A DNA stretch of 64,000 bases from Kineococcus xinjiangensis (GTDB lineage Bacteria; Actinomycetota; Actinomycetes; Actinomycetales; Kineococcaceae): contig NZ_PTJD01000002.1 of assembly GCF_002934625.1 (NCBI RefSeq), forward strand, positions 1-64,000, given 5' to 3'. A model generated the notes under the pieces. It saw nothing but the letters and a program-made list of their open reading frames with translations. It was not told the DNA's origin and did not search any database. A program made the position numbers and the translations under genes. Positions 1-64,000 of this stretch are shown here, one piece after another (within the stretch, counting starts at the first letter, position 1; every line of letters starts with the position of its first letter).

Positions 1-66
1 GTCGAGGCCGAGCAGGCTCACTACGCTCACCACCAGACCCCGACACCGGTCGGAGCCTCAGAGTAG
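1..66 (+). CDS. C-terminal tail of a truncated upstream gene (possible)
   Basis: The first frame is open from the window edge to a TAG at 64-66 and would encode about 21 residues ending in PVGASE. Codon third positions are only moderately GC-rich, so coding status is weak. No start is inside the window and nothing can be said about function. It could equally be untranslated sequence. Confidence 0.25.
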   Translation, partial: VEAEQAHYAHHQTPTPVGASE

Positions 67-229
67 GAAGTCTCCGGACTCGCCGGGGCGGTTCAGGGGT
101 CGGGTCCGCCGTGCGAGTGATGACGGCTCCAGCGCGGGTACTGACGAACTTAGAGTGGCTTTGAGTGATGTTGCGGTGGCGCAGGGTGGAAGCAGCCCGG
201 TTGTTGAAGACTGTGGAGGACCGACCGGG

Positions 230-1195
230 ATGTGCTTGCCGTACGCCTACGTGATCAGCCCTGGCGACCCGCCGCGGAGCCACCGCCAGGCTCGGCGCGG
301 CCCCGCGCTGCCGCCGGTGAACGACCGGGGTCCGTTGGAGGCCGCCTCCTTGCAGGCGGTGGCCGCCTTCGCCGTCGAGGCCGGTGTCAGCCATCTGCAG
401 GTGCGCTCTCCACGGGTGACGGGTCCGTACCCGGGTGGCGAAGCGACCTGGCGGGTGCTCACGGGCATGTTTGGGCCTGACCTGGAGAACCTGTTCGACG
501 GGGTGGAGGTCAGTCTCGACCAGGCGGTGGAGCTGGTTCGGCAGCGGCTGCGCGACGGCGCCCTGGCAGCCACCTTGGAGGCCGAGGACCGCCTCATCGT
601 CAGCGTCGGCTGGGACCAGGACCTCCACGTCAGCAGCACCTTTCCCTGCACTCACGCTGTCGAGCGAGCCAGGGCCCAGGGGCTGTCCGTGGAACGCGAG
701 GAACCCTGCTCCGGTGAGGATGAGGGGCCCTACGTGCAGGAACGGGCCGACGAGCGGTTCTGGCGCCGGGTGGACGACCTGGCCCTGGACCGCGGGGAGG
801 TGCTGGTAGAGACCCAACCGCTGCCCGGGAACTGGGGCGTCACCCACTACCGGCTGCGGTCAGCAGAGCTGCCCAGCGCCGCCCTGCAGCCCCGCATCCG
901 CCCGCGGTCGTTGGTCACCGTCTGGCCGGCGCTGCTTCCCGATGTCGCGACGGTCACCGACGGGGCCGTCAGCGCCCTGGCCGACGGGGACATGGGCAGG
1001 CTCGTCTGGGCGCTGCGCGACGGGTCGGTGCATCACCGCTTCCTCAACGATGAGGACACCGACGTCGCTGCCCTGTCCGGCGGGGCCGTCGCCGCCGCCT
1101 GGCAGGAGGTGGGCGGTGCGCTCCTCGACGGGCATCTGATGCAGGCAGCCGTCCCCGACACCGACGGCGTCCTGCGCGCCCGCTGGCGGGCCTAA
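230..1195 (+). CDS. hypothetical protein, 321 aa
   Basis: I do not recognise this protein. The frame is open upstream to a GTG at 155, but the ATG at 230 is preceded by GGAGGA at 215-220 with a 9-base gap, so I place the start there. There is no signal peptide or membrane segment. The chain is acidic and globular-looking, with Trp-rich patches (FWRRVDDLALDRGE, PGNWGVTHYRL) and an acidic mid-part (EREEPCSGEDEGP). The last 100 residues read like a small separate domain. It lies among other unrelated hypotheticals in the accessory left end. No function is proposed. Confidence 0.7.
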   Translation: MCLPYAYVISPGDPPRSHRQARRGPALPPVNDRGPLEAASLQAVAAFAVEAGVSHLQVRSPRVTGPYPGGEATWRVLTGMFGPDLENLFDGVEVSLDQAVELVRQRLRDGALAATLEAEDRLIVSVGWDQDLHVSSTFPCTHAVERARAQGLSVEREEPCSGEDEGPYVQERADERFWRRVDDLALDRGEVLVETQPLPGNWGVTHYRLRSAELPSAALQPRIRPRSLVTVWPALLPDVATVTDGAVSALADGDMGRLVWALRDGSVHHRFLNDEDTDVAALSGGAVAAAWQEVGGALLDGHLMQAAVPDTDGVLRARWRA

Positions 1196-1248
1196 CGTCA
1201 GCTCTCGCGAACCGCTGACACAACCGCGATGAGCTCCGACCGCACCCA

Positions 1249-1272
1249 CAGGGCGGCGTTTGCGGATGTTCG
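1249..1272. repeat. partial copy of the left-end intergenic repeat
   Basis: CAGGGCGGCGTTTGCGGATG then TTCG resembles the right half of the repeat at 1676-1720 (CAGCGGCGTGGGCGGATG, TTCGG). It sits in the gap between two hypothetical genes, as the other copies do. The match is short and imperfect, so chance cannot be excluded. Confidence 0.35.
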
Positions 1273-1303
1273 CCTCCCGGGTGAGGTGTTCGATGATTAG
1301 CGC

Positions 1304-1636
1304 ATGCGGGGCGGGCCTTCCAAAGAGCAGAGTGAGCCCTCGGGCGACCCTGATTGGCGCTCGGGACAGGCATGGCCGGAAGGCGCCTGGCCGGCGGGCA
1401 CCCGCGTCCGCGTCGTGCAGGACCCACAGTGGTCAGGGCCCTGGCGTCAGGAGTTCACCGGCACGATCGACTCCTGGGACGTGCCCAACATCGTCGAGGT
1501 GATCGACTCACCCCAAGGGGAGCTGGAGTACCAAGTCTGCTTCGACGAGGCTCAGGATGATATGTCCGACGATGGCCCCTACTCCTCCGCTCGAATCCTG
1601 GCCCGCTACCTCAGGCGGCTGGAAGACGAGCCATAG
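1304..1636 (+). CDS. hypothetical protein, 110 aa
   Basis: A small acidic soluble protein that I do not recognise. The N-terminal 30 residues are rich in Pro, Gly, Ser and Trp and look disordered. From about residue 33 a compact domain begins (TRVRVVQDPQWSGPW, then FTGTIDSW and YQVCFDEAQDDMSDDGPY), with alternating beta-like stretches and a final basic helix (ARILARYLRRLEDEP). The pattern suggests a small beta-barrel such as an SH3-like or immunity-type fold, but this is inference. No good ribosome site precedes the ATG, so the start may be leaderless or slightly different. Confidence 0.65.
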   Translation: MRGGPSKEQSEPSGDPDWRSGQAWPEGAWPAGTRVRVVQDPQWSGPWRQEFTGTIDSWDVPNIVEVIDSPQGELEYQVCFDEAQDDMSDDGPYSSARILARYLRRLEDEP

Positions 1637-1675
1637 CAGCAGCCCGCCCCAGCGCAGAGCGCGTCCAGTGACCAC

Positions 1676-1720
1676 CATGATCGCGGCCCATCAGCGGCGT
1701 GGGCGGATGTTCGGGGCGGT
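1676..1720. repeat. left-end intergenic repeat, copy A
   Basis: About 45 bases beginning CATGATCGCGGCCCATCAGC and ending GGATGTTCGGGGCGGT, between a plus-strand and a minus-strand gene. It aligns with 2700-2743 and with the sequence interrupted by the insertion element at 3472. The CATGATCGCG start and the CAGCGGCGTG middle are the best conserved parts. Confidence 0.5.
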
Positions 1721-1767
1721 CGCCGTTGCGGGTGGAGCGCGTCAGGCGCCGGGTGCTGGGTGTCGAC

Positions 1768-2571
1768 TCAGGTGGGTGGCAGGAGCCTGGTCAGGCGCAG
1801 CCGCACCTGCCGGTTGTCCCTGCGGTGGTCCATGACCCGGGCCTCGACGCGACAGCCGCGCGCCAGGGCCGGTACTGCAGCGTCGCCGGCCTCGACGTCC
1901 AAGACGGCGACGGCTTCGGGGCAGTCGTCCACCTCGACGTGCGCTCCGTCGCGGCGAGTGGCGATGACCCTGGCAGTGACCACTGCTCCGAGCGGCAACG
2001 CGGTCCTGATCGCCTCCCACGCCACCTGCCCCTGCCAGGGCCCGGGCGCAGGAGCCGGCTGCAGTCCGCTGAAGAGTTCCACCAGGTAGCCGTCCACCCC
2101 GTCACAACAAGCGTCGAGATCGGTGAGGTCCAGCGCTGCCTGTGTGGTGTCCGGCCAGGTGCACGCCTGCTCCACGGCGATGTCACGGCGCAGCACGTGC
2201 GGCAGCAGCGCGATCAGCTGCGAGGACGTCATGGGCAGTGGCATCGCCCGGACGTCGATCCCGGAGTGTGGTGCGAGGAGCTGCACCAGCCAGCCGGGGA
2301 AGCCTGCGATGAAGGAGCCCAACTGCTCGACGTGCTCATCGAGTGGCCCCTCATCCACCCGCAGCCGGGTCAGTGGCACCCGTACTCGGCCGGCCTCGGA
2401 CCAGCGAGGCCATCCCAGGTCGACATCACCGTCTCCCATCGCATCCAGGAGGGGCAGCCACTCCGGCTCCGTAAGGTCGACGTCGGGCACGTAGCGCCGT
2501 AGCTCCGCGACCATGGCGGGGAAGGCGCGGTGGTAGGCGTTGGCGAGCAGGCGCACGTGCAACCGACTCAC
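1768..2571 (-). CDS. hypothetical protein with possible C-terminal OB/S1-like domain, 267 aa
   Basis: The N-terminal 170 residues (MSRLHVRLLANAYHRAFPAM onward) are helical and acidic and match no family I know. The last 80 residues (GAVVTARVIATRRDGAHVEV, then DDCPEAVAVLDVE and GCRVEARVMDHRRDNRQVRL) have the spacing of an S1/OB beta-barrel, which would bind RNA or ssDNA if real. The start is the first ATG of the open frame. A long plus-strand frame over the same DNA reads as low-complexity shadow. It is convergent with the 110-residue gene and divergent from the next gene. The domain call is inference from pattern. Confidence 0.65.
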   Translation of the reverse strand: MSRLHVRLLANAYHRAFPAMVAELRRYVPDVDLTEPEWLPLLDAMGDGDVDLGWPRWSEAGRVRVPLTRLRVDEGPLDEHVEQLGSFIAGFPGWLVQLLAPHSGIDVRAMPLPMTSSQLIALLPHVLRRDIAVEQACTWPDTTQAALDLTDLDACCDGVDGYLVELFSGLQPAPAPGPWQGQVAWEAIRTALPLGAVVTARVIATRRDGAHVEVDDCPEAVAVLDVEAGDAAVPALARGCRVEARVMDHRRDNRQVRLRLTRLLPPT

Positions 2572-2699
2572 CGTCGACCTCCATCCGCGGGCTTCCCGAT
2601 CGGATCGGCCGACTCATGCTGCCACCGGGCGGCGCCGCGCACCTCACCCCTCGTGCGACGGCGTGAGTCCGAAGACATGGTCGGACGTCACCAGCCGCT

Positions 2700-2743
2700 C
2701 ATGATCGCGCCCCACCAGCGGCGTGAGCGCACATCTGGGCGGT
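2700..2743. repeat. left-end intergenic repeat, copy B
   Basis: CATGATCGCGCCCCACCAGC followed by GGCGTGAGCGCACATCTGGG. It matches copy A base for base over the first ten positions and over CAGCGGCGTG, with scattered differences after that. It lies just upstream of the plus-strand gene at 2769 and could include its promoter. Confidence 0.5.
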
Positions 2744-2768
2744 GTACGAACCGCACAGGTGGGGGCCG

Positions 2769-3428
2769 ATGTCCCATGGTGGTGTCATGCAGGGTGACGA
2801 GCCGATAGGCGTTGACTTCGGGACGGTGACCGGCCTGCCCTTGCCGCCTGGACTGGAGCTGCTGCTTCGCTCCCTACAGCCCGGTGACGGTGGGCGTGGC
2901 GGACGGGTACCCAGCCATCAACCCATGGCCTCGAGCTACACGTGGCAGCGACCCGACGTCGTGCGGGAACGGCTCGGCTTCACGATGCCGACCCTTTCCG
3001 TGCTGCGGCAGGAGGGACTGCACGAGCTCTACGCCACGCTGGGGTGCGACGAGGTTGAGCGTCCCTCCGAGGTGCACCCCAGCGGGGGTAACGCTGTCCG
3101 CGTCGCCTACGTCCCTGACGAGCAGTCGTTGAACCTGACGGAAGACGAGGGCTACCACCACGGCATGACCACCCTGACGATGGTCTACGGCTCCGGCGCC
3201 CCCTGGCCGGATGAAGCGCCCAGGACTCGTCGAGCCCCCGCGTCGGGAGACTCCACGGTCGTCGACCTGCGCGGTCACCACGTCGGTGTTCAACACAGGC
3301 CAGGTGGCCTCACCAGGCTCGCCTGGGTGCTGCGACGACCTGAGGCCGGCTACAACATCGAGGTCTACACCGGGCGGCCACCTCTAGAGGCCGTACGAAT
3401 GCTGGCCGCCAGCGATCTCTTCACCTGA
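2769..3428 (+). CDS. hypothetical protein, 219 aa
   Basis: Unrecognised. I choose the ATG at 2769 because a purine-rich AGGTGGGGG stretch (2758-2765) precedes it. The frame is open to a GTG at 2742, and an ATG at 2787 is a further alternative. A Gly-rich linker (GDGGRGGRVPSH) separates the first 45 residues from the rest. A Trp/Tyr-bearing central region (ASSYTWQRPDVVRERLGF) is followed by a C-terminal alpha/beta part (GLTRLAWVLRRPEAGYNIEV). No membrane segment or signal peptide is visible. The 3' end lies 70 bases from the IS256 element. Confidence 0.6.
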   Translation: MSHGGVMQGDEPIGVDFGTVTGLPLPPGLELLLRSLQPGDGGRGGRVPSHQPMASSYTWQRPDVVRERLGFTMPTLSVLRQEGLHELYATLGCDEVERPSEVHPSGGNAVRVAYVPDEQSLNLTEDEGYHHGMTTLTMVYGSGAPWPDEAPRTRRAPASGDSTVVDLRGHHVGVQHRPGGLTRLAWVLRRPEAGYNIEVYTGRPPLEAVRMLAASDLFT

Positions 3429-3471
3429 CAGGGACCGGCCAGACATCGGCGACGGTGCGTGCGAAGCGCAT

Positions 3472-3497
3472 CATGATCGCGCTCCACCCCGCGGCAT
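3472..3497. repeat. left-end intergenic repeat, copy C, interrupted by the IS element
   Basis: CATGATCGCGCTCCACCCCG CGGCAT runs up to the left end of the insertion element. The similarity resumes on the other side after the target duplication (GGGCGGGCGTGCGG from 4948). Joining the two flanks gives a sequence that aligns with copies A and B, so the element probably landed inside a copy of this repeat. Confidence 0.45.
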
Positions 3498-3533
3498 GGG
3501 ACTGTCCGATCTTCGGTGTAACTGGCCGGGCGG

Positions 3534-4864
3534 TTAGTGGGTGATGCGTCCTTCGAAGGTGATGGCGAAGGCGTTGAGGGCGGGCTTCCAGCGGGCAGCC
3601 CAGCGTGCCCTGCCCCGGCCAGTGGGGTCCAGCGCCCTGGTCGCGAGGTACAGGCACTTGATTGCCGCCTGCTCGGTCGGAAAGTGCCCCCGAGCACGGA
3701 CGGCGCGGCGGTAGCGGGCGTTGAGGGACTCGATGGCGTTGGTCGAGCAGATGACGCGGCGGATCTCCACGTCGTAGGCGAGGAACGGGATGAACTCGCT
3801 CCAGGCGTTGCGCCACAGCCGCACGATGGCCGGGTACTTGGTGCCCCAGACCTCGGCAAAGTCGTCGAACCGCGCCTCCGCCGCGGCGTCGCTCGGGGCC
3901 GTGTAGACGGGGCGCAGGTCCTTGGACATGCGGTCCCAGTCCGCCCGTGATGCGTAGCGGAACGTGTTCCTGATCAGATGGATGATGCAGGTCTGCACCA
4001 CCGTCTGCTCCCAGACCGCGGCGATGGCATCGGGCAGGCCGCGCAGGCCGTCGCAGACGAGGATGCACACGTCCTGCACTCCGCGGTTCTTCACTTCGGT
4101 GAGCACCGAGAGCCAGAACTTCGCGCCCTCGCCGCCGTCACCGGCCCACAGCCCCAGGATGTCCCTCTCCCCGGCGAGGGTGACGCCGATGGCCACGTAG
4201 ATGGGGCGGTTGGTCACCTGGCCGTCGCGGACCTTCACGTTGATGGCGTCGATGAACACGACCGGGTAGACCCGGTCCAGGGGACGTTGCTGCCACTCGG
4301 TCATCTCCGCGATCACCTTGTCGGTGGGGGCACCTCCCGCGCGAAGCGTGGGGGAATGCGCGAGACGGTGTCCTTGGACACCTGGGCTCCGTAGACCTCT
4401 GCCAGATGCGCGGACACCTCACCGGTGGTCAGGCCGCGGGCGGTCAACGAGAGGACGACCTCGTCGATGCTGTCCAGGCGGCGCTGCCGCTTGCGCACGA
4501 TGACCGGCTCGAAGGTCCCCTCTCGGTCCCGCGGCACCTCGATCTGCACCGGGCCGACATCGGTCAGCACCGTCTTGGTCCGGGTCCCGTTGCGGCTGTT
4601 GGCGCGGTTGCGCCCGGCTGGCTCGTGCTTGTCATAGCCGAGGTGCTCGCTCAGCTCCGCCTCCAGGGCCGTCTCGAGCACCGTCTTCGTCAGCCCGGTC
4701 AGCAGCCCACCGGGCCCGACCAGCTCGATGCCCTGCGCCCTGGCGGTCTCCACCAGCTCCTCAGCCAGCCGGCGCTGCTGCGCAGCGCCCAGCGGCCCGG
4801 CCGGCCGCTGCGTCTCCTGCTCCTGAGCCTGCTCCTCGGTCATGGGCGTGATCATGTCGGTCAT
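3534..4864 (-). pseudogene. IS256-family transposase, frameshifted by a 29-base insertion
   Basis: Two abutting reading frames encode the halves of one mutator-type transposase. The N-terminal half starts at the ATG at 4864 after GGAAGGA (MTDMITPMTEEQ). It runs through LGYDKHEPAGRNRANSRNGT and IEVPRDREGTFEP to KDTVSRI. The C-terminal half resumes at TDKVIAEMTEWQQRPLD and includes the catalytic-region motifs PVVFIDAINVKVRDG, the GLWAGDGGEGAKFW block with the second Asp, and STNAIESLNARYRR with the final Glu. The break lies exactly where IS256 proteins read SRITDKV. Twenty-nine inserted bases (4327-4355) shift the frame. A programmed frameshift is unlikely because the inserted sequence adds unrelated residues. 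Confidence 0.9.
4327..4355. repeat. 29-bp palindromic insertion inside the transposase gene
   Basis: Relative to the IS256 reading frame the extra sequence is GGGGCACCTCCCGCGCGAAG CGTGGGGGA. It can fold as a hairpin: CCTCCCGCGC pairs with GCGTGGGGG around a GAA loop, with two G-T pairs. Small palindromes of the form GGGGGCACCTCCC ... TGGGGGA are, from memory, common in Streptomyces genomes, often inserted into genes. I therefore read this as a miniature mobile palindrome rather than random mutation. Confidence 0.75.
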
Positions 4865-5052
4865 GCGGGGTCCTTCCCGCCAAGCCAGCCGGCTCGGCGC
4901 GTCAGGCCCGATCACTTACACCGTTGATCAGACAGTCCCCGCGGCATGGGCGGGCGTGCGGACTTGCCTCCACGGTGGGTCCGGCTCCATGGCGACTGGA
5001 AGGCCATCGGGCTCCAGTCGCTGTCCAGTGCCCTTTCCTTGGCGCCCGTCGG

Positions 5053-5274
5053 CTAGTCCCTTGGTGGCTGTGGCGAGCGGCGACTGCGCCATGCCTCGAG
5101 AAGGATCGGAGTAGCACCGACAAGCAGTCCGGCGAGCAGAGGGCCGGCGTCTCCTCTGACTGCACTGGCGACACTGAACCAAGCGCCGACGCCGAGCATC
5201 ACCGCGAGCAGCAGCGTCCCGGCCCAGCGGGCGACCTCCTGCTGCCGGGTGTACTGGCGCCGGTGCTGAGCCAT
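5053..5274 (-). CDS. small two-helix membrane protein, 73 aa
   Basis: Starting at the ATG at 5274 the protein is MAQHRRQYTRQQEVARWAGT, then two hydrophobic segments of about 20 residues (LLLAVMLGVGAWFSV and GPLLAGLLVGATPILLEAW), and a basic tail ending RRSPQPPRD. The basic N-terminus suggests both ends are cytoplasmic. The frame is open further upstream, but that part is Thr/Ser/Arg-rich and not protein-like. The Shine-Dalgarno site is poor. I cannot assign a family; similar short membrane proteins are common orphans in actinomycetes. Confidence 0.55.
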   Translation of the reverse strand: MAQHRRQYTRQQEVARWAGTLLLAVMLGVGAWFSVASAVRGDAGPLLAGLLVGATPILLEAWRSRRSPQPPRD

Positions 5275-5353
5275 GGGTACAGGGTGGCAGTCATCTCCTG
5301 CACGAACGCCCTCAATTCGGCAGAGTCGTGCGTTTGCGTGGTGGTCGGCTCGG

Positions 5354-5956
5354 TCAGATGACCTTGATGAGGAGGTTGCGGTGGATGCCACGCCAGGCTT
5401 CGTCGTGCTGGTAGCCGTCGGGGACGAGGAGCACGTCTTCGTCACGAGGTCCGTCGCCGCTCATGACGGCGGTGGAGGAGTCCGAGGGCCACGGCGTGCA
5501 GCCGGTGTCAGGGACGATCTCGGCGCCTTGAGCCCTGAGGGTCACCAGGCAGGCGTCGCCGGTGATCCCGACTCCGAGGTAGGCCGGGCCGATGGGGGTC
5601 TCGCCGAGGAAGCGGGTGGTGTCGGGGCGGACCAGGTAGCGCAGGTGCGGGCTGTCGATGACGTCGCTGGGCTGCTGCGGTGCGGCCAGGACCGCGAAGG
5701 CCGTAGTGGGCGCCAACGGTTGCGGTTTGGGCTGGCCGTCGTCGGCCAGTGCGGCGTGGGTGGCAACGGACGCCGCAGTCAGGGCCAGCGCGCCGGCGGC
5801 CAGGACGATCCTGATCTGGTGGCGGCGGCTGCCGGCGCCCAAGTGCGGGGCGAGGTCAGGGTCGGAGCCGAGCGAGGTGTCAGCCACAGGGAAACTCCAG
5901 AGGGTCTGCGGAGGTGGAGCAGAGGCAGGGGCGGGCGCACTGGGCGAAGCGGTCAC
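5354..5956 (-). CDS. hypothetical membrane-anchored protein, 200 aa
   Basis: The first 47 residues are Pro/Ala-rich and cytoplasmic in character. A single membrane segment follows at about 48-69 (IRIVLAAGALALTAASVATHAALA), and then an exported domain of 130 residues. That domain has two cysteines (DACLVTLRAQ, PDTGCTPWP) that could form a disulphide, and an acidic patch SGDGPRDEDVLLVPDGY. This is an anti-sigma-like or sensor-like topology, but no family is recognised. The GTG start at 5956 is only 13 bases after the stop of the XRE regulator, so the three genes 5354-6988 probably form one operon. Confidence 0.65.
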   Translation of the reverse strand: MTASPSAPAPASAPPPQTLWSFPVADTSLGSDPDLAPHLGAGSRRHQIRIVLAAGALALTAASVATHAALADDGQPKPQPLAPTTAFAVLAAPQQPSDVIDSPHLRYLVRPDTTRFLGETPIGPAYLGVGITGDACLVTLRAQGAEIVPDTGCTPWPSDSSTAVMSGDGPRDEDVLLVPDGYQHDEAWRGIHRNLLIKVI

Positions 5957-5969
5957 GGGCGGTGGTGGG

Positions 5970-6260
5970 TCAGCTGTCGAGGCTGAGCAGGTCCCCAGGC
6001 GTGCAGTCCAGGGCGTCGCACAGGGCGCTGAGGGTGGAGAAGCGGATCGCGCGGGCCCGGCCGTTCTTCAGCACCGCGAGGTTGGCCACGGTGATCCCGG
6101 CGCGGGCGGCGAGCTGGGCCATGGTCATCCCGCGCTGCTTCAGCAGGACGTCGAGGTGGCAGCGGATGCGGTGCGGCGCTTCCGCCCCGCTGTCGACGTC
6201 GGCTCCCGCCTGCGTCACGGGCTCGCGTGTAGGAGCAGCGGGGGTGGTGGGTGCTGCCAT
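5970..6260 (-). CDS. XRE/Cro-type HTH regulator, 96 aa
   Basis: A short DNA-binding protein. The N-terminal 25 residues are flexible; then comes a complete Cro/CI-type helix-turn-helix (MTMAQLAARAGITVANLAVL, KNGRARAIRFSTLSALCDAL) ending DCTPGDLLSL. The motif CDALDCTPGDLL is characteristic of the YozG-like XRE group, which usually pairs with DUF2975 membrane proteins, as here. The ATG at 6260 lies 5 bases after the DUF2975 stop, consistent with coupled translation. The likely role is autoregulation of the operon in response to a signal sensed by the membrane partner (inference). Confidence 0.85.
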   Translation of the reverse strand: MAAPTTPAAPTREPVTQAGADVDSGAEAPHRIRCHLDVLLKQRGMTMAQLAARAGITVANLAVLKNGRARAIRFSTLSALCDALDCTPGDLLSLDS

Positions 6261-6265
6261 CGGGC

Positions 6266-6988
6266 TCAGACCAGGCCCTCGGTGTCTTCGCGCAGGCGGG
6301 CGCCCGCGTGCACGGCGGCGGCCAGGACGAGTAGGAGCACCGCAGCCGGCAGCGGCCACAGCACCGGTTGCAGGTCCGCCACCCACACCTTCTCGGTGAT
6401 GAAGGGCATCTGAAGCAGCCGCTGCGCACCCAGGTAGGGCAGGACCGACGCTGCGATCGAGGCCAGCACCAGCACGCCGGCGGCAGCGGCCAGGCGGGCG
6501 GCGTTGCCGGGGGCAAAGGGCTCCCGGGCGGCGGTGGTGCGCACCAGCGGCACCAGCAGCGCCACCAGGATGAACACGCTCAGCCCCGCCACGGCGGCGC
6601 CGGAATGTGCAGCCAGCGCCACACCCGCATCCACGGGGTGGTCCAGGAACGCCACCTCCGCCCGCAAGCCACCTGCACCGGCGGTGATCCCGGCGGAGGC
6701 GTCCTGGCCGTCGCCCTCGTAGAGGGCGGTGTCGGCGTTGTCCAGGGCCAGGGCCTGCACCGGCTGGGGGGCGACATGCTGCACCCAGAAGGTCGGAGAG
6801 CCGGCCAGGCGGACCGGCAGGTGCATCGGCGTCCCGGACTGCCCAGTGGCGATCACCGCGGCGCCCACCCCGACGAGCAACGACAAGATCCCGAACACGC
6901 TGAACACCCCGATGAGCAGGCTGATCCGCAGCGGCTGCACTGGGATGTCCCGACGCCGAGCGGGGCGGCGGGCGAGGGAGAGTGCCAT
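6266..6988 (-). CDS. DUF2975-family membrane protein, 240 aa
   Basis: The start at 6988 ([20 protein letters not shown]) follows GGGAG with a 6-base gap; the upstream extension is not protein-like. Four hydrophobic segments are visible: about residues 22-46 (ISLLIGVFSVFGILSLLVGV), 127-152 (GAAVAGLSVFILVALLVPLV), 168-188 and 203-226. A 75-residue outside loop separates the first two. This is the DUF2975 layout, a family normally found next to a small YozG-type regulator. Its biochemical role is unknown. It is the first gene of the operon with the XRE regulator and the exported protein. Confidence 0.8.
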   Translation of the reverse strand: MALSLARRPARRRDIPVQPLRISLLIGVFSVFGILSLLVGVGAAVIATGQSGTPMHLPVRLAGSPTFWVQHVAPQPVQALALDNADTALYEGDGQDASAGITAGAGGLRAEVAFLDHPVDAGVALAAHSGAAVAGLSVFILVALLVPLVRTTAAREPFAPGNAARLAAAAGVLVLASIAASVLPYLGAQRLLQMPFITEKVWVADLQPVLWPLPAAVLLLVLAAAVHAGARLREDTEGLV

Positions 6989-7544
6989 GCGGGGCTCCCG
7001 GGGCGTATCGAGATTCGAGCGATCGACACTCGATGGATCGGCACTCCCCGCGAAGACCTGAACCGCCCGCCCCTGCCTCACCCGGCTGGTCGCACACCAG
7101 CGGCTACAGGGGGCGCGGTCGAGCGAGACCCCATCCGCACGTCGGCTCCTTGTCCGCTGGACCTACGGTCCGGGCCTGGCCAGGCTGGGGCCGAGGTGCC
7201 CGGCGGGACGCCACCGGGTGAGCCCGGAGGGGTCCTGAGCCAGACCCGGCAGGACGAGGAAGGGGACGATCAGCTCACCGGCCGGAGTGTGGACGCGCTG
7301 CACGAGGACCTCCGGAGCCTCGATCCCCGCGGCGAGGAGGGCCGCCGCCTCCGGTAGCGGTGAACGCCTCCGCACCTGCTCACCCAGCGACGATCGAGTG
7401 TGTTCGCGGGCACTCGACGAAGCGTCGCGACCACCGGACGAAGGACGTCACCTGCGTCTTCGACGCGTGGCTGCTGCGCGGCTGCCCCTTGCCGTTCGGG
7501 GCTGGGGGCGGTGTCGCCGGCTGCCGCCCGTGCGGACGCGCGGG
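6989..7544. other. 556-bp gap between the DUF2975 operon and the GGDEF-EAL gene
   Basis: It holds the TCGA-rich operator region at 7005-7050. A minus-strand frame at 7163-7375 could encode 70 residues (MRRRSPLPEAAALLAAGIEA, then PEVLVQRVHTPAGELIVPFL). That frame has a protein-like hydrophobic centre but no clear ribosome site, so I list it only here as a possible small gene or remnant. GAGTGTGTTCGCGGGCACTC near 7397-7416 is a weak inverted repeat. I see no RNA gene. Confidence 0.4.
7022..7034. promoter_or_regulatory. candidate XRE operator (ATCGA-N3-TCGAT)
   Basis: ATCGACACTCGAT is a perfect 5-3-5 palindrome 34 bases upstream of the DUF2975 start. It is surrounded by further TCGA half-sites (TATCGAGATTCGAGCGATCG at 7006-7025). 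The density of TCGA repeats in front of an operon that encodes its own XRE repressor makes this a plausible autoregulatory site. No clear -35/-10 pair stands out. Confidence 0.4.
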
Positions 7545-10500
7545 TCAGGCGGGTGGGGTGGGTTCTGCCCGCAGGGGGCGGAGGGCGGCGGTGAGCTGCT
7601 GCGCGAGTTGGGGGCGGCCGAAGTGGAAGCCCTGGGCTTCGTCGCAGCCGAGCTCTCGCAGTCGCTGGGCGGTCTGGGCGTTCTCCACGCCCTCGGCGAT
7701 GACGGTCAGGTCCAGGGTGTGTCCGAGCTGGATGATCGATTCCACGAGGGCGTGGTCCCGCTGCCGTCGCCGATCCCCCGGATGCTGCCCGCCATGCTCG
7801 ACGGAGCGCTCGGCGGGGTGCTCGACGGAGGGGTCCTGGTGAGTGCCGACGAGGAAGCTCCGGTCGATCTTGACGGCGTGCACGGGCATGTCACGCAGGT
7901 GCGCCAAGGAGGAGTAGCCGGTGCCGAAGTCGTCGATGGAGACCCGGACTCCGAGGTTGGTCAGCCGTTGCAGTTGCTCGATGGCCAAGGCGGGGTGGGT
8001 CATGACGGCGCTCTCGGTGACCTCGATCTCCAAGGGACCGGCCGGCGGGTCGCTGTGGTGCCAGTCGTAGGCGGCCTGCAGCAGCTCGGCGTCGTGCAGG
8101 GTGGTGGCAGAGATGTTGACCGCGATGGGCACGTGCAGCCCCGCGCTGCGCCAGGCCTGGCTCTGCTGGTGCGCCAGGACGAGGACGTGGCGGGTGAGGT
8201 CGCCGATGAGCCCGGCCTGCTCGGCGATGTCGATGAAGGTCTGGGCTGAGACGTTGCCCCGGCGGGGATGCTGCCAGCGGCACAGCGCCTCGACGTGGTC
8301 CACGTCGCCGGTGCGCAGGTCGATGACGGGCTGGTAGTTCAGGTACAGCTGGGCCGCGTCCACGGCAGCGCGCAGGTCGTCGGCCAGCTCGAGCCGGTGC
8401 AGGCGGGCCCGGTCGTGCTCTGCGTGGTAGCGGGCGATCCCTCCCCCGCCGCTCTTGGCCAGGTACATCGCCACATCCGCTCGCTGCAGCAGCGTGAAGG
8501 CATCGCGGGCGTCGTCGGGGGCGATGGCGATGCCGAGGCTGCACCCCACCTGCAGCGTCCCGGTGCCGGTCAGGATCGGCTCCCCGATCGTGTCGAGGAC
8601 CTTGCGTGCGACCGCGGCGGCGTCGGTGGTGTCGCGCAGGCCGGGCAGGACGAGGGCGAACTCATCGCCGCCGAGGCGGGCGACGGTGTCGGAGGCGCGG
8701 AGCAGCCCCGAGGCGCTGAGACGGGTGGCGATCTCCCGCAGCAGTTCGTCCCCGGCCTGGTGGCCGAAGCGGTCGTTGACGTCCTTGAAGCCGTCCAGGT
8801 CCAGCACCATCAACGCGGTCGGCTCGCCGCTGCGGGAGGTGCCGGCGATGGCCTGCTCCAGTCGATCGCTCAGCAGCGCACGGTTGGGCAGGTCGGTGAG
8901 CGGGTCGTGCAAGGCGCGGTGGCGCACCTCCTGCTGGGCGGCGTGACGGCTGGTGATGTCGACGACTGTCTTCACCGCAGCCTCCACCTGGCCGTCGCCG
9001 TAGACGGGACGGGCGTTGACCTCTGCGAGGAAGCTGCTGCCATCAGCGCGGTGGAGCAGTTCCTCGCTCAGGTGGCAGCCGCGCCCGGCCCGCACCGCAG
9101 GCAGGACCGGGCACTCCGAGAGCGGGTACGGGCTGCCGTCGGCGTGGCTGTGGTGCACGAGTTCGTGCACGTTGCGTCCCACCAGCTCCACCGGGTCCAG
9201 GCCCACCATCGCCGCTGCGGCGGTGTTGACGAACGTGCAGCGCCCGTCCAGGTCCAGGCCGAAGATGCCCTCGCTGGTGGACTCCAGCAGCAGCCGCCAG
9301 CGCCGTTCGCTGTGCCGCAGTGCCTCCTCCGCGCGGTGGCGGTCGCTGATGTCGCGCAGGGTCCCCGCCAGGCCCACCGGGGCGCCGTGCTCGTCGTTGA
9401 GCACCTGGACGCCGACCTCCGCCCAACAGGGGGCCTCGTCGCGGTGGAGCAGGCGCAGCTGCACCTGCACCGGGGTGGAGGACATCAGCGCCCGCCCTAC
9501 CGCCTCGTTGACGGCGGAGGCGTCCTTCGGGTCGACCAGAGCGGCCAGCGGCCGTCCCAGGGCCTGGTCGACGGGTGCCCCGGTCAGCTCCTGCCAGGCG
9601 CGGCTGACGAAGGTGATCGCCCCGTGCAGGTCGGCCTGGAAGATCACCTCGTGGACGCTGTCCAGCACCGACTGGTACCGCTGCCGGCTCGCGGTCAGCT
9701 CCTTGGAGCGGGCGGCCAGGTCGGCGGTGCGCGCGGTCAGCTCCGCGGTGCGCTCGGCAACCCGCTGCTCCAGGCTCCGGCTGAGCAGTGCGTGCTCGCG
9801 CAGGGAGAGCCACTGCCGGCCCAGCAGCATGATCCCGAGACAGACGCCCAGCCCGGTGTGCGCGAGGTCCAGATCCCCCCACCACAGCAACTGCACCGCC
9901 AGCAGCGCCACCGCGCCCGCGGCCAGCAGCACCGGCACGACCGCCGGCGCCGCCCCCGCCCGCACCCCCCACCCCAGGCGGCGAGCGGCCACCTCCTGCG
10001 CGCCGGCCTCCTCGTGGAGCGCGGTCCCGCCCTGGGCCCGCACCGCGACGGACTGCGGGCTCCACGCCGCCAGGCACATCAGGCCGAAGCTCAGGACCCA
10101 GAGGGAGTCGACGAGGTGGCCGGTGAAGTAGCTCTGCCGGGCGGCCAGCCACCCGAAGACCGCATAGGCCAGCGCCGAGGTGAGCAAACCGGCGGCGAGG
10201 AAGGCGAAGTCCCGGCTCCGCGCGCTGCTGTGGACCGCCACCGCACCGATCAGGGAGAGCACCACCACGTGCGCCAGCGGAAAGGCCAACCCCACCAGCA
10301 GCGCCACCCGGCCTGCGCCGGCCTGTTCCAGGTAGGCCGGCCGCAGCGCCACGTCCCAGAACAGGATCAGCAGGGCGGTGACCAGGAGCAGACCGTCCAC
10401 GATGATCCGTACCCGCGACACCGCGCGCATCGACTGATCCGCCAGGCACAGGACGCCTGCTGCGATCAGGGGGAACTCCAGCAGGAACAGGGCCTCCGCC

Positions 10501-10835
10501 CAGGACGGGAAGGGCACCGGCCAGCCCCGTACCTGCTGATAGGCCCAGGCGCACTGCCCCGCAGCGAAGGCAGCGCCGCCTGCTGCCAGCAGCCGCCACC
10601 CCCGCCCCGGCCAGCGGCCGGCTTCCGCCGCGTGGTGCCAGGCAGCTCGCTGCCACGCCACGACCGTGAAGACCACCGCCGCGAGGAACAGGCCGGTGCT
10701 ACCGGCCACGCTGGAGGCCCCGGAGCGATTCGGAACCAGCAGCAGGACGCCGGCGAAGACCGCCCACGCCAGGAGAACCGCGGGCACACCGACCCGCACC
10801 CGCGCCGAGCCCACCTGCCTCATGCCCACCGCCAC
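7545..10835 (-). CDS. membrane PAS-PAS-GGDEF-EAL cyclic-di-GMP protein, 1096 aa
   Basis: A predicted bifunctional c-di-GMP synthase and phosphodiesterase. The N-terminal 320 residues carry about nine membrane helices. A helical linker (LEQRVAERTAELTARTADLA) at about 352-390 leads to two PAS domains, roughly 392-500 and 513-625. The GGDEF domain has an intact signature (RLGGDEFALVLPGL, about 722). The EAL domain begins with an intact VEALCRWQHPRRG (about 849) and keeps DDFGTGYSSLAHL, VKIDRSFL and VIAEGVEN. Both active sites look functional, which does not show which activity dominates. After KIDRSFLVG there is an extra 25-residue polar stretch with a repeated SVEH motif. The GTG at 10835 is the first start; an ATG at 10823 is also possible. 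It stands alone. Confidence 0.9.
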   Translation of the reverse strand: MAVGMRQVGSARVRVGVPAVLLAWAVFAGVLLLVPNRSGASSVAGSTGLFLAAVVFTVVAWQRAAWHHAAEAGRWPGRGWRLLAAGGAAFAAGQCAWAYQQVRGWPVPFPSWAEALFLLEFPLIAAGVLCLADQSMRAVSRVRIIVDGLLLVTALLILFWDVALRPAYLEQAGAGRVALLVGLAFPLAHVVVLSLIGAVAVHSSARSRDFAFLAAGLLTSALAYAVFGWLAARQSYFTGHLVDSLWVLSFGLMCLAAWSPQSVAVRAQGGTALHEEAGAQEVAARRLGWGVRAGAAPAVVPVLLAAGAVALLAVQLLWWGDLDLAHTGLGVCLGIMLLGRQWLSLREHALLSRSLEQRVAERTAELTARTADLAARSKELTASRQRYQSVLDSVHEVIFQADLHGAITFVSRAWQELTGAPVDQALGRPLAALVDPKDASAVNEAVGRALMSSTPVQVQLRLLHRDEAPCWAEVGVQVLNDEHGAPVGLAGTLRDISDRHRAEEALRHSERRWRLLLESTSEGIFGLDLDGRCTFVNTAAAAMVGLDPVELVGRNVHELVHHSHADGSPYPLSECPVLPAVRAGRGCHLSEELLHRADGSSFLAEVNARPVYGDGQVEAAVKTVVDITSRHAAQQEVRHRALHDPLTDLPNRALLSDRLEQAIAGTSRSGEPTALMVLDLDGFKDVNDRFGHQAGDELLREIATRLSASGLLRASDTVARLGGDEFALVLPGLRDTTDAAAVARKVLDTIGEPILTGTGTLQVGCSLGIAIAPDDARDAFTLLQRADVAMYLAKSGGGGIARYHAEHDRARLHRLELADDLRAAVDAAQLYLNYQPVIDLRTGDVDHVEALCRWQHPRRGNVSAQTFIDIAEQAGLIGDLTRHVLVLAHQQSQAWRSAGLHVPIAVNISATTLHDAELLQAAYDWHHSDPPAGPLEIEVTESAVMTHPALAIEQLQRLTNLGVRVSIDDFGTGYSSLAHLRDMPVHAVKIDRSFLVGTHQDPSVEHPAERSVEHGGQHPGDRRRQRDHALVESIIQLGHTLDLTVIAEGVENAQTAQRLRELGCDEAQGFHFGRPQLAQQLTAALRPLRAEPTPPA

Positions 10836-10925
10836 CCGTCTGCACGGAGTTCAAGCCGTTTCCACAGCGTGCACCCGCCAGCTCACTGCACGTCAGCGAT
10901 CCGCAGAAGTCTCGCGGCGGGGGCG

Positions 10926-11384
10926 CTACCTGTGGGTCTGGCGAGGCGGGCGGGGCGGTTGCTGCCCGACGTGACCTGCAGGTGACCGGCCCGGTGGAGT
11001 CGGCGCAGCAGAGAAGTCCCCCACGGGAGGGTCGGTCTGCAACAGCAGCGCGGCTGTCCGCAACCGCGTCTGCGCCGCCGCCCGCTGTGCCGGGGGCAGC
11101 TCATCGAGGACGCTGGCGGCGAACTGCGCGCAGAACACCGCGCTGAGGGCCCCCTGCCGCGGCGGGACGTCGGCGATCAGGACGCTCTGGGCGTCGGCGT
11201 CGTCGGAGAGGGCCGCCAGCAGCAGCCCGACACCGAGGCGAGCAGCCTGGCTCGCCGCATCTCCGCGCCCCGTCTGCTCCTCACCGGCTCCAGGTGGACC
11301 GGCCGGCGCGGAGGGGCTGCTGTCTTCGTCGTGACCCACCGGATGCACCCACCCTCGTGCGCTCGGGTTGCGGGCCCGCTCCAC
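10926..11384 (-). CDS. hypothetical protein, 152 aa
   Basis: Unrecognised. The N-terminal 45 residues are Pro/Gly/Glu-rich and look disordered. The centre (ASQAARLGVGLLLAALSDDA, then DAQSVLIADVPPRQGALSAV and FAASVLDELPPAQRAAAQTR) is strongly helical and non-membrane, and the tail is proline-rich. The GTG start follows CGGAGAC closely. It is transcribed away from the GGDEF-EAL gene start region on the same strand, separated by about 90 bases. It may be real and species-restricted. Confidence 0.5.
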   Translation of the reverse strand: MERARNPSARGWVHPVGHDEDSSPSAPAGPPGAGEEQTGRGDAASQAARLGVGLLLAALSDDADAQSVLIADVPPRQGALSAVFCAQFAASVLDELPPAQRAAAQTRLRTAALLLQTDPPVGDFSAAPTPPGRSPAGHVGQQPPRPPRQTHR

Positions 11385-11726
11385 GTCTCCGGCGGCCCGC
11401 GCTCCGGGCAGACTTCCCCCGACCCACCACGGGTAAACGTTGCATTGCGGAGCGCCCTCGATGGCCGCCCCTCGCAGGGGAGCCTCAGTCGACTCACCTG
11501 CGTGATCCGATCGGGGCGGGGCGACCCACGGGGCCGCGTCAACCGCTCCGACTGCCGTCGGCCGACATCGCCCGGGCCGTGCTCAGCTTGGCCGGGGTCA
11601 TCACCGCTGGTCGCCCCCGCGCGACGCGTCAGAAGCGCGGTCCCCCTCGGCAGTGCCGCGCTTGATGCTCGACCTCCCCGGCGGAGGCCCTGAGCGGGCA
11701 TCACCCGTGGGCGGAGCCGTCCGACC

Positions 11727-11817
11727 CTGACACTCCTGCTGCCCCCAGGTTGCGACGGACCGCACCGGGAGCGTTCCGCACCGGCGTGTCGCCGCCTCGG
11801 TGCAGCAGGAGTGTCAG
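11727..11817. repeat. 91-bp intergenic inverted-repeat element, copy 1
   Basis: Begins CTGACACTCCTGCTGC and ends GCAGCAGGAGTGTCAG, 16 perfect bases at each end. The interior, read on the minus strand, contains GGCGACACGCCG close to the end that carries CACCG. The element at 34580-34670 has the same ends, the same 91-bp length and the same internal motif in the opposite orientation. It lies in a non-coding gap. Confidence 0.85.
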
Positions 11818-12083
11818 CCGACCCCCACGCGGCCCCCGCCGCAGGCTTCAGCGCACCTCGCGGCCGGGTGGGGCGTGCGGCACCAGGAGCGGTGGGGCGT
11901 CGACCCTGCCCTCGGCACCGTCCTCGCCGGTGTCGAGCACGACCCGGCCCCGCCCGGTGGGGTGCCTCGTCGATCCGACGACATCACGATCCCGTCGGCC
12001 GGTGCCCGCACGGGCTCGAGCGCGAGCAACGCCACCCGGCGGTCCCGTTGCCGGGAGCCCACCGGTCCGGGAGCGGACGCACG

Positions 12084-12124
12084 AACGGCCCCGGACCGCA
12101 CACGAGGTGCGGTCCGGGGCCGTT
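12084..12124. terminator. strong hairpin, 18-bp perfect stem
   Basis: AACGGCCCCGGACCGCAC, loop ACGAG, then GTGCGGTCCGGGGCCGTT. It lies 245 bases past the LacI stop in the direction of that gene. There is no T-run, which is common for actinomycete terminators. It works in both directions and could also insulate from the left. Confidence 0.6.
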
Positions 12125-12181
12125 CCGCGTCAGCGGGCCCGCCGCGCGCACGTGATCGTTGCGCGCCCGGGTAGCTGCACT

Positions 12182-12218
12182 GCGTCTGGCGGCAGACCCC
12201 CCGCCTGCCGCCAGACGC
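12182..12218. terminator. hairpin, 14-bp perfect stem
   Basis: GCGTCTGGCGGCAG pairs with CTGCCGCCAGACGC across a C-rich 9-base loop. It is the first strong stem after the LacI stop codon (150 bases downstream on the minus strand) and is the more likely terminator for the xylB-LacI unit. Confidence 0.6.
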
Positions 12219-12368
12219 GACGTGCCACCCCCCTGTGAACCCCCTGCGCGCCGCCGGTCCCCCCGGACGACGGCACGAGTCCCCCCGGACTCACCGGCTC
12301 CATCGCGGCCTCGCCCGGAGGTGTTACACATCTGAGGGAAGTTCTTCGCCGGGCCGTCCGGCCGGCCC

Positions 12369-13385
12369 TCAGCCGAGCGCCGGAGGGGCCGAACTGCCCC
12401 GGGCACGCAGGGTCGGGGTGGCGGCGAGGTGGGCCGCCGGGGCCTCCCCCTCCAGCAGGCCGAAGAGCCGCCCGGCCACCGCGGCGCCGTAGGCGGCCAC
12501 GTCGTGCCCCACGGCCGTGATGCGGGGGTGGGTCACCCGGCAGAGCGCCGAGTCGTCCCAGGCGACGAGGCTGACGTCCTCCGGCACCCGCCGGCCGAGG
12601 CCGGTGGCGACGGACAACCCGGCCACGGCCATGAGGTCGTTGTCGTAGACGATCGCCGTGACGGGGTCGGCACCGGTCAGCAGGTCGTGGGTGGCGCGCG
12701 CGCCGTCGTCGCCGGAGAAGTCGGTGTGCACGATGCGCGCCTCGATGCGGTGCTCCGCCGCGGCGGCCGCGAGGGCCTCGTCGCGGATGCGGACGTGGCC
12801 GAGGTCGGGCAGGCCCGCGACGCGGGCGATGCGGCGGTGCCCCAGGTCCACGAGGTGCTGCACGGCCTCGCGGATCCCGCTGGCGTCGTCGGTCCAGACG
12901 CAGGTGAGCCCACCGGCCAGCGAGGGGTCGGCGACGACCACGGAGGGCACGCCGTCCGCCTGCAGCCGGGGGATGCGGGGGTCGTCCACGCGGACGTCCA
13001 CGATGACCATGCCGTCCACCCGCCGCTCCGACCACCAGCGGGAGTACGTGGCCGCGGCGGCGTCGGGGCTGGGCACGACCTGCAGGAGCAGCGCGCAGTC
13101 GCGGGTGCTGAGGACGCTCTCCAGGCCCGACATGAACTCCATGTAGAACGGCTCGTGCCCGAGGGTGCTGGCGGTTCGGGTGACGACGAGGCCGAAGGTG
13201 TCGGTGCGCGATCCGGAGAGGATGCGGGCGGCCCGGTTCGGCACCCACTGCAGTTCCTCGGCGACCTTGAGGACGCGGGCGCGGGTGGCGTCGGAGACAC
13301 CGGGGCGGTTGTTGAGGACGTAGGACACGGCCCCCTTGGAGACGCCGGAGCGGCGGGCGATCTCGGCGATGGTGACGCGGGTCAC
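12369..13385 (-). CDS. LacI-family transcriptional regulator, 338 aa
   Basis: The N-terminal LacI headpiece is complete: VTIAEIARRSGVSKGAVSYV helix-turn-helix and the hinge helix RVLKVAEELQWVPNRAARIL. It is followed by a periplasmic-binding-protein-like effector domain (FGLVVTRTASTLG to VSLVAWDDSALCRVTHPRIT). The GTG start is fixed by AGGAGGA 7 bases upstream. It lies 92 bases after xylB on the same strand and probably regulates it. The Ala-Val-Ser-Tyr variant of the recognition helix (KGAVSYVLNNRPGVS) is typical of actinomycete sugar repressors. The effector is not known; xylulose or xylose-type sugars are a guess from context. Confidence 0.9.
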   Translation of the reverse strand: MTRVTIAEIARRSGVSKGAVSYVLNNRPGVSDATRARVLKVAEELQWVPNRAARILSGSRTDTFGLVVTRTASTLGHEPFYMEFMSGLESVLSTRDCALLLQVVPSPDAAAATYSRWWSERRVDGMVIVDVRVDDPRIPRLQADGVPSVVVADPSLAGGLTCVWTDDASGIREAVQHLVDLGHRRIARVAGLPDLGHVRIRDEALAAAAAEHRIEARIVHTDFSGDDGARATHDLLTGADPVTAIVYDNDLMAVAGLSVATGLGRRVPEDVSLVAWDDSALCRVTHPRITAVGHDVAAYGAAVAGRLFGLLEGEAPAAHLAATPTLRARGSSAPPALG

Positions 13386-13425
13386 TGCGGGTCCTCCTGT
13401 GGGCGCCCGGCCCGGCGCGGTGGCG

Positions 13426-13453
13426 GGCTGCCGGACGACTGGTCCGGGCAGCC
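13426..13453. terminator. inverted repeat between xylB and the LacI gene
   Basis: GGCTGCCGGAC and GGTCCGGGCAGCC form a stem with one bulge around a short loop. It sits 25 bases past the xylB stop on the minus strand. It could end or attenuate xylB transcription before the regulator, or be an operator. The evidence is the symmetry only. Confidence 0.35.
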
Positions 13454-13477
13454 TACTGTCCGGGTCCGGCCGGGGCC

Positions 13478-14884
13478 CTACTGCCGCGGCGCCGTGAGGT
13501 CGCGCACCTGCGCGTAGCGCTCCCGCACCTCGGGCTGCGGCTCGGCCTCATGGGTCCCGGCCGCTCCGGGCTCCCAGGGCGGCGGCTCCTCGCCGCCGAG
13601 GAGCGCCCACGCCGCCTGCCGGGCCGCCCCGTCGGCCACGTACTCCCCCGGCGGCGGGACGAGCACCGGGCGCCCGAGCAGCGCCGGGGCCAGGCGGCGC
13701 ACCGCCTCCGAGCGGGCCCCGCCGCCGACCAGCAGCACCCGGCGGACCTCCACCCCCTGCGCCAGCAGGGCGTCCAGCCCGTCGGCCAGCCCGCACAGCA
13801 GCCCCTCCACCGCCGCGCGGGCCAGGTGGGTGGGCGTGGACGTCGCGGGGGTCAGCCCGTGCAGCGCGCCGGTGCTGTCCGGGCGCACCGGCGTGCGCTC
13901 GCCCTCCAGGTAGGGCACCAGCACGAGCCCCTCCGCGCCGGCGGGGGCGGAGAGGGCGAGGCGGGACAGCTCCTCGTGGTCCACCCCGAGCAGGCGCGCG
14001 GCCGCGTCCAGCACGCGGGCGGCGTTGAGCGTGCAGACGAGGGGCAGGTAGCGGCCCGTGGCGTCCGCGAAGCCCGCGACGGCTCCCGACGGGTCCGCGG
14101 ACGGGGTCGGGCTGAGGGCGCTGACGACCCCGCTGGTGCCGACGGAGACGACGACGTCGCCGGGGACGGCACCGACCCCGAGGGCGGCGGCCATGTTGTC
14201 GCCGGTGCCGGGGCCGAGCACCACCTCCCGCCCACCCACCCGGAGCCGCCCGGCCTGCTCTGCGGGCCCGAGCACCTGCGGCAGCTCCACCTCGGCGCCG
14301 TCCGCCCCCATCGCCAGCCGCAGGAGGTCGCGGCGGTACTCCCCCGTCGCGGCGCTGAAGTAGCCGGTGCCGCTGGCGTCGCCGCGGTCGGTGGTCAGCC
14401 GCTCCCGGCCACCGAGGTGCCAGGTCAGCCAGTCGTGCGGGAGGCACACCCGGGCCACCCGCGCCGCCCGGTCCGGCTCGTGCTCGGCCAGCCAGCGCAG
14501 CTTCGCGACGGTGAAGGAGGCCACCGGCACGGAGCCGACGGCCCGCGCCCACTCCCCGGGACCGCCCAGCTCACGCACCAGGTCCTCGGCCGCCCCCGCC
14601 GAGCGGCCGTCGTTCCACAGCAGCGCCGGGCGCACGACCTCCCCGGCGTCGTCCAGCGCGACCATGCCGTGCTGCTGGGCGCCGACCGCGACGGCGTCGA
14701 CGTCGGCGAGGCCGCCCGCGTCGGCGAGGGCCTCCTCCAGCGCCCGCCACCACCGGTGCGGGTCCACCTCGCTGCCCTCGGGGTGGGCGGCCCGGCCGGC
14801 GCGCAGCAGTTCCCCGGTGACGGCGTCGCGCACGACGACCTTGCAGGACTGGGTGGAGGAGTCGATCCCCGCGACGGTCGGCAC
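13478..14884 (-). CDS. xylB: xylulokinase, 468 aa
   Basis: FGGY-family sugar kinase that phosphorylates D-xylulose to xylulose 5-phosphate. The N-terminal phosphate motif [17 protein letters not shown] is intact. Substrate-recognition residues lie in [15 protein letters not shown], and [45 protein letters not shown] and the C-terminal adenine motif [15 protein letters not shown] are all present. The frame is open for 89 more codons upstream, but similarity begins at PTVAGID, so the GTG at 14884 is chosen. Length is slightly short for the family (480-500). Specificity within FGGY kinases is inferred from MVALD and GTGYFS. No xylA or transporter is adjacent. Confidence 0.88.
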
Positions 14885-15125
14885 GACTGCAGCCAACCAC
14901 TGGGCGCCGACGGCCGTCCCGGACGGCGGCGATCCGTTCCCGGGCGCCCACCGGAGGCCCGTCCGGAGCCCCGCCGGAGGGCGGTTGGGGCGTCCGGGTG
15001 TCTCAGCGGGGACCAGAATGCCGGAAGGCTCGGCGAGCCTGTACCGTTGGGTCACGGAGAGATGACCAGGAACTCCGGGGTCCGCATGCGCCGACCCCGG
15101 GTCGACGTGCGAGGGGGTCGACGCC

Positions 15126-15395
15126 ATGGGGCGCGGCCGTGCGAAGGCCAAGCAGACGAAGGTCGCCCGTCAGCTGAAGTACTTCAGCCCGGAGACCGAC
15201 TACGAGGCGCTCCAGCGCGAACTGCACGGGCCTGACCGTTACAGCGCTTCCACGCGCCCCGAGGCTGACGCCGAGGGTGCCGAGGAGGACGAGTCAGCCG
15301 ACGACGAGGACGAGTTCGACTCCACCCGCTACGCGGTGGACGACGACGAGGTCGACGACGACTACGAGGCGTGGGCGGCGAAGCGACGGGCTTGA
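15126..15395 (+). CDS. DUF3073 family protein, 89 aa
   Basis: A small actinomycete-specific protein of unknown function. The conserved basic N-terminus [20 protein letters not shown] is followed by [14 protein letters not shown] long Asp/Glu-rich tail ([35 protein letters not shown]) ends in AAKRRA. The basic head and acidic tail suggest nucleic-acid or ribosome association, but this is not established. It is convergent with purM, a neighbourhood widely conserved in Actinomycetota. A possible -10 TGTACCGT lies at 15041-15048. Confidence 0.9.
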
Positions 15396-15450
15396 CCCGC
15401 CGTCCCCTCCACCCGCTCACGCACGCTGGGGCCGAGGCCCTCCCCGAAGG

Positions 15451-16569
15451 TCACCAGCCCTGGTGCTCACCTTCGAGGAGGGCCACTCCGCCGTCTACAC
15501 CCTTGGCGTTGCTGCGCCCGTCCTCGTCCCGCCGGGCACGCACCTCGCCGCACACCCACGCCGGGATCCCCGCGGTGTCGAAGAGGCGACGCAGCGCGTC
15601 CGCGGACTCCGGTGCGACCACGGCCACCATGCCGACGCCCAGGTTGAGGGTCCGCTCCAGGTCCGCCGCGGGCACGCGCCCGAGGTCGCGGACCATCGCG
15701 AAGACCGCCCCGGGCGTCCACGTCCCGCGCTGCACGACCGCCGTGAGACCCGTCGGCAGGCACCGCGCCAGGTTCGCCGCCAGCCCGCCGCCCGTGACGT
15801 GGGTGAGCGAGTGCACGCCGTCCTCGCCGTGGCCGAGCGCCGCGACGGCGTCGAGCACCGGGCGCGCGTAGATCCGCGTCGGCTCCAGCAGCTCCTCGCC
15901 CAGCGTCCGGCCGAAGTCGTCGACGTGGCGCTGCAGCTGCCAGCCCGCGTCGGCCACGACGCGCCGCACGAGGGAGTAGCCGTTGGAGTGCAGCCCCGAG
16001 GAGGCCAGCGCGACGAGCACGTCGCCCTCCCGGACCCGCTCGGCGCCCAGGACCGCGTCGGCCTCCACGACGCCCGTGACGGCACCGGCCACGTCGTACT
16101 CGTCGGGCCCCAGCAGGCCGGGGTGCTCGGCCGTCTCCCCGCCGACGAGGGCGGTACCCGCCTCGGCGCAGGCCCGCGCGATGCCCGCGACGATCGCGGC
16201 CATCCGCTCCGGGACCACACGGCCGCAGGCGATGTAGTCGGTCATGAAGAGCGGGCGCGCCCCGCAGACGACGATGTCGTCGACGACCATCCCGACGAGG
16301 TCCGCGCCGATGGTGTCGTGCCGGTCCAGGGCCTGCGCGATCGCGACCTTCGTGCCGACGCCGTCGGTGCTCGTCGCCAGCAGCGGGCGGCGGTAGCCGA
16401 GCAGCGCGCTGGCGTCGAAGAGGCCCGCAAAGCCGCCGAAGCCGCCGACGACCTCGGGGCCGTGGGTGCGGGCCACCGACGCCTTCATCAGCTCCACGGC
16501 GCGGTCGCCGGCCTCCACGTCCACGCCGGCCGACGCGTACGTCGTGCCCTGCGTCTGCGCAGCGCTCAC
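15451..16569 (-). CDS. purM: phosphoribosylformylglycinamidine cyclo-ligase, 372 aa
   Basis: AIR synthetase, fifth step of purine synthesis: ATP-dependent ring closure of FGAM. Recognisable parts are YASAGVDVEAGDRAVELMK near the N-terminus, LLATSTDGVGTKVAIAQAL with the ATP/Mg loop, DLVGMVVDDIVVCGARPLFM, GGETAEHPGLL, LASSGLHSNGYSLVRRV and THVTGGGLAANLARCLP. The GTG start at 16569 overlaps the purF stop by four bases (GTGA), so the two are translationally coupled. The frame is open upstream inside purF but that is shadow. The C-terminal extension is short and ordinary. Confidence 0.97.
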   Translation of the reverse strand: MSAAQTQGTTYASAGVDVEAGDRAVELMKASVARTHGPEVVGGFGGFAGLFDASALLGYRRPLLATSTDGVGTKVAIAQALDRHDTIGADLVGMVVDDIVVCGARPLFMTDYIACGRVVPERMAAIVAGIARACAEAGTALVGGETAEHPGLLGPDEYDVAGAVTGVVEADAVLGAERVREGDVLVALASSGLHSNGYSLVRRVVADAGWQLQRHVDDFGRTLGEELLEPTRIYARPVLDAVAALGHGEDGVHSLTHVTGGGLAANLARCLPTGLTAVVQRGTWTPGAVFAMVRDLGRVPAADLERTLNLGVGMVAVVAPESADALRRLFDTAGIPAWVCGEVRARRDEDGRSNAKGVDGGVALLEGEHQGW

Positions 16570-18062
16570 GGGCGGGGTCCCACGGGAGTGATCGGCAGGG
16601 TCGGGCGCTCCAGGGCGTGCTTGCCGAGGCGCTCCACGTCGGGCAGCGGGATGGGGTAGCTGCCGGAGAAGCACGCGGTGCAGAGCCGCTCCTCGGGCTG
16701 GCGCGTGGCCTGGATCATGCCCTCCATGGAGATGTAGCCGAGGGAGTCCGCGCCGATGCTGGTGCAGACGTCCTGCACCCCCAGGCCGGTCGCGATGAGT
16801 TCCGCCCGGGTGGCGAAGTCGATGCCGTAGAAGCAGGGCCACGTCACCGGCGGGGAGGAGATGCGCACGTGCACCTCCGCCGCCCCGGCCTCCCGCAGCA
16901 TCCGGATGAGGGCCCGCTGGGTGTTGCCGCGCACGATGGAGTCGTCGACGACGACGAGGCGCTTGCCGTGGACGACGCTCTTCAGCGGGTTCAGCTTCAG
17001 CCGGATGCCGAGCTGGCGGATCGTCTGGCTCGGCTGGATGAAGGTGCGGCCCACGTAGGCGTTCTTCACGAGGCCCTGGCCGTAGGGGATGCCGGACTGC
17101 TCGGCGTAGCCGATCGCCGCGGGGGTGCCGGACTCCGGCGTGGGGATGACGAGGTCGGCGTCGACGGGGTGCTCGCGCGCGAGGGCGCGGCCCATGTCGA
17201 CGCGGGCCTCCTGCACGACGCGGCCGCTGATCGTGGTGTCGGGCCGGGCGAGGTAGACGTACTCGAAGACGCAGCCCTTGGGCTTCGCCTCCGCGAAGCG
17301 GGTGGAGCGCAGCCCGTCGGCGTCGACGGCCACCAGCTCACCGGGCTCGATCTCGCGCACCAGGCTGGCGCCGACGATGTCGAGGGCCGCGGTCTCGCTG
17401 GCCACGACCCAGCCGCGCTCGAGGCGCCCGAGCACGAGGGGGCGGATGCCCTGCGGGTCGCGGGCGGCGTAGAGGGTGTGCTCGTCCATGAAGACGAAGC
17501 TGAAGGCGCCCTCCAGCAGTGGCAGCACCTCTAGGGCCGTCGCCTCGAGGGTGTGGTCCGGGTCGCCGGCCATCAGGGCGGTGACGATGGCGGTGTCCGT
17601 GGTGTTGCCCTGCTTCAGCTCGCCACCGGAGTGCTCGGGGTGGCGCTCGGTGAGCAGCTCGCGCAGCGCGAAGGAGTTCGTGAGGTTGCCGTTGTGGGCG
17701 AGCGCGATCGTGCCGCCGGCGGTGGCGCCCAGCGTGGGCTGGGCGTTCTCCCAGGTGCTGCCGCCCGTCGTGGAGTACCGGGCGTGCCCGACGGCCACGT
17801 GCCCCTGCAGGGCCTCCAGAGCGCGCTCGTCGAACACCTGGGCCACGAGCCCGGTGTCCTTGTAGACGAGGATCTGGCGGCCGTTGCTGACGGCGATGCC
17901 GGCCGCCTCCTGCCCCCGGTGCTGCAGGGCGTAGAGGCCGTAGTAGGTGAGTTTGGAGACGTCCTCGCCGGGAGCCCAGACCCCGAAGACGCCGCAAGCG
18001 TCCTGGGGACCCTTCTCACCTGGGAGGAGGTCGTGGTTCAGTCGTCCGTCGCCACGGGCCAC
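16566..18062 (-). CDS. purF: amidophosphoribosyltransferase, 498 aa
   Basis: First committed enzyme of purine synthesis: converts PRPP and glutamine to phosphoribosylamine. The N-terminal glutaminase propeptide is followed by the catalytic Cys in DACGVFGVWAPG, then GLYALQHRGQEAAGI, VGHARYSTTGGS and LAHNGNLTN. The phosphoribosyltransferase domain carries the PRPP motif RLVVVDDSIVRGNTQRAL. Four cysteines of the Fe-S type are partly visible (KGCVFEY, WPCFYG, CTACFSGSYP), as in B. subtilis-type PurF. The GTG at 18062 is preferred; an upstream in-frame GTG/ATG would add 18 unlikely residues. It forms an operon with purM. Confidence 0.96.
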   Translation of the reverse strand: MARGDGRLNHDLLPGEKGPQDACGVFGVWAPGEDVSKLTYYGLYALQHRGQEAAGIAVSNGRQILVYKDTGLVAQVFDERALEALQGHVAVGHARYSTTGGSTWENAQPTLGATAGGTIALAHNGNLTNSFALRELLTERHPEHSGGELKQGNTTDTAIVTALMAGDPDHTLEATALEVLPLLEGAFSFVFMDEHTLYAARDPQGIRPLVLGRLERGWVVASETAALDIVGASLVREIEPGELVAVDADGLRSTRFAEAKPKGCVFEYVYLARPDTTISGRVVQEARVDMGRALAREHPVDADLVIPTPESGTPAAIGYAEQSGIPYGQGLVKNAYVGRTFIQPSQTIRQLGIRLKLNPLKSVVHGKRLVVVDDSIVRGNTQRALIRMLREAGAAEVHVRISSPPVTWPCFYGIDFATRAELIATGLGVQDVCTSIGADSLGYISMEGMIQATRQPEERLCTACFSGSYPIPLPDVERLGKHALERPTLPITPVGPRP

Positions 18063-18179
18063 GGCACGAGTGTCGCACAGCCGAGGGGTCCCGCGAGTCG
18101 CAGGGCGCACTCGCACCCCCTTCGGAGCACCGCCGCGGCCACGGCGCCGCGGGGAGGGCCCCGGGCGCGGGGCGGCGGG

Positions 18180-18479
18180 TCAGCGCCGCCGGTCGGCGCG
18201 CCGGTCGACCAGCACCGCGACGAGCCCGCCGAGGACTCCCCCGACGAGCCCGAGCGTCACTCCGAGGTAGCCGAGCAGGGCGAGCCTGCTGTACCCGCCG
18301 CTGGCCGGCGTGAGCAGCGCGATGACGGCGGCGACGGCCACGGCCGCGGCCAGCCCGGTCAGCACGAAGGCCCGGTAGCGGGGCGCGCGGCGCACGTGCA
18401 CCGGCCGGCCCACCGCCGACGGCGACGGGGGCTGCCCCGGGGTGCCGTCCTCGCTGCGGGGGGTGGGTCCGTCGCTCAT
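18180..18479 (-). CDS. small membrane protein, 99 aa
   Basis: [15 protein letters not shown] and 25 further Pro/Gly/Arg-rich cytoplasmic residues precede two hydrophobic helices ([20 protein letters not shown] and [26 protein letters not shown]). A basic end RRADRRR follows. The layout is that of small actinomycete proteins that commonly accompany purF and SCP2-like genes. The ATG overlaps the stop of the upstream SCP-like gene by four bases (ATGA). Function unknown. Confidence 0.8.
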
Positions 18480-18895
18480 GCCCCGACCGTAGGGGACGCC
18501 GCGCCGGTCCCCGAACCGCCCACCGGCGGCTCCGGAGCGGGCAGCAGCGGCAGCAGGTCGCCCAGGTCGGCGCGGGCGCCGCTGGCCGAGACCCGCCCGG
18601 CGGCCTGCGCGTCGGCGAAGGTCAGCGCGCCCACGGCGAGCTCCAGCCACGTGCGGGGGTCGGTCTCCACGACGTTGGGCGGCGTGCCCCGGGTGTGCCG
18701 GGGCCCCTCGACGCACTGCACCGCACCGAAGGGCGGCACCCGGACCTCCACGCTGCCCCCGGGTGCCCGGGCCGCGAGCTCCTCCAGGGTGAAGCGCACG
18801 GCGGTGGCGACGTCGGTGCGGGCGGCGTCGGGGGCCAGCGCCCGCTGCAGGCCGGCCAGGCCGGCGGTGGGGTCGGTGCGGCGACGCGGGGGCAC
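18476..18895 (-). CDS. sterol-carrier-like (SCP2-fold) protein, 139 aa
   Basis: Starting from the GTG at 18895 ([20 protein letters not shown]), the protein has the SCP2-like pattern of bacterial purF-linked genes. A helical start leads to beta strands [20 protein letters not shown], and then the conserved ending [20 protein letters not shown] followed by [20 protein letters not shown]. The [10 protein letters not shown] and SGxRAD elements are the family signature. It probably binds a hydrophobic small molecule; the ligand is unknown. It is coupled by ATGA overlap to the small membrane protein downstream. Confidence 0.8.
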
Positions 18896-18983
18896 GCCCC
18901 GATCGTCGCACCCCGCCCGGCCCGGCGCCGGTCCCGGCCCGCGCGAGGCGCGAACGCCGGAGGTCCCGCCACCCGTGGGCGGC

Positions 18984-20024
18984 TCAGGACAGGTCGACCT
19001 CCACGCGGCGGCCGGTGCGCAGGGACTCCACCCCGGCGGCACAGACGGCCGCGGCGGCGTAGCCGTCCCAGGCGCTCGGGCCGTCGACGGTGCCGCGGCG
19101 CACCGCGTCGACCCACCGCTGGACCTCAGTGTCGTAGGCCGCGCCGAAGCGCTCGCGGAAGTCCCTGGGGATGCTGCCGCCCCAGCCTGCTGCGGAGCGG
19201 CGGACGAGGTCGACGCCGAGGCCGATCTGCGCGGTGCCGCGCTCGGCGACCAGTTCGGTGCGGACCTCGTAGCCGTAGCGGGCGTTGACGAAGACCTCCA
19301 CGTCGACCAGCGCCCCGCCGGCCGTCTCCAGGAGGACGAACTGCGGGTCCTGCAGCCCCTCGGGCGCCTCGGAGCTCGCCCGCGGGCGCAGGACCGTGAC
19401 GGCGGTGATCTCCTCGCCGAGGAGGTACCGGGCGGCGTCGACCTCGTGCACCACCGAGTCGAGGACGAGCATCTCGCTGGTGAAGTGGGGCGGGATGCTC
19501 GCGTTGCGGTGGATGCAGTGCAGGAACAGCGGACGGCCGAGCTCCCCGGAGGCGACGAGGGCGCGCAGCTGCTGGTACTCGGCGTCGAAGCGGCGCATGA
19601 AGCCGACCTGCACGAGCTGCTGCCCGAGCTCGCGCTCGGCGCGGACGATGCGCAGGGAGGTCTCCGCCGAGGTGGTCAGCGGCTTCTCGCAGAGCACCGG
19701 GACCCCGTGCTCCAGGCAGGCGAGGACCTGCTCCTCGTGCGCGAACCCGGGGGTGGCGATGACGACGGCGTCCACGTCGGGGTCGGTGATGGCCGCGAAC
19801 GGGTCGTGGACCGCCCGGACGCCGAACTCGTCCGCGACGGCACGGGTGCGCGCGGCGTCGACGTCGCTGACGGCGACGAGCCGGGCTCCGGCGGTGCGGG
19901 TGGACAGGCGCCGGGCGTGGTCCTGCCCCATCACCCCCACCCCGAGGACGGCGACGCGCAGGTCGCCGCCGCGGCTCGCGGCCGCCGTGGCCGTGGCGGT
20001 CGCCGTGGTGGTCGCCGTGCTCAT
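18984..20024 (-). CDS. iolG: inositol 2-dehydrogenase (Gfo/Idh/MocA family), 346 aa
   Basis: Oxidises myo-inositol to scyllo-inosose with NAD+. After a low-complexity Ala/Thr leader ([20 protein letters not shown]) comes the Rossmann motif [19 protein letters not shown]. It continues with the conserved [15 protein letters not shown] (catalytic Lys region), [15 protein letters not shown] and [15 protein letters not shown], where the Asp-x-x-x-His-like pair normally sits. It is the last gene of the transporter operon, 22 bases after the ATPase stop, with GGGAG in front. Family members act on several polyols; the inositol call rests on the neighbouring iol genes. Confidence 0.88.
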
Positions 20025-20046
20025 GGGGCTCCCGGTCCTTCCCTCG

Positions 20047-20910
20047 TCAGTTCTCGGTGGTGGTGCGTCCCGCCGCGGCGGGTTCGGGGGTGCTGCCGGG
20101 CCTGCTCAGCTCGTGGCTCAGCGCCTCCAGCTCCGCGCCGCCGGCCATCTCGTTCGTCAGCCGGTCGAGGGAGACGTCGCCGCGGCCGGCGTCGAGGGAC
20201 ACCCTGCCGCGGTTGAGGATCACGAAGTGGTTGCCGACGAGGTGGGCGTGGTGGGGGTTGTGGGTGATGAAGACGACCCCGAGGCCGGCGTCGCGCGCCT
20301 TGGCGATGTACTTCAGGACGACGCCGGACTGCTTGACCCCGAGGGCGGCGGTGGGCTCGTCGAGGACGAGCGCCTTCGCGCCGAAGTGGATGGCGCGCGC
20401 GATCGCGATGCACTGGCGCTGGCCGCCGGACAGGGCCCCGACGTGGCGGTCGAGGTCGGGGACCGAGATCCCCATCTTGACCAGTTCCTCCTCGGTGACG
20501 CGCTTCATGCGCTCCACGTCCAGGCGCCGGAGGGGACCGGAGCCCCTGGTGAGTTCCGAGCCGAGGAAGAAGTTGCGCCAGATGGACATCAGCGGGACGA
20601 GGGCGAGGTCCTGGTACACGGTGGCGATGCCGCGGTCGAGGGCCTCGCGGGGGGAGCCGAAGCGGACCGCCTCCCCGTTCACCGTGAACCTGCCCTCGGT
20701 GTGCTGGTGGAGCCCCGCGATGATCTTGATGAGGGTGGACTTCCCGGCCCCGTTGTCGCCGAGGACGCAGGTGATCTCCCCCTGCCGCACCGACAGCGAC
20801 ACCCCCCGCAGGGCGTGCACGTTGCCGTAGCTCTTCCCGACGTCCTCCAGGCGCAGGATCTCCTGGTTCGGGGAGTGCCCCGCCCCCGCGTCCAGCTCCG
20901 GAGTGCTCAC
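20047..20910 (-). CDS. sugar ABC transporter ATP-binding protein, 287 aa
   Basis: Single-cassette ATPase of the ribose/inositol type that energises uptake with the permease just upstream. Walker A is in [20 protein letters not shown], the Q-loop in [14 protein letters not shown], the ABC signature in [18 protein letters not shown] and Walker B in [13 protein letters not shown], with the switch His in [14 protein letters not shown]. Unlike RbsA/MglA-type proteins it has one nucleotide domain, as in FrcA-like systems. I use the GTG at 20910 behind GAGG, 5 bases after the permease stop; a GTG at 20919 overlapping that stop is possible. Confidence 0.9.
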
Positions 20911-20915
20911 GGCGG

Positions 20916-21971
20916 TCACCTCTTCGCGGCCTGGTTCTTGACGATCATGTTGACGATGGTCGCCAGCAGCAGCATCACGCCGAGGAACGCCTTGAACCAG
21001 TTGGCGTCCCAGCCGGCGTAGACGATGCCGAGGCTCGTCATCCCGAAGATCAGTGCGCCGATGGCGGAGCCGACCGCGGAGCCGTAGCCGCCGGTGAGCA
21101 GGCACCCGCCGACGACGGCGGCGATGATGTAGATGAACTCCTGCCCGACGCCGCCTCCGGACTGGATGGCGTTGAAGGAGAAGAGCTGGTGCATCCCGAC
21201 GAACCAGGCCATGAACCCGACGGTCATGAACAGGCCGATCTTGGTGGCGCGGACGGGGACGCCGACGGCGCGGGCGGCCGCCTTGTCCCCGCCGGCCGCG
21301 AAGATCCAGTTGCCGGTCTTCGTGCGCAGCAGCACCCAGGTGCCGATCGCGACGAAGAGGAGCCACCAGAACACGGTGATCTTGACGGAGACGCCGCCGA
21401 TCGGGACCGTCGAGGCGAACACCGCCCGGGCCTGCTCGAAGCCGTCCATGTCGGAGACGCTCGTGGAGGAGACGTTGCCGGTGAGCAGCTTCGTGACGCC
21501 GAGGTTGACGCCCTGGAGGATGAAGAACGTGCCGAGGGTGATGAGGAAGCTGGGCAGCCCCGTGCGCATGAGGAGCCAGCCGTTGAAGGCGCCGATCCCC
21601 AGGGACACCACCAGCGCCGCGGCGACGCCCACCCAGAGGTTGAGGTTGAGCTGGTAGGCGAACGTCGAGGCGAACAGCGCCGAGGTGGTCACCGCCACCC
21701 CGGCGGACAGGTCGAACTCACCGCCGATCATGAGCAGCGCCACGGCGAGCGCCATGATGCCGATCGTCGAGCCCGCGTAGAGGACGGTGGCGAACGAGGC
21801 CGCCTGGCGGAACGTGGGCGCCACCGCGAAGAACAGCGCGAACACCGCGACGGCGCCGACGAGGGATCCGACCTCGGGACGGGACAGGACGCTGGCGAGG
21901 AGGCTCCTGCGCCGCACCCGGTCGTCGACGCTGCCGGGTGGAGCGGGCGCCGCCTGGACGGCCTGGCTCAC
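20916..21971 (-). CDS. sugar ABC transporter permease (ribose/inositol type), 351 aa
   Basis: BPD-transporter-2 family membrane component with about nine or ten helices (for example VGAVAVFALFFAVAPTF and GIMALAVALLMIGGEFDLSA). The conserved LMIGGEFDLSAGV and the second-half loop FAAGGDKAAARAVGVPV are diagnostic for the RbsC/FrcC family; EFDLS is the usual variant in actinomycete inositol-type systems. The GTG at 21971 overlaps the binding-protein stop (GTGA). The open frame continuing upstream is shadow inside the binding-protein gene. Substrate is inferred as myo-inositol from the cluster. Confidence 0.92.
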   Translation of the reverse strand: MSQAVQAAPAPPGSVDDRVRRRSLLASVLSRPEVGSLVGAVAVFALFFAVAPTFRQAASFATVLYAGSTIGIMALAVALLMIGGEFDLSAGVAVTTSALFASTFAYQLNLNLWVGVAAALVVSLGIGAFNGWLLMRTGLPSFLITLGTFFILQGVNLGVTKLLTGNVSSTSVSDMDGFEQARAVFASTVPIGGVSVKITVFWWLLFVAIGTWVLLRTKTGNWIFAAGGDKAAARAVGVPVRATKIGLFMTVGFMAWFVGMHQLFSFNAIQSGGGVGQEFIYIIAAVVGGCLLTGGYGSAVGSAIGALIFGMTSLGIVYAGWDANWFKAFLGVMLLLATIVNMIVKNQAAKR

Positions 21972-22966
21972 CGGGTGCCGCCCGCCGCGAACTCGGCGAC
22001 GCGGTCGACGTTGCTCGCGTCGACGAAGGCCGGGCCGGTCTGGGTGGCCTGCCCGCCGCCGATGGTGTTGCCGTTGGTGTTGTAGAGCCAGAGGGAGTCG
22101 ACGGCCAGGTAGCCCTGGAGGTAGGGCTGCTGGTCGATCGCCCACTGGATGTCGCCGCCCTCGATCGCCGCCATGAGGTCGGCGTTGGTGTCGAACGTGC
22201 CGATCTGGGCGCTGCTGCCGGCGTCGGCGACGGACTTCACCGCGGTCAGCGCGTAGGGGGCGCCGAGGGTGACGACGCGGTCGATCGCCGGGTCCTGCTG
22301 CAGCTTGGAGGTGATGGCCTGCTGCACGGCCGGCATGTCGGTGCCGGTGACGTAGAGGTTCTCGGTCTGGCCCCCGAAGGTCTCGGCCACGCCGGCGCAG
22401 CGGGCCTCCAGGCCGACGTGCCCCTGCTCGTGGATGACGCAGAGCGCCTTCTTCGCGCCCTCGGTGGTGAGCCGCTGACCGGCCGCCTCCCCGGCGGTCC
22501 GTTCGTCCTGGCCGAAGTAGCCGAGGGCACCGGCCTCCTGCCACTCCTCGAACCCGCCGTTGAAGGCGACGACGGGGATGCCCGCCTCGGTGGCGGCCTT
22601 GACGACGGGGGCCATCGCCTCGGCCTTGGCGAGGGTGACGGCGATGCCGTCGACGTCGGCGTCGATGGCCTGCTGGACGAGGTTGACCTGGTCGCCGGCC
22701 TCGGGGGCGCCCTGGTAGTTGAGGTCGACGTTGTCCTTGGCGGCGGCCGCCTCCGCACCCTTGCGGACGATGTCCCAGAAGGTGTCGCCGGGCGCCGCGT
22801 GGGTGATCATGGCGATCTTCATGGTGGGGGTGTCGGCCTTGCCGGCGGCGCCCCCGGCGGGCGCCTCGTCCTCCTGCCTGCCGCCGCTGCTGCTGCAGCT
22901 GGAGAGCGTGAGGGCCGCCAGCGCGACGAAGGTGGCGGCCACGGTCCTGCGCGAGCGAGTCCTCAT
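21968..22966 (-). CDS. sugar ABC transporter substrate-binding lipoprotein, 332 aa
   Basis: Lipoprotein signal peptide: basic MRTRSRRT, hydrophobic VAATFVALAALTLSS, then the lipobox SSCS with Cys at 24. The mature part is a type I periplasmic-binding fold: TMKIAMITHAAPGDTFWDIV, DVDGIAVTLAKAEAMAPVV, GIPVVAFNGGFEEW, GTDMPAVQQAITSKLQQDP and DTNADLMAAIEGGDIQWAID with QQPYLQGY near the end. These are the standard ribose/inositol-binding features. First gene of the uptake operon. The operator-like motif at 23078-23100 lies 110 bases upstream. Confidence 0.93.
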   Translation of the reverse strand: MRTRSRRTVAATFVALAALTLSSCSSSGGRQEDEAPAGGAAGKADTPTMKIAMITHAAPGDTFWDIVRKGAEAAAAKDNVDLNYQGAPEAGDQVNLVQQAIDADVDGIAVTLAKAEAMAPVVKAATEAGIPVVAFNGGFEEWQEAGALGYFGQDERTAGEAAGQRLTTEGAKKALCVIHEQGHVGLEARCAGVAETFGGQTENLYVTGTDMPAVQQAITSKLQQDPAIDRVVTLGAPYALTAVKSVADAGSSAQIGTFDTNADLMAAIEGGDIQWAIDQQPYLQGYLAVDSLWLYNTNGNTIGGGQATQTGPAFVDASNVDRVAEFAAGGTR

Positions 22967-23077
22967 CGATCCTCATCCTCTCGTCGGGGGACGTCGGTCC
23001 CTCATGGGTGCTGCGCGAGCCGCAGCCCGTCGCCGGGCGCCGCGGTGGGGACGAACTCTGGCCCTGCCCCTCTGCCC

Positions 23078-23100
23078 TGTCAAGAGATTGTCAGTACATT
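23078..23100 (-). promoter_or_regulatory. candidate iol promoter/operator in front of the uptake operon
   Basis: Read on the minus strand: TGTACTGACAA followed by TCTCTTGACAG. The TTGACA hexamer (23078-23083) is a consensus -35 for the binding-protein gene; 17 bases further is only a weak -10 (CAGAGT). The same string with two changes lies in front of the iolE operon at 28964-28987. Two direct TGACA units ten bases apart, plus the TGT-N4-ACA symmetry, make a plausible binding site for the GntR regulator encoded at 29081. Confidence 0.65.
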
Positions 23101-23145
23101 GTGACGTCCCCCGGGTGCTGTCCGCGGAGCCCCGGAGGACGTCAC
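23101..23145. terminator. hairpin spanning the iolD stop codon
   Basis: GTGACGTCC at 23101-23109 pairs with GGACGTCAC at 23137-23145, with a further CCCGGG/CCCCGG inner pairing. The iolD stop codon lies inside the distal arm. The stem directly abuts the uptake-operon operator, so it could both end the iolD transcript and separate the two operons. Confidence 0.45.
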
Positions 23146-25079
23146 AGCAGGGGCCGCTGACGGGCCCTGCCGGCCTCGTACTCCGCCCGCGCCGCCCGGG
23201 TGGAGTCCACGTGCGAGACCTCCGCGACGGGCACGTCCCACCAGCCGCCGCCGCGCGGGGCCTGCGAGTGCGGGTCGGTCTCCACGTGCACGACGGTGGT
23301 CTCCGTCGCCGCCTTCGCCTCCCGCAACGCCGCCACGAGCTCCGTGCGGGTGCCCGCCCGCAGCACCCGCACGCCGAGGCTGGCCGCGTTCGCCGCGAGG
23401 TCCACCGGCAGCGGTGGCCCCTCCAGGCGGCCGGCGGCGTCGCGGTAGCGGTACCGCGTCCCGAAGCGCTGGGAACCCACGGACTCCGACAGCGCCCCGA
23501 TCGAGGCGAAGCCGTGGTTCTGGAACAGGACGACGATGATCTTCACGCCCTCCTGCACGGCGGTGACGAGCTCCGTGGGCATCATCAGGTAGGAGCCGTC
23601 CCCCACTGTGACGAAGACGTCCCGGTCCGGTGCGGCCATCCGCACCCCGATCCCGCCGGGGATCTCGTAACCCATGCAGGAGAAGCCGTACTCGACGTGG
23701 TACCCCTTCGGGTCCCGCACGCGCCACATCGCGTGCAGGTCGCCGGGCAGGGAACCCGCCGCGCACACCACGACGTCGCGCGGATCCGCCACCTCCTCGA
23801 TCGCCCCCAGCACCTCCCCCTGGGCGAGCAGCCCCGTCTCCTCGCCGATGCCGGAGGAGTAGCAGCGCTCCACCGCGGCGTCCCACTCCTCGTTCAGCCG
23901 GTGGCAGCGCTCGCGGTGCTCCGGCGGCAGGGAGAAACCCTCCAGGGCCGCCGTGAGCACGGTGAGCGCCTCCCGCGCGTCCGCGAGAACCGGCAGGCCC
24001 GCGTGCTTGACCGAGTCCAGGCCCGCGACGTTGATGTTCACGAACCGCACGTCCGGGTTCTGGAACGCCGTGCGCGACGCCGTGGTGAAGTCCGACCAGC
24101 GCGTGCCGATGCCGATCACCAGGTCCGCCTCGGCGGCGATCTCGTTCGCGGCCGTCGTGCCCGTCGCCCCCACCGCGCCCAGGCACAGCGGATGGTCGTG
24201 GGGCAGCGAGCCCTTGCCCGCCTGCGACTGCGCCACGGGGACGCCCGTCGCCTCGCAGAAGCGCCGCAGCTCCTCCGTGGCGCGGGAGTACACCACTCCC
24301 CCGCCGGCGACCACGAGCGGCGAGCGCGCCTGCCGGACGAGGGCGGCGACCTCCTCCACCAGCGCCGCCTCCGGCGCGGGCCGCGCGATCCGCCACGTCC
24401 GCTCCCGGAACAGCTCCACCGGCCAGTCGTGGGCCTCGGCCTGCACGTCCTGCGGCAGCGCGATGACGGCCGCACCCGTCTCGGCCGGGTCGGTCAGCAC
24501 CCGCATCGCCCCCAGCAGGGCCGCCGGCAGCTGCTCCGGGCGCCAGACCCGGTCGAAGAAGCGCGACAGCGGCCGGAACGCGTCGTTGACGGAGACGTCG
24601 CAGCCGGAGGGCTGCTCCAGCTCCTGCAGCACCGGCGTGGCGACGCGGGTGGCGAAGACGTCACCGGGCAGCAGCAGGACCGGGAGCCGGTTGATCGTCG
24701 CCAGCGCGGCGCCGGTGAGCATGTTCGTCGAGCCCGGCCCGACGGAGGCGGTCACCGCCAGCGCCTGCAGCCGGTCGCGCTGGCGGGCGTAGCCCACCGC
24801 GGCGTGCACCATCGCCTGCTCGTTGCGCCCCGTCATGTACGGCAGCGGCGCGGGCGGCACCCACCCGTCACCGGCGTCCACCCCCAGCTCCGCCTCCAGC
24901 AGCGCCTGGCCGATCCCGGCGACGTTGCCGTGGCCGAAGATGCCGAACACCCCGCCGAAGAACGGCTGCCGCTCGCCGTCGCGCTCGGAGGACTGCGCCT
25001 GCAGGAACCGCACGGTGGCCTGCGCCACGGTGAGGCGGACCGTGCCGCCGGTGGCCACGCGGGTGGTCGGGGTGCTCAT
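23142..25079 (-). CDS. iolD: 3D-(3,5/4)-trihydroxycyclohexane-1,2-dione acylhydrolase, 645 aa
   Basis: Thiamine-diphosphate enzyme of the inositol pathway that hydrolyses the diketone ring to 5-deoxy-D-glucuronate. N-terminal: TVRLTVAQATVRFLQAQ, the family-typical FFGGVFGIFGHGNVAGIGQA, and the ThDP-activating Glu in TGRNEQAMVHAAVGYARQ (about 86). The central domain is followed by the C-terminal ThDP/Mg motif VTVGDGSYLMMPTELVTA to VVLFQNHGFASIG (about 490-520). Full-length for the family. The ATG follows GAGGAGAGGA. It is the last gene of the iolE-C-aldolase-B-D operon, 35 bases after iolB. Confidence 0.96.
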   Translation of the reverse strand: MSTPTTRVATGGTVRLTVAQATVRFLQAQSSERDGERQPFFGGVFGIFGHGNVAGIGQALLEAELGVDAGDGWVPPAPLPYMTGRNEQAMVHAAVGYARQRDRLQALAVTASVGPGSTNMLTGAALATINRLPVLLLPGDVFATRVATPVLQELEQPSGCDVSVNDAFRPLSRFFDRVWRPEQLPAALLGAMRVLTDPAETGAAVIALPQDVQAEAHDWPVELFRERTWRIARPAPEAALVEEVAALVRQARSPLVVAGGGVVYSRATEELRRFCEATGVPVAQSQAGKGSLPHDHPLCLGAVGATGTTAANEIAAEADLVIGIGTRWSDFTTASRTAFQNPDVRFVNINVAGLDSVKHAGLPVLADAREALTVLTAALEGFSLPPEHRERCHRLNEEWDAAVERCYSSGIGEETGLLAQGEVLGAIEEVADPRDVVVCAAGSLPGDLHAMWRVRDPKGYHVEYGFSCMGYEIPGGIGVRMAAPDRDVFVTVGDGSYLMMPTELVTAVQEGVKIIVVLFQNHGFASIGALSESVGSQRFGTRYRYRDAAGRLEGPPLPVDLAANAASLGVRVLRAGTRTELVAALREAKAATETTVVHVETDPHSQAPRGGGWWDVPVAEVSHVDSTRAARAEYEAGRARQRPLL

Positions 25080-25114
25080 CGTCGGGTCCTCTCCTCGGGG
25101 ATCGGGTGCGGCGC

Positions 25115-26020
25115 TCAGCTCGTGCGGGCCTGCGGCCGGGGCCCGCAGAACGGCAGGCGCGGGTCGACCTGCGCGCCGGCCCAGGTGGCGCGCACCCAGC
25201 CGTGGGCGGGGTCGTCGCAGATCCGCCAGGACCGCTCCGGCTCCGGCCCGGCCATCACGTTGAGGTAGTACATGTCGTAGCCGGGAACCGCCATGGAGGG
25301 GCCGTGCCAGCCGTGCGGGATGAGCACCACGTCACCGGAGCGGACCTCCGCCAGCACGTCGATCGGCCGGTCCCCGTCGCCGTAGACGCGCTGGTACCCC
25401 ACCCCGCCGGGAACGCTCGGGGCGCCCTCGGGAGCCCCGGAGCGGAACTCGAAGTAGTAGACCTCCTCCAGCTCCGCCTCCTGCGCACTGGTGCGGTCGT
25501 GGCGGTGCGGCGGGTAGGAGGACCAGTTCCCGCCGGGGGTCAGCACCTCGCAGGCGATGAGCTTGTCCGTCTCGAACGCCTCGGGGGTGGCGAAGTTGTT
25601 CACCTGGCGGCTGCACGTGCCGGCACCGCGCAGCTCCACCGGAACCGCCGACGCCGGGCCGTAGCGGAACGGCAGCCGCCGCGACGCCCGCGCCCCGGGC
25701 AGGGCGAAGCGCCCGCCACCGGCGCTGCGCACCAGGACCGAACTGTCGCGCGGGACGTAGGCGAAGTCGCTGACCCCGTCGAAGACGCCCGGGCGGCCGG
25801 CGAGCTCCAGCACCTCCCCGTCGACCTCCACGGTGCAGCCCCCGCCCAGCGGCAGCACCAGCACCTCGTGCTCGCCGGAGGGGAAGCGGAACTCCTCCCC
25901 CGCCGCGAGCGTGAGCGTCCGCAGGCTGGAGAAGCCCCAGCCCGCGCTCTCCGGGGTGACGACCACGTCGAACCCGTCGCCCGCCGCGCTGCCGGCGGGC
26001 AGGTGGTGCTGCGAACCCAT
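25115..26020 (-). CDS. iolB: 5-deoxy-glucuronate isomerase, 301 aa
   Basis: Cupin enzyme converting 5-deoxy-D-glucuronate to 2-deoxy-5-keto-D-gluconate. Two cupin domains: the second has the metal-binding pattern SSYPPHRHDRTSAQEAELEE followed by VYYFEFRSG and, later, VVLIPHGWHGPSMAVPGYDM. Both are the KduI/IolB hallmarks, and the C-terminal YYLNVMAGPEPERSWRI is conserved. The ATG at 26020 lies behind AGGAGG with a 7-base gap. The N-terminal domain is normal in length. Confidence 0.96.
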   Translation of the reverse strand: MGSQHHLPAGSAAGDGFDVVVTPESAGWGFSSLRTLTLAAGEEFRFPSGEHEVLVLPLGGGCTVEVDGEVLELAGRPGVFDGVSDFAYVPRDSSVLVRSAGGGRFALPGARASRRLPFRYGPASAVPVELRGAGTCSRQVNNFATPEAFETDKLIACEVLTPGGNWSSYPPHRHDRTSAQEAELEEVYYFEFRSGAPEGAPSVPGGVGYQRVYGDGDRPIDVLAEVRSGDVVLIPHGWHGPSMAVPGYDMYYLNVMAGPEPERSWRICDDPAHGWVRATWAGAQVDPRLPFCGPRPQARTS

Positions 26021-26048
26021 CCGTGACCTCCTCGTGCCGTTTCGCTGT

Positions 26049-26978
26049 TCAGCGGGTCGCCGGGGCCGGGCGGACCAGCGACACCGCGGTGTCCACGGCC
26101 GCCTCGACGTCGTCGTCGGCCGGGTAGAGCAGGGTCCGCCCGACGACCAGGCCCCGCACGGCGGGCAGCGCGAGCGCCGTCCGCCAGGAGGCGAAGACCT
26201 CCTCCGGGGAGGAGGTGGGGTCCCCGCCCAGCAGCAGCGTCGGCAGGGTCGTGGCGTCCATGACGCGCTCCATCTCCTCGACGACGGGCAGCTTCAGCCA
26301 GGTGTGCGCGGACGTGCGCCCGAGCCCCTGCGCCACGGCCACCGACCGGATGACCGAGTCGGGGTCGAGGTCGTTGCGGACCCTGCTCCCCTCCCGCCGC
26401 GACCAGAAGGGCTCGACCATCGCCATCAGGCCGCGCTCGGCGAGTGCGCTGACGGCGTCGGCCGCGGCCGTGAGGGTCGCGAGGCTGCCCGCGTCGTCGA
26501 GGGCGATGCGGGCGAGCAGCTTGCCGCCCTCCAGGCCGGCCGCCGCGAGGGAGGGGGCGTCGTAGCCGGTGAAGCGGTCGTCGAGCTCGAACGCGGCGCC
26601 CTGCAGCCCGCCGCGGTTCATCGACCCGAGGACGACCTTGCCCTCCAGCGCACCGAGCAGCAGCAGGTCCTCGACGAGGTCGGGTGTGCCGAGGAACCCG
26701 TCGACGCCCGGCCGGGCCAGGGCCGCGCGCAGCCGGTCGAGCAGTTCCCGGCGGCTGCCCATCGCCATCGGGCGGTCCCGCACGCCGAGCGCACCGCGCG
26801 CCGGGTGGTCCGCAGCGATGATCATCAGGCGGCCGTCCGGCCCGAGCAGCGGGCGGCGCCGCCTGCGGCGGGCGGCCTCGGCGACGGCCTGCGGGCGCCG
26901 TGCCCGCACCTCGGTGACCTCCGCGTAGTCGCGGGCCGGCGGGCGGGGCGGGCCGGGGAACCGCGCCGCCTCAGGCAC
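26049..26978 (-). CDS. class I-type aldolase of the inositol cluster (Cgl0159-like), 309 aa
   Basis: A predicted (beta/alpha)8 protein of the group named after Corynebacterium Cgl0159, regularly found in actinomycete iol clusters. LMIIAADHPARGALGVRDRP, GSMNRGGLQGAAFELDDRFT, GGKLLARIALDD, MAMVEPFWSRREGSRVRNDL, AHTWLKLPVVEEME (a Schiff-base-type Lys) and LLGGDPTSSPEEVF are the visible motifs. The likely reaction is cleavage of 2-deoxy-5-keto-gluconate 6-phosphate (the IolJ step), inferred from context since no other aldolase is present. The GTG start overlaps the end of iolC by eight bases. Confidence 0.8.
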   Translation of the reverse strand: MPEAARFPGPPRPPARDYAEVTEVRARRPQAVAEAARRRRRRPLLGPDGRLMIIAADHPARGALGVRDRPMAMGSRRELLDRLRAALARPGVDGFLGTPDLVEDLLLLGALEGKVVLGSMNRGGLQGAAFELDDRFTGYDAPSLAAAGLEGGKLLARIALDDAGSLATLTAAADAVSALAERGLMAMVEPFWSRREGSRVRNDLDPDSVIRSVAVAQGLGRTSAHTWLKLPVVEEMERVMDATTLPTLLLGGDPTSSPEEVFASWRTALALPAVRGLVVGRTLLYPADDDVEAAVDTAVSLVRPAPATR

Positions 26979-27939
26979 CGGCCACCTCCCGCAGCAGCGC
27001 CTCGACCTCGGCGGTCGTGGGCATGGCGGTGGAGCACTCCCGGCGGGTGGCGACGATGGCCCCGGCGGCGTTGGCGAACTCCAGGGCCCGCCCCAGCTCC
27101 CAGCCGGCCAGCAGGCCGTGGCAGAGGGCGCCGCCGAACCCGTCGCCGGCCCCCAGGCCGTTGACGACCGCGACGGGGGTCGGGGGAACCCGCACCGTCG
27201 TCCCGCGGCTCATCCCGAGGACCCCCTCCGGCCCCTGCTTGACGACGGCCACCTCGACCCCGGCGTCCAGCAGGGCACGCGCAGCGCGGTGCGGGTCGCT
27301 CTCCCCCACCGCCACCTCGCACTCCTCGCGGTTGCCGACCGCGACGGTGACGTGCGGCAGCGCGCGCCGCACCTGCTCCCCGGCCTCGGCCGGGTCCTTC
27401 CAGAACATCGGGCGGTAGTCGAGGTCGAGCACCGTCAGCGGCCGGCGCCCCCGCGCCCGCCAGGCCGCGTGGTGCGCGGAGCGGCTCGGTTCCTCCGACA
27501 GCCCGGTCACGGTCGTCCAGAACACCCCTGCGGAGCGGACGGCGTCCAGGTCCAGCTCGTCCGCGCGGATCTGCAGGTCCGGCGCCGTGGGCAGGCGGTA
27601 GAACAGCAGCGGGAAGTGGTCCGGCGGGTGCATCTCGCAGAACGTGATGGGCGTCAGCAGCCCGGGCACCTCGTGGACATGGCGGTCGTCCACGCCGAGC
27701 CCACGCAGCGCCTTGTGCACGAAGCGGCCGAAGGCGTCCGGGCCGGTGCGGGTGACGACCGCGGAGCGCCGGCCGTGGCGTGCGGCCGCGACGGCGACGT
27801 TGGTGGCGCTGCCCCCGAGGTACTTCCCGAACGTCTCCACGTCCTCCAGGCCGACCCCGTCCTGCAACGGGTACAGGTCCACGCCGACCCGGCCCATCGT
27901 CAGCACGTCGTACGGCGCCGCGACGCCGCCGTCGTTCAC
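26971..27939 (-). CDS. iolC: 5-dehydro-2-deoxygluconokinase, 322 aa
   Basis: PfkB/ribokinase-family kinase that phosphorylates 2-deoxy-5-keto-gluconate. N-terminal DVLTMGRVGVDLYPLQDGVG, the PfkB signature 1 region FGKYLGGSATNVAVAAARHG, and the C-terminal signature VNGLGAGDGFGGALCHGLL, whose second Asp is the catalytic base. PPDHFPLLFYRLPTAPDLQI is typical of IolC. The GTG at 27939 overlaps the upstream isomerase stop by four bases; the longer frame is shadow. Internal gene of the operon. Confidence 0.93.
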   Translation of the reverse strand: MNDGGVAAPYDVLTMGRVGVDLYPLQDGVGLEDVETFGKYLGGSATNVAVAAARHGRRSAVVTRTGPDAFGRFVHKALRGLGVDDRHVHEVPGLLTPITFCEMHPPDHFPLLFYRLPTAPDLQIRADELDLDAVRSAGVFWTTVTGLSEEPSRSAHHAAWRARGRRPLTVLDLDYRPMFWKDPAEAGEQVRRALPHVTVAVGNREECEVAVGESDPHRAARALLDAGVEVAVVKQGPEGVLGMSRGTTVRVPPTPVAVVNGLGAGDGFGGALCHGLLAGWELGRALEFANAAGAIVATRRECSTAMPTTAEVEALLREVAGA

Positions 27940-28865
27940 GCCGGCCCCAGCAGGTGCTCGATGCTCGCGCGCACGTCGGCCACGACCGGCGCCGAGGGGT
28001 CCTCCTCCCCTGCCGGGGCGGCGAGGACGGTGTCCTGCTCCAGGACGTACCAACCGCCGTAGCCGGCGCCCTCCAGCGCGGCGACGATCCCGGCCACGTC
28101 GGCGTCGCCGGCGCCCAGCGGGCGGTACATGCCCGCCGCGACGGCCTCGGAGTAGGTCAGCTCCCCCGCCCGCACGCGGGCGATCCACGACGCGTCGACG
28201 TCCTTGAGGTGGACGTGGGCGATGCGCTCCGGCGCCCGCCGTGCGATCGCGAGCGGGTCCGCGCCCCCGATGAGCAGGTGGCCGGTGTCCAGGCACAGGG
28301 CCGCGGAACCGCCGTCGAGGACGCGCTCGACGTCCTCCCCGGACTCCACGAGGGTGCCGACGTGGGGGTGCAGGACGGCGGTGAGCCCCCGCTCGGCGGC
28401 GCGCTCGGTGATGCGGTCCAGCCTGCGCAGCAGCAGGTCCCACTCGTCCTCGCCGAGTTCGGGGCGGGTGTCGTAGCCGTCGAGCCCCGTGGCGGCGGCG
28501 ACGACGAGCACGTCCGCCCCGGAGGCGACGAACCCGTCGAGGACGCCCTCCAGCGCGGGCAGGGGGTCGGCGTCGGCCCGGTGCAGCACCACGGGCACGA
28601 AACCGCCGACGGCGGCCAGGCCGTGCCCGGCCAGCACGTCCGCGCGCCGGAGCGGGTCGGCGGGCAGGAAGCCGTCGGGCCCGAACTCCGTGGCGCGCAA
28701 CCCGAGGGCGGCCATCTGCGACAGCACCGTCGCCGCGGGGAGCTGGTACCCCCAGCCGGGGACCTCGCACACCCCCCAGGAGATGGGGGCGCCGGCGATG
28801 CGCCCCGCCGGCCGCGCGCCCTCCGCGCTCGCTGTTCCCGGGTTCCTCCGCTCGGCGGTCTGCAC
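27936..28865 (-). CDS. iolE: inosose dehydratase / TIM-barrel sugar isomerase, 309 aa
   Basis: AP-endonuclease-2-like TIM barrel. IAGAPISWGVCEVPGWGYQL near the N-terminus is the classic IolE start, followed by MAALGLRATEFGPDGFLP, VLHPHVGTLVESGEDVERVL, LCLDTGHLLIGGADP and AHVHLKDVDASWIARV, with the metal-binding Glu, Asp, His and Glu positions apparently retained (YVLEQD). It would dehydrate scyllo-inosose to the trione precursor of IolD. IolH or IolI are alternatives within the fold. I start at the GTG at 28865 behind GAGGAGG; the upstream extension to 28952 overlaps the promoter region. Confidence 0.82.
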   Translation of the reverse strand: MQTAERRNPGTASAEGARPAGRIAGAPISWGVCEVPGWGYQLPAATVLSQMAALGLRATEFGPDGFLPADPLRRADVLAGHGLAAVGGFVPVVLHRADADPLPALEGVLDGFVASGADVLVVAAATGLDGYDTRPELGEDEWDLLLRRLDRITERAAERGLTAVLHPHVGTLVESGEDVERVLDGGSAALCLDTGHLLIGGADPLAIARRAPERIAHVHLKDVDASWIARVRAGELTYSEAVAAGMYRPLGAGDADVAGIVAALEGAGYGGWYVLEQDTVLAAPAGEEDPSAPVVADVRASIEHLLGPA

Positions 28866-28963
28866 GGGCCCTCCTCGGCGCTCTCCGGTGGGCGGCGGCA
28901 GCGTCGCCCGCCCGCCCCGCCGCGCGCGGGGCAGGGCGAGACGATCCTCCACGCCACCGCCGC

Positions 28964-28987
28964 TGTCAAGAGAATGTCAGGACAAAT
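28964..28987 (-). promoter_or_regulatory. candidate iol promoter/operator in front of the iolE operon
   Basis: On the minus strand: TGTCCTGACAT followed by TCTCTTGACAG, nearly identical to the motif at 23078-23100 and in the same orientation to its operon. TTGACA (28964-28969) is a consensus -35; 17 bases on is a weak GATCGT as -10. TGTCAGGACA inside it is a perfect TGTC-AG-GACA palindrome. The site also lies 95 bases before the divergent GntR gene, allowing autoregulation. Confidence 0.7.
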
Positions 28988-29080
28988 AGGCATGCTGACG
29001 TGAGCACGTCCACGAACTATGCTCTCGGCCGTGCAGCCCCTCGGCGACGACGCCGCGGCGACCCGGGCGGAGGAGACGGT

Positions 29081-29818
29081 GTGAGCGAGCTCTTCGTGGA
29101 CCTCGACCGGTCCAGCCCCGTGCCCCTGTACTTCCAGGTCGCGCGCTCCATCGAGGCCGCGATCCAGTCCGGGCAGCTCGCCCCCGGAGCCCGGCTGGAG
29201 AACGAGATCAGCCTCGCCGACCAGCTCGGCCTGTCCCGCCCCACCATGCGCCGCGCCATCCAGCAGCTCGTCGACAAGGGCCTGCTGGTGCGCAAGCGCG
29301 GCGTCGGGACCCAGGTCGTGCACGGGCAGGTCACCCGCCCCGTGGAGCTCACCAGCCTCTTCGACGACCTCACCCGCTCCGGGCAGGCACCGCGCACCGA
29401 GGTGCTGCTGCACCGGATCGAACCCGCCCCCGACGAGGTCGCCGTGACGCTGGCCCTCGCGCCCGGCACCGACGTCCTCCACGTGCGCCGGCTGCGCTAC
29501 TCCCGCGAGGAACCCCTGGCGGTGCTCGACAACTACCTGCCGCCGGAGTTCTGCGACCTCAGCCCCGCCGACCTGGCCCTGCGCGGGCTGTACCAGCTGC
29601 TGCGCAGCCGCGGCGTCGGGATGCGCGTGGCCAAGCAGCGCATCGGCGCCCGCCGCGGCACCGCGGAGGAGTGCCACCTGCTCGGGGAGCGCCGCGGCTC
29701 ACCGCTGCTCACCATGGAGCGCACCACGCACGACGACTCCGGCCGCGCCGTGGAGTGGGGCCGGCACGTCTACCGCGCCAGCCGCTACGCCTTCGAGGTC
29801 ACCCTCGTCGACCGCTGA
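29081..29818 (+). CDS. GntR/UTRA-family regulator of the inositol genes, 245 aa
   Basis: The GTG at 29081 follows GGAGGAGA and begins VSELFVDLDRSSPVPLYFQV. A GntR winged helix (GARLENEISLADQLGLSRPT, MRRAIQQLVDKGLLVRKRGV) is followed by a HutC-type UTRA effector domain (VELTSLFDDLTRSGQAPRTE, LHVRRLRYSREEPLAVLDNY, and the ending GRAVEWGRHVYRASRYAFEV). It is divergent from the iolE operon, and a motif shared with the uptake operon lies between them, so it is the likely repressor of both. The inducer is probably an inositol catabolite (inference). Confidence 0.92.
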   Translation: MSELFVDLDRSSPVPLYFQVARSIEAAIQSGQLAPGARLENEISLADQLGLSRPTMRRAIQQLVDKGLLVRKRGVGTQVVHGQVTRPVELTSLFDDLTRSGQAPRTEVLLHRIEPAPDEVAVTLALAPGTDVLHVRRLRYSREEPLAVLDNYLPPEFCDLSPADLALRGLYQLLRSRGVGMRVAKQRIGARRGTAEECHLLGERRGSPLLTMERTTHDDSGRAVEWGRHVYRASRYAFEVTLVDR

Positions 29819-29854
29819 CCCGGGCGCACCCGGCGCGGGGGCGCCCGCGCCCGC

Positions 29855-30304
29855 TCACCGGTCGAACAGCCGCTCGGAGCGGCGGACGAGCCCCGGCCTC
29901 CCCAGCGCCACCATCGGCCCGCGGGAGCCCTCGGCCGGGACGTAGCGCTGGACGAAGACGTAGCCGTCCCCGTCGCCGTCGTCGCAGCCGTCGACGAAGA
30001 CGGCGTCGGTGCGCACACCCTCCAGGGTCAGGTAGCCGTCCCAGGCGACGCAGGCCATCCGCACGTCCGGCTGCTCGCGGATCCAGCCGCGCGCGGTCTC
30101 CTGCGCCCTGACCATCTCCCCCGCGAAGCGGTGCAGGTGGCGCCCGTCCGGTTGCTCGAGCACCGCGAACGGCAGCGGCAGCCCCCGGCGGGGGACGACG
30201 CAGTCGGTGGCCTGGGCGAGGGCTGCGAGGAGGAACTCCAGCAGCTCCTCGCTCGGCGGCTCGGGCGGGGTCCCTGCGGGACGCCCGTCATCGTCGACGG
30301 CCAC
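29855..30304 (-). CDS. hypothetical protein, 149 aa
   Basis: Small soluble protein that I do not recognise. A GTG start with GAGGAGGA in front is convincing. Sequence features: SEELLEFLLAALAQATDCVV, then RFAGEMVRAQETARGWIREQ, a strand-rich VRMACVAWDGYLTLEGVRTD, an acidic loop FVDGCDDGDGDGYVFVQRYV, and a basic ending. The pattern (helix, then a curved beta-sheet ending in Val-Gln-Arg-Tyr) recalls small actinomycete proteins of unknown role that sit beside purL. It is convergent with the GntR gene. Confidence 0.72.
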   Translation of the reverse strand: MAVDDDGRPAGTPPEPPSEELLEFLLAALAQATDCVVPRRGLPLPFAVLEQPDGRHLHRFAGEMVRAQETARGWIREQPDVRMACVAWDGYLTLEGVRTDAVFVDGCDDGDGDGYVFVQRYVPAEGSRGPMVALGRPGLVRRSERLFDR

Positions 30305-30362
30305 GATCGTCCTCCTCGGTCGGTGCGGTTGCCCCCATCGTCGCGCACCGGTGCGGAACGGC

Positions 30363-30395
30363 GGGGGGCGGGGACCGTCGCGGTCCCCGCCCCCC
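30363..30395. terminator. purL terminator hairpin, 14-bp perfect stem
   Basis: GGGGGGCGGGGACC, loop GTCGC, GGTCCCCGCCCCCC, only 15 bases past the purL stop on the minus strand. There is no T-run. The very stable stem and position make it the likely end of the purSQL transcript; it lies just upstream of the next minus-strand gene. Confidence 0.8.
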
Positions 30396-30410
30396 GTGCG
30401 CCGCGGGTGC

Positions 30411-32743
<2,333 letters not shown>

Positions 32744-32747
<4 letters not shown>

Positions 32748-33427
32748 GCGCCCACCGCCGAGACCAGCGCGGAGGCGATCACCGAGGTGAACAGCTCCAG
32801 GCCGTCGGTGCCGGGGCCGTAGCCGACCTCCACCGCGTGCTCCGGGTGCGGCATGAGGCCGACCACGTTGCCGCGCTCGTTGGCGATGCCCGCGATGTCG
32901 CGCAGCGAGCCGTTGGGGTTGCCGCCGAGGTAGCGGAAGACCACCCGGCCCTCCCCCTCCAGCCGGTCGAGGGTGTCCTCGTCGGCCACGAAGCCGCCCT
33001 CGCCGTTCTTCAGCGGGACGACGATCTCCTGGCCCGCCTCGAAGGCCGACGTCCACAGCGTCGAGGCGGACTCCACGCGCAGCCGCTGGTCCTTGCAGAC
33101 GAACTTCTGGTGGTCGTTGCGCACGAGCGCCCCGGGCAGCAGGTGCGACTCGCACAGCACCTGGAAGCCGTTGCAGATGCCGAGGACGGGAAGGCCGCGC
33201 TGGGCGCCCGCGATCACCTCGGACATCACCGGCGAGAAGCGCGCGATCGCCCCGCACCGCAGGTAGTCGCCGTAGGAGAAGCCGCCGGGCAGGACGACCG
33301 CGTCGACGCCGTGCAGGTCCGCGTCGGCGTGCCAGAGGGCCACGGGCTCCCCACCGGCGAGGCGGACGGCGCGCCGGGCGTCGCCGTCGTCCAGGGAGCC
33401 GGGGAAGGTGACGACGCCGATCCTCAC
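32744..33427 (-). CDS. purQ: phosphoribosylformylglycinamidine synthase subunit PurQ, 227 aa
   Basis: Class I glutaminase subunit. [20 protein letters not shown] at the N-terminus, the nucleophile Cys in [20 protein letters not shown], and the His/Glu pair in [11 protein letters not shown]. The oxyanion strand [17 protein letters not shown] is complete. It delivers ammonia to PurL. The GTG start overlaps the purS stop (GTGA), and its own stop overlaps purL, so purSQL is translated as a coupled unit. Confidence 0.98.
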
Positions 33428-33693
33428 GCGCCGGCCCCCGCGGCGCCGTCCGCGGCCCGCACGGACACCACGTCCTCGATCACGGGGTTGGACAGCAGGG
33501 TCTCGGCGGCCTTGCGGGCCTCGGCGAGCACCTCGTCGGTGACCTCACCCTCGACCTCCAGCTCGAAGCGCTTGCCCTGGCGGACGCCGGTGAAGCCGGT
33601 GAAGCCCAGACGGGGCAGGGCGCCGACCACGGCCTTGCCCTGCGGGTCGAGGATCTCCGGTTTCGGCATGACGTCGATGACGACGCGGCCCAT
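33424..33693 (-). CDS. purS: phosphoribosylformylglycinamidine synthase subunit PurS, 89 aa
   Basis: Small structural subunit that holds PurQ and PurL together. [20 protein letters not shown] followed by [20 protein letters not shown] and [20 protein letters not shown] is the full PurS pattern; an Ala/Gly tail ([10 protein letters not shown]) is added. The ATG lies behind AGGAG with an 8-base gap, which excludes the longer open frame. First gene of the purSQL operon. The 230 bases upstream hold no other gene. Confidence 0.97.
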
Positions 33694-33926
33694 GCGCGAC
33701 GCTCCTGTGGTCTCGAAGGGACTTCTGCAGGGATCCCCGCGGACGGAGCCGCGAGGGTGCTGGCGCGCTGCACCGGCACCTCCCAGGTTACCTGCGTCAC
33801 AGGGGGCCCCCGTCCGCCTCGGAAGACGCTGCGGACGAGGCGGGTGCCGCGCCCGGGCGCCGCGGGCGTCCGGCACCGCCGCACCGCCCCGCTGCGCCGC
33901 GCCCGGCCGCGCGCCAGGATCGCCCC

Positions 33927-34571
33927 ATGCGCATCACCCACCTCGGCCACGCCTGCCTGCTCGTCGAGACCGACGGCGCACGCGTCCTCATCGACCCCGG
34001 CGTCTTCTCCACCGGCTTCGAGGACCTCACCGGCCTCGACGCCGTCCTCGTCACCCACCAGCACCCCGACCACGTCGACGCCGAGCGCCTGGCGGCGCTG
34101 CTGGAGCGCAACCCGCGGGCGGGCGTCCACGCGGAGCTGCAGACCGCGGCGAACCTGTCCGGGGCGGGGGTCGGCGCGCAGATCCTGCGCCCCGGGCAGG
34201 TCGTGGAGCTCGGCGGCACCCGGGTGGAGGCCGTCGGCGGCCAGCACGCCGTCATCCACGAGGACCTGCCCGGCGTCGGCAACGTCGGCCTCCTCGTGCG
34301 CGACGCGGCGGGCACCACGCTGCTGCACCCTGGCGACTCCTACGGCACGGCGCCCGAGGGCGTGGACGTCCTCGCGGTCCCGCTCAACGCGCCGTGGGCG
34401 GCGCTGAAGGAGACGGTGGAGTTCGTCCGCGCGGTCGCCCCCCGCATCGCGGTGCCCGTGCACGACGGGCTGCTGCAGCCGCCCGGGCGCGGCATCTACC
34501 TCCAGCACGTGCGCGCCCTCGGCGGCGCAGAGGTCCGCGACCTCGCGGCGGACGGGCCCGGGGAGTTCTGA
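33927..34571 (+). CDS. metallo-beta-lactamase-fold metal-dependent hydrolase, 214 aa
   Basis: UlaG-like MBL-fold protein. The start MRITHLGHACLLVETDGARV is typical. Metal ligands: VLVTHQHPDHVDAERL (HxHxDH), a later His in AVGGQHAVIHEDL, TLLHPGDSY (Asp) and VPVHDGLLQPP (final His). It could hydrolyse a phosphodiester, lactone or similar; substrate unknown. It is divergent from purS and convergent with the UvrA-like gene, with a 91-bp repeat element immediately after its stop. Confidence 0.85.
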   Translation: MRITHLGHACLLVETDGARVLIDPGVFSTGFEDLTGLDAVLVTHQHPDHVDAERLAALLERNPRAGVHAELQTAANLSGAGVGAQILRPGQVVELGGTRVEAVGGQHAVIHEDLPGVGNVGLLVRDAAGTTLLHPGDSYGTAPEGVDVLAVPLNAPWAALKETVEFVRAVAPRIAVPVHDGLLQPPGRGIYLQHVRALGGAEVRDLAADGPGEF

Positions 34572-34579
34572 CGGCCCCG

Positions 34580-34670
34580 CTGACACTCCTGCTGCACCGG
34601 GGACGCGACACGCCGCTCCGAGCCCGGCGCCGACCAGCGCGCCGTCCCCTCGGTGCAGCAGGAGTGTCAG
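34580..34670. repeat. 91-bp intergenic inverted-repeat element, copy 2
   Basis: Perfect 20-base terminal inverted repeats: CTGACACTCCTGCTGCACCG and CGGTGCAGCAGGAGTGTCAG. Inside, GGGGACG near the left pairs with CGTCCCC near the right, and the motif GCGACACGCCG follows the left arm. Same length and same ends as 11727-11817, in the opposite orientation. It fills the gap between two convergent genes, 8 bases after one stop and 22 before the other. Confidence 0.88.
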
Positions 34671-34692
34671 CCGTCCCCGCGCCCCCGGTCGC

Positions 34693-37191
34693 TCAGCCGC
34701 CGAGGAACCGGGCCAGGTGGTGTGCCGTCGGGCCCGTTCCCGGGGCGTCCGCCGTGGCCGCCACCTCCCGCGGAGCGCCCGCCGCCACCAGCCGCCCCCC
34801 GGCGTCACCCGCACCGGGACCGAGGTCGAGGACGTGGTCGGCGGCGGCCACGACGTCCAGGTCGTGCTCGGCGACGACCACGGTGCCGCCGGCGTCCACC
34901 AGCTCCTGCAGCAGCCCCAGCAGCAGCTCCACGTCCGCCGGGTGCAGGCCCGTGGTGGGCTCGTCCAGCAGGTACAGCGTCCGGCCGCGCCCGCTGCGCT
35001 GCAGCTCCGTCGCGAGCTTCACCCGCTGCGCCTCCCCGCCGGACAGCTCCGTCGCCGGCTGCCCCAGCCGCAGGTAGCCGAGGCCGACCCGCTGCAGCGC
35101 CCGCAGCCCCCGCACCGCCGCGGGCACGTCGTCGAGGGCCTCCAGCGCCTCGTCCACGGACAGCGCGAGCACGTCGGCGACGCTGCGGCCGCGGTGCAGC
35201 ACCTCCAGCGTCTCCGGCGCGTAGCGGGAACCCCCGCAGTCCGGGCACGGGGCGTACGTGCCCGGCAGGAACAGCAGCCGGACCGCGACGAACCCCTCCC
35301 CCCGGCAGGTCGGGCAGCGCCCCGCAGCCACGTTGAAGGAGAAGCGGCTCGCACCCCAGCGCCGCCGCCTCGCCTCCTCGGTGGCGGCGAACACCCTGCG
35401 CACCGCGTCGAAGATCCCCGTGTAGGTGGCGAGGTTGGAGCGGGGGGTGCGCCCGAGGGGGCGCTGGTCCACCCGCACCAGCCGCGCCAGGGCCTCCAGG
35501 CCCTCGGCGGCGGCCACCACGGGGCGCTGGTCGACCGCGCCGACCGGGCTCGCAGGCCCCTCCGCGGCGGCGCCGGGCTCGTCTCCGGGCTCGCCCCCGG
35601 GCTCGTCGCCGGGCGGGTCCTCCTCCGGCTCCGGTTCCGCCGCGACGCCCAGGTGGCGGGCGGCGACGTCGGCCAGCGCCTGCAGCAGCGTCGACTTCCC
35701 CGCCCCCGACACCCCGGTGACGGCGGTGAGGACGCCGGTGGGGACGTCCACGTCGAGCCCCCGCACCGTGTGGTGGGTGACGCCGCGCAGCCGGATCCAG
35801 CCCACCGGCGGGCGGGGGCGCCGCCCGGGAGGCGGAGCGGGGTCGAGGTGGTGGCGCGTGCGGGACTCCGCGACGTCGTGCACGCCCGCCACGGGACCGC
35901 TGTGCAGGACGCGTCCGCCACCGGCCCCGGCGCACGGGCCGACGTCGACCAGCCAGTCGGCGCGGCGGACCACGGCCATGTCGTGCTCCACCGCGAACAC
36001 CGTGTTCCCCGCCTCGCGCAGCCCCTCCAACACCCCCACCAGCGCCTCGGTGTCCGCCGGGTGCAGCCCCGCGGAGGGCTCGTCGAGGACGTAGACGACG
36101 CCGAACAGGCCCGAACGCAGCTGCGTCGCCAGCCGCAGCCGCTGCAGCTCCCCCGCCGACAGCGTCGGCGCGGCCCGGTCCAGCGCCAGGTACCCCAGCC
36201 CCAGGTCCAGCAGCACCCGCGTGCGGGCCAGCAGGTCGCGCACCACCAGCCCCGCCGCGTCGTCGCCGCCCTCCCGGCCCGAGCCCGCCAGCACCGCCAC
36301 CAGGCCGGCCAGGGGCAGCGCGGAGAGCTCCGCGATGTCGCGGCCGGCGAACGTCACCGCCAGCGCCTCGCGCCCCAGCCGCCGCCCCGCGCACTCCGGG
36401 CAGGTCCGCGCGTCCAGGAACCGCCGCACCCGGTTGCGGGTCGCGGCGGAGGAAGAGCCGGCGAACGCCGTCAGCACGTAGTGCCGCGCGCTCTGGTACA
36501 TCCCCTGGTACGGGCGCTGGATCCGCCCCGCCTCCCGCACCGGGTGGACGGTCACGACGGGACGCTCCTCGGTGAAGAGGATCCAGTCGCGCTCCTCCTG
36601 CGGCAGTTCGCGCCAGGGCCGGTCGACGTCGTGGCCGAGCACCGCGAGGATGTCGCGCAGGTTCTTGCCCTGCCAGGCGCCCGGCCAGGCGGCCACCGCC
36701 CCCTCGCGGATGCTCAGGGACGGGTCCGGCACCAGCGACGCCTCGCTCACCCCGAACACCGCGCCGACGCCGGAGCAGCCCGGGCACGCCCCCGCGGTGG
36801 TGTTGGGGGAGAACGCGTCGGAGTCCAGCCGCCGCGCCCCCGCCGGGTAGTCCCCCGCGCGGGAGAACAGCATCCGCAGAGAGTTCGACAGCGTCGTGAC
36901 GGTGCCGACGGAGGAGCGCGAGGACGGCGCGGCGCGGTTCTGCTGCAGCGCCACCGCCGGGGGCAGGCCCGTGACCGAGTCGACGTGCGGGGCGGGGACC
37001 TGCTGCAGCAGGCGGCGGGCGTAGGGCGCCACGGACTCGAAGTAGCGTCGCTGCGCCTCCGCGTAGAGGGTTCCGAACGCCAGGGAGGACTTCCCCGAAC
37101 CCGACACCCCCGTGAACGCCACGAACGCGTCGCGCGGGATGTCGACGTCCACGTCGCACAGGTTGTTCTCCCGGGCGCCGCGCACCCGCAC
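34693..37191 (-). CDS. class II UvrA-like excinuclease ATPase, 832 aa
   Basis: Two-cassette UvrA paralogue of the short class (UvrA2). First ATPase: Walker A FTGVSGSGKSSLAFGTLY and a divergent signature TLSAGELQRLRLATQL. Second: Walker A VTGVSGAGKSTLLQAL and signature ELSGGEAQRVKLATEL, Walker B TLYLLDEPTTGLHPADV. Zinc-type cysteines are in GACPGCSG, RTCPECAG, GRCPTCRG and APCPDCGG. The second cassette holds an acidic Pro/Gly/Glu insertion (EPEPEEDPPGDEPGGEPGDE) not normally seen. Class II proteins lack the UvrB-binding domain and are linked with drug or DNA-damage tolerance. The GTG start lies 30 bases after the aldo/keto reductase stop; GAGGAGGAGA is rather far upstream, so an alternative start is possible. 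Confidence 0.88.
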   Translation of the reverse strand: MRVRGARENNLCDVDVDIPRDAFVAFTGVSGSGKSSLAFGTLYAEAQRRYFESVAPYARRLLQQVPAPHVDSVTGLPPAVALQQNRAAPSSRSSVGTVTTLSNSLRMLFSRAGDYPAGARRLDSDAFSPNTTAGACPGCSGVGAVFGVSEASLVPDPSLSIREGAVAAWPGAWQGKNLRDILAVLGHDVDRPWRELPQEERDWILFTEERPVVTVHPVREAGRIQRPYQGMYQSARHYVLTAFAGSSSAATRNRVRRFLDARTCPECAGRRLGREALAVTFAGRDIAELSALPLAGLVAVLAGSGREGGDDAAGLVVRDLLARTRVLLDLGLGYLALDRAAPTLSAGELQRLRLATQLRSGLFGVVYVLDEPSAGLHPADTEALVGVLEGLREAGNTVFAVEHDMAVVRRADWLVDVGPCAGAGGGRVLHSGPVAGVHDVAESRTRHHLDPAPPPGRRPRPPVGWIRLRGVTHHTVRGLDVDVPTGVLTAVTGVSGAGKSTLLQALADVAARHLGVAAEPEPEEDPPGDEPGGEPGDEPGAAAEGPASPVGAVDQRPVVAAAEGLEALARLVRVDQRPLGRTPRSNLATYTGIFDAVRRVFAATEEARRRRWGASRFSFNVAAGRCPTCRGEGFVAVRLLFLPGTYAPCPDCGGSRYAPETLEVLHRGRSVADVLALSVDEALEALDDVPAAVRGLRALQRVGLGYLRLGQPATELSGGEAQRVKLATELQRSGRGRTLYLLDEPTTGLHPADVELLLGLLQELVDAGGTVVVAEHDLDVVAAADHVLDLGPGAGDAGGRLVAAGAPREVAATADAPGTGPTAHHLARFLGG

Positions 37192-37221
37192 CAGGCCGTC
37201 CAGGTCGGTCTCCTCCTCGGG

Positions 37222-38247
37222 TCAGCGCCGCAGGGGGCTCATGTCGGGGTAGCGGTCGCCGGCGGTGGCGCCCGCGGGCAGCACGTCGTCGAGGTGGCGG
37301 ACCTCCTCGGCGGTCAGGTCCACGTCCAGCGCCGCGACGTTCTCCACCAGGCGGGTGCGCCGCTTCGTGCCGGGGATCGGCACGACGTCACCACCCTTGG
37401 CCAGCAGCCACGCCAGCGCGACCTGGGAGGCCGTGACGCCCTTGCGCGCCGCGAGGGAGCGCACCTCCTCCACGAGCCGGAGGTTGCGCTGCATGTTCTC
37501 CCCCTGGAACCGCGGGTTGTGCCGGCGGAAGTCGTCCGGCGCGAGGTCGTCGACGCTGCGGATCGCGCCGGTGAGGAAACCCCGCCCCAGCGGGGAGTAC
37601 GGCACGAACCCGATGCCCAGCTCCCGCACGGCGTCCAGCACGCCGTCGACCTCCACGTCGCGGCTCCACAGCGACCACTCCGTCTGCAGGGCGGTGACGG
37701 GGTGGACGGCGTGGGCGCGGCGGATCGTCTCCGGGGCGGCCTCGCTGATGCCGAGGTGGCGGACCTTGCCCGCCGCGACGAGTTCCGCCATCGCGCCCCA
37801 CGTCTCCTCCACGGGCACGGTCGTGTCGACGCGGTGCTGGTAGTAGAGGTCGATGACGTCGACGCCGAGCCGGCGCAGGCTGGCGTCGCACGCGGAGCGC
37901 ACGTACTCGGGGCGGCCGTTGACGCGGCGGGTGCCGTCGGGGAACCGCTCGTTGCCGAACTTGGTGGCCAACTGCACCTCGTCGCGGCGGGAGGCGACGG
38001 CACGGCCGACGAGTTCCTCGTTGGTGAAGGGGCCGTACATGTCGGCGGTGTCGAGGAACGTGATGCCGGCGTCGAGGGCGGCACCGATCGTGGCGAGCGA
38101 CTCCTGCTCGTCGCCGGGGCCGTAGAACTCCGACATGCCCATGCAGCCGAGCCCGAGGGCGGAGACCTCCAGGGCGGCGGCGCCGGTGCCGAGGACGCGG
38201 CGGCGGGCGGTGGGGACGGTGGTTCGGGTGGGTCCGGTCGTCGTCAT
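37222..38247 (-). CDS. aldo/keto reductase, 341 aa
   Basis: NADPH-dependent TIM-barrel oxidoreductase of the AKR13/YhdN-like group. The catalytic tetrad is present: Asp in [20 protein letters not shown] (with Tyr), Lys in [10 protein letters not shown] and His in [19 protein letters not shown]. The cofactor-binding end has [20 protein letters not shown]. The ATG follows GGAGCG. It is probably co-transcribed with the UvrA-like gene 30 bases downstream. The MerR gene upstream on the same strand, behind the tandem repeat, may control it, since MerR-AKR pairs are frequent. Confidence 0.92.
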
Positions 38248-38295
38248 GCCCGCACGCTCCCGCTTCGAGCGCGCTCGAAGTCAAGGTGGGCCGCC

Positions 38296-38429
38296 CCGGC
38301 GCGGGGACGTCCGGCAGGCGACACGCGGGCGAGTCGCGGCGGAACGTCCCCGCCCACGTGCGCGACCTCCCGGCGCGGGGACGTCCGGCAGGCGACACGC
38401 GGGCGAGTCGCGGCGGAACGTCCCCGCCC
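38296..38429. repeat. tandem pair of 50-bp inverted-repeat elements
   Basis: A 60-base unit (38296-38355) is repeated without visible change at 38370-38429, period 74. Each unit contains a 50-base core from GGGGACGTCCGGCAGGCGAC to GGCGGAACGTCCCC, so GGGGACGT and ACGTCCCC are terminal inverted repeats. GGCGACACGCGG lies inside the left half. A third relative lies at 50669-50718. The pair fills the gap between the aldo/keto reductase start and the MerR stop. Confidence 0.9.
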
Positions 38430-38461
38430 CAGCCCCGCGGCGCGACGTCCTCGCACGGGGC

Positions 38462-38869
38462 TCACCGGGCCGCCAGGTGCTGCTCGTAGAGGTCGATCTT
38501 GCGGTCGATGGCGCCGAGGTGGCCCTGCACCTCGGCGAGCTGCGCGCGGACGCGCTCGCGGTGGGCGTGCAGGATCGCCAGCCGCTCCTCCTCGTGGCCG
38601 CCGCGGCGGCACAGCTCGGCGTAGGTGCGGATCTCCCGGATCGGCATCCCCGTGGCGCGCAGCCTCGTCACCATCGTGATCCAGCGCAGGTCCGCCGCCG
38701 TGTAGGAGCGGTGCCCGGAGGCGGTGCGCCGCACCGGGGCGACCAGCAGCCCGTCGCGCTCGTAGTAGCGCAGGGTGTGCGCGGTGAGGCCGCACAGCTG
38801 CGCCGCCTCCGCCACCCCGAGGCCCTCCTCGCCCGCCGTCGCAGCGGTCGTCGTCGCGGTCGTCGTCAC
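38462..38869 (-). CDS. MerR-family regulator, 135 aa
   Basis: After a Thr/Ala leader, the MerR DNA-binding domain is complete: LGVAEAAQLCGLTAHTLRYY, ERDGLLVAPVRRTASGHRSY, TAADLRWITMVTRLRATGMP and IREIRTYAELCRRGGHEEER. A dimerising coiled coil (LAILHAHRERVRAQLAEVQG HLGAIDRKIDLYEQHLAAR) follows. There is no metal-binding Cys pair at the end, so a small organic or oxidative signal is more likely than a metal. The GTG at 38869 overlaps the FAD oxidoreductase stop (GTGA). A regulatory link to the adjacent aldo/keto reductase is inferred. Confidence 0.92.
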   Translation of the reverse strand: MTTTATTTAATAGEEGLGVAEAAQLCGLTAHTLRYYERDGLLVAPVRRTASGHRSYTAADLRWITMVTRLRATGMPIREIRTYAELCRRGGHEEERLAILHAHRERVRAQLAEVQGHLGAIDRKIDLYEQHLAAR

Positions 38870-40299
38870 AACCCGTACCCCTCCAGCAGCCGCAGCCAGA
38901 CCTCGCTCACCGTCGGGTAGCTCGGGACCGCGTGCCAGAGCCGGTCCAGCGGAACCTCCCCCACCACGGCGATCGTCGCGGAGTGCAGCAGCTCCGCGAC
39001 GCCCTGCCCGGCGAAGGTGGCTCCCACGACGACCCGGCGCGACTCGTCGACGACGAGGCGGGCCCGCCCCGCGTACCCGTCCGCCAGCAGGCCGGCCCCG
39101 GCGACACCGGCGAGGTCGACGTCCACCGCCCGCACGTCGAGGCCCCGCTCGCCGGCCTGCGCCGCCGTCAGGCCCACCCACGCCACCTCGGGGTCGGTGA
39201 ACACCACCTGCGGCACGGCGCGGTGGTCGGCGGTCGCGGCGAACCTCGACCACGCCGCGACCTCCCCGCCCAGGTCTCCGCGGGCGCGGGCGGCGATCGC
39301 GTCGCCGGCGGCCCGGGCGGCGTACTTGCCCTGGTGCGTCAGCGGGGCGCGCCCCGTCACGTCACCGGCGGCGTAGAGCCAGCCGCCCGGCACGCCCGTC
39401 ACGCGCCCGGAGTCGTCCACCTCCAGCGGCCCGTCACCGGTCAGGCCCACGGACTCCAGCCCGAGCCCGTCCACGGCCGGGGTGCGGCCGGTGGCCACGA
39501 GCAGGCGCTCCGCGCGCAGCGTCGCACCGTCGCCGAGGTCGAGGACCACCCCGTCGCCGTCCTGCCGAACGCTGCGCGGGGAGGTGCCCGTGCGCACGTC
39601 CACGCCGTCGGCGGCCAGCGCCTCCCCCACGAGCTCGCCCGCGAAGGGCTCCGCACCGCCGAGCAGGCCGCTGCGGGCCAGCACGCTCACCCGGGCACCG
39701 AGCCGCTGCCACGCCTGCGCCAGCTCCACCGCCACCACGCCCCCGCCGACCACGGCCAGGGAGGCGGGGACCTCCTGCGCGCTGGTGGCCTCCCGGCTCG
39801 TCCAGTGCGGCGTGCCCGCCAGGCCCTCGACGTCGGGCAGGGAGGGCACCGACCCCGTGCAGACCGCCACCGCGTGCCGGGCGGTCAGGACGGTCGTGCC
39901 GCCGTCGTCGCCGTCGACCTCCACCCGGCGCTCACCGGTGAGTCGGGCCGAGCCGCGCAGCAGCCCGATCCCCGCCGAGGCCACCCACTCCGCCTGCGAG
40001 GAGTCGTCCCAGCCGCTCGCGAAGGTGTCGCGGCGACCGAGCACCGCGCCGGCGTCGAGACCGCCGGTCACCGCCGCCGCCGCGCCGGGCAGCCTGCGGG
40101 CCGCCGCCAGGGCGTGCCCCGGCAGCAGCAGCGCCTTCGACGGCATGCACGCCCAGTAGGAGCACTCCCCGCCGACGAGTTCGCGCTCCACCAGCACGAC
40201 GTCCAGACCTCCCCGGCCGGCCCGGTCGGCGAGGTTCTCCCCCACCGCCCCGGCCCCGATGACGACGACGTCCACCTCGCGCTCCGAGACCCCAGCCAT
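38866..40299 (-). CDS. FAD/NAD(P) disulphide-reductase-family oxidoreductase, 477 aa
   Basis: Class I pyridine nucleotide-disulphide reductase fold. FAD motif VDVVVIGAGAVGENLADRAG, redox pair in GGECSYWACMPSKALL (Cys46 and Cys51), NAD(P) motif SLAVVGGGVVAVELAQAW, and LYAAGDVTGRAPLTHQGKYA. The C-terminus ends HAVPSYPTVSEVWLRLLEGY. The catalytic His of lipoamide and glutathione reductases, normally in HPT, is replaced by Tyr (YPT). This marks a distinct subfamily, so mercuric, glutathione or dihydrolipoamide activity should not be assumed. It is coupled to the MerR gene and divergent from the glutamate-cysteine ligase gene. Confidence 0.9.
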   Translation of the reverse strand: MAGVSEREVDVVVIGAGAVGENLADRAGRGGLDVVLVERELVGGECSYWACMPSKALLLPGHALAAARRLPGAAAAVTGGLDAGAVLGRRDTFASGWDDSSQAEWVASAGIGLLRGSARLTGERRVEVDGDDGGTTVLTARHAVAVCTGSVPSLPDVEGLAGTPHWTSREATSAQEVPASLAVVGGGVVAVELAQAWQRLGARVSVLARSGLLGGAEPFAGELVGEALAADGVDVRTGTSPRSVRQDGDGVVLDLGDGATLRAERLLVATGRTPAVDGLGLESVGLTGDGPLEVDDSGRVTGVPGGWLYAAGDVTGRAPLTHQGKYAARAAGDAIAARARGDLGGEVAAWSRFAATADHRAVPQVVFTDPEVAWVGLTAAQAGERGLDVRAVDVDLAGVAGAGLLADGYAGRARLVVDESRRVVVGATFAGQGVAELLHSATIAVVGEVPLDRLWHAVPSYPTVSEVWLRLLEGYGL

Positions 40300-40429
40300 G
40301 CCCGGACGCTACGCCCCCGGCGGCCCGGCGACCACGGCGCGAGCGGGTGCGCTGGGGTTGCTCACGAGGCGGATCGCGGAGGTGGTCGCGCAGGGCGCAC
40401 GGCGGGCTGCGCTGTGGTTGGCTCGGACG

Positions 40430-41566
40430 GTGCGCGTCGACTTCACCCCGTCCCCCCGCCCCACCCTGGGGGTGGAGTGGGAGTTCGCGCTCGTCGACCG
40501 CACGACCCGCGACCTCACCAGCCGGGCCGGGGAGGTGCTGGCCGCCCTGCGCAACGAGGACGGCGAGGACCACCCGCGCATCCACAAGGAACTGCTGCGC
40601 AACACCGTGGAGGTCGTCACGGGCATCTGCGAGTCCGTGCCGGAGGCGGTGGAGGACCTGCGCGCCAGCCTGCGGGACGTCAGGCGCGTCACCGACCCCC
40701 TGGGCATCGACCTCCTGAGCGCCGGCACGCACCCCTTCGCGCGCTGGAGCGCGCAGCAGGTCACCGAGAACCCCCGCTACGCCGAGCTGATCAACCGCAC
40801 CCAGTGGTGGGGCAGGCAGATGCTCATCTGGGGCGTGCACGTCCACGTCGGCGTCGGCTCGGTGCACAAGGTGCTGCCCATCCTGAACACCCTGCTCAAC
40901 CACTACCCGCACCTGCAGGCGCTGTCCGCGTCCTCGCCGTTCTGGACGGGCACCGACACCGGCTACGCCAGCAACCGGGCGCTGATGTTCCAGCAGCTGC
41001 CCACCGCGGGCCTGCCCTTCCAGTTCGGCTCCTGGCCGGAGTTCGAGTCCTACATCGGCGACCTGTGCGCCACCGGCGTCATCGACGCCCTCAGCGACGT
41101 CCGCTGGGACATCCGCCCCTCACCGGTCCTGGGGACCCTGGAGACGCGGGTGTGCGACGGCGTGCCCACCGTCCGGGAGCTGGGTGCGCTGGCCGCCCTC
41201 GTGCACTGCCTGGTGGTGGACCTCGACGCGCGCCTCGACGCCGGGGAGGAACTGCCCACGATGCCGCCGTGGCACGTGCAGGAGAACAAGTGGCGCTCCG
41301 CCCGCTACGGCCTGGAGGCGGAGATCATCCTCGACGCGGCGGGCCGCGAGCGGCTGGTCACCGACGACCTGGACGACCTGCTGGAGCGCCTGGACCCCGT
41401 GGCCCGGCGGCTGGGCTGCGCGGGTGAGCTGGCCGCCGTGGCGGACATCCCCCGCCGGGGCGCCAGCTACCAGCGGCAGCGGGCCGTGGCCGCGGCGACC
41501 GGCGGGGACCTCGTCGCGGTCGTGGACAGCCTCGTCGCGGAGCTGCGGGAGGACCCCGCGCCGTGA
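40430..41566 (+). CDS. glutamate-cysteine ligase family 2 (YbdK-type), 378 aa
   Basis: ATP-grasp-like GCS2 enzyme that joins glutamate and cysteine or a related amine. PTLGVEWEFALVDRTTRDLT at the N-terminus holds the metal-binding Glu residues. IHKELLRNTVEVVTGIC, INRTQWWGRQMLIWGVHVHV (conserved) and VLGTLETRVCDGVPTVREL follow, then WHVQENKWRSARYGLEAEII. The frame is open upstream to 40259, but family similarity begins at VDFTPSPRPTLGVEWEF, so the GTG at 40430 is used; no strong ribosome site is present. It may belong to an alternative thiol pathway. EgtA is possible but not supported by neighbours. Confidence 0.85.
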   Translation: MRVDFTPSPRPTLGVEWEFALVDRTTRDLTSRAGEVLAALRNEDGEDHPRIHKELLRNTVEVVTGICESVPEAVEDLRASLRDVRRVTDPLGIDLLSAGTHPFARWSAQQVTENPRYAELINRTQWWGRQMLIWGVHVHVGVGSVHKVLPILNTLLNHYPHLQALSASSPFWTGTDTGYASNRALMFQQLPTAGLPFQFGSWPEFESYIGDLCATGVIDALSDVRWDIRPSPVLGTLETRVCDGVPTVRELGALAALVHCLVVDLDARLDAGEELPTMPPWHVQENKWRSARYGLEAEIILDAAGRERLVTDDLDDLLERLDPVARRLGCAGELAAVADIPRRGASYQRQRAVAAATGGDLVAVVDSLVAELREDPAP

Positions 41567-41591
41567 CCGGCCCGGGCGCTGCGGCGTGACG

Positions 41592-41597
41592 CATACT
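41592..41597 (+). promoter_or_regulatory. -10 element of a leaderless promoter
   Basis: CATACT ends exactly six bases before the GTG start at 41604, and no ribosome site is present. The same geometry is seen at 54097 and 54670. Such spacing is known for leaderless actinomycete transcripts, where transcription starts at the start codon. Confidence 0.5.
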
Positions 41598-41603
41598 GCG
41601 CGG

Positions 41604-42689
41604 GTGGACGGAGCCCGGGGCCGGAAGCAGCGGCGGGCGTCCGTGCGCCGCGGCACGGCCCTGCTCCTCGCCCTCGCCTGGGTGCTGGTGCTGTGGGCCT
41701 GCCAGGCCGCGGTGGGGGGCCGCCTCGTGGTCGTGCCGTGGCTGGCGCTCGCCCCGCTCGCCGCGTCCCTGGTCCTGACGTGGCGCGGCACCGCCGCCGT
41801 CGCCGCCGCGGTGGTGCTGGCGGTCACCCAGCTCAGCGCCGCCACCGGCGACCTGTGGACGGGCTTCGGCGGGATCCGGGTGGCCGGCGGCGCGGCCCTG
41901 TCCGCCTTCGCCGTCTTCAGCGCGCACGTGCGGGTGCGGCGGGAGGCGCACATCCGGGCCGTCACAGAGGTCGCGACGGTGGCGCAGGCCGCCATCCAGC
42001 CGCCCGTGCCGGCCCGGGTCGGCCACGTCGCCCTGGCGTCGCGCTACGTCTCCGCCAGCGCGGACGCCCTCGTGGGCGGTGACCTCTTCGACGTGGTCGC
42101 CGCCGACGGCGGGGTGCGGCTCATCGTGGGCGACGCCCGCGGCAAGGGGCTGCCCGCCGTGCACGTCGCCGCCGCGGTCCTGTCCGCCTTCCGGCTCTCC
42201 GCACCGCGGGTCGACGTCCCGCTGGAGGAGGTGGCCCGGCACCTGGAGGCCGCCATCACCCCCCGGCTGGCGGAGGAGGACTTCGTCACGGCGGTGCTGT
42301 GCGAGCTGCACCCGTCGGGGCGCCTGGACATCGTCCGCTGCGGTCACCCCGCGCCGCTGCGACTGGTGGCGGGGCGGACGCCGGAGGAGGTCGGGAACCA
42401 CTCCTGCCCGCCGCTGGGGCTGGGCGTGGAGCCGGTGGTGGAGTCGACGGTCCTGCGCGCCGGCGAGCGGCTGCTGCTGCACACCGACGGGCTCGTGGAG
42501 GCGCGCGACGCCGAGGGCAGGTTCTTCGACGTGCTGCGCGCGGCCTCGGCGCTCGTGCCGTCGGGGGGCGCGCCGGCGGAGGCGCTGGACGCGGACCTGG
42601 AGGGGCTGCTGGAGAAGGTGCGGGCGCACGTCGGCGGCACCCTCACCGACGACGTCGCGGTGCTGCTCGTGGAGGCCCTGGAGGGGTAG
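41604..42689 (+). CDS. membrane PP2C (RsbU/SpoIIE-type) serine phosphatase, 361 aa
   Basis: Two or three N-terminal membrane segments (ALLLALAWVLVLWACQAAVG, VVPWLALAPLAASLVL and AVAAAVVLAVTQLSAATG) are followed by a helical linker. A SpoIIE-type PP2C domain follows: AAIQPPVPARVGHVALASRY, VSASADALVGGDLFDVVAAD, VRLIVGDARGKGLPAVHVAA, TAVLCELHPSGRLDIVRCGH and LLLHTDGLVEARDAEGRFFD, with final LTDDVAVLLVEALEG. The metal-binding Asp residues are present. It would dephosphorylate an anti-sigma antagonist in a stress pathway, but no partner-switch genes are adjacent. The start is placed at 41604 because of the -10 box six bases upstream; a GTG at 41586 is also in frame. Confidence 0.88.
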   Translation: MDGARGRKQRRASVRRGTALLLALAWVLVLWACQAAVGGRLVVVPWLALAPLAASLVLTWRGTAAVAAAVVLAVTQLSAATGDLWTGFGGIRVAGGAALSAFAVFSAHVRVRREAHIRAVTEVATVAQAAIQPPVPARVGHVALASRYVSASADALVGGDLFDVVAADGGVRLIVGDARGKGLPAVHVAAAVLSAFRLSAPRVDVPLEEVARHLEAAITPRLAEEDFVTAVLCELHPSGRLDIVRCGHPAPLRLVAGRTPEEVGNHSCPPLGLGVEPVVESTVLRAGERLLLHTDGLVEARDAEGRFFDVLRAASALVPSGGAPAEALDADLEGLLEKVRAHVGGTLTDDVAVLLVEALEG

Positions 42690-42702
42690 GGGGACGGCGG
42701 CC

Positions 42703-44193
42703 TCACGCCGCCGGGCCCTCCACCACCTCCTTGAGGAGCGCCAGGTCCTGGGCCACGAGCGCGGCGTCCCGCTCGAACTCCGCGTCGCCGGTTCCCGGGG
42801 AGCGGCGCAGCGTGAGGACGACCTCGCAGCACTCACCGTCGGCGAGGACCCGCAGCGGCACGTGCACCGTCTCGCCGGGGGCCGTCACCACGTCGTGGTC
42901 GAGCACGCCGTGCTCGTTGCGGGGGACGAAGGTCACCCGCGCCCGGCCCGCGGGCGTCTCGACGAACCAGCTCCCTTCTTCCTGCACCACCGGGCCACCG
43001 AGGCCGGGCGCCCACCGGGGAAGGTTGGCGGGGTCGGAGGCGAACGCGTAGACCTCCGCGGCCGGCCGGGCGATGTGCACGCCGAGGTGCTGCGACCGCC
43101 CGGTCATCGCCCGGGGGTCCCCGGCACCGGGACGGGCGGCGGCGCTGGCGCGCAGCACCACGTGCGGGCGCGTCGAGGACAGCGCGGGGCGCGGGTCGCC
43201 GTCGAGCTGGGCCTGCAGGAGGGCGAACGCCTGCTCCCCCAGGGCCTGGAAGTCCTGGTGGACCGTGGTGAGGCCGGGCCGCCAGATCCCGGCGAGCGGG
43301 TGGTCGTCGAAACCCACCACGCTGATGTCCCCGGGCACCTGCCGCCCCGCACCCTCCAGGCCCGCGATCACGCCCATGGCGACCTCGTCGTTGCCGCAGA
43401 AGACGGCCGTCACGTCGGGGTCGGCGGCGAGGCGACGGCCCGGTCCGACACCGGAGGTGGCCTCGAAGGAGTCCGCGACCAGCACCGGCGGGACGGGGGC
43501 GCCGGCCTCCTCCAGCGCGGTGCGCCACCCGGTGGTCCGGCCGTCCTCGCCGCGCGACGGCGGAACCGCCACGTGGTGCACGGTCCGGTGCCCGAGGCCG
43601 AGGAGGTGCCGGGTCAGCTCCGCGCCGGCGGACTCCTCGTCGAGCACCGCCTGCGACCACCGGCCGTCGACCTCGCCGGAGACCGCGACGACCGGCACGT
43701 CCGGCGGCAGCGCCTCCAGCACGGCCACGCCGACCGCGTCGAACCTGAGCACGACGACACCCGCCAGCGGCAGCGACAGCACCACCTGCACCGCCCGCTC
43801 CAGCTCGTCCGGGTCGCTGCTCTCCACGACGGAGATGACGACCGGGTGACCGGCTGCGCGGGCGGCCGTCTCCACGCCCTTCAGCGTCGTGGAGTAGCCG
43901 TGGACCGCGGTCTCGGACGTCATGACCGCGACCTGGTCGCCCCGGCCGCTGACGAGCGCCCGCGCGGTGCTGCTGGGCCGGTAGTTCAGCGACTCGATGG
44001 CGCGCAGCACCCGGTCGCGGCGCTCCGGGCTGACCCGGGCGGCCCCGGTGAGCACCCGGGAGACGGTGGGCACCGACACCCCTGCCGCCCGCGCCACGTC
44101 GCGGATGCTCACCTGCCGGCCGCGGGGGCGCTCGTCGGCCTCCCCCGCCCCGGCCGGGAGCTCCTCGCGCGGGACGACCAGCTGCTCGCTCAT
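42703..44193 (-). CDS. LacI-family regulator fused to an SRPBCC-fold domain, 496 aa
   Basis: Residues 15-362 are a full LacI regulator: VSIRDVARAAGVSVPTVSRV helix-turn-helix, hinge SPERRDRVLRAIESLNYRPS and effector domain ending TVHQDFQALGEQAFALLQAQ. Residues 363-496 (MTGRSQHLGVHIARPAAEVY, AFASDPANLPRWAPGLGGPV) are a complete SRPBCC/START-like ligand-binding protein with its own Met. There is no stop between them. At the junction (43107) the DNA reads ATGA, the usual overlap for two separate coupled genes, so a one-base indel may have fused them. It lies 31 bases downstream of the giant glycosidase and probably represses that operon. SRPBCC and LacI fusions are not a normal architecture. Confidence 0.85.
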   Translation of the reverse strand: MSEQLVVPREELPAGAGEADERPRGRQVSIRDVARAAGVSVPTVSRVLTGAARVSPERRDRVLRAIESLNYRPSSTARALVSGRGDQVAVMTSETAVHGYSTTLKGVETAARAAGHPVVISVVESSDPDELERAVQVVLSLPLAGVVVLRFDAVGVAVLEALPPDVPVVAVSGEVDGRWSQAVLDEESAGAELTRHLLGLGHRTVHHVAVPPSRGEDGRTTGWRTALEEAGAPVPPVLVADSFEATSGVGPGRRLAADPDVTAVFCGNDEVAMGVIAGLEGAGRQVPGDISVVGFDDHPLAGIWRPGLTTVHQDFQALGEQAFALLQAQLDGDPRPALSSTRPHVVLRASAAARPGAGDPRAMTGRSQHLGVHIARPAAEVYAFASDPANLPRWAPGLGGPVVQEEGSWFVETPAGRARVTFVPRNEHGVLDHDVVTAPGETVHVPLRVLADGECCEVVLTLRRSPGTGDAEFERDAALVAQDLALLKEVVEGPAA

Positions 44194-44224
44194 CCCCGCA
44201 TCGTCACCGATCCGCGCGGCGGCG

Positions 44225-47200
44225 TCACCGGTGCACCCGCTGCTCCGTGCGCGCGGGCGAGGAGGCCCGCAGCCGCACCCCGGCCAGCCGCGCCCCGGGG
44301 CCGTCCTCGGCGGGGCGCCCGGCCACGAGCAGGGGGCCGCGGGAGGGGTCGAGGTCGACGACGGCGCTCACCTCCTGGAAGCCGTCCCAGTGGACCGTGT
44401 GGTGGACCGGCACCTCGACCTCGGCCCCCACCTGCCCGACGCGCAGGTGCTGGACCACGGCGTCGGTGTTGTAGTCGTGCCCCGTCAGCCGGTGCGCGTT
44501 GCTCACGAGGAGGGTGACGAGGTGGGGGCCGCGCGCCGTGCCGTCGAGCGGGACCACCGCCGCACCGCCCGCGCCGAACCCCGCCACGGCGGGCACCGGC
44601 CCGTCGGTCAGGTGCGCCGCCCCGCGCAGCCGGAGGCCCGGCGCGTCGAGCACCCGCACGTCGCCGGGTTCCTCCGCCAGGGCGGCGACGAGCAGGTGGT
44701 GCACCAGCACCGGGCCGCCCCGGGCGACGACGTCCACCTGCGCGACGCCGAACCCGAGGGCGACGTCGGCGACCGCGCCGCCGCCGGTGGTGGACAGGGG
44801 CACGGGGCGGCCGTCGACGCGCAGCTCGACGGCGGCATCCGCGGGCGCGTCGGCCCGCAGCGAGAGCCGGTGCGCGCCGGTGCGCGCGGCGACGGCGAAG
44901 AAGGTCACCCGCTCCCCGGCGGGCACGACCACACCGCCGCCGTCCCGGGCGCAGCACCCCGCCCCCCGCCGGGCGAGGACCGCCTCGTGCCGCACAGCCG
45001 CCGTCACGGCCCGCACACGCAGGTGGTCGACGGCCACGTCGCTGCCCGCGAGGTGCCCCGACGGGCCCGACGCCGCGACGCTGACGCGGTGCCGGCCGGC
45101 TGCCAGCCGCACGGGCACGTCGGCGCGGGCGGTGTAGCGCCGCTCCAGCGTGGGGGCGAGGGGGACCTCCCGCACCGGGCCGTCGTCGACCGCGAGCGCG
45201 ACCGTGCCCGGGCGGGCGTCCGTGCCGTAGCCGATCCCGAGGAGGTACTCCCCCTCGGCGGGGACGGTCACCTCGAAGTCCACCCGGCTCGTGGGCAGCG
45301 GCAGGCGGAGCACGGAACTCGTCCCCGTGCCGTGGTAGTGCTGCGGGTCGTCACCGTGCCGCACCAGTTCGGCGTCGACGGTGCGGGCCGGGTCGACGCC
45401 GACGGTCACCTGCCAGGGGCCGGGTGGCGGTTCCGCGGGCAGCAGTTCCGCGGGCAGCAGGTCGACCCGGTTCACGGCGGTGGGGTCACCGCCGTCCACG
45501 CGCAGGTCGAGGCAGCCGTCGGTGGCGGTGACCACGGCGTCCCCCGTGATGCACGGCCCCTCCGAGATCCCCTGGTACCCGCTCCAGGTCACGACGCTCG
45601 TGCGTGCCCGGTAGCGCCGCCCCGGCGGCAGGCCCTCCACCCGCAGTTCCACGTCGTCGGCGGTGCCGCCGAGCAGCACGACGGCCGAACCCTCCGCGCG
45701 GTCCAGGGCGGCCAGCGCCCGCAGGGAGTCCCGCACACCCGGGTGCGGAACCCGCACCTCCAGCGTCTCCCCGCGCAGGGAGGCGTACCAGTGCAGCAGC
45801 CACCAGCCGCCGTTGGGCGCGGCCGCACCCACGGCGTGGTCGTCGAGGTTCCCGGCGAGCGTCCAGAACGCCAGGTCGGCGTCCACCTTCGTCGACTCGA
45901 ACGCCTCCACCCACTGCAGCAGCTGCGACGGCACGGACATGTCGCGCCTGTTGCCGTACTCGTCGATGCAGACGGGCCGCGGTTCCAGCCCGAACTCGCG
46001 CTCCAGTTCCCGCAGGTGCTCGTGGTGGCTCCGGTAGGTCTCCAGCGAGGACGGCTGCAGTTCGTGCCAGGTCACGACGTCGGGCAGGGTTCCGCTGTCG
46101 CGGGCGTGGCGGAGGAAGTCGCGCATCCGGCCCGGGTGGTACGCGGCCTCGTTCGGCCCCGCGATCCGGGCCTGCGGGTCCACGGCGCGGATCTGCGCCA
46201 CCGCAGCGTCCCAGTGCGCGAGGAACCGGTCGCGCCCCTGCGAGGACCAGTCCGGGTACCAGATCCAGTCCCCCTCGTTGAAGGGGACCCAGACGAACCG
46301 GTGCCGGTCCTCCCGGCCGGCGACCGCGGCGACGGCGTCGCGCAGCACCGGCAGGTAGGCGTCGATGCCGACGTCCTCGTAGGGCCAGCACGCCAGGGCG
46401 TCCTGCACGTAGACGTAGACGTCCTCGCCACCGGCGGCGGCGAAGCCCTCCGCGAGCACGGCCGCGTCCCCGCCCGGGTGCTGCGCCCCTCCGGGGGACT
46501 TCTGCGCGACGGTGCGCGGGCGGGCGCCCGCCAGCAGCGCCGGCGTCGGGACGCCCGGTTCGACGAGCCCGTAGAGCATCCCGGTCGCCCCGCCGTGCAC
46601 CGCCCCCGTCCGCCGCCCCGCGTCGACGAGGACCCGCTGCACGGGCCGGCCCCGGGTGAGCCGCAGCGTGCGCGCCGCCGGCCCCTCCACCTCCACACCC
46701 GGTTCCACCTCCACGACGAGCACGGCCCGCTCCGCGTCCCAGCGGGTGCGCCACGGCGCCAGCCGCGTCGGGAACGTCGTCGTGACCACGAGGTCCTGCC
46801 CGGCGTGCTGCGGCAGCGGAACCTCCACCACGGCGGGCGCCGCAGCGCCGGCCACGGGCCGCCGCCACAGGGTGAGGTGGGTGGCCTCGCCGCCGTCGAC
46901 GGCGAGCGCGACCCACGGCGCGCTCCACTGCTCCAGCCCGAGGGGCCAGCGCGGGTGCCCGGCCGCGACGTCCGCGCGGATCCGCTTGTGCGCCGCGACG
47001 GCCTCGGCGACGAGGCTGCGCTGCGCGGTGCTCATCTCGTCGACGTGCCCGGAGAGGTACAGCCGCCCGAGCAGGCCGGTGCAGAGGGTGAACGCCGCCT
47101 CCTCCTCGGACATCGCGGGCTGCGGGTAGGCCCAGTTCGCGGCGACCTCGGGCAGCATCGCCAGCGGCGCCGACGCCGCGATGGGCGGATACGCCGACGG

Positions 47201-48793
47201 GTCCTGCTGGTCGCTCGTCGACTGCAGCTGCAGCAGCGACAGCAGTTCGGGGTCGGCGCGCATGGCGCCCGAGGCGCAGTTCTCCAGGACGAGGCCCGGG
47301 TGGCGGTCGAGGACTCCCGTCAGCCAGTCCCGGTGCGCCGCAGCATGTCCCGCGAGCCCCTCGGCGGGGCTGTCGGCGCCCACGTCGGTCCCGGCGACGG
47401 GGTTGATGTTGTGGTCGAGCTTGAGGTAGCCCACGCCCATGGCGACGAGCCGGTCGACGGTCGCGTCCAGGTGCGCCCGTGCGGACGGGTGGCGCAGGTC
47501 GAGGTGGTACCGGCCGTGCTCGACGACCCGCTGGCCGCGGCGGCCGAGGAACGCGTCCGCGGGCAGCCGGTCCGCCACGGGGCTGTCCACCCCCACCACC
47601 TCCGGTTCCAGCCAGAGGCCGGCGACGAGGCCGCGGTCGCGGATGCGGTCGAGCACCGCCTGCAGCCCGCCGGGGAACCGGGTCGTGGACGGCTCCCAGG
47701 CCCCCACGCTCGACCACCAGCCGTCGGTGTCGTCGTACCAGCCGGCATCGATGCAGAACACCTCCGCCCCGGCCTCAGCCGCTGCGTCGATCAGCGGCAG
47801 CAGGCGCTCGGTGGTGGGATCGCCCATGAGGGTGTTCATGTAGTCGTTGAAGACGACCCGCAGCGCGGCGGCGTCGGGGTGCGGGCGCCGGGTCGCGCGA
47901 CGCAGGTCGGTGAGCGCCGCGGCGGCGCCCTCCAGGTCGGCCCCAACGGCCAGCGCCACCGCCGGGGTGGTGTGCGACTTCCCGGGTTCGAGCCCGACGC
48001 TCCAGCCGTGGTCGACGTCCGTGGGCCCCGACGCCGCCAGGTAGGCACCGCTGTGGTGCTCCCCCACCTCCCAGCGCCACCCCGCGGTGCTCTCCACCTG
48101 CCAGGCCCAGGCGCCGTCGCCGGGCGCTGCCGTGGCCAGCACGCCGACGGGCAGCGCCCGGCCGGTCGACCAGAGTCCCTGCGAGGCCTGGGAGAGGCAG
48201 CCGCGCGCGCCCGTCTCGTGCCTCTCCAGCCGCAGGTCGGGCAGCGCCTCCCGCAGCGGCAGGGTGCGCCAGCGCCCCTCACCGACCCATTGGCTCTCGG
48301 CGAGGGAGACGAGGAGGTCGCGCGGGTCCCCGCAGGCCGCCGGGCCGAGGGCCACACCGAGGGCCAGGGGCGCCACGGCCAGCAGCTGGCGGGGGGCGTC
48401 CGCACCGGCGTCGACGCTCGTCGTCACCCGGGCGCGGACGGCGGCGGCGCCGTCGTGCAGTTCGAGCCGCAGCTGCGTGCGCAGCGAACCGCCCTGCTCC
48501 ACCTGCTCCACGACGAGGGCCTGCACGTCTCCGGTGCGCTCGAGGCGGTGGCCCGCGTAGCGCATCCGGCGGCTGACCGCACCGCCCGCGAGCCGGTTCG
48601 TCGCGGGGGCCCGCCCGGCGTCGACCGTGACGACCTCGACGGCCGGCTGGTCCCCGGGCAGTTCCGCGGCGGCGCCCGGAACCCCGAGCCGGGCGATGCG
48701 CACGGGCCCGTCCGGGTCGTGGGCGAGGACCACCTCCAGGCCGGCGTGCGCGAGGCGCAGCACCCCGCCTGCCACGGCCGTGCCGGCGCTCAC
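44225..48793 (-). CDS. two-enzyme glycosidase: GH36 alpha-galactosidase fused to a GH39-like module, 1522 aa
   Basis: Residues 1 to about 690 are a GH36 alpha-galactosidase: VVFNDYMNTLMGDPTTERLL, EVFCIDAGWYDD, VGLWLEPEVVG-like AGLWLEPEVVGVDSPVADRL, nucleophile Asp460 in GYLKLDHNINP and acid/base Asp528 in STSDQQDPSAYPP. From about 700 a second enzyme begins: GMLYGLVEPGVPTPALLAGA, with the acid Glu840 in FVWVPFNEGDWIWYPDW and nucleophile candidate Glu945 in PVCIDEYGNRRDMSVPSQL. This is a clan-A, GH39-like barrel. The rest (about 1100-1522) is beta-sandwich modules, including a carbohydrate-binding-like part. No signal peptide, so it is predicted cytoplasmic. Its GTG overlaps the stop of a transporter remnant. 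The GH39-like label is tentative; the GH36 label is firm. Confidence 0.85.
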   Translation of the reverse strand: MSAGTAVAGGVLRLAHAGLEVVLAHDPDGPVRIARLGVPGAAAELPGDQPAVEVVTVDAGRAPATNRLAGGAVSRRMRYAGHRLERTGDVQALVVEQVEQGGSLRTQLRLELHDGAAAVRARVTTSVDAGADAPRQLLAVAPLALGVALGPAACGDPRDLLVSLAESQWVGEGRWRTLPLREALPDLRLERHETGARGCLSQASQGLWSTGRALPVGVLATAAPGDGAWAWQVESTAGWRWEVGEHHSGAYLAASGPTDVDHGWSVGLEPGKSHTTPAVALAVGADLEGAAAALTDLRRATRRPHPDAAALRVVFNDYMNTLMGDPTTERLLPLIDAAAEAGAEVFCIDAGWYDDTDGWWSSVGAWEPSTTRFPGGLQAVLDRIRDRGLVAGLWLEPEVVGVDSPVADRLPADAFLGRRGQRVVEHGRYHLDLRHPSARAHLDATVDRLVAMGVGYLKLDHNINPVAGTDVGADSPAEGLAGHAAAHRDWLTGVLDRHPGLVLENCASGAMRADPELLSLLQLQSTSDQQDPSAYPPIAASAPLAMLPEVAANWAYPQPAMSEEEAAFTLCTGLLGRLYLSGHVDEMSTAQRSLVAEAVAAHKRIRADVAAGHPRWPLGLEQWSAPWVALAVDGGEATHLTLWRRPVAGAAAPAVVEVPLPQHAGQDLVVTTTFPTRLAPWRTRWDAERAVLVVEVEPGVEVEGPAARTLRLTRGRPVQRVLVDAGRRTGAVHGGATGMLYGLVEPGVPTPALLAGARPRTVAQKSPGGAQHPGGDAAVLAEGFAAAGGEDVYVYVQDALACWPYEDVGIDAYLPVLRDAVAAVAGREDRHRFVWVPFNEGDWIWYPDWSSQGRDRFLAHWDAAVAQIRAVDPQARIAGPNEAAYHPGRMRDFLRHARDSGTLPDVVTWHELQPSSLETYRSHHEHLRELEREFGLEPRPVCIDEYGNRRDMSVPSQLLQWVEAFESTKVDADLAFWTLAGNLDDHAVGAAAPNGGWWLLHWYASLRGETLEVRVPHPGVRDSLRALAALDRAEGSAVVLLGGTADDVELRVEGLPPGRRYRARTSVVTWSGYQGISEGPCITGDAVVTATDGCLDLRVDGGDPTAVNRVDLLPAELLPAEPPPGPWQVTVGVDPARTVDAELVRHGDDPQHYHGTGTSSVLRLPLPTSRVDFEVTVPAEGEYLLGIGYGTDARPGTVALAVDDGPVREVPLAPTLERRYTARADVPVRLAAGRHRVSVAASGPSGHLAGSDVAVDHLRVRAVTAAVRHEAVLARRGAGCCARDGGGVVVPAGERVTFFAVAARTGAHRLSLRADAPADAAVELRVDGRPVPLSTTGGGAVADVALGFGVAQVDVVARGGPVLVHHLLVAALAEEPGDVRVLDAPGLRLRGAAHLTDGPVPAVAGFGAGGAAVVPLDGTARGPHLVTLLVSNAHRLTGHDYNTDAVVQHLRVGQVGAEVEVPVHHTVHWDGFQEVSAVVDLDPSRGPLLVAGRPAEDGPGARLAGVRLRASSPARTEQRVHR

Positions 48794-48897
48794 GTGACGG
48801 CTCCGGAGGTGGCTCGGGCGATGATCTGGCGCTGGGCGACGAGGAGAATGGTTCCGGGAAGTGGCGCCAGGAACCGCGGAACACGCGTGGTGGGCAT
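48790..48897 (-). pseudogene. remnant of a carbohydrate ABC transporter permease, 35 codons
   Basis: The ATG at 48897 follows GGAGA. The short product MPTTRVPRFLAPLPGTILLV AQRQIIARATSGAVT ends like the last 25 residues of CUT1-type sugar permeases, where a final helix leads into QRQIIxGxTSGAVKG. The rest of a 280-residue permease, plus the partner permease and binding protein expected in such operons, is missing. Its stop overlaps the glycosidase start by four bases. The simplest reading is a deletion that joined a start region to the permease end and kept the reading frame into the glycosidase. Confidence 0.6.
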
Positions 48898-48997
48898 GGT
48901 TCTCCGTTCAACGCCGTCGGTGCTCGGATGGCTGGGGGTCGCGCGGCGGGCGCGTCGAGGTGGTGCCCGGCGGCGTGCACGGCGGACGTCAGCGTCC

Positions 48998-49041
48998 TTG
49001 ATATCGTTTTCGCGCCGTCTGACAACGCTATCGAGAGCGTT
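48998..49041 (-). promoter_or_regulatory. promoter with LacI-type operator for the glycosidase operon
   Basis: AACGCTATCGAGAGCGTT (49024-49041) is an 18-base palindrome with one mismatched pair and a central CG, the classic LacI/GalR operator form. On the minus strand it runs into TTGTCA (49020-49025, -35). Sixteen bases further is TATCAA (48998-49003, -10). The operator overlaps the -35 and so would block polymerase. The regulator is most likely the LacI protein encoded at the end of the same operon (42703-44193). Confidence 0.75.
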
Positions 49042-49107
49042 TCGGGGCGACAAGGGACCCGCGCGGGTCAGGTTCCCGCTCCGCGCGGGCGACGGAGCAG
49101 CAGGCGC

Positions 49108-49830
49108 TCAGGCGCCCTGCGCGCGAGATTCCCCGGCACTGCGCGCAGCCGAGCTCCATCCCTGCGCGCGCAGCCGCTCGAAGCCGTCGAGCAGCAGGTC
49201 GAGAGCGAACTCGAACTCGAACTGGTCGTCACAACCGCGCCCGACGACGGAGGCGTCCTCGTGGCCGCCGCCACGCAGCACGATCTCGGCGATGTGGGGG
49301 TAGCGGCCGGACAGCTCCCGCAGCGCGGCCGTCCGGGCCTCCGGGTCCGGTGGCGGCGGACTGGGGAAGACCTCCTGCGTGAAGCCCCAGACGCGACTGC
49401 CGAGGGCGTGCATGACGTGGTGGGTGAGGTCGACCGAGAAGCCGCCCGCACGGAAGGTGCCGACGACGGAGTCGAGGTGGGCGAGGACGCCCGGGGTCGG
49501 GGAGGAGCGGGTCTCGATGACGCGGACGGCCCAGGGGTGGCGCAGGAGTGCGCGCCGGGCCGAGAGGACGCACCCACGGACGACCGTGCGCCAGTCGGCG
49601 TCGTCGGCGGGGGGCTCGATCTCGGCGACGACGGCGTCCACCATGCCGTCGAGGAGCTGCTCCTTGTTCGCCACGTGCTTGTACAGCGCCATCGGCACCA
49701 CGCCCAGCTCCTGAGCCAGGCTGCGCATGCTCAGGGCCTCGAGGCCGGCGCGGTCGGCGAGCACCACCGCCGCGCGCAGCACTCGGTCCCTGCTCAGCGG
49801 AGCCCTGCCCGCACCGTCCCGCTGGGCCAC
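49108..49830 (-). CDS. TetR-family repressor, 240 aa
   Basis: The GTG at 49830 follows GGGAGG with an 8-base gap. TetR N-terminal domain: LSRDRVLRAAVVLADRAGLE, ALSMRSLAQELGVVPMALYK and HVANKEQLLDGMVDAVVAEI. The C-terminal half is the TetR_C/TetR-class ligand domain (SARRALLRHPWAVRVIETRS, VDLTHHVMHALGSRVWGFTQ). The MALYKHVANKEQLLDGM form is typical of repressors with a divergently transcribed membrane-protein target. Two GGTGTAC-N3-GTACACC operators lie in the 104-base gap to the DUF4386 gene. Confidence 0.93.
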   Translation of the reverse strand: MAQRDGAGRAPLSRDRVLRAAVVLADRAGLEALSMRSLAQELGVVPMALYKHVANKEQLLDGMVDAVVAEIEPPADDADWRTVVRGCVLSARRALLRHPWAVRVIETRSSPTPGVLAHLDSVVGTFRAGGFSVDLTHHVMHALGSRVWGFTQEVFPSPPPPDPEARTAALRELSGRYPHIAEIVLRGGGHEDASVVGRGCDDQFEFEFALDLLLDGFERLRAQGWSSAARSAGESRAQGA

Positions 49831-49862
49831 CGGTCCGCCTCCCGAGGTGCCGCGCCTTGACA

Positions 49863-49879
49863 GGTGTACAGAGTACACC
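49863..49879. promoter_or_regulatory. TetR operator 1
   Basis: GGTGTACAGAGTACACC, a perfect 7-3-7 palindrome 33 bases before the TetR start. It has the same arms as the second site 35 bases away (centre to centre), so the two would lie on nearly the same side of the helix. Confidence 0.8.
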
Positions 49880-49897
49880 TACGGTTCCCGCATCCCT

Positions 49898-49914
49898 GGT
49901 GTACGCCGTACACC
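49898..49914. promoter_or_regulatory. TetR operator 2
   Basis: GGTGTACGCCGTACACC, a perfect 7-3-7 palindrome 21 bases before the DUF4386 start. Identical arms to site 1 strongly support one dimeric repressor binding both and controlling both divergent genes. Confidence 0.8.
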
Positions 49915-49934
49915 GATGCGCCGGAAGGCTTTCC

Positions 49935-50636
49935 ATGACCCCGCCCAGGAGGACTGCCACCACCGTCGGCGTCCTGTACTTCGCCACGCACGTCACCTCG
50001 ATCGGCGCCCTCGCGCTCTACACCTCCGCACTCGGCGACGAGCACGGCCTCACGACCGGCGGCGAGCTGCGCGTCCTCCTGGGCGCGCTGCTGGAGGTCC
50101 TGCTCGCCCTCACCGTCATCGGCACCGCCGTGGCGCTCTTCCCCGTCGTCAAGCGCCACGGCGAGGGCCTCGCCCTCGGGTACGTCGCGCTGCGCACCCT
50201 CGAGGCGGCCGTCATCACCGTCGGCATCGCGAGCCTGCTCGCGGTCGTCACATTGCACCGGCAGCCCGGCGCCGACGCCGTCGACCCGACCGCCGTCCGC
50301 GCGCTGATCGCCGTCCACGACTGGACGTTCCTGCTGGGCCCCAACTTCGTCCTCGGCGCGAACACGGTGCTGATCGCTCTGCTGATGCGCCGCTCCGGGC
50401 TCGTCCCCCGGCCCATCGCGCTCCTCGGCCTGGCCGGCGGGACGCTCATCTTCACGTCGGCGATCGCCGTGCTGCTCGGCCTGTACCCGCAGGTCTCCAC
50501 CCCCGGGGCCCTCGCGGCGGTCCCGGTGTTCGCCTGGGAGATCGCCCTGGCCGGCTTCCTCGTCCTGCGCGGCTTCCGCACGCCGGCAGCGCCGGCCCGT
50601 GGCGAGCGGCCCACCCCGGCGGCGCTGCCCGCCTGA
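49935..50636 (+). CDS. DUF4386-family membrane protein, 233 aa
   Basis: The ATG follows GGAAGG with a 6-base gap. Six or seven hydrophobic helices, beginning TATTVGVLYFATHVTSIGAL and including LLGALLEVLLALTVIGTAVA, LGYVALRTLEAAVITVGIAS, DWTFLLGPNFVLGANTVLIA and SGLVPRPIALLGLAGGTLIF. The GPNFVLGANTVLIALLMRRS and LVPRPIALLG elements are typical of DUF4386. Function is unknown in the family. Expression is probably set by the adjacent TetR protein, which suggests an inducible stress or export role (inference). Confidence 0.88.
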   Translation: MTPPRRTATTVGVLYFATHVTSIGALALYTSALGDEHGLTTGGELRVLLGALLEVLLALTVIGTAVALFPVVKRHGEGLALGYVALRTLEAAVITVGIASLLAVVTLHRQPGADAVDPTAVRALIAVHDWTFLLGPNFVLGANTVLIALLMRRSGLVPRPIALLGLAGGTLIFTSAIAVLLGLYPQVSTPGALAAVPVFAWEIALAGFLVLRGFRTPAAPARGERPTPAALPA

Positions 50637-50643
50637 CCGGCAC

Positions 50644-50677
50644 GACGTCCCCGTCCGCATCCGCGGGCGGGGACGTC
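50644..50677. terminator. hairpin after the DUF4386 gene
   Basis: GACGTCCCCGTCCGC and GCGGGCGGGGACGTC form a 15-bp stem with one G-T pair and a 4-base loop, seven bases past the stop codon. Its right arm is also the left arm of the 50-bp element at 50669, so only one of the two hairpins can form at a time. Confidence 0.6.
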
Positions 50678-50718
50678 CGGCCGGGCGACGCGCGGCTGCC
50701 GCCCGGCCGGACGTCCCC
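50669..50718. repeat. 50-bp inverted-repeat element, third copy
   Basis: From GGGGACGTCCGGCCGGGCGA to CGGCCGGACGTCCCC. Same 50-base length and same GGGGACGTCCGGC start as the tandem elements at 38.3 kb, and GGCGACGCGCGG at the same internal position. Its two halves are more symmetric than in those copies (GGACGTCCGGCCGGGCG against CGCCCGGCCGGACGTCC-like). Confidence 0.8.
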
Positions 50719-50759
50719 GTCCCCGGATCCCGAGTGGAGATCGTCCAGCGCTTGCCTAT

Positions 50760-50783
50760 TGCATCGTTGTATTCAACGATGCA
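50760..50783. promoter_or_regulatory. 24-bp operator palindrome before the arabinanase gene
   Basis: TGCATCGTTG, spacer TATT, CAACGATGCA: ten perfectly matched bases on each side, about 95 bases before the GTG start. Its AT content stands out from the surroundings. TTGCCT at 50752-50757 could be a -35. The centre is TATT rather than the CG of LacI-type sites, so a LacI, GntR or AraC-type repressor are all possible; no regulator gene is adjacent. Confidence 0.7.
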
Positions 50784-50875
50784 CACTCCTCCCAGCGCCG
50801 CTCCGCGCCCCTCTCGGGCTCGGCGCGGCACGCTGTCCCCAGAGTGGTGGACGCGTTCACCAGAGAGGTGCGCCC

Positions 50876-52765
50876 GTGATCAAGTCTGCGCTCACCAGGG
50901 CCTGGGTGCCCGCGCTCGCCGGGGCCGCGCTGGCCGCCGGCACGCTCGCAGCGGTGCCCGCCGTCGCCGCGCCCCCCGTGCCCGTGGGGTCGGCCGCACC
51001 GGCACCCACCGCGGTCGCCCCCCGGCCGGCCGACACCATCGCCCACGATCCCACGATCGTGAAGGAGGGCGACTGGTACTACATGGTCATCACCGGCGAC
51101 GCCGGACGCGCCGACACCTACCTGCCGGTCAAGCGCTCCCGCGACCTGGTGAACTGGACCGAGCTCGACCCGGTGTTCTCGACCCTCCCCTCGTGGGTGC
51201 TGCCCATCCTGGGCAGCGCCGTGAACCGGCCCATCACCGACCTGTGGGCGCCCGACCTCAGCTACTCCCACGGAGAGTGGCGCCTCTACTACGCCGTCTC
51301 CGCGGCGTTCGGGCAGAACCACTCCGTCATCGGCCTGGCGACCACGAAGACGCTCGACCCGTCGAGCCCCGACTTCGGCTGGACCGACCGCGGGCTGGTC
51401 CTGCAGTCGAAGCCGGCCCCCGGGGACCCGCAGGAGCACAACGCGATCGACCCCGACGTCGTCACCGACGCCGAGGGCCGCACCTGGCTGACGTGGGGAT
51501 CCTTCTGGACGGGCCTGAAGATGCGCCGCCTCGACGCGGCCACCGGCATGCTGTCCACCGAGGACACCACCACCTACGACCTGGTGAACCGCCAGTTCCC
51601 GCCGAACGCGGTGGAGGGCCCCTCGATCCTCCGCCACGGCGACTACTACTACCTCTTCGCCTCGTTCGACTTCTGCTGCCGCGGCGTCGACAGCGACTAC
51701 CGCGTCATCGTCGGCCGCTCCAAGGAGATCACCGGCCCGTACGTGGACCGCGAGGGTGTGTCCCTGCTCGCTGGTGGCGGCACGGAGCTGCTGCGCGGGT
51801 ACAACGAGTTCGCCGGCACCGGCCACGGGGACACCTTCACCGACGGTGGCACGACGTACTTCGCCAACCACTACTACGACACCACCGACGGCGGCACCCC
51901 GCGGCTGAACGTCCGCCCGATCACCTGGGAGGACGGCTGGCCGTCCCTGGGCGACCCGATCAACCCGAGCCGCTCCGCCGGGCACGGTTCCGCCTATGTG
52001 CAGATCCTCCCCCGCGGCGGCAGCACCGTCGTCGAGAACGACGGCTGCGGGTTCGAGGGCGCGAACATCGACCTGGCCGCGGACAGCGGCAGCACCTGCC
52101 AGCAGTGGCAGGTCGACGACCGCGGCGAGGGCTCGCGCATCCTCAACCGCTACAGCAACAAGGTCGCCGAGGTCGCCGCGTGCGACAACGTCGACGGCGG
52201 CAACGTCGCGCAGTGGGGCTGGGTCGGGTTCCTGCCGAACAACGACTGCCAGCGCTGGGACTTCGAGACCGCCGGCGAGGGCTGGACGAGCATCCACAGC
52301 GTCCTGCCCGGGGAGCGCGCCTGGACGGTGGACGGCGCCAACGTCGAGATCAGCACCCCCGCCGGCACCGCGGCCCAGCAGTTCCGCTTCCAGCCCGTCG
52401 GGGACGTCCTCCTCGGCAGCACCACCGACCTGCAGGGCGTCCTCGCCGCCGCGGGCTGCACCGACGGCGGCAAGGGCCACACGAAGGTCGGCTTCGAGCA
52501 GAGCGCGGACCGCAACTGCCAGGAGTGGCGCTTCGACGTCGTCCCCGGCACCGCGACGTACACGGTGACCAACACCGCCAACGGCCTGCAGCTGTCGACG
52601 AAGGCGCACAACCGCGGCCACGACCGCGGCGCGGAGATCGTGCTCGCCAAGCCGCAGAAGGTGGCCCTGGCCGCGCGCTCGTGGACGCTGACGCCGACCG
52701 ACGAGGGCACCTGGACGCTGGGCAACGGCTCCACCACGCAGGAGGTCCGCCTCCTGCTCCCCTGA
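50876..52765 (+). CDS. secreted GH43 arabinanase with C-terminal ricin-type lectin region, 629 aa
   Basis: The signal peptide is clear (LTRAWVPALAGAALAAGTLA, AVPAVAAPP). The GH43 five-blade domain spans about 50-370: catalytic base Asp58 in IAHDPTIVKEGDWYYMVITG, Asp192 in EHNAIDPDVVTDAEG and acid Glu247 in NAVEGPSILRHGDYYYLFAS. FASFDFCCRGVDSDYRVIVG is the arabinanase-like stretch. From about 380 there is a beta-trefoil-type lectin region (GCGFEGANIDLAADSGSTCQ QWQVDD, QRWDFETAGEGW) with paired cysteines. Predicted to cut alpha-1,5-arabinan outside the cell. The GTG at 50876 follows GAGAGG; the longer upstream frame is shadow. Alone, with its own operator and terminator. Confidence 0.93.
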   Translation: MIKSALTRAWVPALAGAALAAGTLAAVPAVAAPPVPVGSAAPAPTAVAPRPADTIAHDPTIVKEGDWYYMVITGDAGRADTYLPVKRSRDLVNWTELDPVFSTLPSWVLPILGSAVNRPITDLWAPDLSYSHGEWRLYYAVSAAFGQNHSVIGLATTKTLDPSSPDFGWTDRGLVLQSKPAPGDPQEHNAIDPDVVTDAEGRTWLTWGSFWTGLKMRRLDAATGMLSTEDTTTYDLVNRQFPPNAVEGPSILRHGDYYYLFASFDFCCRGVDSDYRVIVGRSKEITGPYVDREGVSLLAGGGTELLRGYNEFAGTGHGDTFTDGGTTYFANHYYDTTDGGTPRLNVRPITWEDGWPSLGDPINPSRSAGHGSAYVQILPRGGSTVVENDGCGFEGANIDLAADSGSTCQQWQVDDRGEGSRILNRYSNKVAEVAACDNVDGGNVAQWGWVGFLPNNDCQRWDFETAGEGWTSIHSVLPGERAWTVDGANVEISTPAGTAAQQFRFQPVGDVLLGSTTDLQGVLAAAGCTDGGKGHTKVGFEQSADRNCQEWRFDVVPGTATYTVTNTANGLQLSTKAHNRGHDRGAEIVLAKPQKVALAARSWTLTPTDEGTWTLGNGSTTQEVRLLLP

Positions 52766-52792
52766 CCGGAACGTCGAGCACGCGTTCCCGAA

Positions 52793-52834
52793 GCACCGCA
52801 GCCGCCCGAGGACCGTCCCGGGCGGCTGCGGTGC
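52793..52834. terminator. bidirectional terminator, 16-bp perfect stem
   Basis: GCACCGCAGCCGCCCG and CGGGCGGCTGCGGTGC with a 10-base loop, then GTTT on the plus strand. It lies 27 bases after the arabinanase stop and 34 past the ald stop, so it serves both convergent genes. Confidence 0.85.
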
Positions 52835-52868
52835 GTTTCGCGGTGGTCCCGCCGCGTCGCGGAGGGGC

Positions 52869-53984
52869 TCAGGCCAGCAGGGAGGCCACGTCGACGACGT
52901 CGAGGCCGTGCGCCTCGCCGACCTCGGGGCTGGTGAGCTGCCCCTCGTGGGTGGACAGCCCGTGCGCCAGGGCGGCGTCGGCCCGCAGGGCCTCCCGCCA
53001 GCCCTGCCGCGCCAGCTTCACGACGTAGGGCAGGGTCGCGTTGGTCAGCGCGTAGGTGGAGGTGTTCGGCACCGCGCCGGGCATGTTCGCCACGCAGTAG
53101 AAGACGCTCTCGTGCACGGGGAACGTGGGGTCGTCGTGGGTGGTGGGCTTCGACGCCTCGAAGCAACCACCCTGGTCGATGGCGATGTCGACGAGCACCG
53201 AGCCCGCGCGCATCTGCGACACCAGCTCGTTCGTCACGAGCTTGGGCGCGCGGGCGCCGGGCACCAGCACGGCGCCGATGACGAGGTCGGCGGCCAGCAC
53301 CGCGCTGCGCAGTTCGAAGGCGTTGGAGGTGACGGTGCGCACCGCCCCGCCGAAGCGGGCGTCGACCTCGCGCAGCTTCGGGATGGACAGGTCCAGCAGG
53401 GTGACCTCGGCGCCCATGCCGAGGGCGATCTGCGCGGCGTTCTGCCCCGAGACGCCACCGCCGATGACGACGACGTTCGCGCCCCGCACCCCGGGGACGC
53501 CGCCCATGAGGACGCCGCGCCCGCCGCCGGCGCGCATCAGGTGGTAGGCGCCGACCTGCGGCGCGAGCCGGCCGGCGACCTCGCTCATGGGGGCCAGCAG
53601 CGGCAGGGAGCGGTCGGGCAGCTGCACGGTCTCGTAAGCGATGGCCGTGGTGCCGGAGGCGAGCAGCGCGTCGGTGCACTCGCGGGAGGCCGCCAGGTGC
53701 AGGTAGGTGAAGAGGACCTGGCCCTTGCGCAGGCGGTGGTGCTCCTCGGCGACGGGCTCCTTGACCTTCAGCAGCAGCTCGGCCTCGCCCCAGACGTCGT
53801 CGGCCTCGGCGACGATCCGGGCACCGGCGGCGACGTACTCCTCGTCCGGCAGGGAGCTGCCGAGGCCGGCACCGGCCTGCACGAGGACCTCGTGCCCCTG
53901 CTCGACCAGCTCGTGCACCCCGGACGGCGTCAGGGCGACGCGGTACTCGCGGTTCTTGACCTCGGTGGGGACTCCGACCTTCAC
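52869..53984 (-). CDS. ald: alanine dehydrogenase, 371 aa
   Basis: NAD-dependent conversion of L-alanine to pyruvate and ammonia. [20 protein letters not shown] (substrate Arg15 and later Lys in LLLKVKEPV), [18 protein letters not shown] (His), [20 protein letters not shown], the Rossmann motif [40 protein letters not shown] and [20 protein letters not shown] are all present. The GTG at 53984 follows GAGGAGA; the upstream extension is not family-like. It is divergent from the Lrp-type gene, which is almost certainly its regulator. Confidence 0.97.
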
Positions 53985-54096
53985 GGCGCTCTCCTCAGCT
54001 GCGGCGCCCAGGGGCGCACTCCGATGTACGACCTGGCACTCCTGCTCAGGATGAAGATCTGCCCAAGGCACCGCAAGAGCCGCGAACGAGATTCGC

Positions 54097-54102
54097 TACA
54101 GT
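54097..54102 (+). promoter_or_regulatory. -10 element of a leaderless promoter (AldR gene)
   Basis: TACAGT, then exactly six bases, then the GTG start at 54109. No ribosome site is present. The ATTCGCTAC-rich gap of 124 bases to ald must also contain the ald promoter and the Lrp/AldR sites, which I cannot delimit. Confidence 0.55.
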
Positions 54103-54108
54103 CGGCCT

Positions 54109-54621
54109 GTGGCATCTGAAAGTTCGGGACGCGGCACCTCCGAGCCCCCGCAGCCGAAGAACGTTCGGCCGGTGCTGGACGACGTCGACCGCGCGATCCT
54201 GCACGAGCTGGCCGTGGACGCCCGCATCCCCAACAACGCCCTCGCCGAGCGGGTCGGGATCGCCCCCTCCACGTGCCTCGGCCGGGTGCGCGCGCTGCGC
54301 GCCGGCGGCGTCATCCGCGGCTTCCACGCCGACATCGAGCCCCGCGCCCTCGGCCGCGACCTCCAGGCGATGATCTCCATCAAGCTCGCCGCGCACGCCC
54401 GCGGCAGCATGGGCCCCTTCGTGGAGCGCATCAGCCGCCAGCCCGAGGTCCTCGACGTGTACTTCGTCGCCGGCGCCAACGACTACCTCGTGCACGTCGC
54501 CGTCGGCAGCACCGAGGACCTGCGGGTCTTCGTCGCCCAGCACCTCTCCCGCGACCCCGACGTCGCCCTCACCGAGACCAGCCTGATCTTCGAGCACACC
54601 CGGGCTGCGGGACGGCGGTAG
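54109..54621 (+). CDS. aldR: Lrp/AsnC-family regulator, AldR-like, 170 aa
   Basis: After a 22-residue Ser/Pro leader the Lrp layout is complete. The helix-turn-helix is LDDVDRAILHELAVDARIPN, NALAERVGIAPSTCLGRVRA, LRAGGVIRGFHADIEPRALG. The RAM/ligand domain is IKLAAHARGSMGPFVERISR, QPEVLDVYFVAGANDYLVHV and AVGSTEDLRVFVAQHLSRDP. Position directly divergent from ald matches AldR, which responds to alanine and activates ald in mycobacteria. The leaderless -10 box six bases upstream supports the GTG start. Confidence 0.93.
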   Translation: MASESSGRGTSEPPQPKNVRPVLDDVDRAILHELAVDARIPNNALAERVGIAPSTCLGRVRALRAGGVIRGFHADIEPRALGRDLQAMISIKLAAHARGSMGPFVERISRQPEVLDVYFVAGANDYLVHVAVGSTEDLRVFVAQHLSRDPDVALTETSLIFEHTRAAGRR

Positions 54622-54669
54622 GACAGCGGCCGTCACCGGCGCCGAGGCGCTCCCGTCCCCGCCGCCCGC

Positions 54670-54675
54670 TACGGT
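54670..54675 (+). promoter_or_regulatory. -10 element of a leaderless promoter (PIG-L gene)
   Basis: TACGGT followed by six bases (GCCGCC) and the GTG at 54682. Same geometry as at 41592 and 54097. Confidence 0.5.
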
Positions 54676-54681
54676 GCCGCC

Positions 54682-55392
54682 GTGCCGATCATCCTGCGGA
54701 CGCAGTCCATGGCCGCCCCCGCGGGCGTGCGCGAGCCCGCCGTCTTCCTCGTCCCGCACGCCGACGACGAGACCCTCACCATGGGGCCCGCCATCGAGGA
54801 GCACGTCAACGCCGGCGCGCACGTCATCGTCGTCCTCGTCACCGACGGGCACGCCTCCGCGGCGCGGCACCTCACCGGCCTGTCCGTGGAGGAGTTCTCC
54901 GCCGCCCGCGACCGCGAGTTCCTCGCCGCCTGCGCCGCGCTCGGGGTTCCCGAGACGCAGGTGTTCTTCGCCCACTGCCCCGACGGCGGCCTCAGCCCCG
55001 AACTCGCCCGCGCCGTCGTCGCCACCTGGATCGGCCTGTTCCCCGCGGGCCGGTTCCGGACGATGACCTGGACCGACGGCCACCGCGACCACGCCGCCCT
55101 CGGTTCCGCCCTGCGCGAGCTCGCGCCGCCCACCGCCGACGTCCGGTTCTACGTGAAGCCCGACGAGTGGGAGGTCGAGCGCGAGCGCCCGCCGCTGCAG
55201 ACCGAACGCGCCACCACGGGCCGCTACCTCGTCGCCTCCGACCAGTACGCCCTCGTCGCCCCCGCCGCCGGCCGCTACGGGATCGGGCAGCTCTCCGTCC
55301 CCGAGGTGTTCGCGCTGCGCCGCGCCTCCGACGAGAGCCGCTGGCACGGGCTCGAACGGCAGGCGCCGCCCGGGGCTCCCCCGCGCTCCTGA
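54682..55392 (+). CDS. PIG-L/LmbE-family deacetylase, 236 aa
   Basis: Zinc-dependent N-deacetylase fold. The metal motif AVFLVPHADDETLTMGPAIE holds the His-Pro/Ala-Asp-Asp ligands, and the third ligand region is WTDGHRDHAALGSAL. VIVVLVTDGHASAARHLTG is the conserved second strand and loop. Members remove acetyl groups from GlcNAc-type substrates (as in mycothiol synthesis) or from antibiotic precursors; which applies here is not visible. Length is usual. It may be a single gene with a leaderless start; its end is 22 bases from the convergent response regulator. Confidence 0.9.
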   Translation: MPIILRTQSMAAPAGVREPAVFLVPHADDETLTMGPAIEEHVNAGAHVIVVLVTDGHASAARHLTGLSVEEFSAARDREFLAACAALGVPETQVFFAHCPDGGLSPELARAVVATWIGLFPAGRFRTMTWTDGHRDHAALGSALRELAPPTADVRFYVKPDEWEVERERPPLQTERATTGRYLVASDQYALVAPAAGRYGIGQLSVPEVFALRRASDESRWHGLERQAPPGAPPRS

Positions 55393-55413
55393 CCGCGACC
55401 GCGACAGCGCGAC

Positions 55414-56127
55414 TCAGCAACGGGCGCCGTCGTGGCCCCCGGGCCCGCCGGTCGCCTCCCCGCCGCCGCCCGGGCGCACGAGCCCGCTCTCGTAGGCCGC
55501 GACGACCGCCTGGGACCGGCTGACGAGGCCGAGCTTGGCCAGCACCCGCGACACGTGCGTCTTGACGGTCGCGTCGCCGACGCCGAGCCGCCCCGCGATG
55601 CCGCTGTTGGTCAGCCCGGCCGCCAGCAGGCGCAGCACGTCGAGCTCGCGCGGGGTCAGGTCGTGCAACGCGCCCGCCGCGACGACGGGTGGGCCCGTGG
55701 CGGCGGGGGGAGCCAGGGACTCCACCAGCCGGCGCGTCACGGAGGGCGCGAGCAGGGAGACCCCCTCGGCGACCGTGCGCAGCGCCGCGACGAGCTGCGC
55801 CTCGGGAGCGTCCTTGAGGAGGAACCCGCCGGCGCCCGCGCGCAGGGCGGCGTAGACGTGCTCGTCCTGGTCGAACGTCGTGACCACCAGCACGGCCGGT
55901 GCCGGGTCCAGCCGCACGATCCGGCGGGTGGCCTCGATGCCGTCCACGCGCGGCATCCGCACGTCCATGAGCACGACGTCGGGCCGCAGGGCCCGCGCCG
56001 CGGCCACCGCCTCCGCACCGTCGGCGGCCTCGCCGACGACCTCCAGTCCCGGCTCGGAGCCCAGGATCATGCGGAATCCGGCCCGGACGAGCCGCTCGTC
56101 GTCCACCACGAGGATGCGCAGGCTCAC
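55414..56127 (-). CDS. NarL/LuxR-type response regulator, 237 aa
   Basis: Receiver domain LRILVVDDERLVRAGFRMIL with the phosphoacceptor Asp in PDVVLMDVRMPRVDGIEATR, Thr in LVVTTFDQDEHV and Lys in GGFLLKDAPEAQLV. LuxR helix-turn-helix LTPRELDVLRLLAAGLTNSG, IAGRLGVGDATVKTHVSRVL, AKLGLVSRSQAVVAAYESG. A Gly-rich tail follows. The GTG at 56127 overlaps the kinase stop (GTGA), so kinase and regulator are coupled. Much longer open frames on this strand are shadow. Confidence 0.95.
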   Translation of the reverse strand: MSLRILVVDDERLVRAGFRMILGSEPGLEVVGEAADGAEAVAAARALRPDVVLMDVRMPRVDGIEATRRIVRLDPAPAVLVVTTFDQDEHVYAALRAGAGGFLLKDAPEAQLVAALRTVAEGVSLLAPSVTRRLVESLAPPAATGPPVVAAGALHDLTPRELDVLRLLAAGLTNSGIAGRLGVGDATVKTHVSRVLAKLGLVSRSQAVVAAYESGLVRPGGGGEATGGPGGHDGARC

Positions 56128-57365
56128 CGCACCACCCGCCCGGCGCCGTCGCGGGCCTGCGCGGGGGCCGGCCCGTCCACCTGCCCGGGGCACGGCAGGG
56201 GCAGCGAGGCGTGCAGGCGGTGGCCGCCGTCGGGCAGGGGGCCGGCGTGGAGGCGCCCACCGAAGAGCTCGACCCGCTCCCGGACCCCGAGCAGCCCGGA
56301 GCCGCCGTGGTCGACGGGCGCTCCGGCGGAGGCGGCGGGCGCCGCGGTGAGCACCTCCAGCACGACGGAGCCACCGGCGCAGCACACGTCGACCCGCACC
56401 GCGCCGCCGGGTGCGTGCCGCAGCGCGTTGGTCAGCGCCTCCTGCACGATCCGGTAGCAGGAGACCCCCACCGCGGCGGGCAGGTCGGGCAGCGGCGCGG
56501 GCAGCCGCAGGACCACCGGGGTGCCCGCCGCACGGACTCCCCCGACCAGTTCGGGCAGGTCCGCGAGGCCCGGCTGGGGCACCGGAGCGCCGGCGGGCAG
56601 CCGCAGCACCCCCATGAGGAGCCGCATCTCGTGCAGCGACCGCGAGGCGATCCGCTCCACCTCGTCGAGGGCCTCCCGGGCCCGGTCGGGGTCGGCGTCG
56701 AGGACGCGCCGGGCGCCGCGGGCCTGGAGCACCACCACGCTGAGGCCGTGCCCGACGACGTCGTGCAGCTCGCGGGCGATGCGCGCGCGTTCGGCGGCCA
56801 GCGCCCGGTCCGCCTCCTCCCGCGCGACCCGCTCGGCCGCGGCCCGTTCCTCCGCCTGACGGCGCTGCTCGGCGTGGCGCCGCCAGACCCCTCCGACGAC
56901 CGCCAGGGCCGAGCCGAAGACGGCGTTGGCGACGCTGCCCCCGACGCCGTAGACCCCGTGCGTCGCTCCCTGCAGGGCGAGCAGCGCGACGACGAGGACC
57001 GAGGCCGCCCAGGCGCGGGCCGTCGTGGGCGCCCACCGCGCCGCCGCGAGCGGCGCCAGCCCCAGCACGGCCAGGGGCACGGCGAAGGTGTTGGCGACGG
57101 GGAAGAACAGCGGCTCCACGGCCCACGCCGCGGCGGCCGCCGCCGGAGCGAGGAGCGGAGCCCGGCGCTGGGCCATCAGCGGCAGCACCACCACCGCGAG
57201 CAGCGCGGCGTGACCCGCCGTGGCGGGCGCGGCCTCCGTGCTGTGAGGCAGGTGCAGCTCCACCTGCGCCGCGGCGGCGAGCAGGAGGGGCAGGGCGACG
57301 TCCCACCGCTGCAGCACCCGGCCGGACACGCACAGCACGGTAGGCCGCTCCCGGCGTCGCGTCAT
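56124..57365 (-). CDS. NarL-type sensor histidine kinase, 413 aa
   Basis: Five or so N-terminal membrane segments (VALPLLLAAAAQVELHL, AGHAALLAVVVLPLMAQ, and more to about residue 165) with almost no outside loop, implying sensing within or near the membrane. HisKA_3 dimerisation domain with the phosphoacceptor His in ERARIARELHDVVGHGLSVV. A HATPase domain: SCYRIVQEALTNALRHAPGG (N box) and SGLLGVRERVELFGGRLHAG (G box). The ATG at 57365 is chosen; the frame upstream to 57533 is Arg/Pro-rich shadow. A divergent membrane protein at 57524 is a possible target. Confidence 0.93.
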   Translation of the reverse strand: MTRRRERPTVLCVSGRVLQRWDVALPLLLAAAAQVELHLPHSTEAAPATAGHAALLAVVVLPLMAQRRAPLLAPAAAAAAWAVEPLFFPVANTFAVPLAVLGLAPLAAARWAPTTARAWAASVLVVALLALQGATHGVYGVGGSVANAVFGSALAVVGGVWRRHAEQRRQAEERAAAERVAREEADRALAAERARIARELHDVVGHGLSVVVLQARGARRVLDADPDRAREALDEVERIASRSLHEMRLLMGVLRLPAGAPVPQPGLADLPELVGGVRAAGTPVVLRLPAPLPDLPAAVGVSCYRIVQEALTNALRHAPGGAVRVDVCCAGGSVVLEVLTAAPAASAGAPVDHGGSGLLGVRERVELFGGRLHAGPLPDGGHRLHASLPLPCPGQVDGPAPAQARDGAGRVVR

Positions 57366-57523
57366 CCGTCCTGCGGCGTCCCCCGGACGGGGGAGGCGGC
57401 GCGCTCCTCCCCCACGCGGGGGAGGCCGCTCCGCCGCGCGGGCGACGCCCGGCCGCCCGCGGCTGCCTAGCGTCCCGGTCGGGGCCCGCCGTCCGGCCGC
57501 CCCCGACCTTCCGAGGAGGAGCC

Positions 57524-58228
57524 GTGTCCGCACATCCCGACCGACCGCTCACCCGCACCCGGCTCGCCGGCGCCTGCCTCGTCGCCGGCGCGCTGCTGCT
57601 GCTGACCACCGGCGCCCTCGACCCGCCCCTGCTGGGCGACACGCTGGACGACCTGCTGACCCACGTCGTCACGGAGCCGGGCCGCTGGACCGCCTGGGCG
57701 CTCGCGCTGGCGGCGACGGGCCTCGTGCTGCTGCCGGGCATCGCCGCGCTCGGCCGGGCCGCGACCGGGCGCGGCGCTGCACTCACCGTCACGGGAGCCT
57801 GCCTGGCGGGCGCCGGGATGGTGGGGATGGTCCTGGTGGGCACCAGGGAGGCCGACCTGCCCGTCCTGGCCGGCCCGACGCTGCCCGTGCCACCGGACGT
57901 GGTGGCCGCCGTCGAGCGCATGGAGAGCGCCCCGGGGCTCGTGATCCCCTTCCTGCTCATGCTGCCCGGCTACTACCTCGGCCTGCCGCTGCTGTTCTGG
58001 GGTCTGCGCCGGGCGCGGCTGGTGGCCACCTGGGTCCCCGTCGTCGCGACGGTGGGCGTGGTGGGCTCGTGGTTCGCCACCGGCATGGCGGATCCGTGGG
58101 AGTTCCTGACCCGCGGCGCCGTCGCCGTCGCGCTCATCGCCACGAGCCCGGTCCTCCTGCGCGGCGCGGTGCCGGCGCCGTCTCAGCCGAAGCGGCGGCC
58201 CGTCAACCGCTCGTACGCCTCGACGTAA
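57524..58228 (+). CDS. multi-pass membrane protein, 234 aa
   Basis: The GTG follows GAGGAGGA. Six hydrophobic helices: about residues 14-31 ([20 protein letters not shown]), 54-72, 84-106, 137-157 ([20 protein letters not shown]), 166-186 and 195-212. No family is firmly recognised; DUF998-like proteins look similar. It is divergent from the two-component system, which could control it. Its last 46 bases overlap the convergent purC end, so the C-terminal tail ([15 protein letters not shown]) may be a consequence of missing an earlier stop. Confidence 0.8.
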
Positions 58229-59088
58229 CGGGCGCGGGTGCGCTCCACGACGTCGTCCGGCAGTGGCGGCGGCGGGGCGTCGGAGGCCCGGTCCCAGCCG
58301 GAGGCGGGCGAGGCCAGCCAGTCGCGCACGAACTGCTTGTCGAAGCTCGGCTGGGAGCGCCCCGGCTCCCACGAGTCCGCCGGCCAGTAGCGGGAGGAGT
58401 CCGGCGTCAGCACCTCGTCGCCGAGCACCGTCGCCTCCCCGGCGCGGCCGAACTCCAGCTTCGTGTCGGCCAGCACGATCCCGCGCTCGCGGGCGACGCC
58501 CTCCGCGCGCTCGTACACCGCCAGCGTGAGCCGGCGCAGCTCCTGCGCGGCCCCGGCCCCCACCGTCGCCGCGACCGCGTCGAAGGAGACGTTCTCGTCG
58601 TGCTCGCCGAGGGCGGCCTTCGTCGCGGGGGTGAAGACCGCCTCGGGCAGCCGGGAGCCGTCCACCAGACCGGCGGGCAGCTGCACCCCGCACACCGAGC
58701 CGGTGGCGCGGTAGTCGGCCAGCCCGGAACCGGTCAGGTAGCCGCGGGCCACGCACTCCACGGGGAACATCTCCAGCCGCCGGCACACCATCGCCCGCCC
58801 CGCCACGGCCGCGGGCACGTCGGTGGAGACGACGTGGTTCGGCACGAGGTCGGCGAGGCGCTCGAACCACCACAGGCTCAGCGCCGTCAGCACCGCGCCC
58901 TTGTCGGGCACCGGCGTGGACAGGACGTGGTCGTAGGCGGAGATCCGGTCGCTGGCCACCACGAGCACAAGGTCGGCGGGGCCGTCCACCGGCTCGTAGA
59001 GGTCGCGGACCTTGCCGGAGTAGACGTGCCGCCAGCCGTCGAGGGCCGGCGCGGAGGCGGGGAGCGGAGCCGTCGTCACGGGCGCCAT
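58183..59088 (-). CDS. purC: phosphoribosylaminoimidazole-succinocarboxamide synthase, 301 aa
   Basis: SAICAR synthetase, joining aspartate to [24 protein letters not shown] near the N-terminus, [20 protein letters not shown], the family signature [20 protein letters not shown], and [39 protein letters not shown] are all intact. [13 protein letters not shown] and a C-terminal [12 protein letters not shown] follow. The ATG at 59088 is chosen because family similarity begins about 18 residues later; the upstream frame crosses a repeat element. It overlaps the convergent membrane gene. Confidence 0.97.
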
Positions 59089-59107
59089 CGTCCCAGACGG
59101 CCGGGGC

Positions 59108-59199
59108 GGTGACAGTGGGCCTGCGGGCACCCGGCGACTCGCCGCCCCGGGAACGGTTCCACCGGCGCGTCGCGCACAGCCCGCAGGCCCGCTGTCACC
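59108..59199. repeat. 92-bp intergenic inverted-repeat element
   Basis: Ends GGTGACAGTGGGCCTGCGGG C and GCCCGCAGGCCCGCTGTCAC C, 21 bases each with one mismatch. The core on the left side is CCGGCGACTCGCCG, and on the right side, opposite strand, a similar GCGCGACGCGCCGG. Ends differ from the 91-bp elements at 11.7 and 34.6 kb, but size and core are alike. It lies 19 bases upstream of the purC start, in the divergent gap with the acidic protein gene, so it could influence their promoters. Confidence 0.85.
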
Positions 59200-59268
59200 A
59201 GCCCGGGGTTTCGCCCCGCGGACGAGGGGTACCCGGACGGCACGAACGCCCGAGCGCAGGAGGTCGAC

Positions 59269-59532
59269 GTGGCAGCGGACCAGGAGCCCAGCGAGCCGGT
59301 GCTGGACAGCGCGATGGCGACGGGCAGCGACGAGGGGGCACCCGGCGACCACAGCGACGGCGCACCGCCGGACCTCGACAGCGGCGACGCGGCCGAGGCC
59401 GTGGAGGACACCCCGGAGGCGGCCTCCGCCGCCCACGACGACGCCGTCCTGCCACCCTCCGTCCTCCCGTCCGCCGCGGACGGGGGCGAGGACCCGCTGA
59501 CGCCGCGGTTCCGGGAGCCGGGCGAGGCCTGA
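59269..59532 (+). CDS. small acidic hypothetical protein, 87 aa
   Basis: A GTG with GCAGGAGGTC just upstream gives a convincing start. The product is almost entirely Asp, Glu, Ala, Pro and Gly (for example [40 protein letters not shown]) with a short basic end ([12 protein letters not shown]). No structured domain is expected. Its place between purD and purC is notable. Biased composition means it could be fast-evolving and hard to match by similarity. Confidence 0.6.
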
Positions 59533-59539
59533 GGAGCGC

Positions 59540-60799
59540 TCAGCCCTCGGCGGCCGCCGCGGCGATGTCGCGGCGGAACTGCCCGCCGACCAGCTCGACC
59601 GCGTCGACCGCCGTGTAGGCGGCCATCCGCGCGGCCGCCAGGTCCGCGCCGGTGCCCACCACGGACAGCACCCGCCCGCCCGCGCTGACCACCGCGCCGT
59701 CGCGCACGGCGGTGCCCGCGTGCAGGACGTAGGCGTCCGCCACCGCGTCGGCCGCCTCCAGCCCGCCGACGACCTCACCCGTCAGCGGCGTCCCCGGGTA
59801 GCCGGGCGCCGCCACCACCACGGTCACCGCCGCCTCCGGGCGCCACCGCAGCGGCGGCACCTGCGCCAGGCCGCCCTCCGCGGCGGCGCGCAGCAGCCCC
59901 GCCAGCGGCGTGACCAGCCGCGCCAGCACGACCTGCGTCTCCGGGTCGCCGAAGCGGGCGTTGAACTCGATGACCCGCACCCCGCGCGACGTCAGCGCCA
60001 GGCCGCAGTAGAGGACGCCGCTGAACGGCGTGCCGCGGCGGGCCATCTCGGCCACCACCGGGCGCGCCACCCGCTCCAGGACCTCCTCCGTCAGGTCCGC
60101 CGGAGCCCACGGCAGCGGCGAGTACGCGCCCATGCCGCCCGTGTTCGGCCCCTCGTCGCCGTCCCCGAGGCGCTTGAAGTCCTGGGCGGGGGCCAGCGGC
60201 ACCACGTCGGTGCCGTCGCACACGCAGAACAGGGAGACCTCCGGGCCGTCGAGGAACTCCTCCACGACCACGGCGCCGCCCTCGCGGGACAGGCACGCCC
60301 GCGCGTGCGCCAGCGCGGCGTCCCGCTCGTCCGTGACCACGACGCCCTTGCCGGCGGCGAGGCCGTCGTCCTTGACGACGTACGGGGCCCCGAAGGCGTC
60401 GAGCGCGGCCGCGACCTCGTCCTCGGTGGTGCACAGGTGCGCCAGCGCGGTCGGCACCCCGGCCGCGGCCATCACCTCCTTGGCGAAGGCCTTGGAGCCC
60501 TCCAGGCGCGCGGCCTCCGCCGACGGGCCGAAGCAGGCGATGCCCGCCGCGCGCACGGCGTCGGCGGCCCCCGCGACCAGCGGCACCTCGGGGCCGACGA
60601 CGACCAGGTCCACCCCGGTGCGCCGCGCCACGTCGGCGACCGCCTCCGGGTCAGAGACGTCCACCGGCTCGCACGCGGCGACGGTGGCGATGCCCGCGTT
60701 GCCCGGGGCGGCGACCACGCGGGTCACCTCCGGGTCGGCGAGCAGGCTGCGGACGATGGCGTGCTCACGTGCACCGGAGCCGAGAACGAGGACCTCCAC
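59540..60799 (-). CDS. purD: phosphoribosylamine-glycine ligase, 419 aa
   Basis: GAR synthetase, second purine step; ATP-grasp fold. [20 protein letters not shown] at the start, [40 protein letters not shown] (ATP-grasp Lys and glycine loop), [39 protein letters not shown] and the metal-binding [20 protein letters not shown]. The GTG at 60799 begins exactly at the conserved start; the long upstream frame is shadow inside the divergent gene. First gene of the purine series on this strand, with no strong promoter recognised in the 36-base divergent gap. Confidence 0.97.
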
Positions 60800-60835
60800 G
60801 GGCCGGGAGCCTAGTGCGTGCGCCAGGATCGGGCG

Positions 60836-61924
60836 GTGAGCCGGTTCAGCATCCACTTCCCCGTGCTGGGGCCGCGGGTGCGCTCGGGCGCCCTGCGCTG
60901 GAAGGGCTCCTGGTGGCAGATCCTGCAGTGCGGCCTGGGCGCCGCCGTCGCCTGGCACCTCGCGCGGGCGCTGTGGGACCAGCCCGCGCCCGTGTTCGCC
61001 GCCGTGGCCGCCGTCATCAGCCTCGGCGTCACCGACGGGCAGCGGCTGCGCCGGGTCGGGGAGCTCGGCGTCGGCGTGACGGTCGGCGTGCTGCTCGGGT
61101 CGCTGATCGTGCAGTGGATCGGCCACGGCGGCTGGCAGATCGGGCTGATCGTCGTCCTCGGCATGGCCGTGGCCCGCTTCCTCGACGCGGGCAACCTCAT
61201 CGTCAACCAGACCGCGCTGCAGGCGGTGTTCGTCCTGGCCCTGCCCCCGCAGCCGGGCGGCAACTCCGCGCGCTGGCTGGACGCCATGACGGGCGCGGTG
61301 GTGGCGCTGCTCATCGCCGCGCTGCTGCCCTCCGACCCGCGCCGGGAGTTGCGCGCCCGCACCGCCTCCTACGTCGAGCGCCTGGCCGCGGTGCTCGACG
61401 ACACCGCCCGCGCCGTCCGGGAGCACGACGCCGCGCTCGCGGCACGCGCCCTGGAGGCGGTGCGCGGCACGCAGGCCGAGCTGGACGCGTGGGCGGAGTC
61501 CGTCACGGCCGGCCAGGAGGTCAACCGCATCTCGCCGCTGCGGTGGGGCGGGCGGGAGGAGGTCTCGGCGCAGGAGCGGCTGGAGGCCGGGGTGGACCGG
61601 GCCACCCGCAACCTCCGCGTCGCCGTCCGGCGGGTGCGCACCGCCCTGGAGTTCGGGGAGCAGATGCCCGACTCCCTCGCCGGGGTGTTCGAGGAGCTCG
61701 CGGCCGTCGTGCGGACGCTGGGGGCGCCGGCGTGGGAGGGCGAGACGCAGCCCCCCGTCGTCAGCGGGCTGAAGGAGCTCGCCGTGCGGCTGGGCCCCAG
61801 GACCCTCGGCGCGGACGGCCTCTCCGCCACGGTCGTCGTGGCCCAGGTCCGCTCCGCGGTGGCGGACCTGCTGGAGGCGCACGGGATCCCCCTGGAGGAG
61901 GCGCGCCGGCTCATGCCGCGGTGA
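60836..61924 (+). CDS. FUSC-like (aromatic-acid-exporter type) membrane protein, 362 aa
   Basis: The N-terminal 160 residues hold about five or six membrane segments (LQCGLGAAVAWHLARALWDQ, VFAAVAAVISLGVTDGQRLR, LGVGVTVGVLLGSLIVQWIG, QIGLIVVLGMAVARFLDAGN, ALQAVFVLALPP, GAVVALLIAALLPSDPRREL). The VTDGQRLRR and LLPSDPRRELR elements are typical of FUSC/ArAE proteins. The C-terminal half is a cytoplasmic helical bundle. Probable role in export of small aromatic or amphipathic compounds (family knowledge). The GTG at 60836 (after AGGA) is preferred to one at 60818. It starts 36 bases from the divergent purD. Confidence 0.82.
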   Translation: MSRFSIHFPVLGPRVRSGALRWKGSWWQILQCGLGAAVAWHLARALWDQPAPVFAAVAAVISLGVTDGQRLRRVGELGVGVTVGVLLGSLIVQWIGHGGWQIGLIVVLGMAVARFLDAGNLIVNQTALQAVFVLALPPQPGGNSARWLDAMTGAVVALLIAALLPSDPRRELRARTASYVERLAAVLDDTARAVREHDAALAARALEAVRGTQAELDAWAESVTAGQEVNRISPLRWGGREEVSAQERLEAGVDRATRNLRVAVRRVRTALEFGEQMPDSLAGVFEELAAVVRTLGAPAWEGETQPPVVSGLKELAVRLGPRTLGADGLSATVVVAQVRSAVADLLEAHGIPLEEARRLMPR

Positions 61925-61971
61925 GCCGTTCCGGTGGCGGGCTCGCCGCCGCAGCGGGAGGCTCTGCCGAC

Positions 61972-62946
61972 ATGACCGTGATCGGGTTCCACGCCTCGCA
62001 CGAGCAGGTCCACCCGAGCGCGCTGCTCGCCGCCGCCCAGCGGGCCGAGCAGGCCGGCTTCACCGCGGCGATGTGCTCCGACCACCTCGTGCCCTGGAGC
62101 GAGCGGCAGGGGCAGTCGGCGTTCGCGTGGTCGTGGCTGGGCGCCGCGCTGCAGGCGACGACGTTGCCGTTCGGGGTGGTCAACGCCCCGGGCCAGCGCT
62201 ACCACCCGGCGATCATCGCGCAGGCGGCCGCGACCCTGACGGCGATGTACCCGGGCCGGTTCTGGGTCGCCCTGGGCTCCGGGGAGGCGGCCAACGAGCA
62301 CGTCACCGGCGGCGGGTGGCCCCGCAAGAGCCTCCGCAACGCCCGGCTGCGGGAGTGCGTCGACGTCATGCGGGCGCTGCTGGCCGGTGAGGAGGTCAGC
62401 CACGACGGACTCGTGACCGTGGACCGGGCGAAGCTGTGGACCCTGCCGGAGGAGCCGCCGCCGTTCATCGGGACCGCGGTGAGCGTGGAGACCGCCGGCT
62501 GGGTGGCGGGCTGGGCCGACGGCCTCGCCACCATCAACCAGCCCCTGGACCACCTGCGGCGGATGGTCGAGGCGTACCGGGGCGGCGGCGGGCGCGGTCG
62601 CCTCGTCCTGCAGGTCCACGTGTCCTACGCCGCCGACGAGGACACCGCCCTCGCCATCGCCCACGACCAGTGGCGCACCAACGTGTTCCAGCCGCCGGTG
62701 TGCTGGGACCTCGACACCCCGCACGCCTTCGACGAGGCCGCCAAGCACGTGCCCCCGGAGGCCGTGCGGGAGGCCGTGCTCGTCTCCTCCGACCCGGGCC
62801 GGCTCACCGCCTGGCTGCAGGAGCTCATCGAGGTGGGCTTCGACGAGGTGTACCTGCACCACGTCGGCAAGGAGCAGGACGAGTTCATCGACGTCTTCGG
62901 TTCCCGGGTGCTGCCGCAGCTGGGCGTCACGCCGAAGGTCGGGTGA
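61972..62946 (+). CDS. LLM-class flavin oxidoreductase (TIGR03885-like), 324 aa
   Basis: Luciferase-like TIM barrel. MTVIGFHASHEQVHPSALLA at the start, FTAAMCSDHLVPWSERQGQS, LPFGVVNAPGQRYHPAIIAQ, YPGRFWVALGSGEAANEHVT and PPFIGTAVSVETAGWVAGWA are visible. The SDHLVPW and GSGEAANEHV pattern fits the subfamily described as having returned from F420 to FMN (TIGR03885, from memory) and found next to GH13 enzymes, as here. The ATG is preceded by GGGAGG at a rather long distance. The stop overlaps the next GTG start. Substrate unknown. Confidence 0.85.
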   Translation: MTVIGFHASHEQVHPSALLAAAQRAEQAGFTAAMCSDHLVPWSERQGQSAFAWSWLGAALQATTLPFGVVNAPGQRYHPAIIAQAAATLTAMYPGRFWVALGSGEAANEHVTGGGWPRKSLRNARLRECVDVMRALLAGEEVSHDGLVTVDRAKLWTLPEEPPPFIGTAVSVETAGWVAGWADGLATINQPLDHLRRMVEAYRGGGGRGRLVLQVHVSYAADEDTALAIAHDQWRTNVFQPPVCWDLDTPHAFDEAAKHVPPEAVREAVLVSSDPGRLTAWLQELIEVGFDEVYLHHVGKEQDEFIDVFGSRVLPQLGVTPKVG

Positions 62947-64000
62947 ACCCGGTGCGGATCACCGACACCAGCGACCTGTGGTGGAAGACGGCGGTCGTGT
63001 ACTGCCTGGACGTGGAGACGTTCCTCGACTGGAACGGCGACGGGATCGGTGACCTGGAGGGCCTGGCCCAGCGCATCGACTACCTCGCGGACCTCGGCGT
63101 CACCTGCCTGTGGCTGATGCCCTTCTACCCCACGCCCGAGCGCGACGACGGCTACGACATCTCCGACTTCTACGCGGTCGACCCCCGGCTGGGTTCCCTC
63201 GGGGACCTGGTCGAGGTGATCCGCACCGCCAACGACCGCGGCATCCGGGTGATCGCCGACCTCGTGGTCAACCACACCTCCCGGCAGCACCCGTGGTTCC
63301 AGGCGGCGCGCTCCAGCCCGGACTCGCCGTTCCGCGACTTCTACGTGTGGCGCGACGAGCCGCCCGAGGAGCAGCCCGACCCCGTCTTCCCCGACCAGGA
63401 GGACAGCGTCTGGACGTACGACGAGCAGGCCGGGCAGTACTACCTGCACCGCTTCTACAAGGAGCAGCCGGACCTGAACGTCACCAACCCCCGCGTCCGC
63501 GACGAGATCGCGAAGATGATGGGGTTCTGGCTGGAGCTCGGGCTGGCCGGGTTCCGGGTCGACGCGGTGCCGTTCTTCCTGGAGACGATGGGGGTGGAGG
63601 GGGCCGCCGACGGCGAGGGCGAGGACTTCGCCGACCCCCACGCCTACCTGCGGTCGCTGCGGTCCTTCCTCGGCCGGCGCGTCGGGGACGGGGTGCTGCT
63701 CGGCGAGGTGAACCTCCCGCACGAGGAGCAGCTGGAGTTCTTCGGCGGCGACGACGGCGACGAGCTGACCATGCTGTTCGACTTCATCGCCATGCAGAAG
63801 ATGTACCTGTCGCTGGCCCGGGCGGACGCGGGGCCGCTCGCGGAGGCGCTCCTGGCGCGGCCGGAGACCTCCTCCGACTGCCAGTGGGCGACGTTCGTGC
63901 GCAACCACGACGAGCTCACCCTCGACAAGCTCTCCGACGCCGAGCGGCAGGAGGTGTTCGCCGCCTTCGGCCCCGAGGAGCGGATGCAGGTCTACGGCCG
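62943..64000 (+). CDS. GH13 alpha-amylase / trehalose-synthase-like protein, partial
   Basis: Runs off the right edge with no stop; 352 codons are visible. The GTG at 62943 overlaps the previous stop (GTGA); a GTG at 62952 is also in frame. GH13 motifs: region I IRVIADLVVNHTSRQHPWF, region II GFRVDAVPFFLE (nucleophile Asp207), region III GVLLGEVNLPHEEQ (acid Glu255) and region IV FVRNHDELTL (Asp323). The opening LWWKTAVVYCLDVETFLDWN, GDGIGDLEGLAQRIDYLADL and the linker QPDLNVTNPRVRDEI are trehalose-synthase-like. CLDVETFLD replaces the usual YQIYVRSF-type start, marking the subgroup paired with LLM oxidoreductases. Exact reaction is not certain. Confidence 0.88.
   Translation, partial: MNPVRITDTSDLWWKTAVVYCLDVETFLDWNGDGIGDLEGLAQRIDYLADLGVTCLWLMPFYPTPERDDGYDISDFYAVDPRLGSLGDLVEVIRTANDRGIRVIADLVVNHTSRQHPWFQAARSSPDSPFRDFYVWRDEPPEEQPDPVFPDQEDSVWTYDEQAGQYYLHRFYKEQPDLNVTNPRVRDEIAKMMGFWLELGLAGFRVDAVPFFLETMGVEGAADGEGEDFADPHAYLRSLRSFLGRRVGDGVLLGEVNLPHEEQLEFFGGDDGDELTMLFDFIAMQKMYLSLARADAGPLAEALLARPETSSDCQWATFVRNHDELTLDKLSDAERQEVFAAFGPEERMQVYG

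Follow-up and report, generated by a model that had tools for sequence, protein, structure and literature searches.

A 29-nt hairpin splitting an IS256-family transposase in Kineococcus xinjiangensis and its probable family of very small mobile palindromes in actinobacteria

Palindromes located within genes are already known from Rickettsia and other groups (available text of PMC3733652). In that text, the REP/GTAG superfamily with RAYT is made up of dispersed hairpins of 20-40 nt, some copies of which are intragenic, and GTAG repeats are named for Proteobacteria, Cyanobacteria, Chloroflexi and PVC; its main text does not mention Streptomyces, Mycobacterium or Actinobacteria. The CGTC palindromes, which include the Rickettsia palindromic elements (RPE), are described there as having in-frame copies in likely functional protein genes, with no dedicated transposase known and the route of movement open.

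Our studies concern a stretch of 64,000 nucleotides from Kineococcus xinjiangensis (the window), in which a 29-nt hairpin splits the transposase of an IS256-family element. Similar to REP/GTAG sequences, the hairpin and its relatives are short, dispersed and partly intragenic. Unlike them, GTAG is absent from the 29 kinds of left tetranucleotide seen at 107 collected sites of this hairpin, and no RAYT/Y1 partner gene was detected by PF01797 in the 12 genomes of the window's family. The in-frame copies that characterize the CGTC/RPE kind have apparent counterparts in pgi, a transketolase-type gene, acyl-CoA dehydrogenases and a GGDEF gene of Streptomyces-like genomes. In contrast to that kind, the present hairpin ends in TGGGGG and GGGGGA, CGTC is not among its left kinds (the right end, GGGGGA, is set by our search pattern), it also breaks transposases out of frame, and its hosts are different. 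MITEs are likewise small, non-coding and mobile; however, most forms of the hairpin measure 24-38 nt compared with 70-300 bp for MITEs (available text of PMC3733652), and the terminal inverted repeats and target duplication of a MITE are absent, as judged from a clean 29-nt gap in the window and from one pair of repeat units (L299, below). The hairpin is nearest in kind to intragenic REP/RPE palindromes; lacking GTAG and CGTC, and with no RAYT partner in the window's family, it is filed by us as neither. We found no published description of it as an element of its own in the literature searched, a scope outside which most subscription journals and bioRxiv fall.

The split IS256 element and its relatives

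The IS256-family element of the window has its ends at 3498 and 4939 and is intact apart from the 29-nt insert. Its features are as follows.

3490-3497, no strand: left 8-bp target duplication, CGCGGCAT (direct reading)
3498-3531, no strand: left terminal inverted repeat of the IS256-family element, a 34-nt arm 82% complementary to 4906-4939
3537-4325, minus strand: transposase, C-terminal portion, separated from the rest by the hairpin (match to Transposase_mut of Pfam at E=5.7e-85, covering profile positions 141-371 of 379)
4325-4326, plus strand: TG directly 5' of the hairpin, target or element sequence (TG stands before 81 of 107 collected sites and is native in 45 of 49 readable relatives)
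4327-4355, plus strand: 29-nt hairpin GGGGCACCTCCCGCGCGAAGCGTGGGGGA splitting the transposase (aligned relatives without it, family members elsewhere, computed fold)
4356-4915, minus strand: N-terminal part of the transposase in a stop-to-stop reading (450-codon frame once the insert is skipped)
4906-4939, no strand: right terminal inverted repeat, 34 nt, 82% complementary to the left arm
4940-4947, no strand: right 8-bp target duplication CGCGGCAT, identical to the left copy

Membership of the IS256 family is indicated by the match of the right half to a Mutator-type DDE transposase (Transposase_mut, E=5.7e-85), and by the 34-nt repeats with CGCGGCAT on either side; target duplications of IS256 elements are 8-9 bp long. 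As it stands, the transposase frame breaks in the window. The initial annotation held that the two halves join when 29 bases are removed and that the IS is otherwise intact, with inverted repeats and an 8-bp duplication. Both statements were borne out, as skipping exactly the 29 nt at 4327-4355 gives a single stop-to-stop frame of 450 codons and the repeats and flanking duplications are in place. Judging from the reading frames, the frameshift caused by the hairpin most likely abolishes the transposase, and the IS would then be dead unless another transposase acts on its ends. The IS is present only once in the K. xinjiangensis genome, so the arrival of the hairpin may have preceded or followed the landing of the IS. 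At 4327-4355, the minus strand also holds GGGAGGTG, which is like a ribosome-binding site, and the plus-strand CACCTCC within the hairpin is similar to the 16S rRNA 3' end. Copies of the hairpin could influence translation of neighboring genes.

Relatives of the IS lack the hairpin. Three plasmid copies from Rhodococcus and Nocardioides (L334, L335 and L336; 76.1, 75.6 and 74.6% DNA identity to the window IS) align to it with a single clean 29-nt gap between AT and CACC, and the flanking bases agree. A protein search of genome contigs gave 402 matches, of which 80 were fetched, and a motif search across the insertion site, which tolerates gaps only if they keep the frame and do not exceed 14 residues, yielded 49 readable matches in 48 of the 80 fetched loci. 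The spacing was 51 nt in 48 of the 49 and 48 nt in one, TG was native at the site (ATCAC) in 45, and the general hairpin pattern (defined below) was found in none of the 80 relatives. A search for intact copies had been proposed by the initial annotation, which would have given up its reading if all copies of the IS carried the 29 bases. The own genome holds no nearer intact copy, the best-ranked plasmid match being 76.1% identical, and both the three plasmid relatives and the readable loci are without the hairpin. The 29 nt are an insertion relative to the other copies of the IS.

Pattern, fold and distribution of the hairpin

Members of the family read GGGG[CT]ACC[TGA]CCC, stem-loop, GGGGGA, usually with TG in front. 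We searched for a strict pattern and for a general one (GGGG-N-ACC-N-CCC, 3-28 nt, GGGGGA), with the reversed pattern as control. In the own genome there were 5 strict and 11 general matches compared with no control match for either, so that the genome-wide count suggested in the initial annotation does not leave the palindrome without companions. Across the window's family, the general pattern was found in 10 of 12 genomes, with 44 matches in all and 0-1 control matches per genome. The 12-mer arm alone, with up to one mismatch, was no commoner than its control (175 vs 200 matches), and the informative signal is therefore the full hairpin only. Rfam gave no match above the gathering score for the window and seven further loci. 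At G000:C21:21593-21693 (L190, L013), the left arm GGGGCACCTCCC occurs three times at 36-bp spacing, the last running into a full hairpin, and a PNPOx-like gene adjoins.

Of 59 genomes of the family and its order, 4 have the strict pattern, counting the own genome. Among 394 genomes of the class there are 14 carriers, namely the own genome and 13 of the 39 genomes of genus g57. A looser pattern gave 115 summed matches in 30 of 197 class genomes, compared with 10 control matches across the 197; the most copies (32) were in G156 of genus g42, and where a genome belongs neither to the window's family nor to g57 or g42, a single match may be due to chance. Genus g57 is probably Streptomyces, all 8 plasmid records that match the 38-nt form being Streptomyces, and g42 is by inference probably Mycobacterium. 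The Streptomyces-like genomes carry mainly 34- and 38-nt forms, with 1-6 strict matches in each of the 13. The initial annotation called this type abundant in Streptomyces; the 29-mer itself, however, is the form of the window's family.

The hairpin appears to be maintained as a structure. Conserved outer arms enclose a variable stem, and the GGGG strand folds better than its complement in 62 of 66 distinct elements, an asymmetry for which the fixed arms account in part. The variable inner stem was therefore checked alone in 42 elements of five length classes, using up to four facing positions. It had 105 Watson-Crick pairs, 20 G-T pairs, 2 A-C pairs and 29 others; most of these others come from the 34-nt class, in which the register is displaced by a bulge. 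Bases that face each other covary; a single place of the 29-nt class, for example, has G-C, A-T and C-G. This covariation, together with the excess of G-T over A-C, indicates that the stem structure is kept on one strand.

Genes, reading frames and edges of the copies

Of the 44 matches in the window's family, 36 in 9 genomes were kept. Of the 8 set aside, six have GGGGGACC or GGGGAACC, and the other two overlap each other in G009 and lack the hairpin, which leaves G009 with no kept copy; one of the 8 (G011:C12) has a good hairpin and TG and may be a real copy. Transposase genes hold, in or at them, 17 of the 36 kept sites as a raw count. Pfam scored 15 of the 17 above cut-off on the scanned part, G005:C150:5550 lies inside a frame so scanned, and L195 is a 99.6% copy of the scanned L176. 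The sites are given below by Pfam and our own reading; where an IS family name goes further than the Pfam label, it is our reading, for which plasmid annotation gave help with the IS256, ISL3, IS5 and IS701 relatives.

IS256 transposase: window, L171
IS30 transposase: L124
ISL3 transposase: L125, L163
IS3-type transposase: L164, L186, L189
IS4/IS5-type transposase: three sites in L165, three in L193, and L178
IS701 transposase: L176 and its copy L195
Non-transposase Pfam genes, in or at (6 of 36 kept sites): HepT-like (L126, L166), aldo/keto reductase (L167), luciferase-like (L169), MMPL (L174), GH35 (L196, N-terminal edge)
Remaining kept sites: three with Pfam below cut-off (L159, L180, L183), three transposase by eye (two in L187, one in L129), one weak (L161), six without an assigned gene

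Nine Pfam-assigned genes have a copy whose length is not divisible by three. In eight of them the frame is restored when exactly the copy is taken out, the exception being L169; for L126 and L166, restoration is supported only by the joined reading, and a weak phase test disagreed. A variant hairpin outside the count lies in an IS5-like gene at G000:C3 (by eye), where reading across it restores the frame. The two IS4/IS5-type stretches of G005 (L165 and L193) each have three hairpins. In G003, a 1475-bp IS with a 24-nt hairpin is present twice with 99.6% identity and different flanks, which suggests that this IS moved with the hairpin aboard. Plasmid comparisons were less informative at several other sites: the IS3-type copy L186 had no plasmid match, L193 and L176 had distant matches only, the L176 alignment across the site was not clean, and the relatives of L171 differ from it at neighboring bases as well.

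Copies of Streptomyces-like genomes occur in conserved genes. Forty places were picked by BLAST for similarity to the 38-nt form; 32 have the palindrome by pattern and 8 were left out, so the shares that follow are no census. Sixteen of the 32 are in coding DNA by a phase test, with the GGGG strand sense in all 16. As they stand, 13 of the 16 are in frame, and the other 3 are in frame only without the hairpin. The in-frame peptides are of the type GGTSRSSxAESGG in 12 of 13 cases. The carrier genes include pgi, a transketolase-type gene reading as aceE, and genes for a GGDEF protein, a glutamine amidotransferase and acyl-CoA dehydrogenases. In pgi, the hairpin is in frame in two sequences (L134, L304), and 29 other fetched loci are without it. 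We considered and rejected the idea that these genes had gained exactly 38 nt net, as in-frame copies require multiples of three; the pgi copies imply a target loss of about 1-4 bases. In acyl-CoA dehydrogenases of three genomes (L343, L344 and L350), the hairpin lies directly ahead of position 28 in the profile of the middle domain, and the three thus share one protein-family position, as if the turn were a repeated landing site.

The left edge of the unit was examined at 107 collected sites (loci L124-L342), which are no census, are partly non-independent and likely include some chance matches. The two bases before GGGG are TG at 81 of the 107 and AG at 13, 26 sites being without TG, and the left tetranucleotides are mainly GGTG, GCTG and ACTG. 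The clearest case is a tandem array at G462:C45:13799-14202 (L299), in which one unit reads GCGGTG-AG-GAGGAG and its neighbor GCGGTG-TG-[24 nt]-GAGGAG, 2 nt having been exchanged for 26. In the ISL3 copy L125, AC is replaced by the hairpin where both relatives read GAC. No target duplication is seen around the hairpin at the window, L125 or L299 sites. These comparisons, one clear pair and one inferred codon, favor a unit that has TG as its first two bases and replaces two bases of the target. An element of exactly 29 nt fits the window alignment and was considered, but the L299 pair and L125 point to the TG start. The TG at 4325-4326 may therefore belong to the element, giving 31 nt with 2 target nt lost; the window itself cannot fix its ownership, since TG stands there natively in 45 of 49 readable relatives.

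The L299 array belongs to a wider pattern in probable Mycobacterium (G156, G462), where hairpins are nested in a repeat of about 50 bp, GATGCAGAGCGAAGCGATGAGGAGGAGCGGCGC. This repeat is in tandem in G462 and often has one or two hairpins inside. Its copies (L299 in G462; L238-L254 and L286-L296 in G156) have a MIRU-like layout and end just before a start codon. In G156, copies of the hairpin occur at three positions of the repeat, and in most cases TG stands in place of the AG of hairpin-free stretches (by eye); exceptions are L252, a second copy with AG, and L292 with TA. Units of 77 and 53 bp, a difference of 24 bp, are printed for MIRUs of the tuberculosis complex and also found between strains (available text of PMC2453075 and PMC4213456), two M. 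tuberculosis strains differing in this way (PMC4213456, same text), and the 24-bp difference is termed a deletion in the available text of PMC2640374. A 79-bp intergenic unit of BCG (position 3193555), listed as a deletion in BCG passages, holds the 24-nt form of the hairpin together with its TG (available text of PMC9870133), so that one mycobacterial copy has already been published. Judging from this printed unit and the printed unit lengths, the 24-bp difference may be the present hairpin. The BCG unit and the repeat of G156 and G462 are alike in containing the hairpin. In contrast, the MIRU unit is a host repeat rather than the hairpin, and the 24 bp are not treated as an element of their own in the available text of these papers.

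Mobility and possible routes of movement

Taken together, the comparisons support the view that this palindrome class is mobile, as its copies lie in unrelated genes, at differing sites and in both orientations, and related gene copies lack them; all filled and empty sites were compared between paralogues or between species. The initial annotation regarded the window as direct evidence of mobility. That the class moves is supported by the other cases; the single case in the window is by itself only suggestive. Based on these observations, we propose that the 29 bases of the window are one copy of a very small mobile actinobacterial hairpin family, moved by an enzyme-aided single-stranded route and sorted by selection, a reading to which we give a probability of about 0.7. 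The unit would move as a single-stranded hairpin, aided by a putative enzyme, and would be joined into new DNA without target duplication, about two target bases typically being exchanged for TG-GGGG...GGGGGA. Selection would then sort the insertions. Copies that shift the frame would be kept chiefly in genes that the host can spare, transposases among them, and those kept in conserved genes would be mainly in frame and read as a flexible Gly/Ser peptide. The enzyme may be novel, or may have been active in a former host. Covariation on one strand, the many sites, the absence of target duplication and the small edge exchange fit single-stranded movement by a dedicated enzyme.

A different origin, in which non-homologous end joining captures hairpin oligonucleotides at double-strand breaks and a few target bases are lost, is unlikely. 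The small and somewhat variable target losses and the missing duplication are what such capture would give, and Ku/LigD end joining occurs in mycobacteria and streptomycetes. However, the fixed outer arms and the strong preference for TG or AG at the left edge suggest specific recognition.

It is rather improbable, too, that the hairpin is a REP element and owes its movement to a Y1 (HUH) transposase of RAYT or IS200-IS605 type. Such enzymes act on single-stranded hairpins and make no target duplication, and the size, single hairpin, strand asymmetry and missing duplication all fit. RAYT/Y1 was at first favored as the main reading for a further reason, that in the window the GGTG preceding the insert might base-pair with a CACC within the insert (by eye). 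It was dropped when PF01797, the Y1 transposase profile, matched in none of the 12 genomes that make up the window's family, 9 of which hold kept copies. Outside the family, 7 of 17 genomes matched (7 of 28 in one search), including the copy-richest G156 (32 copies) and G252 (10), but there was no match in the copy-bearing G239 (12), G141 (7), G243 (5), G132 (5) and G249 (3), and the GTAG tag is missing. Several of the genomes without a match are drafts, and a Y1 enzyme may have been lost or have diverged strongly.

Movement in trans by the transposases of the invaded IS elements would account for the 17 of 36 kept family sites in transposase genes; it is nonetheless very unlikely, as the genes that were hit come from IS families unrelated to one another and the Streptomyces-like copies are located in conserved genes. 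That the IS carries the 29 nt as a programmed feature, for instance a segment that is bypassed or induces a frameshift, is hardly credible despite the location of the hairpin within the coding frame, given its absence from the 80 fetched relatives, the normal spacing at 48 of 49 readable sites, and CCCCCAC repeats at both ends 24 nt apart, between which hopping would not restore the frame (by eye).

The family supplies many actinobacterial insertions, some in hosts without a detectable Y1, in which filled and empty sites can be compared. Such pairs of sites make the movement of a hairpin of less than 40 nt directly testable. In addition, the hairpin supplies conserved enzymes with new peptide loops and breaks transposases. 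More tentatively, we can speculate on a wider role, in which an actinobacterial mobile element of about 26-40 nt, served by a kind of enzyme not yet linked to palindromes, would write a standard Gly/Ser peptide into housekeeping proteins and silence transposons through insertion into their genes, thereby shaping the host's proteome as well as its IS load, and its comings and goings in mycobacteria may underlie the unit lengths used in strain typing.
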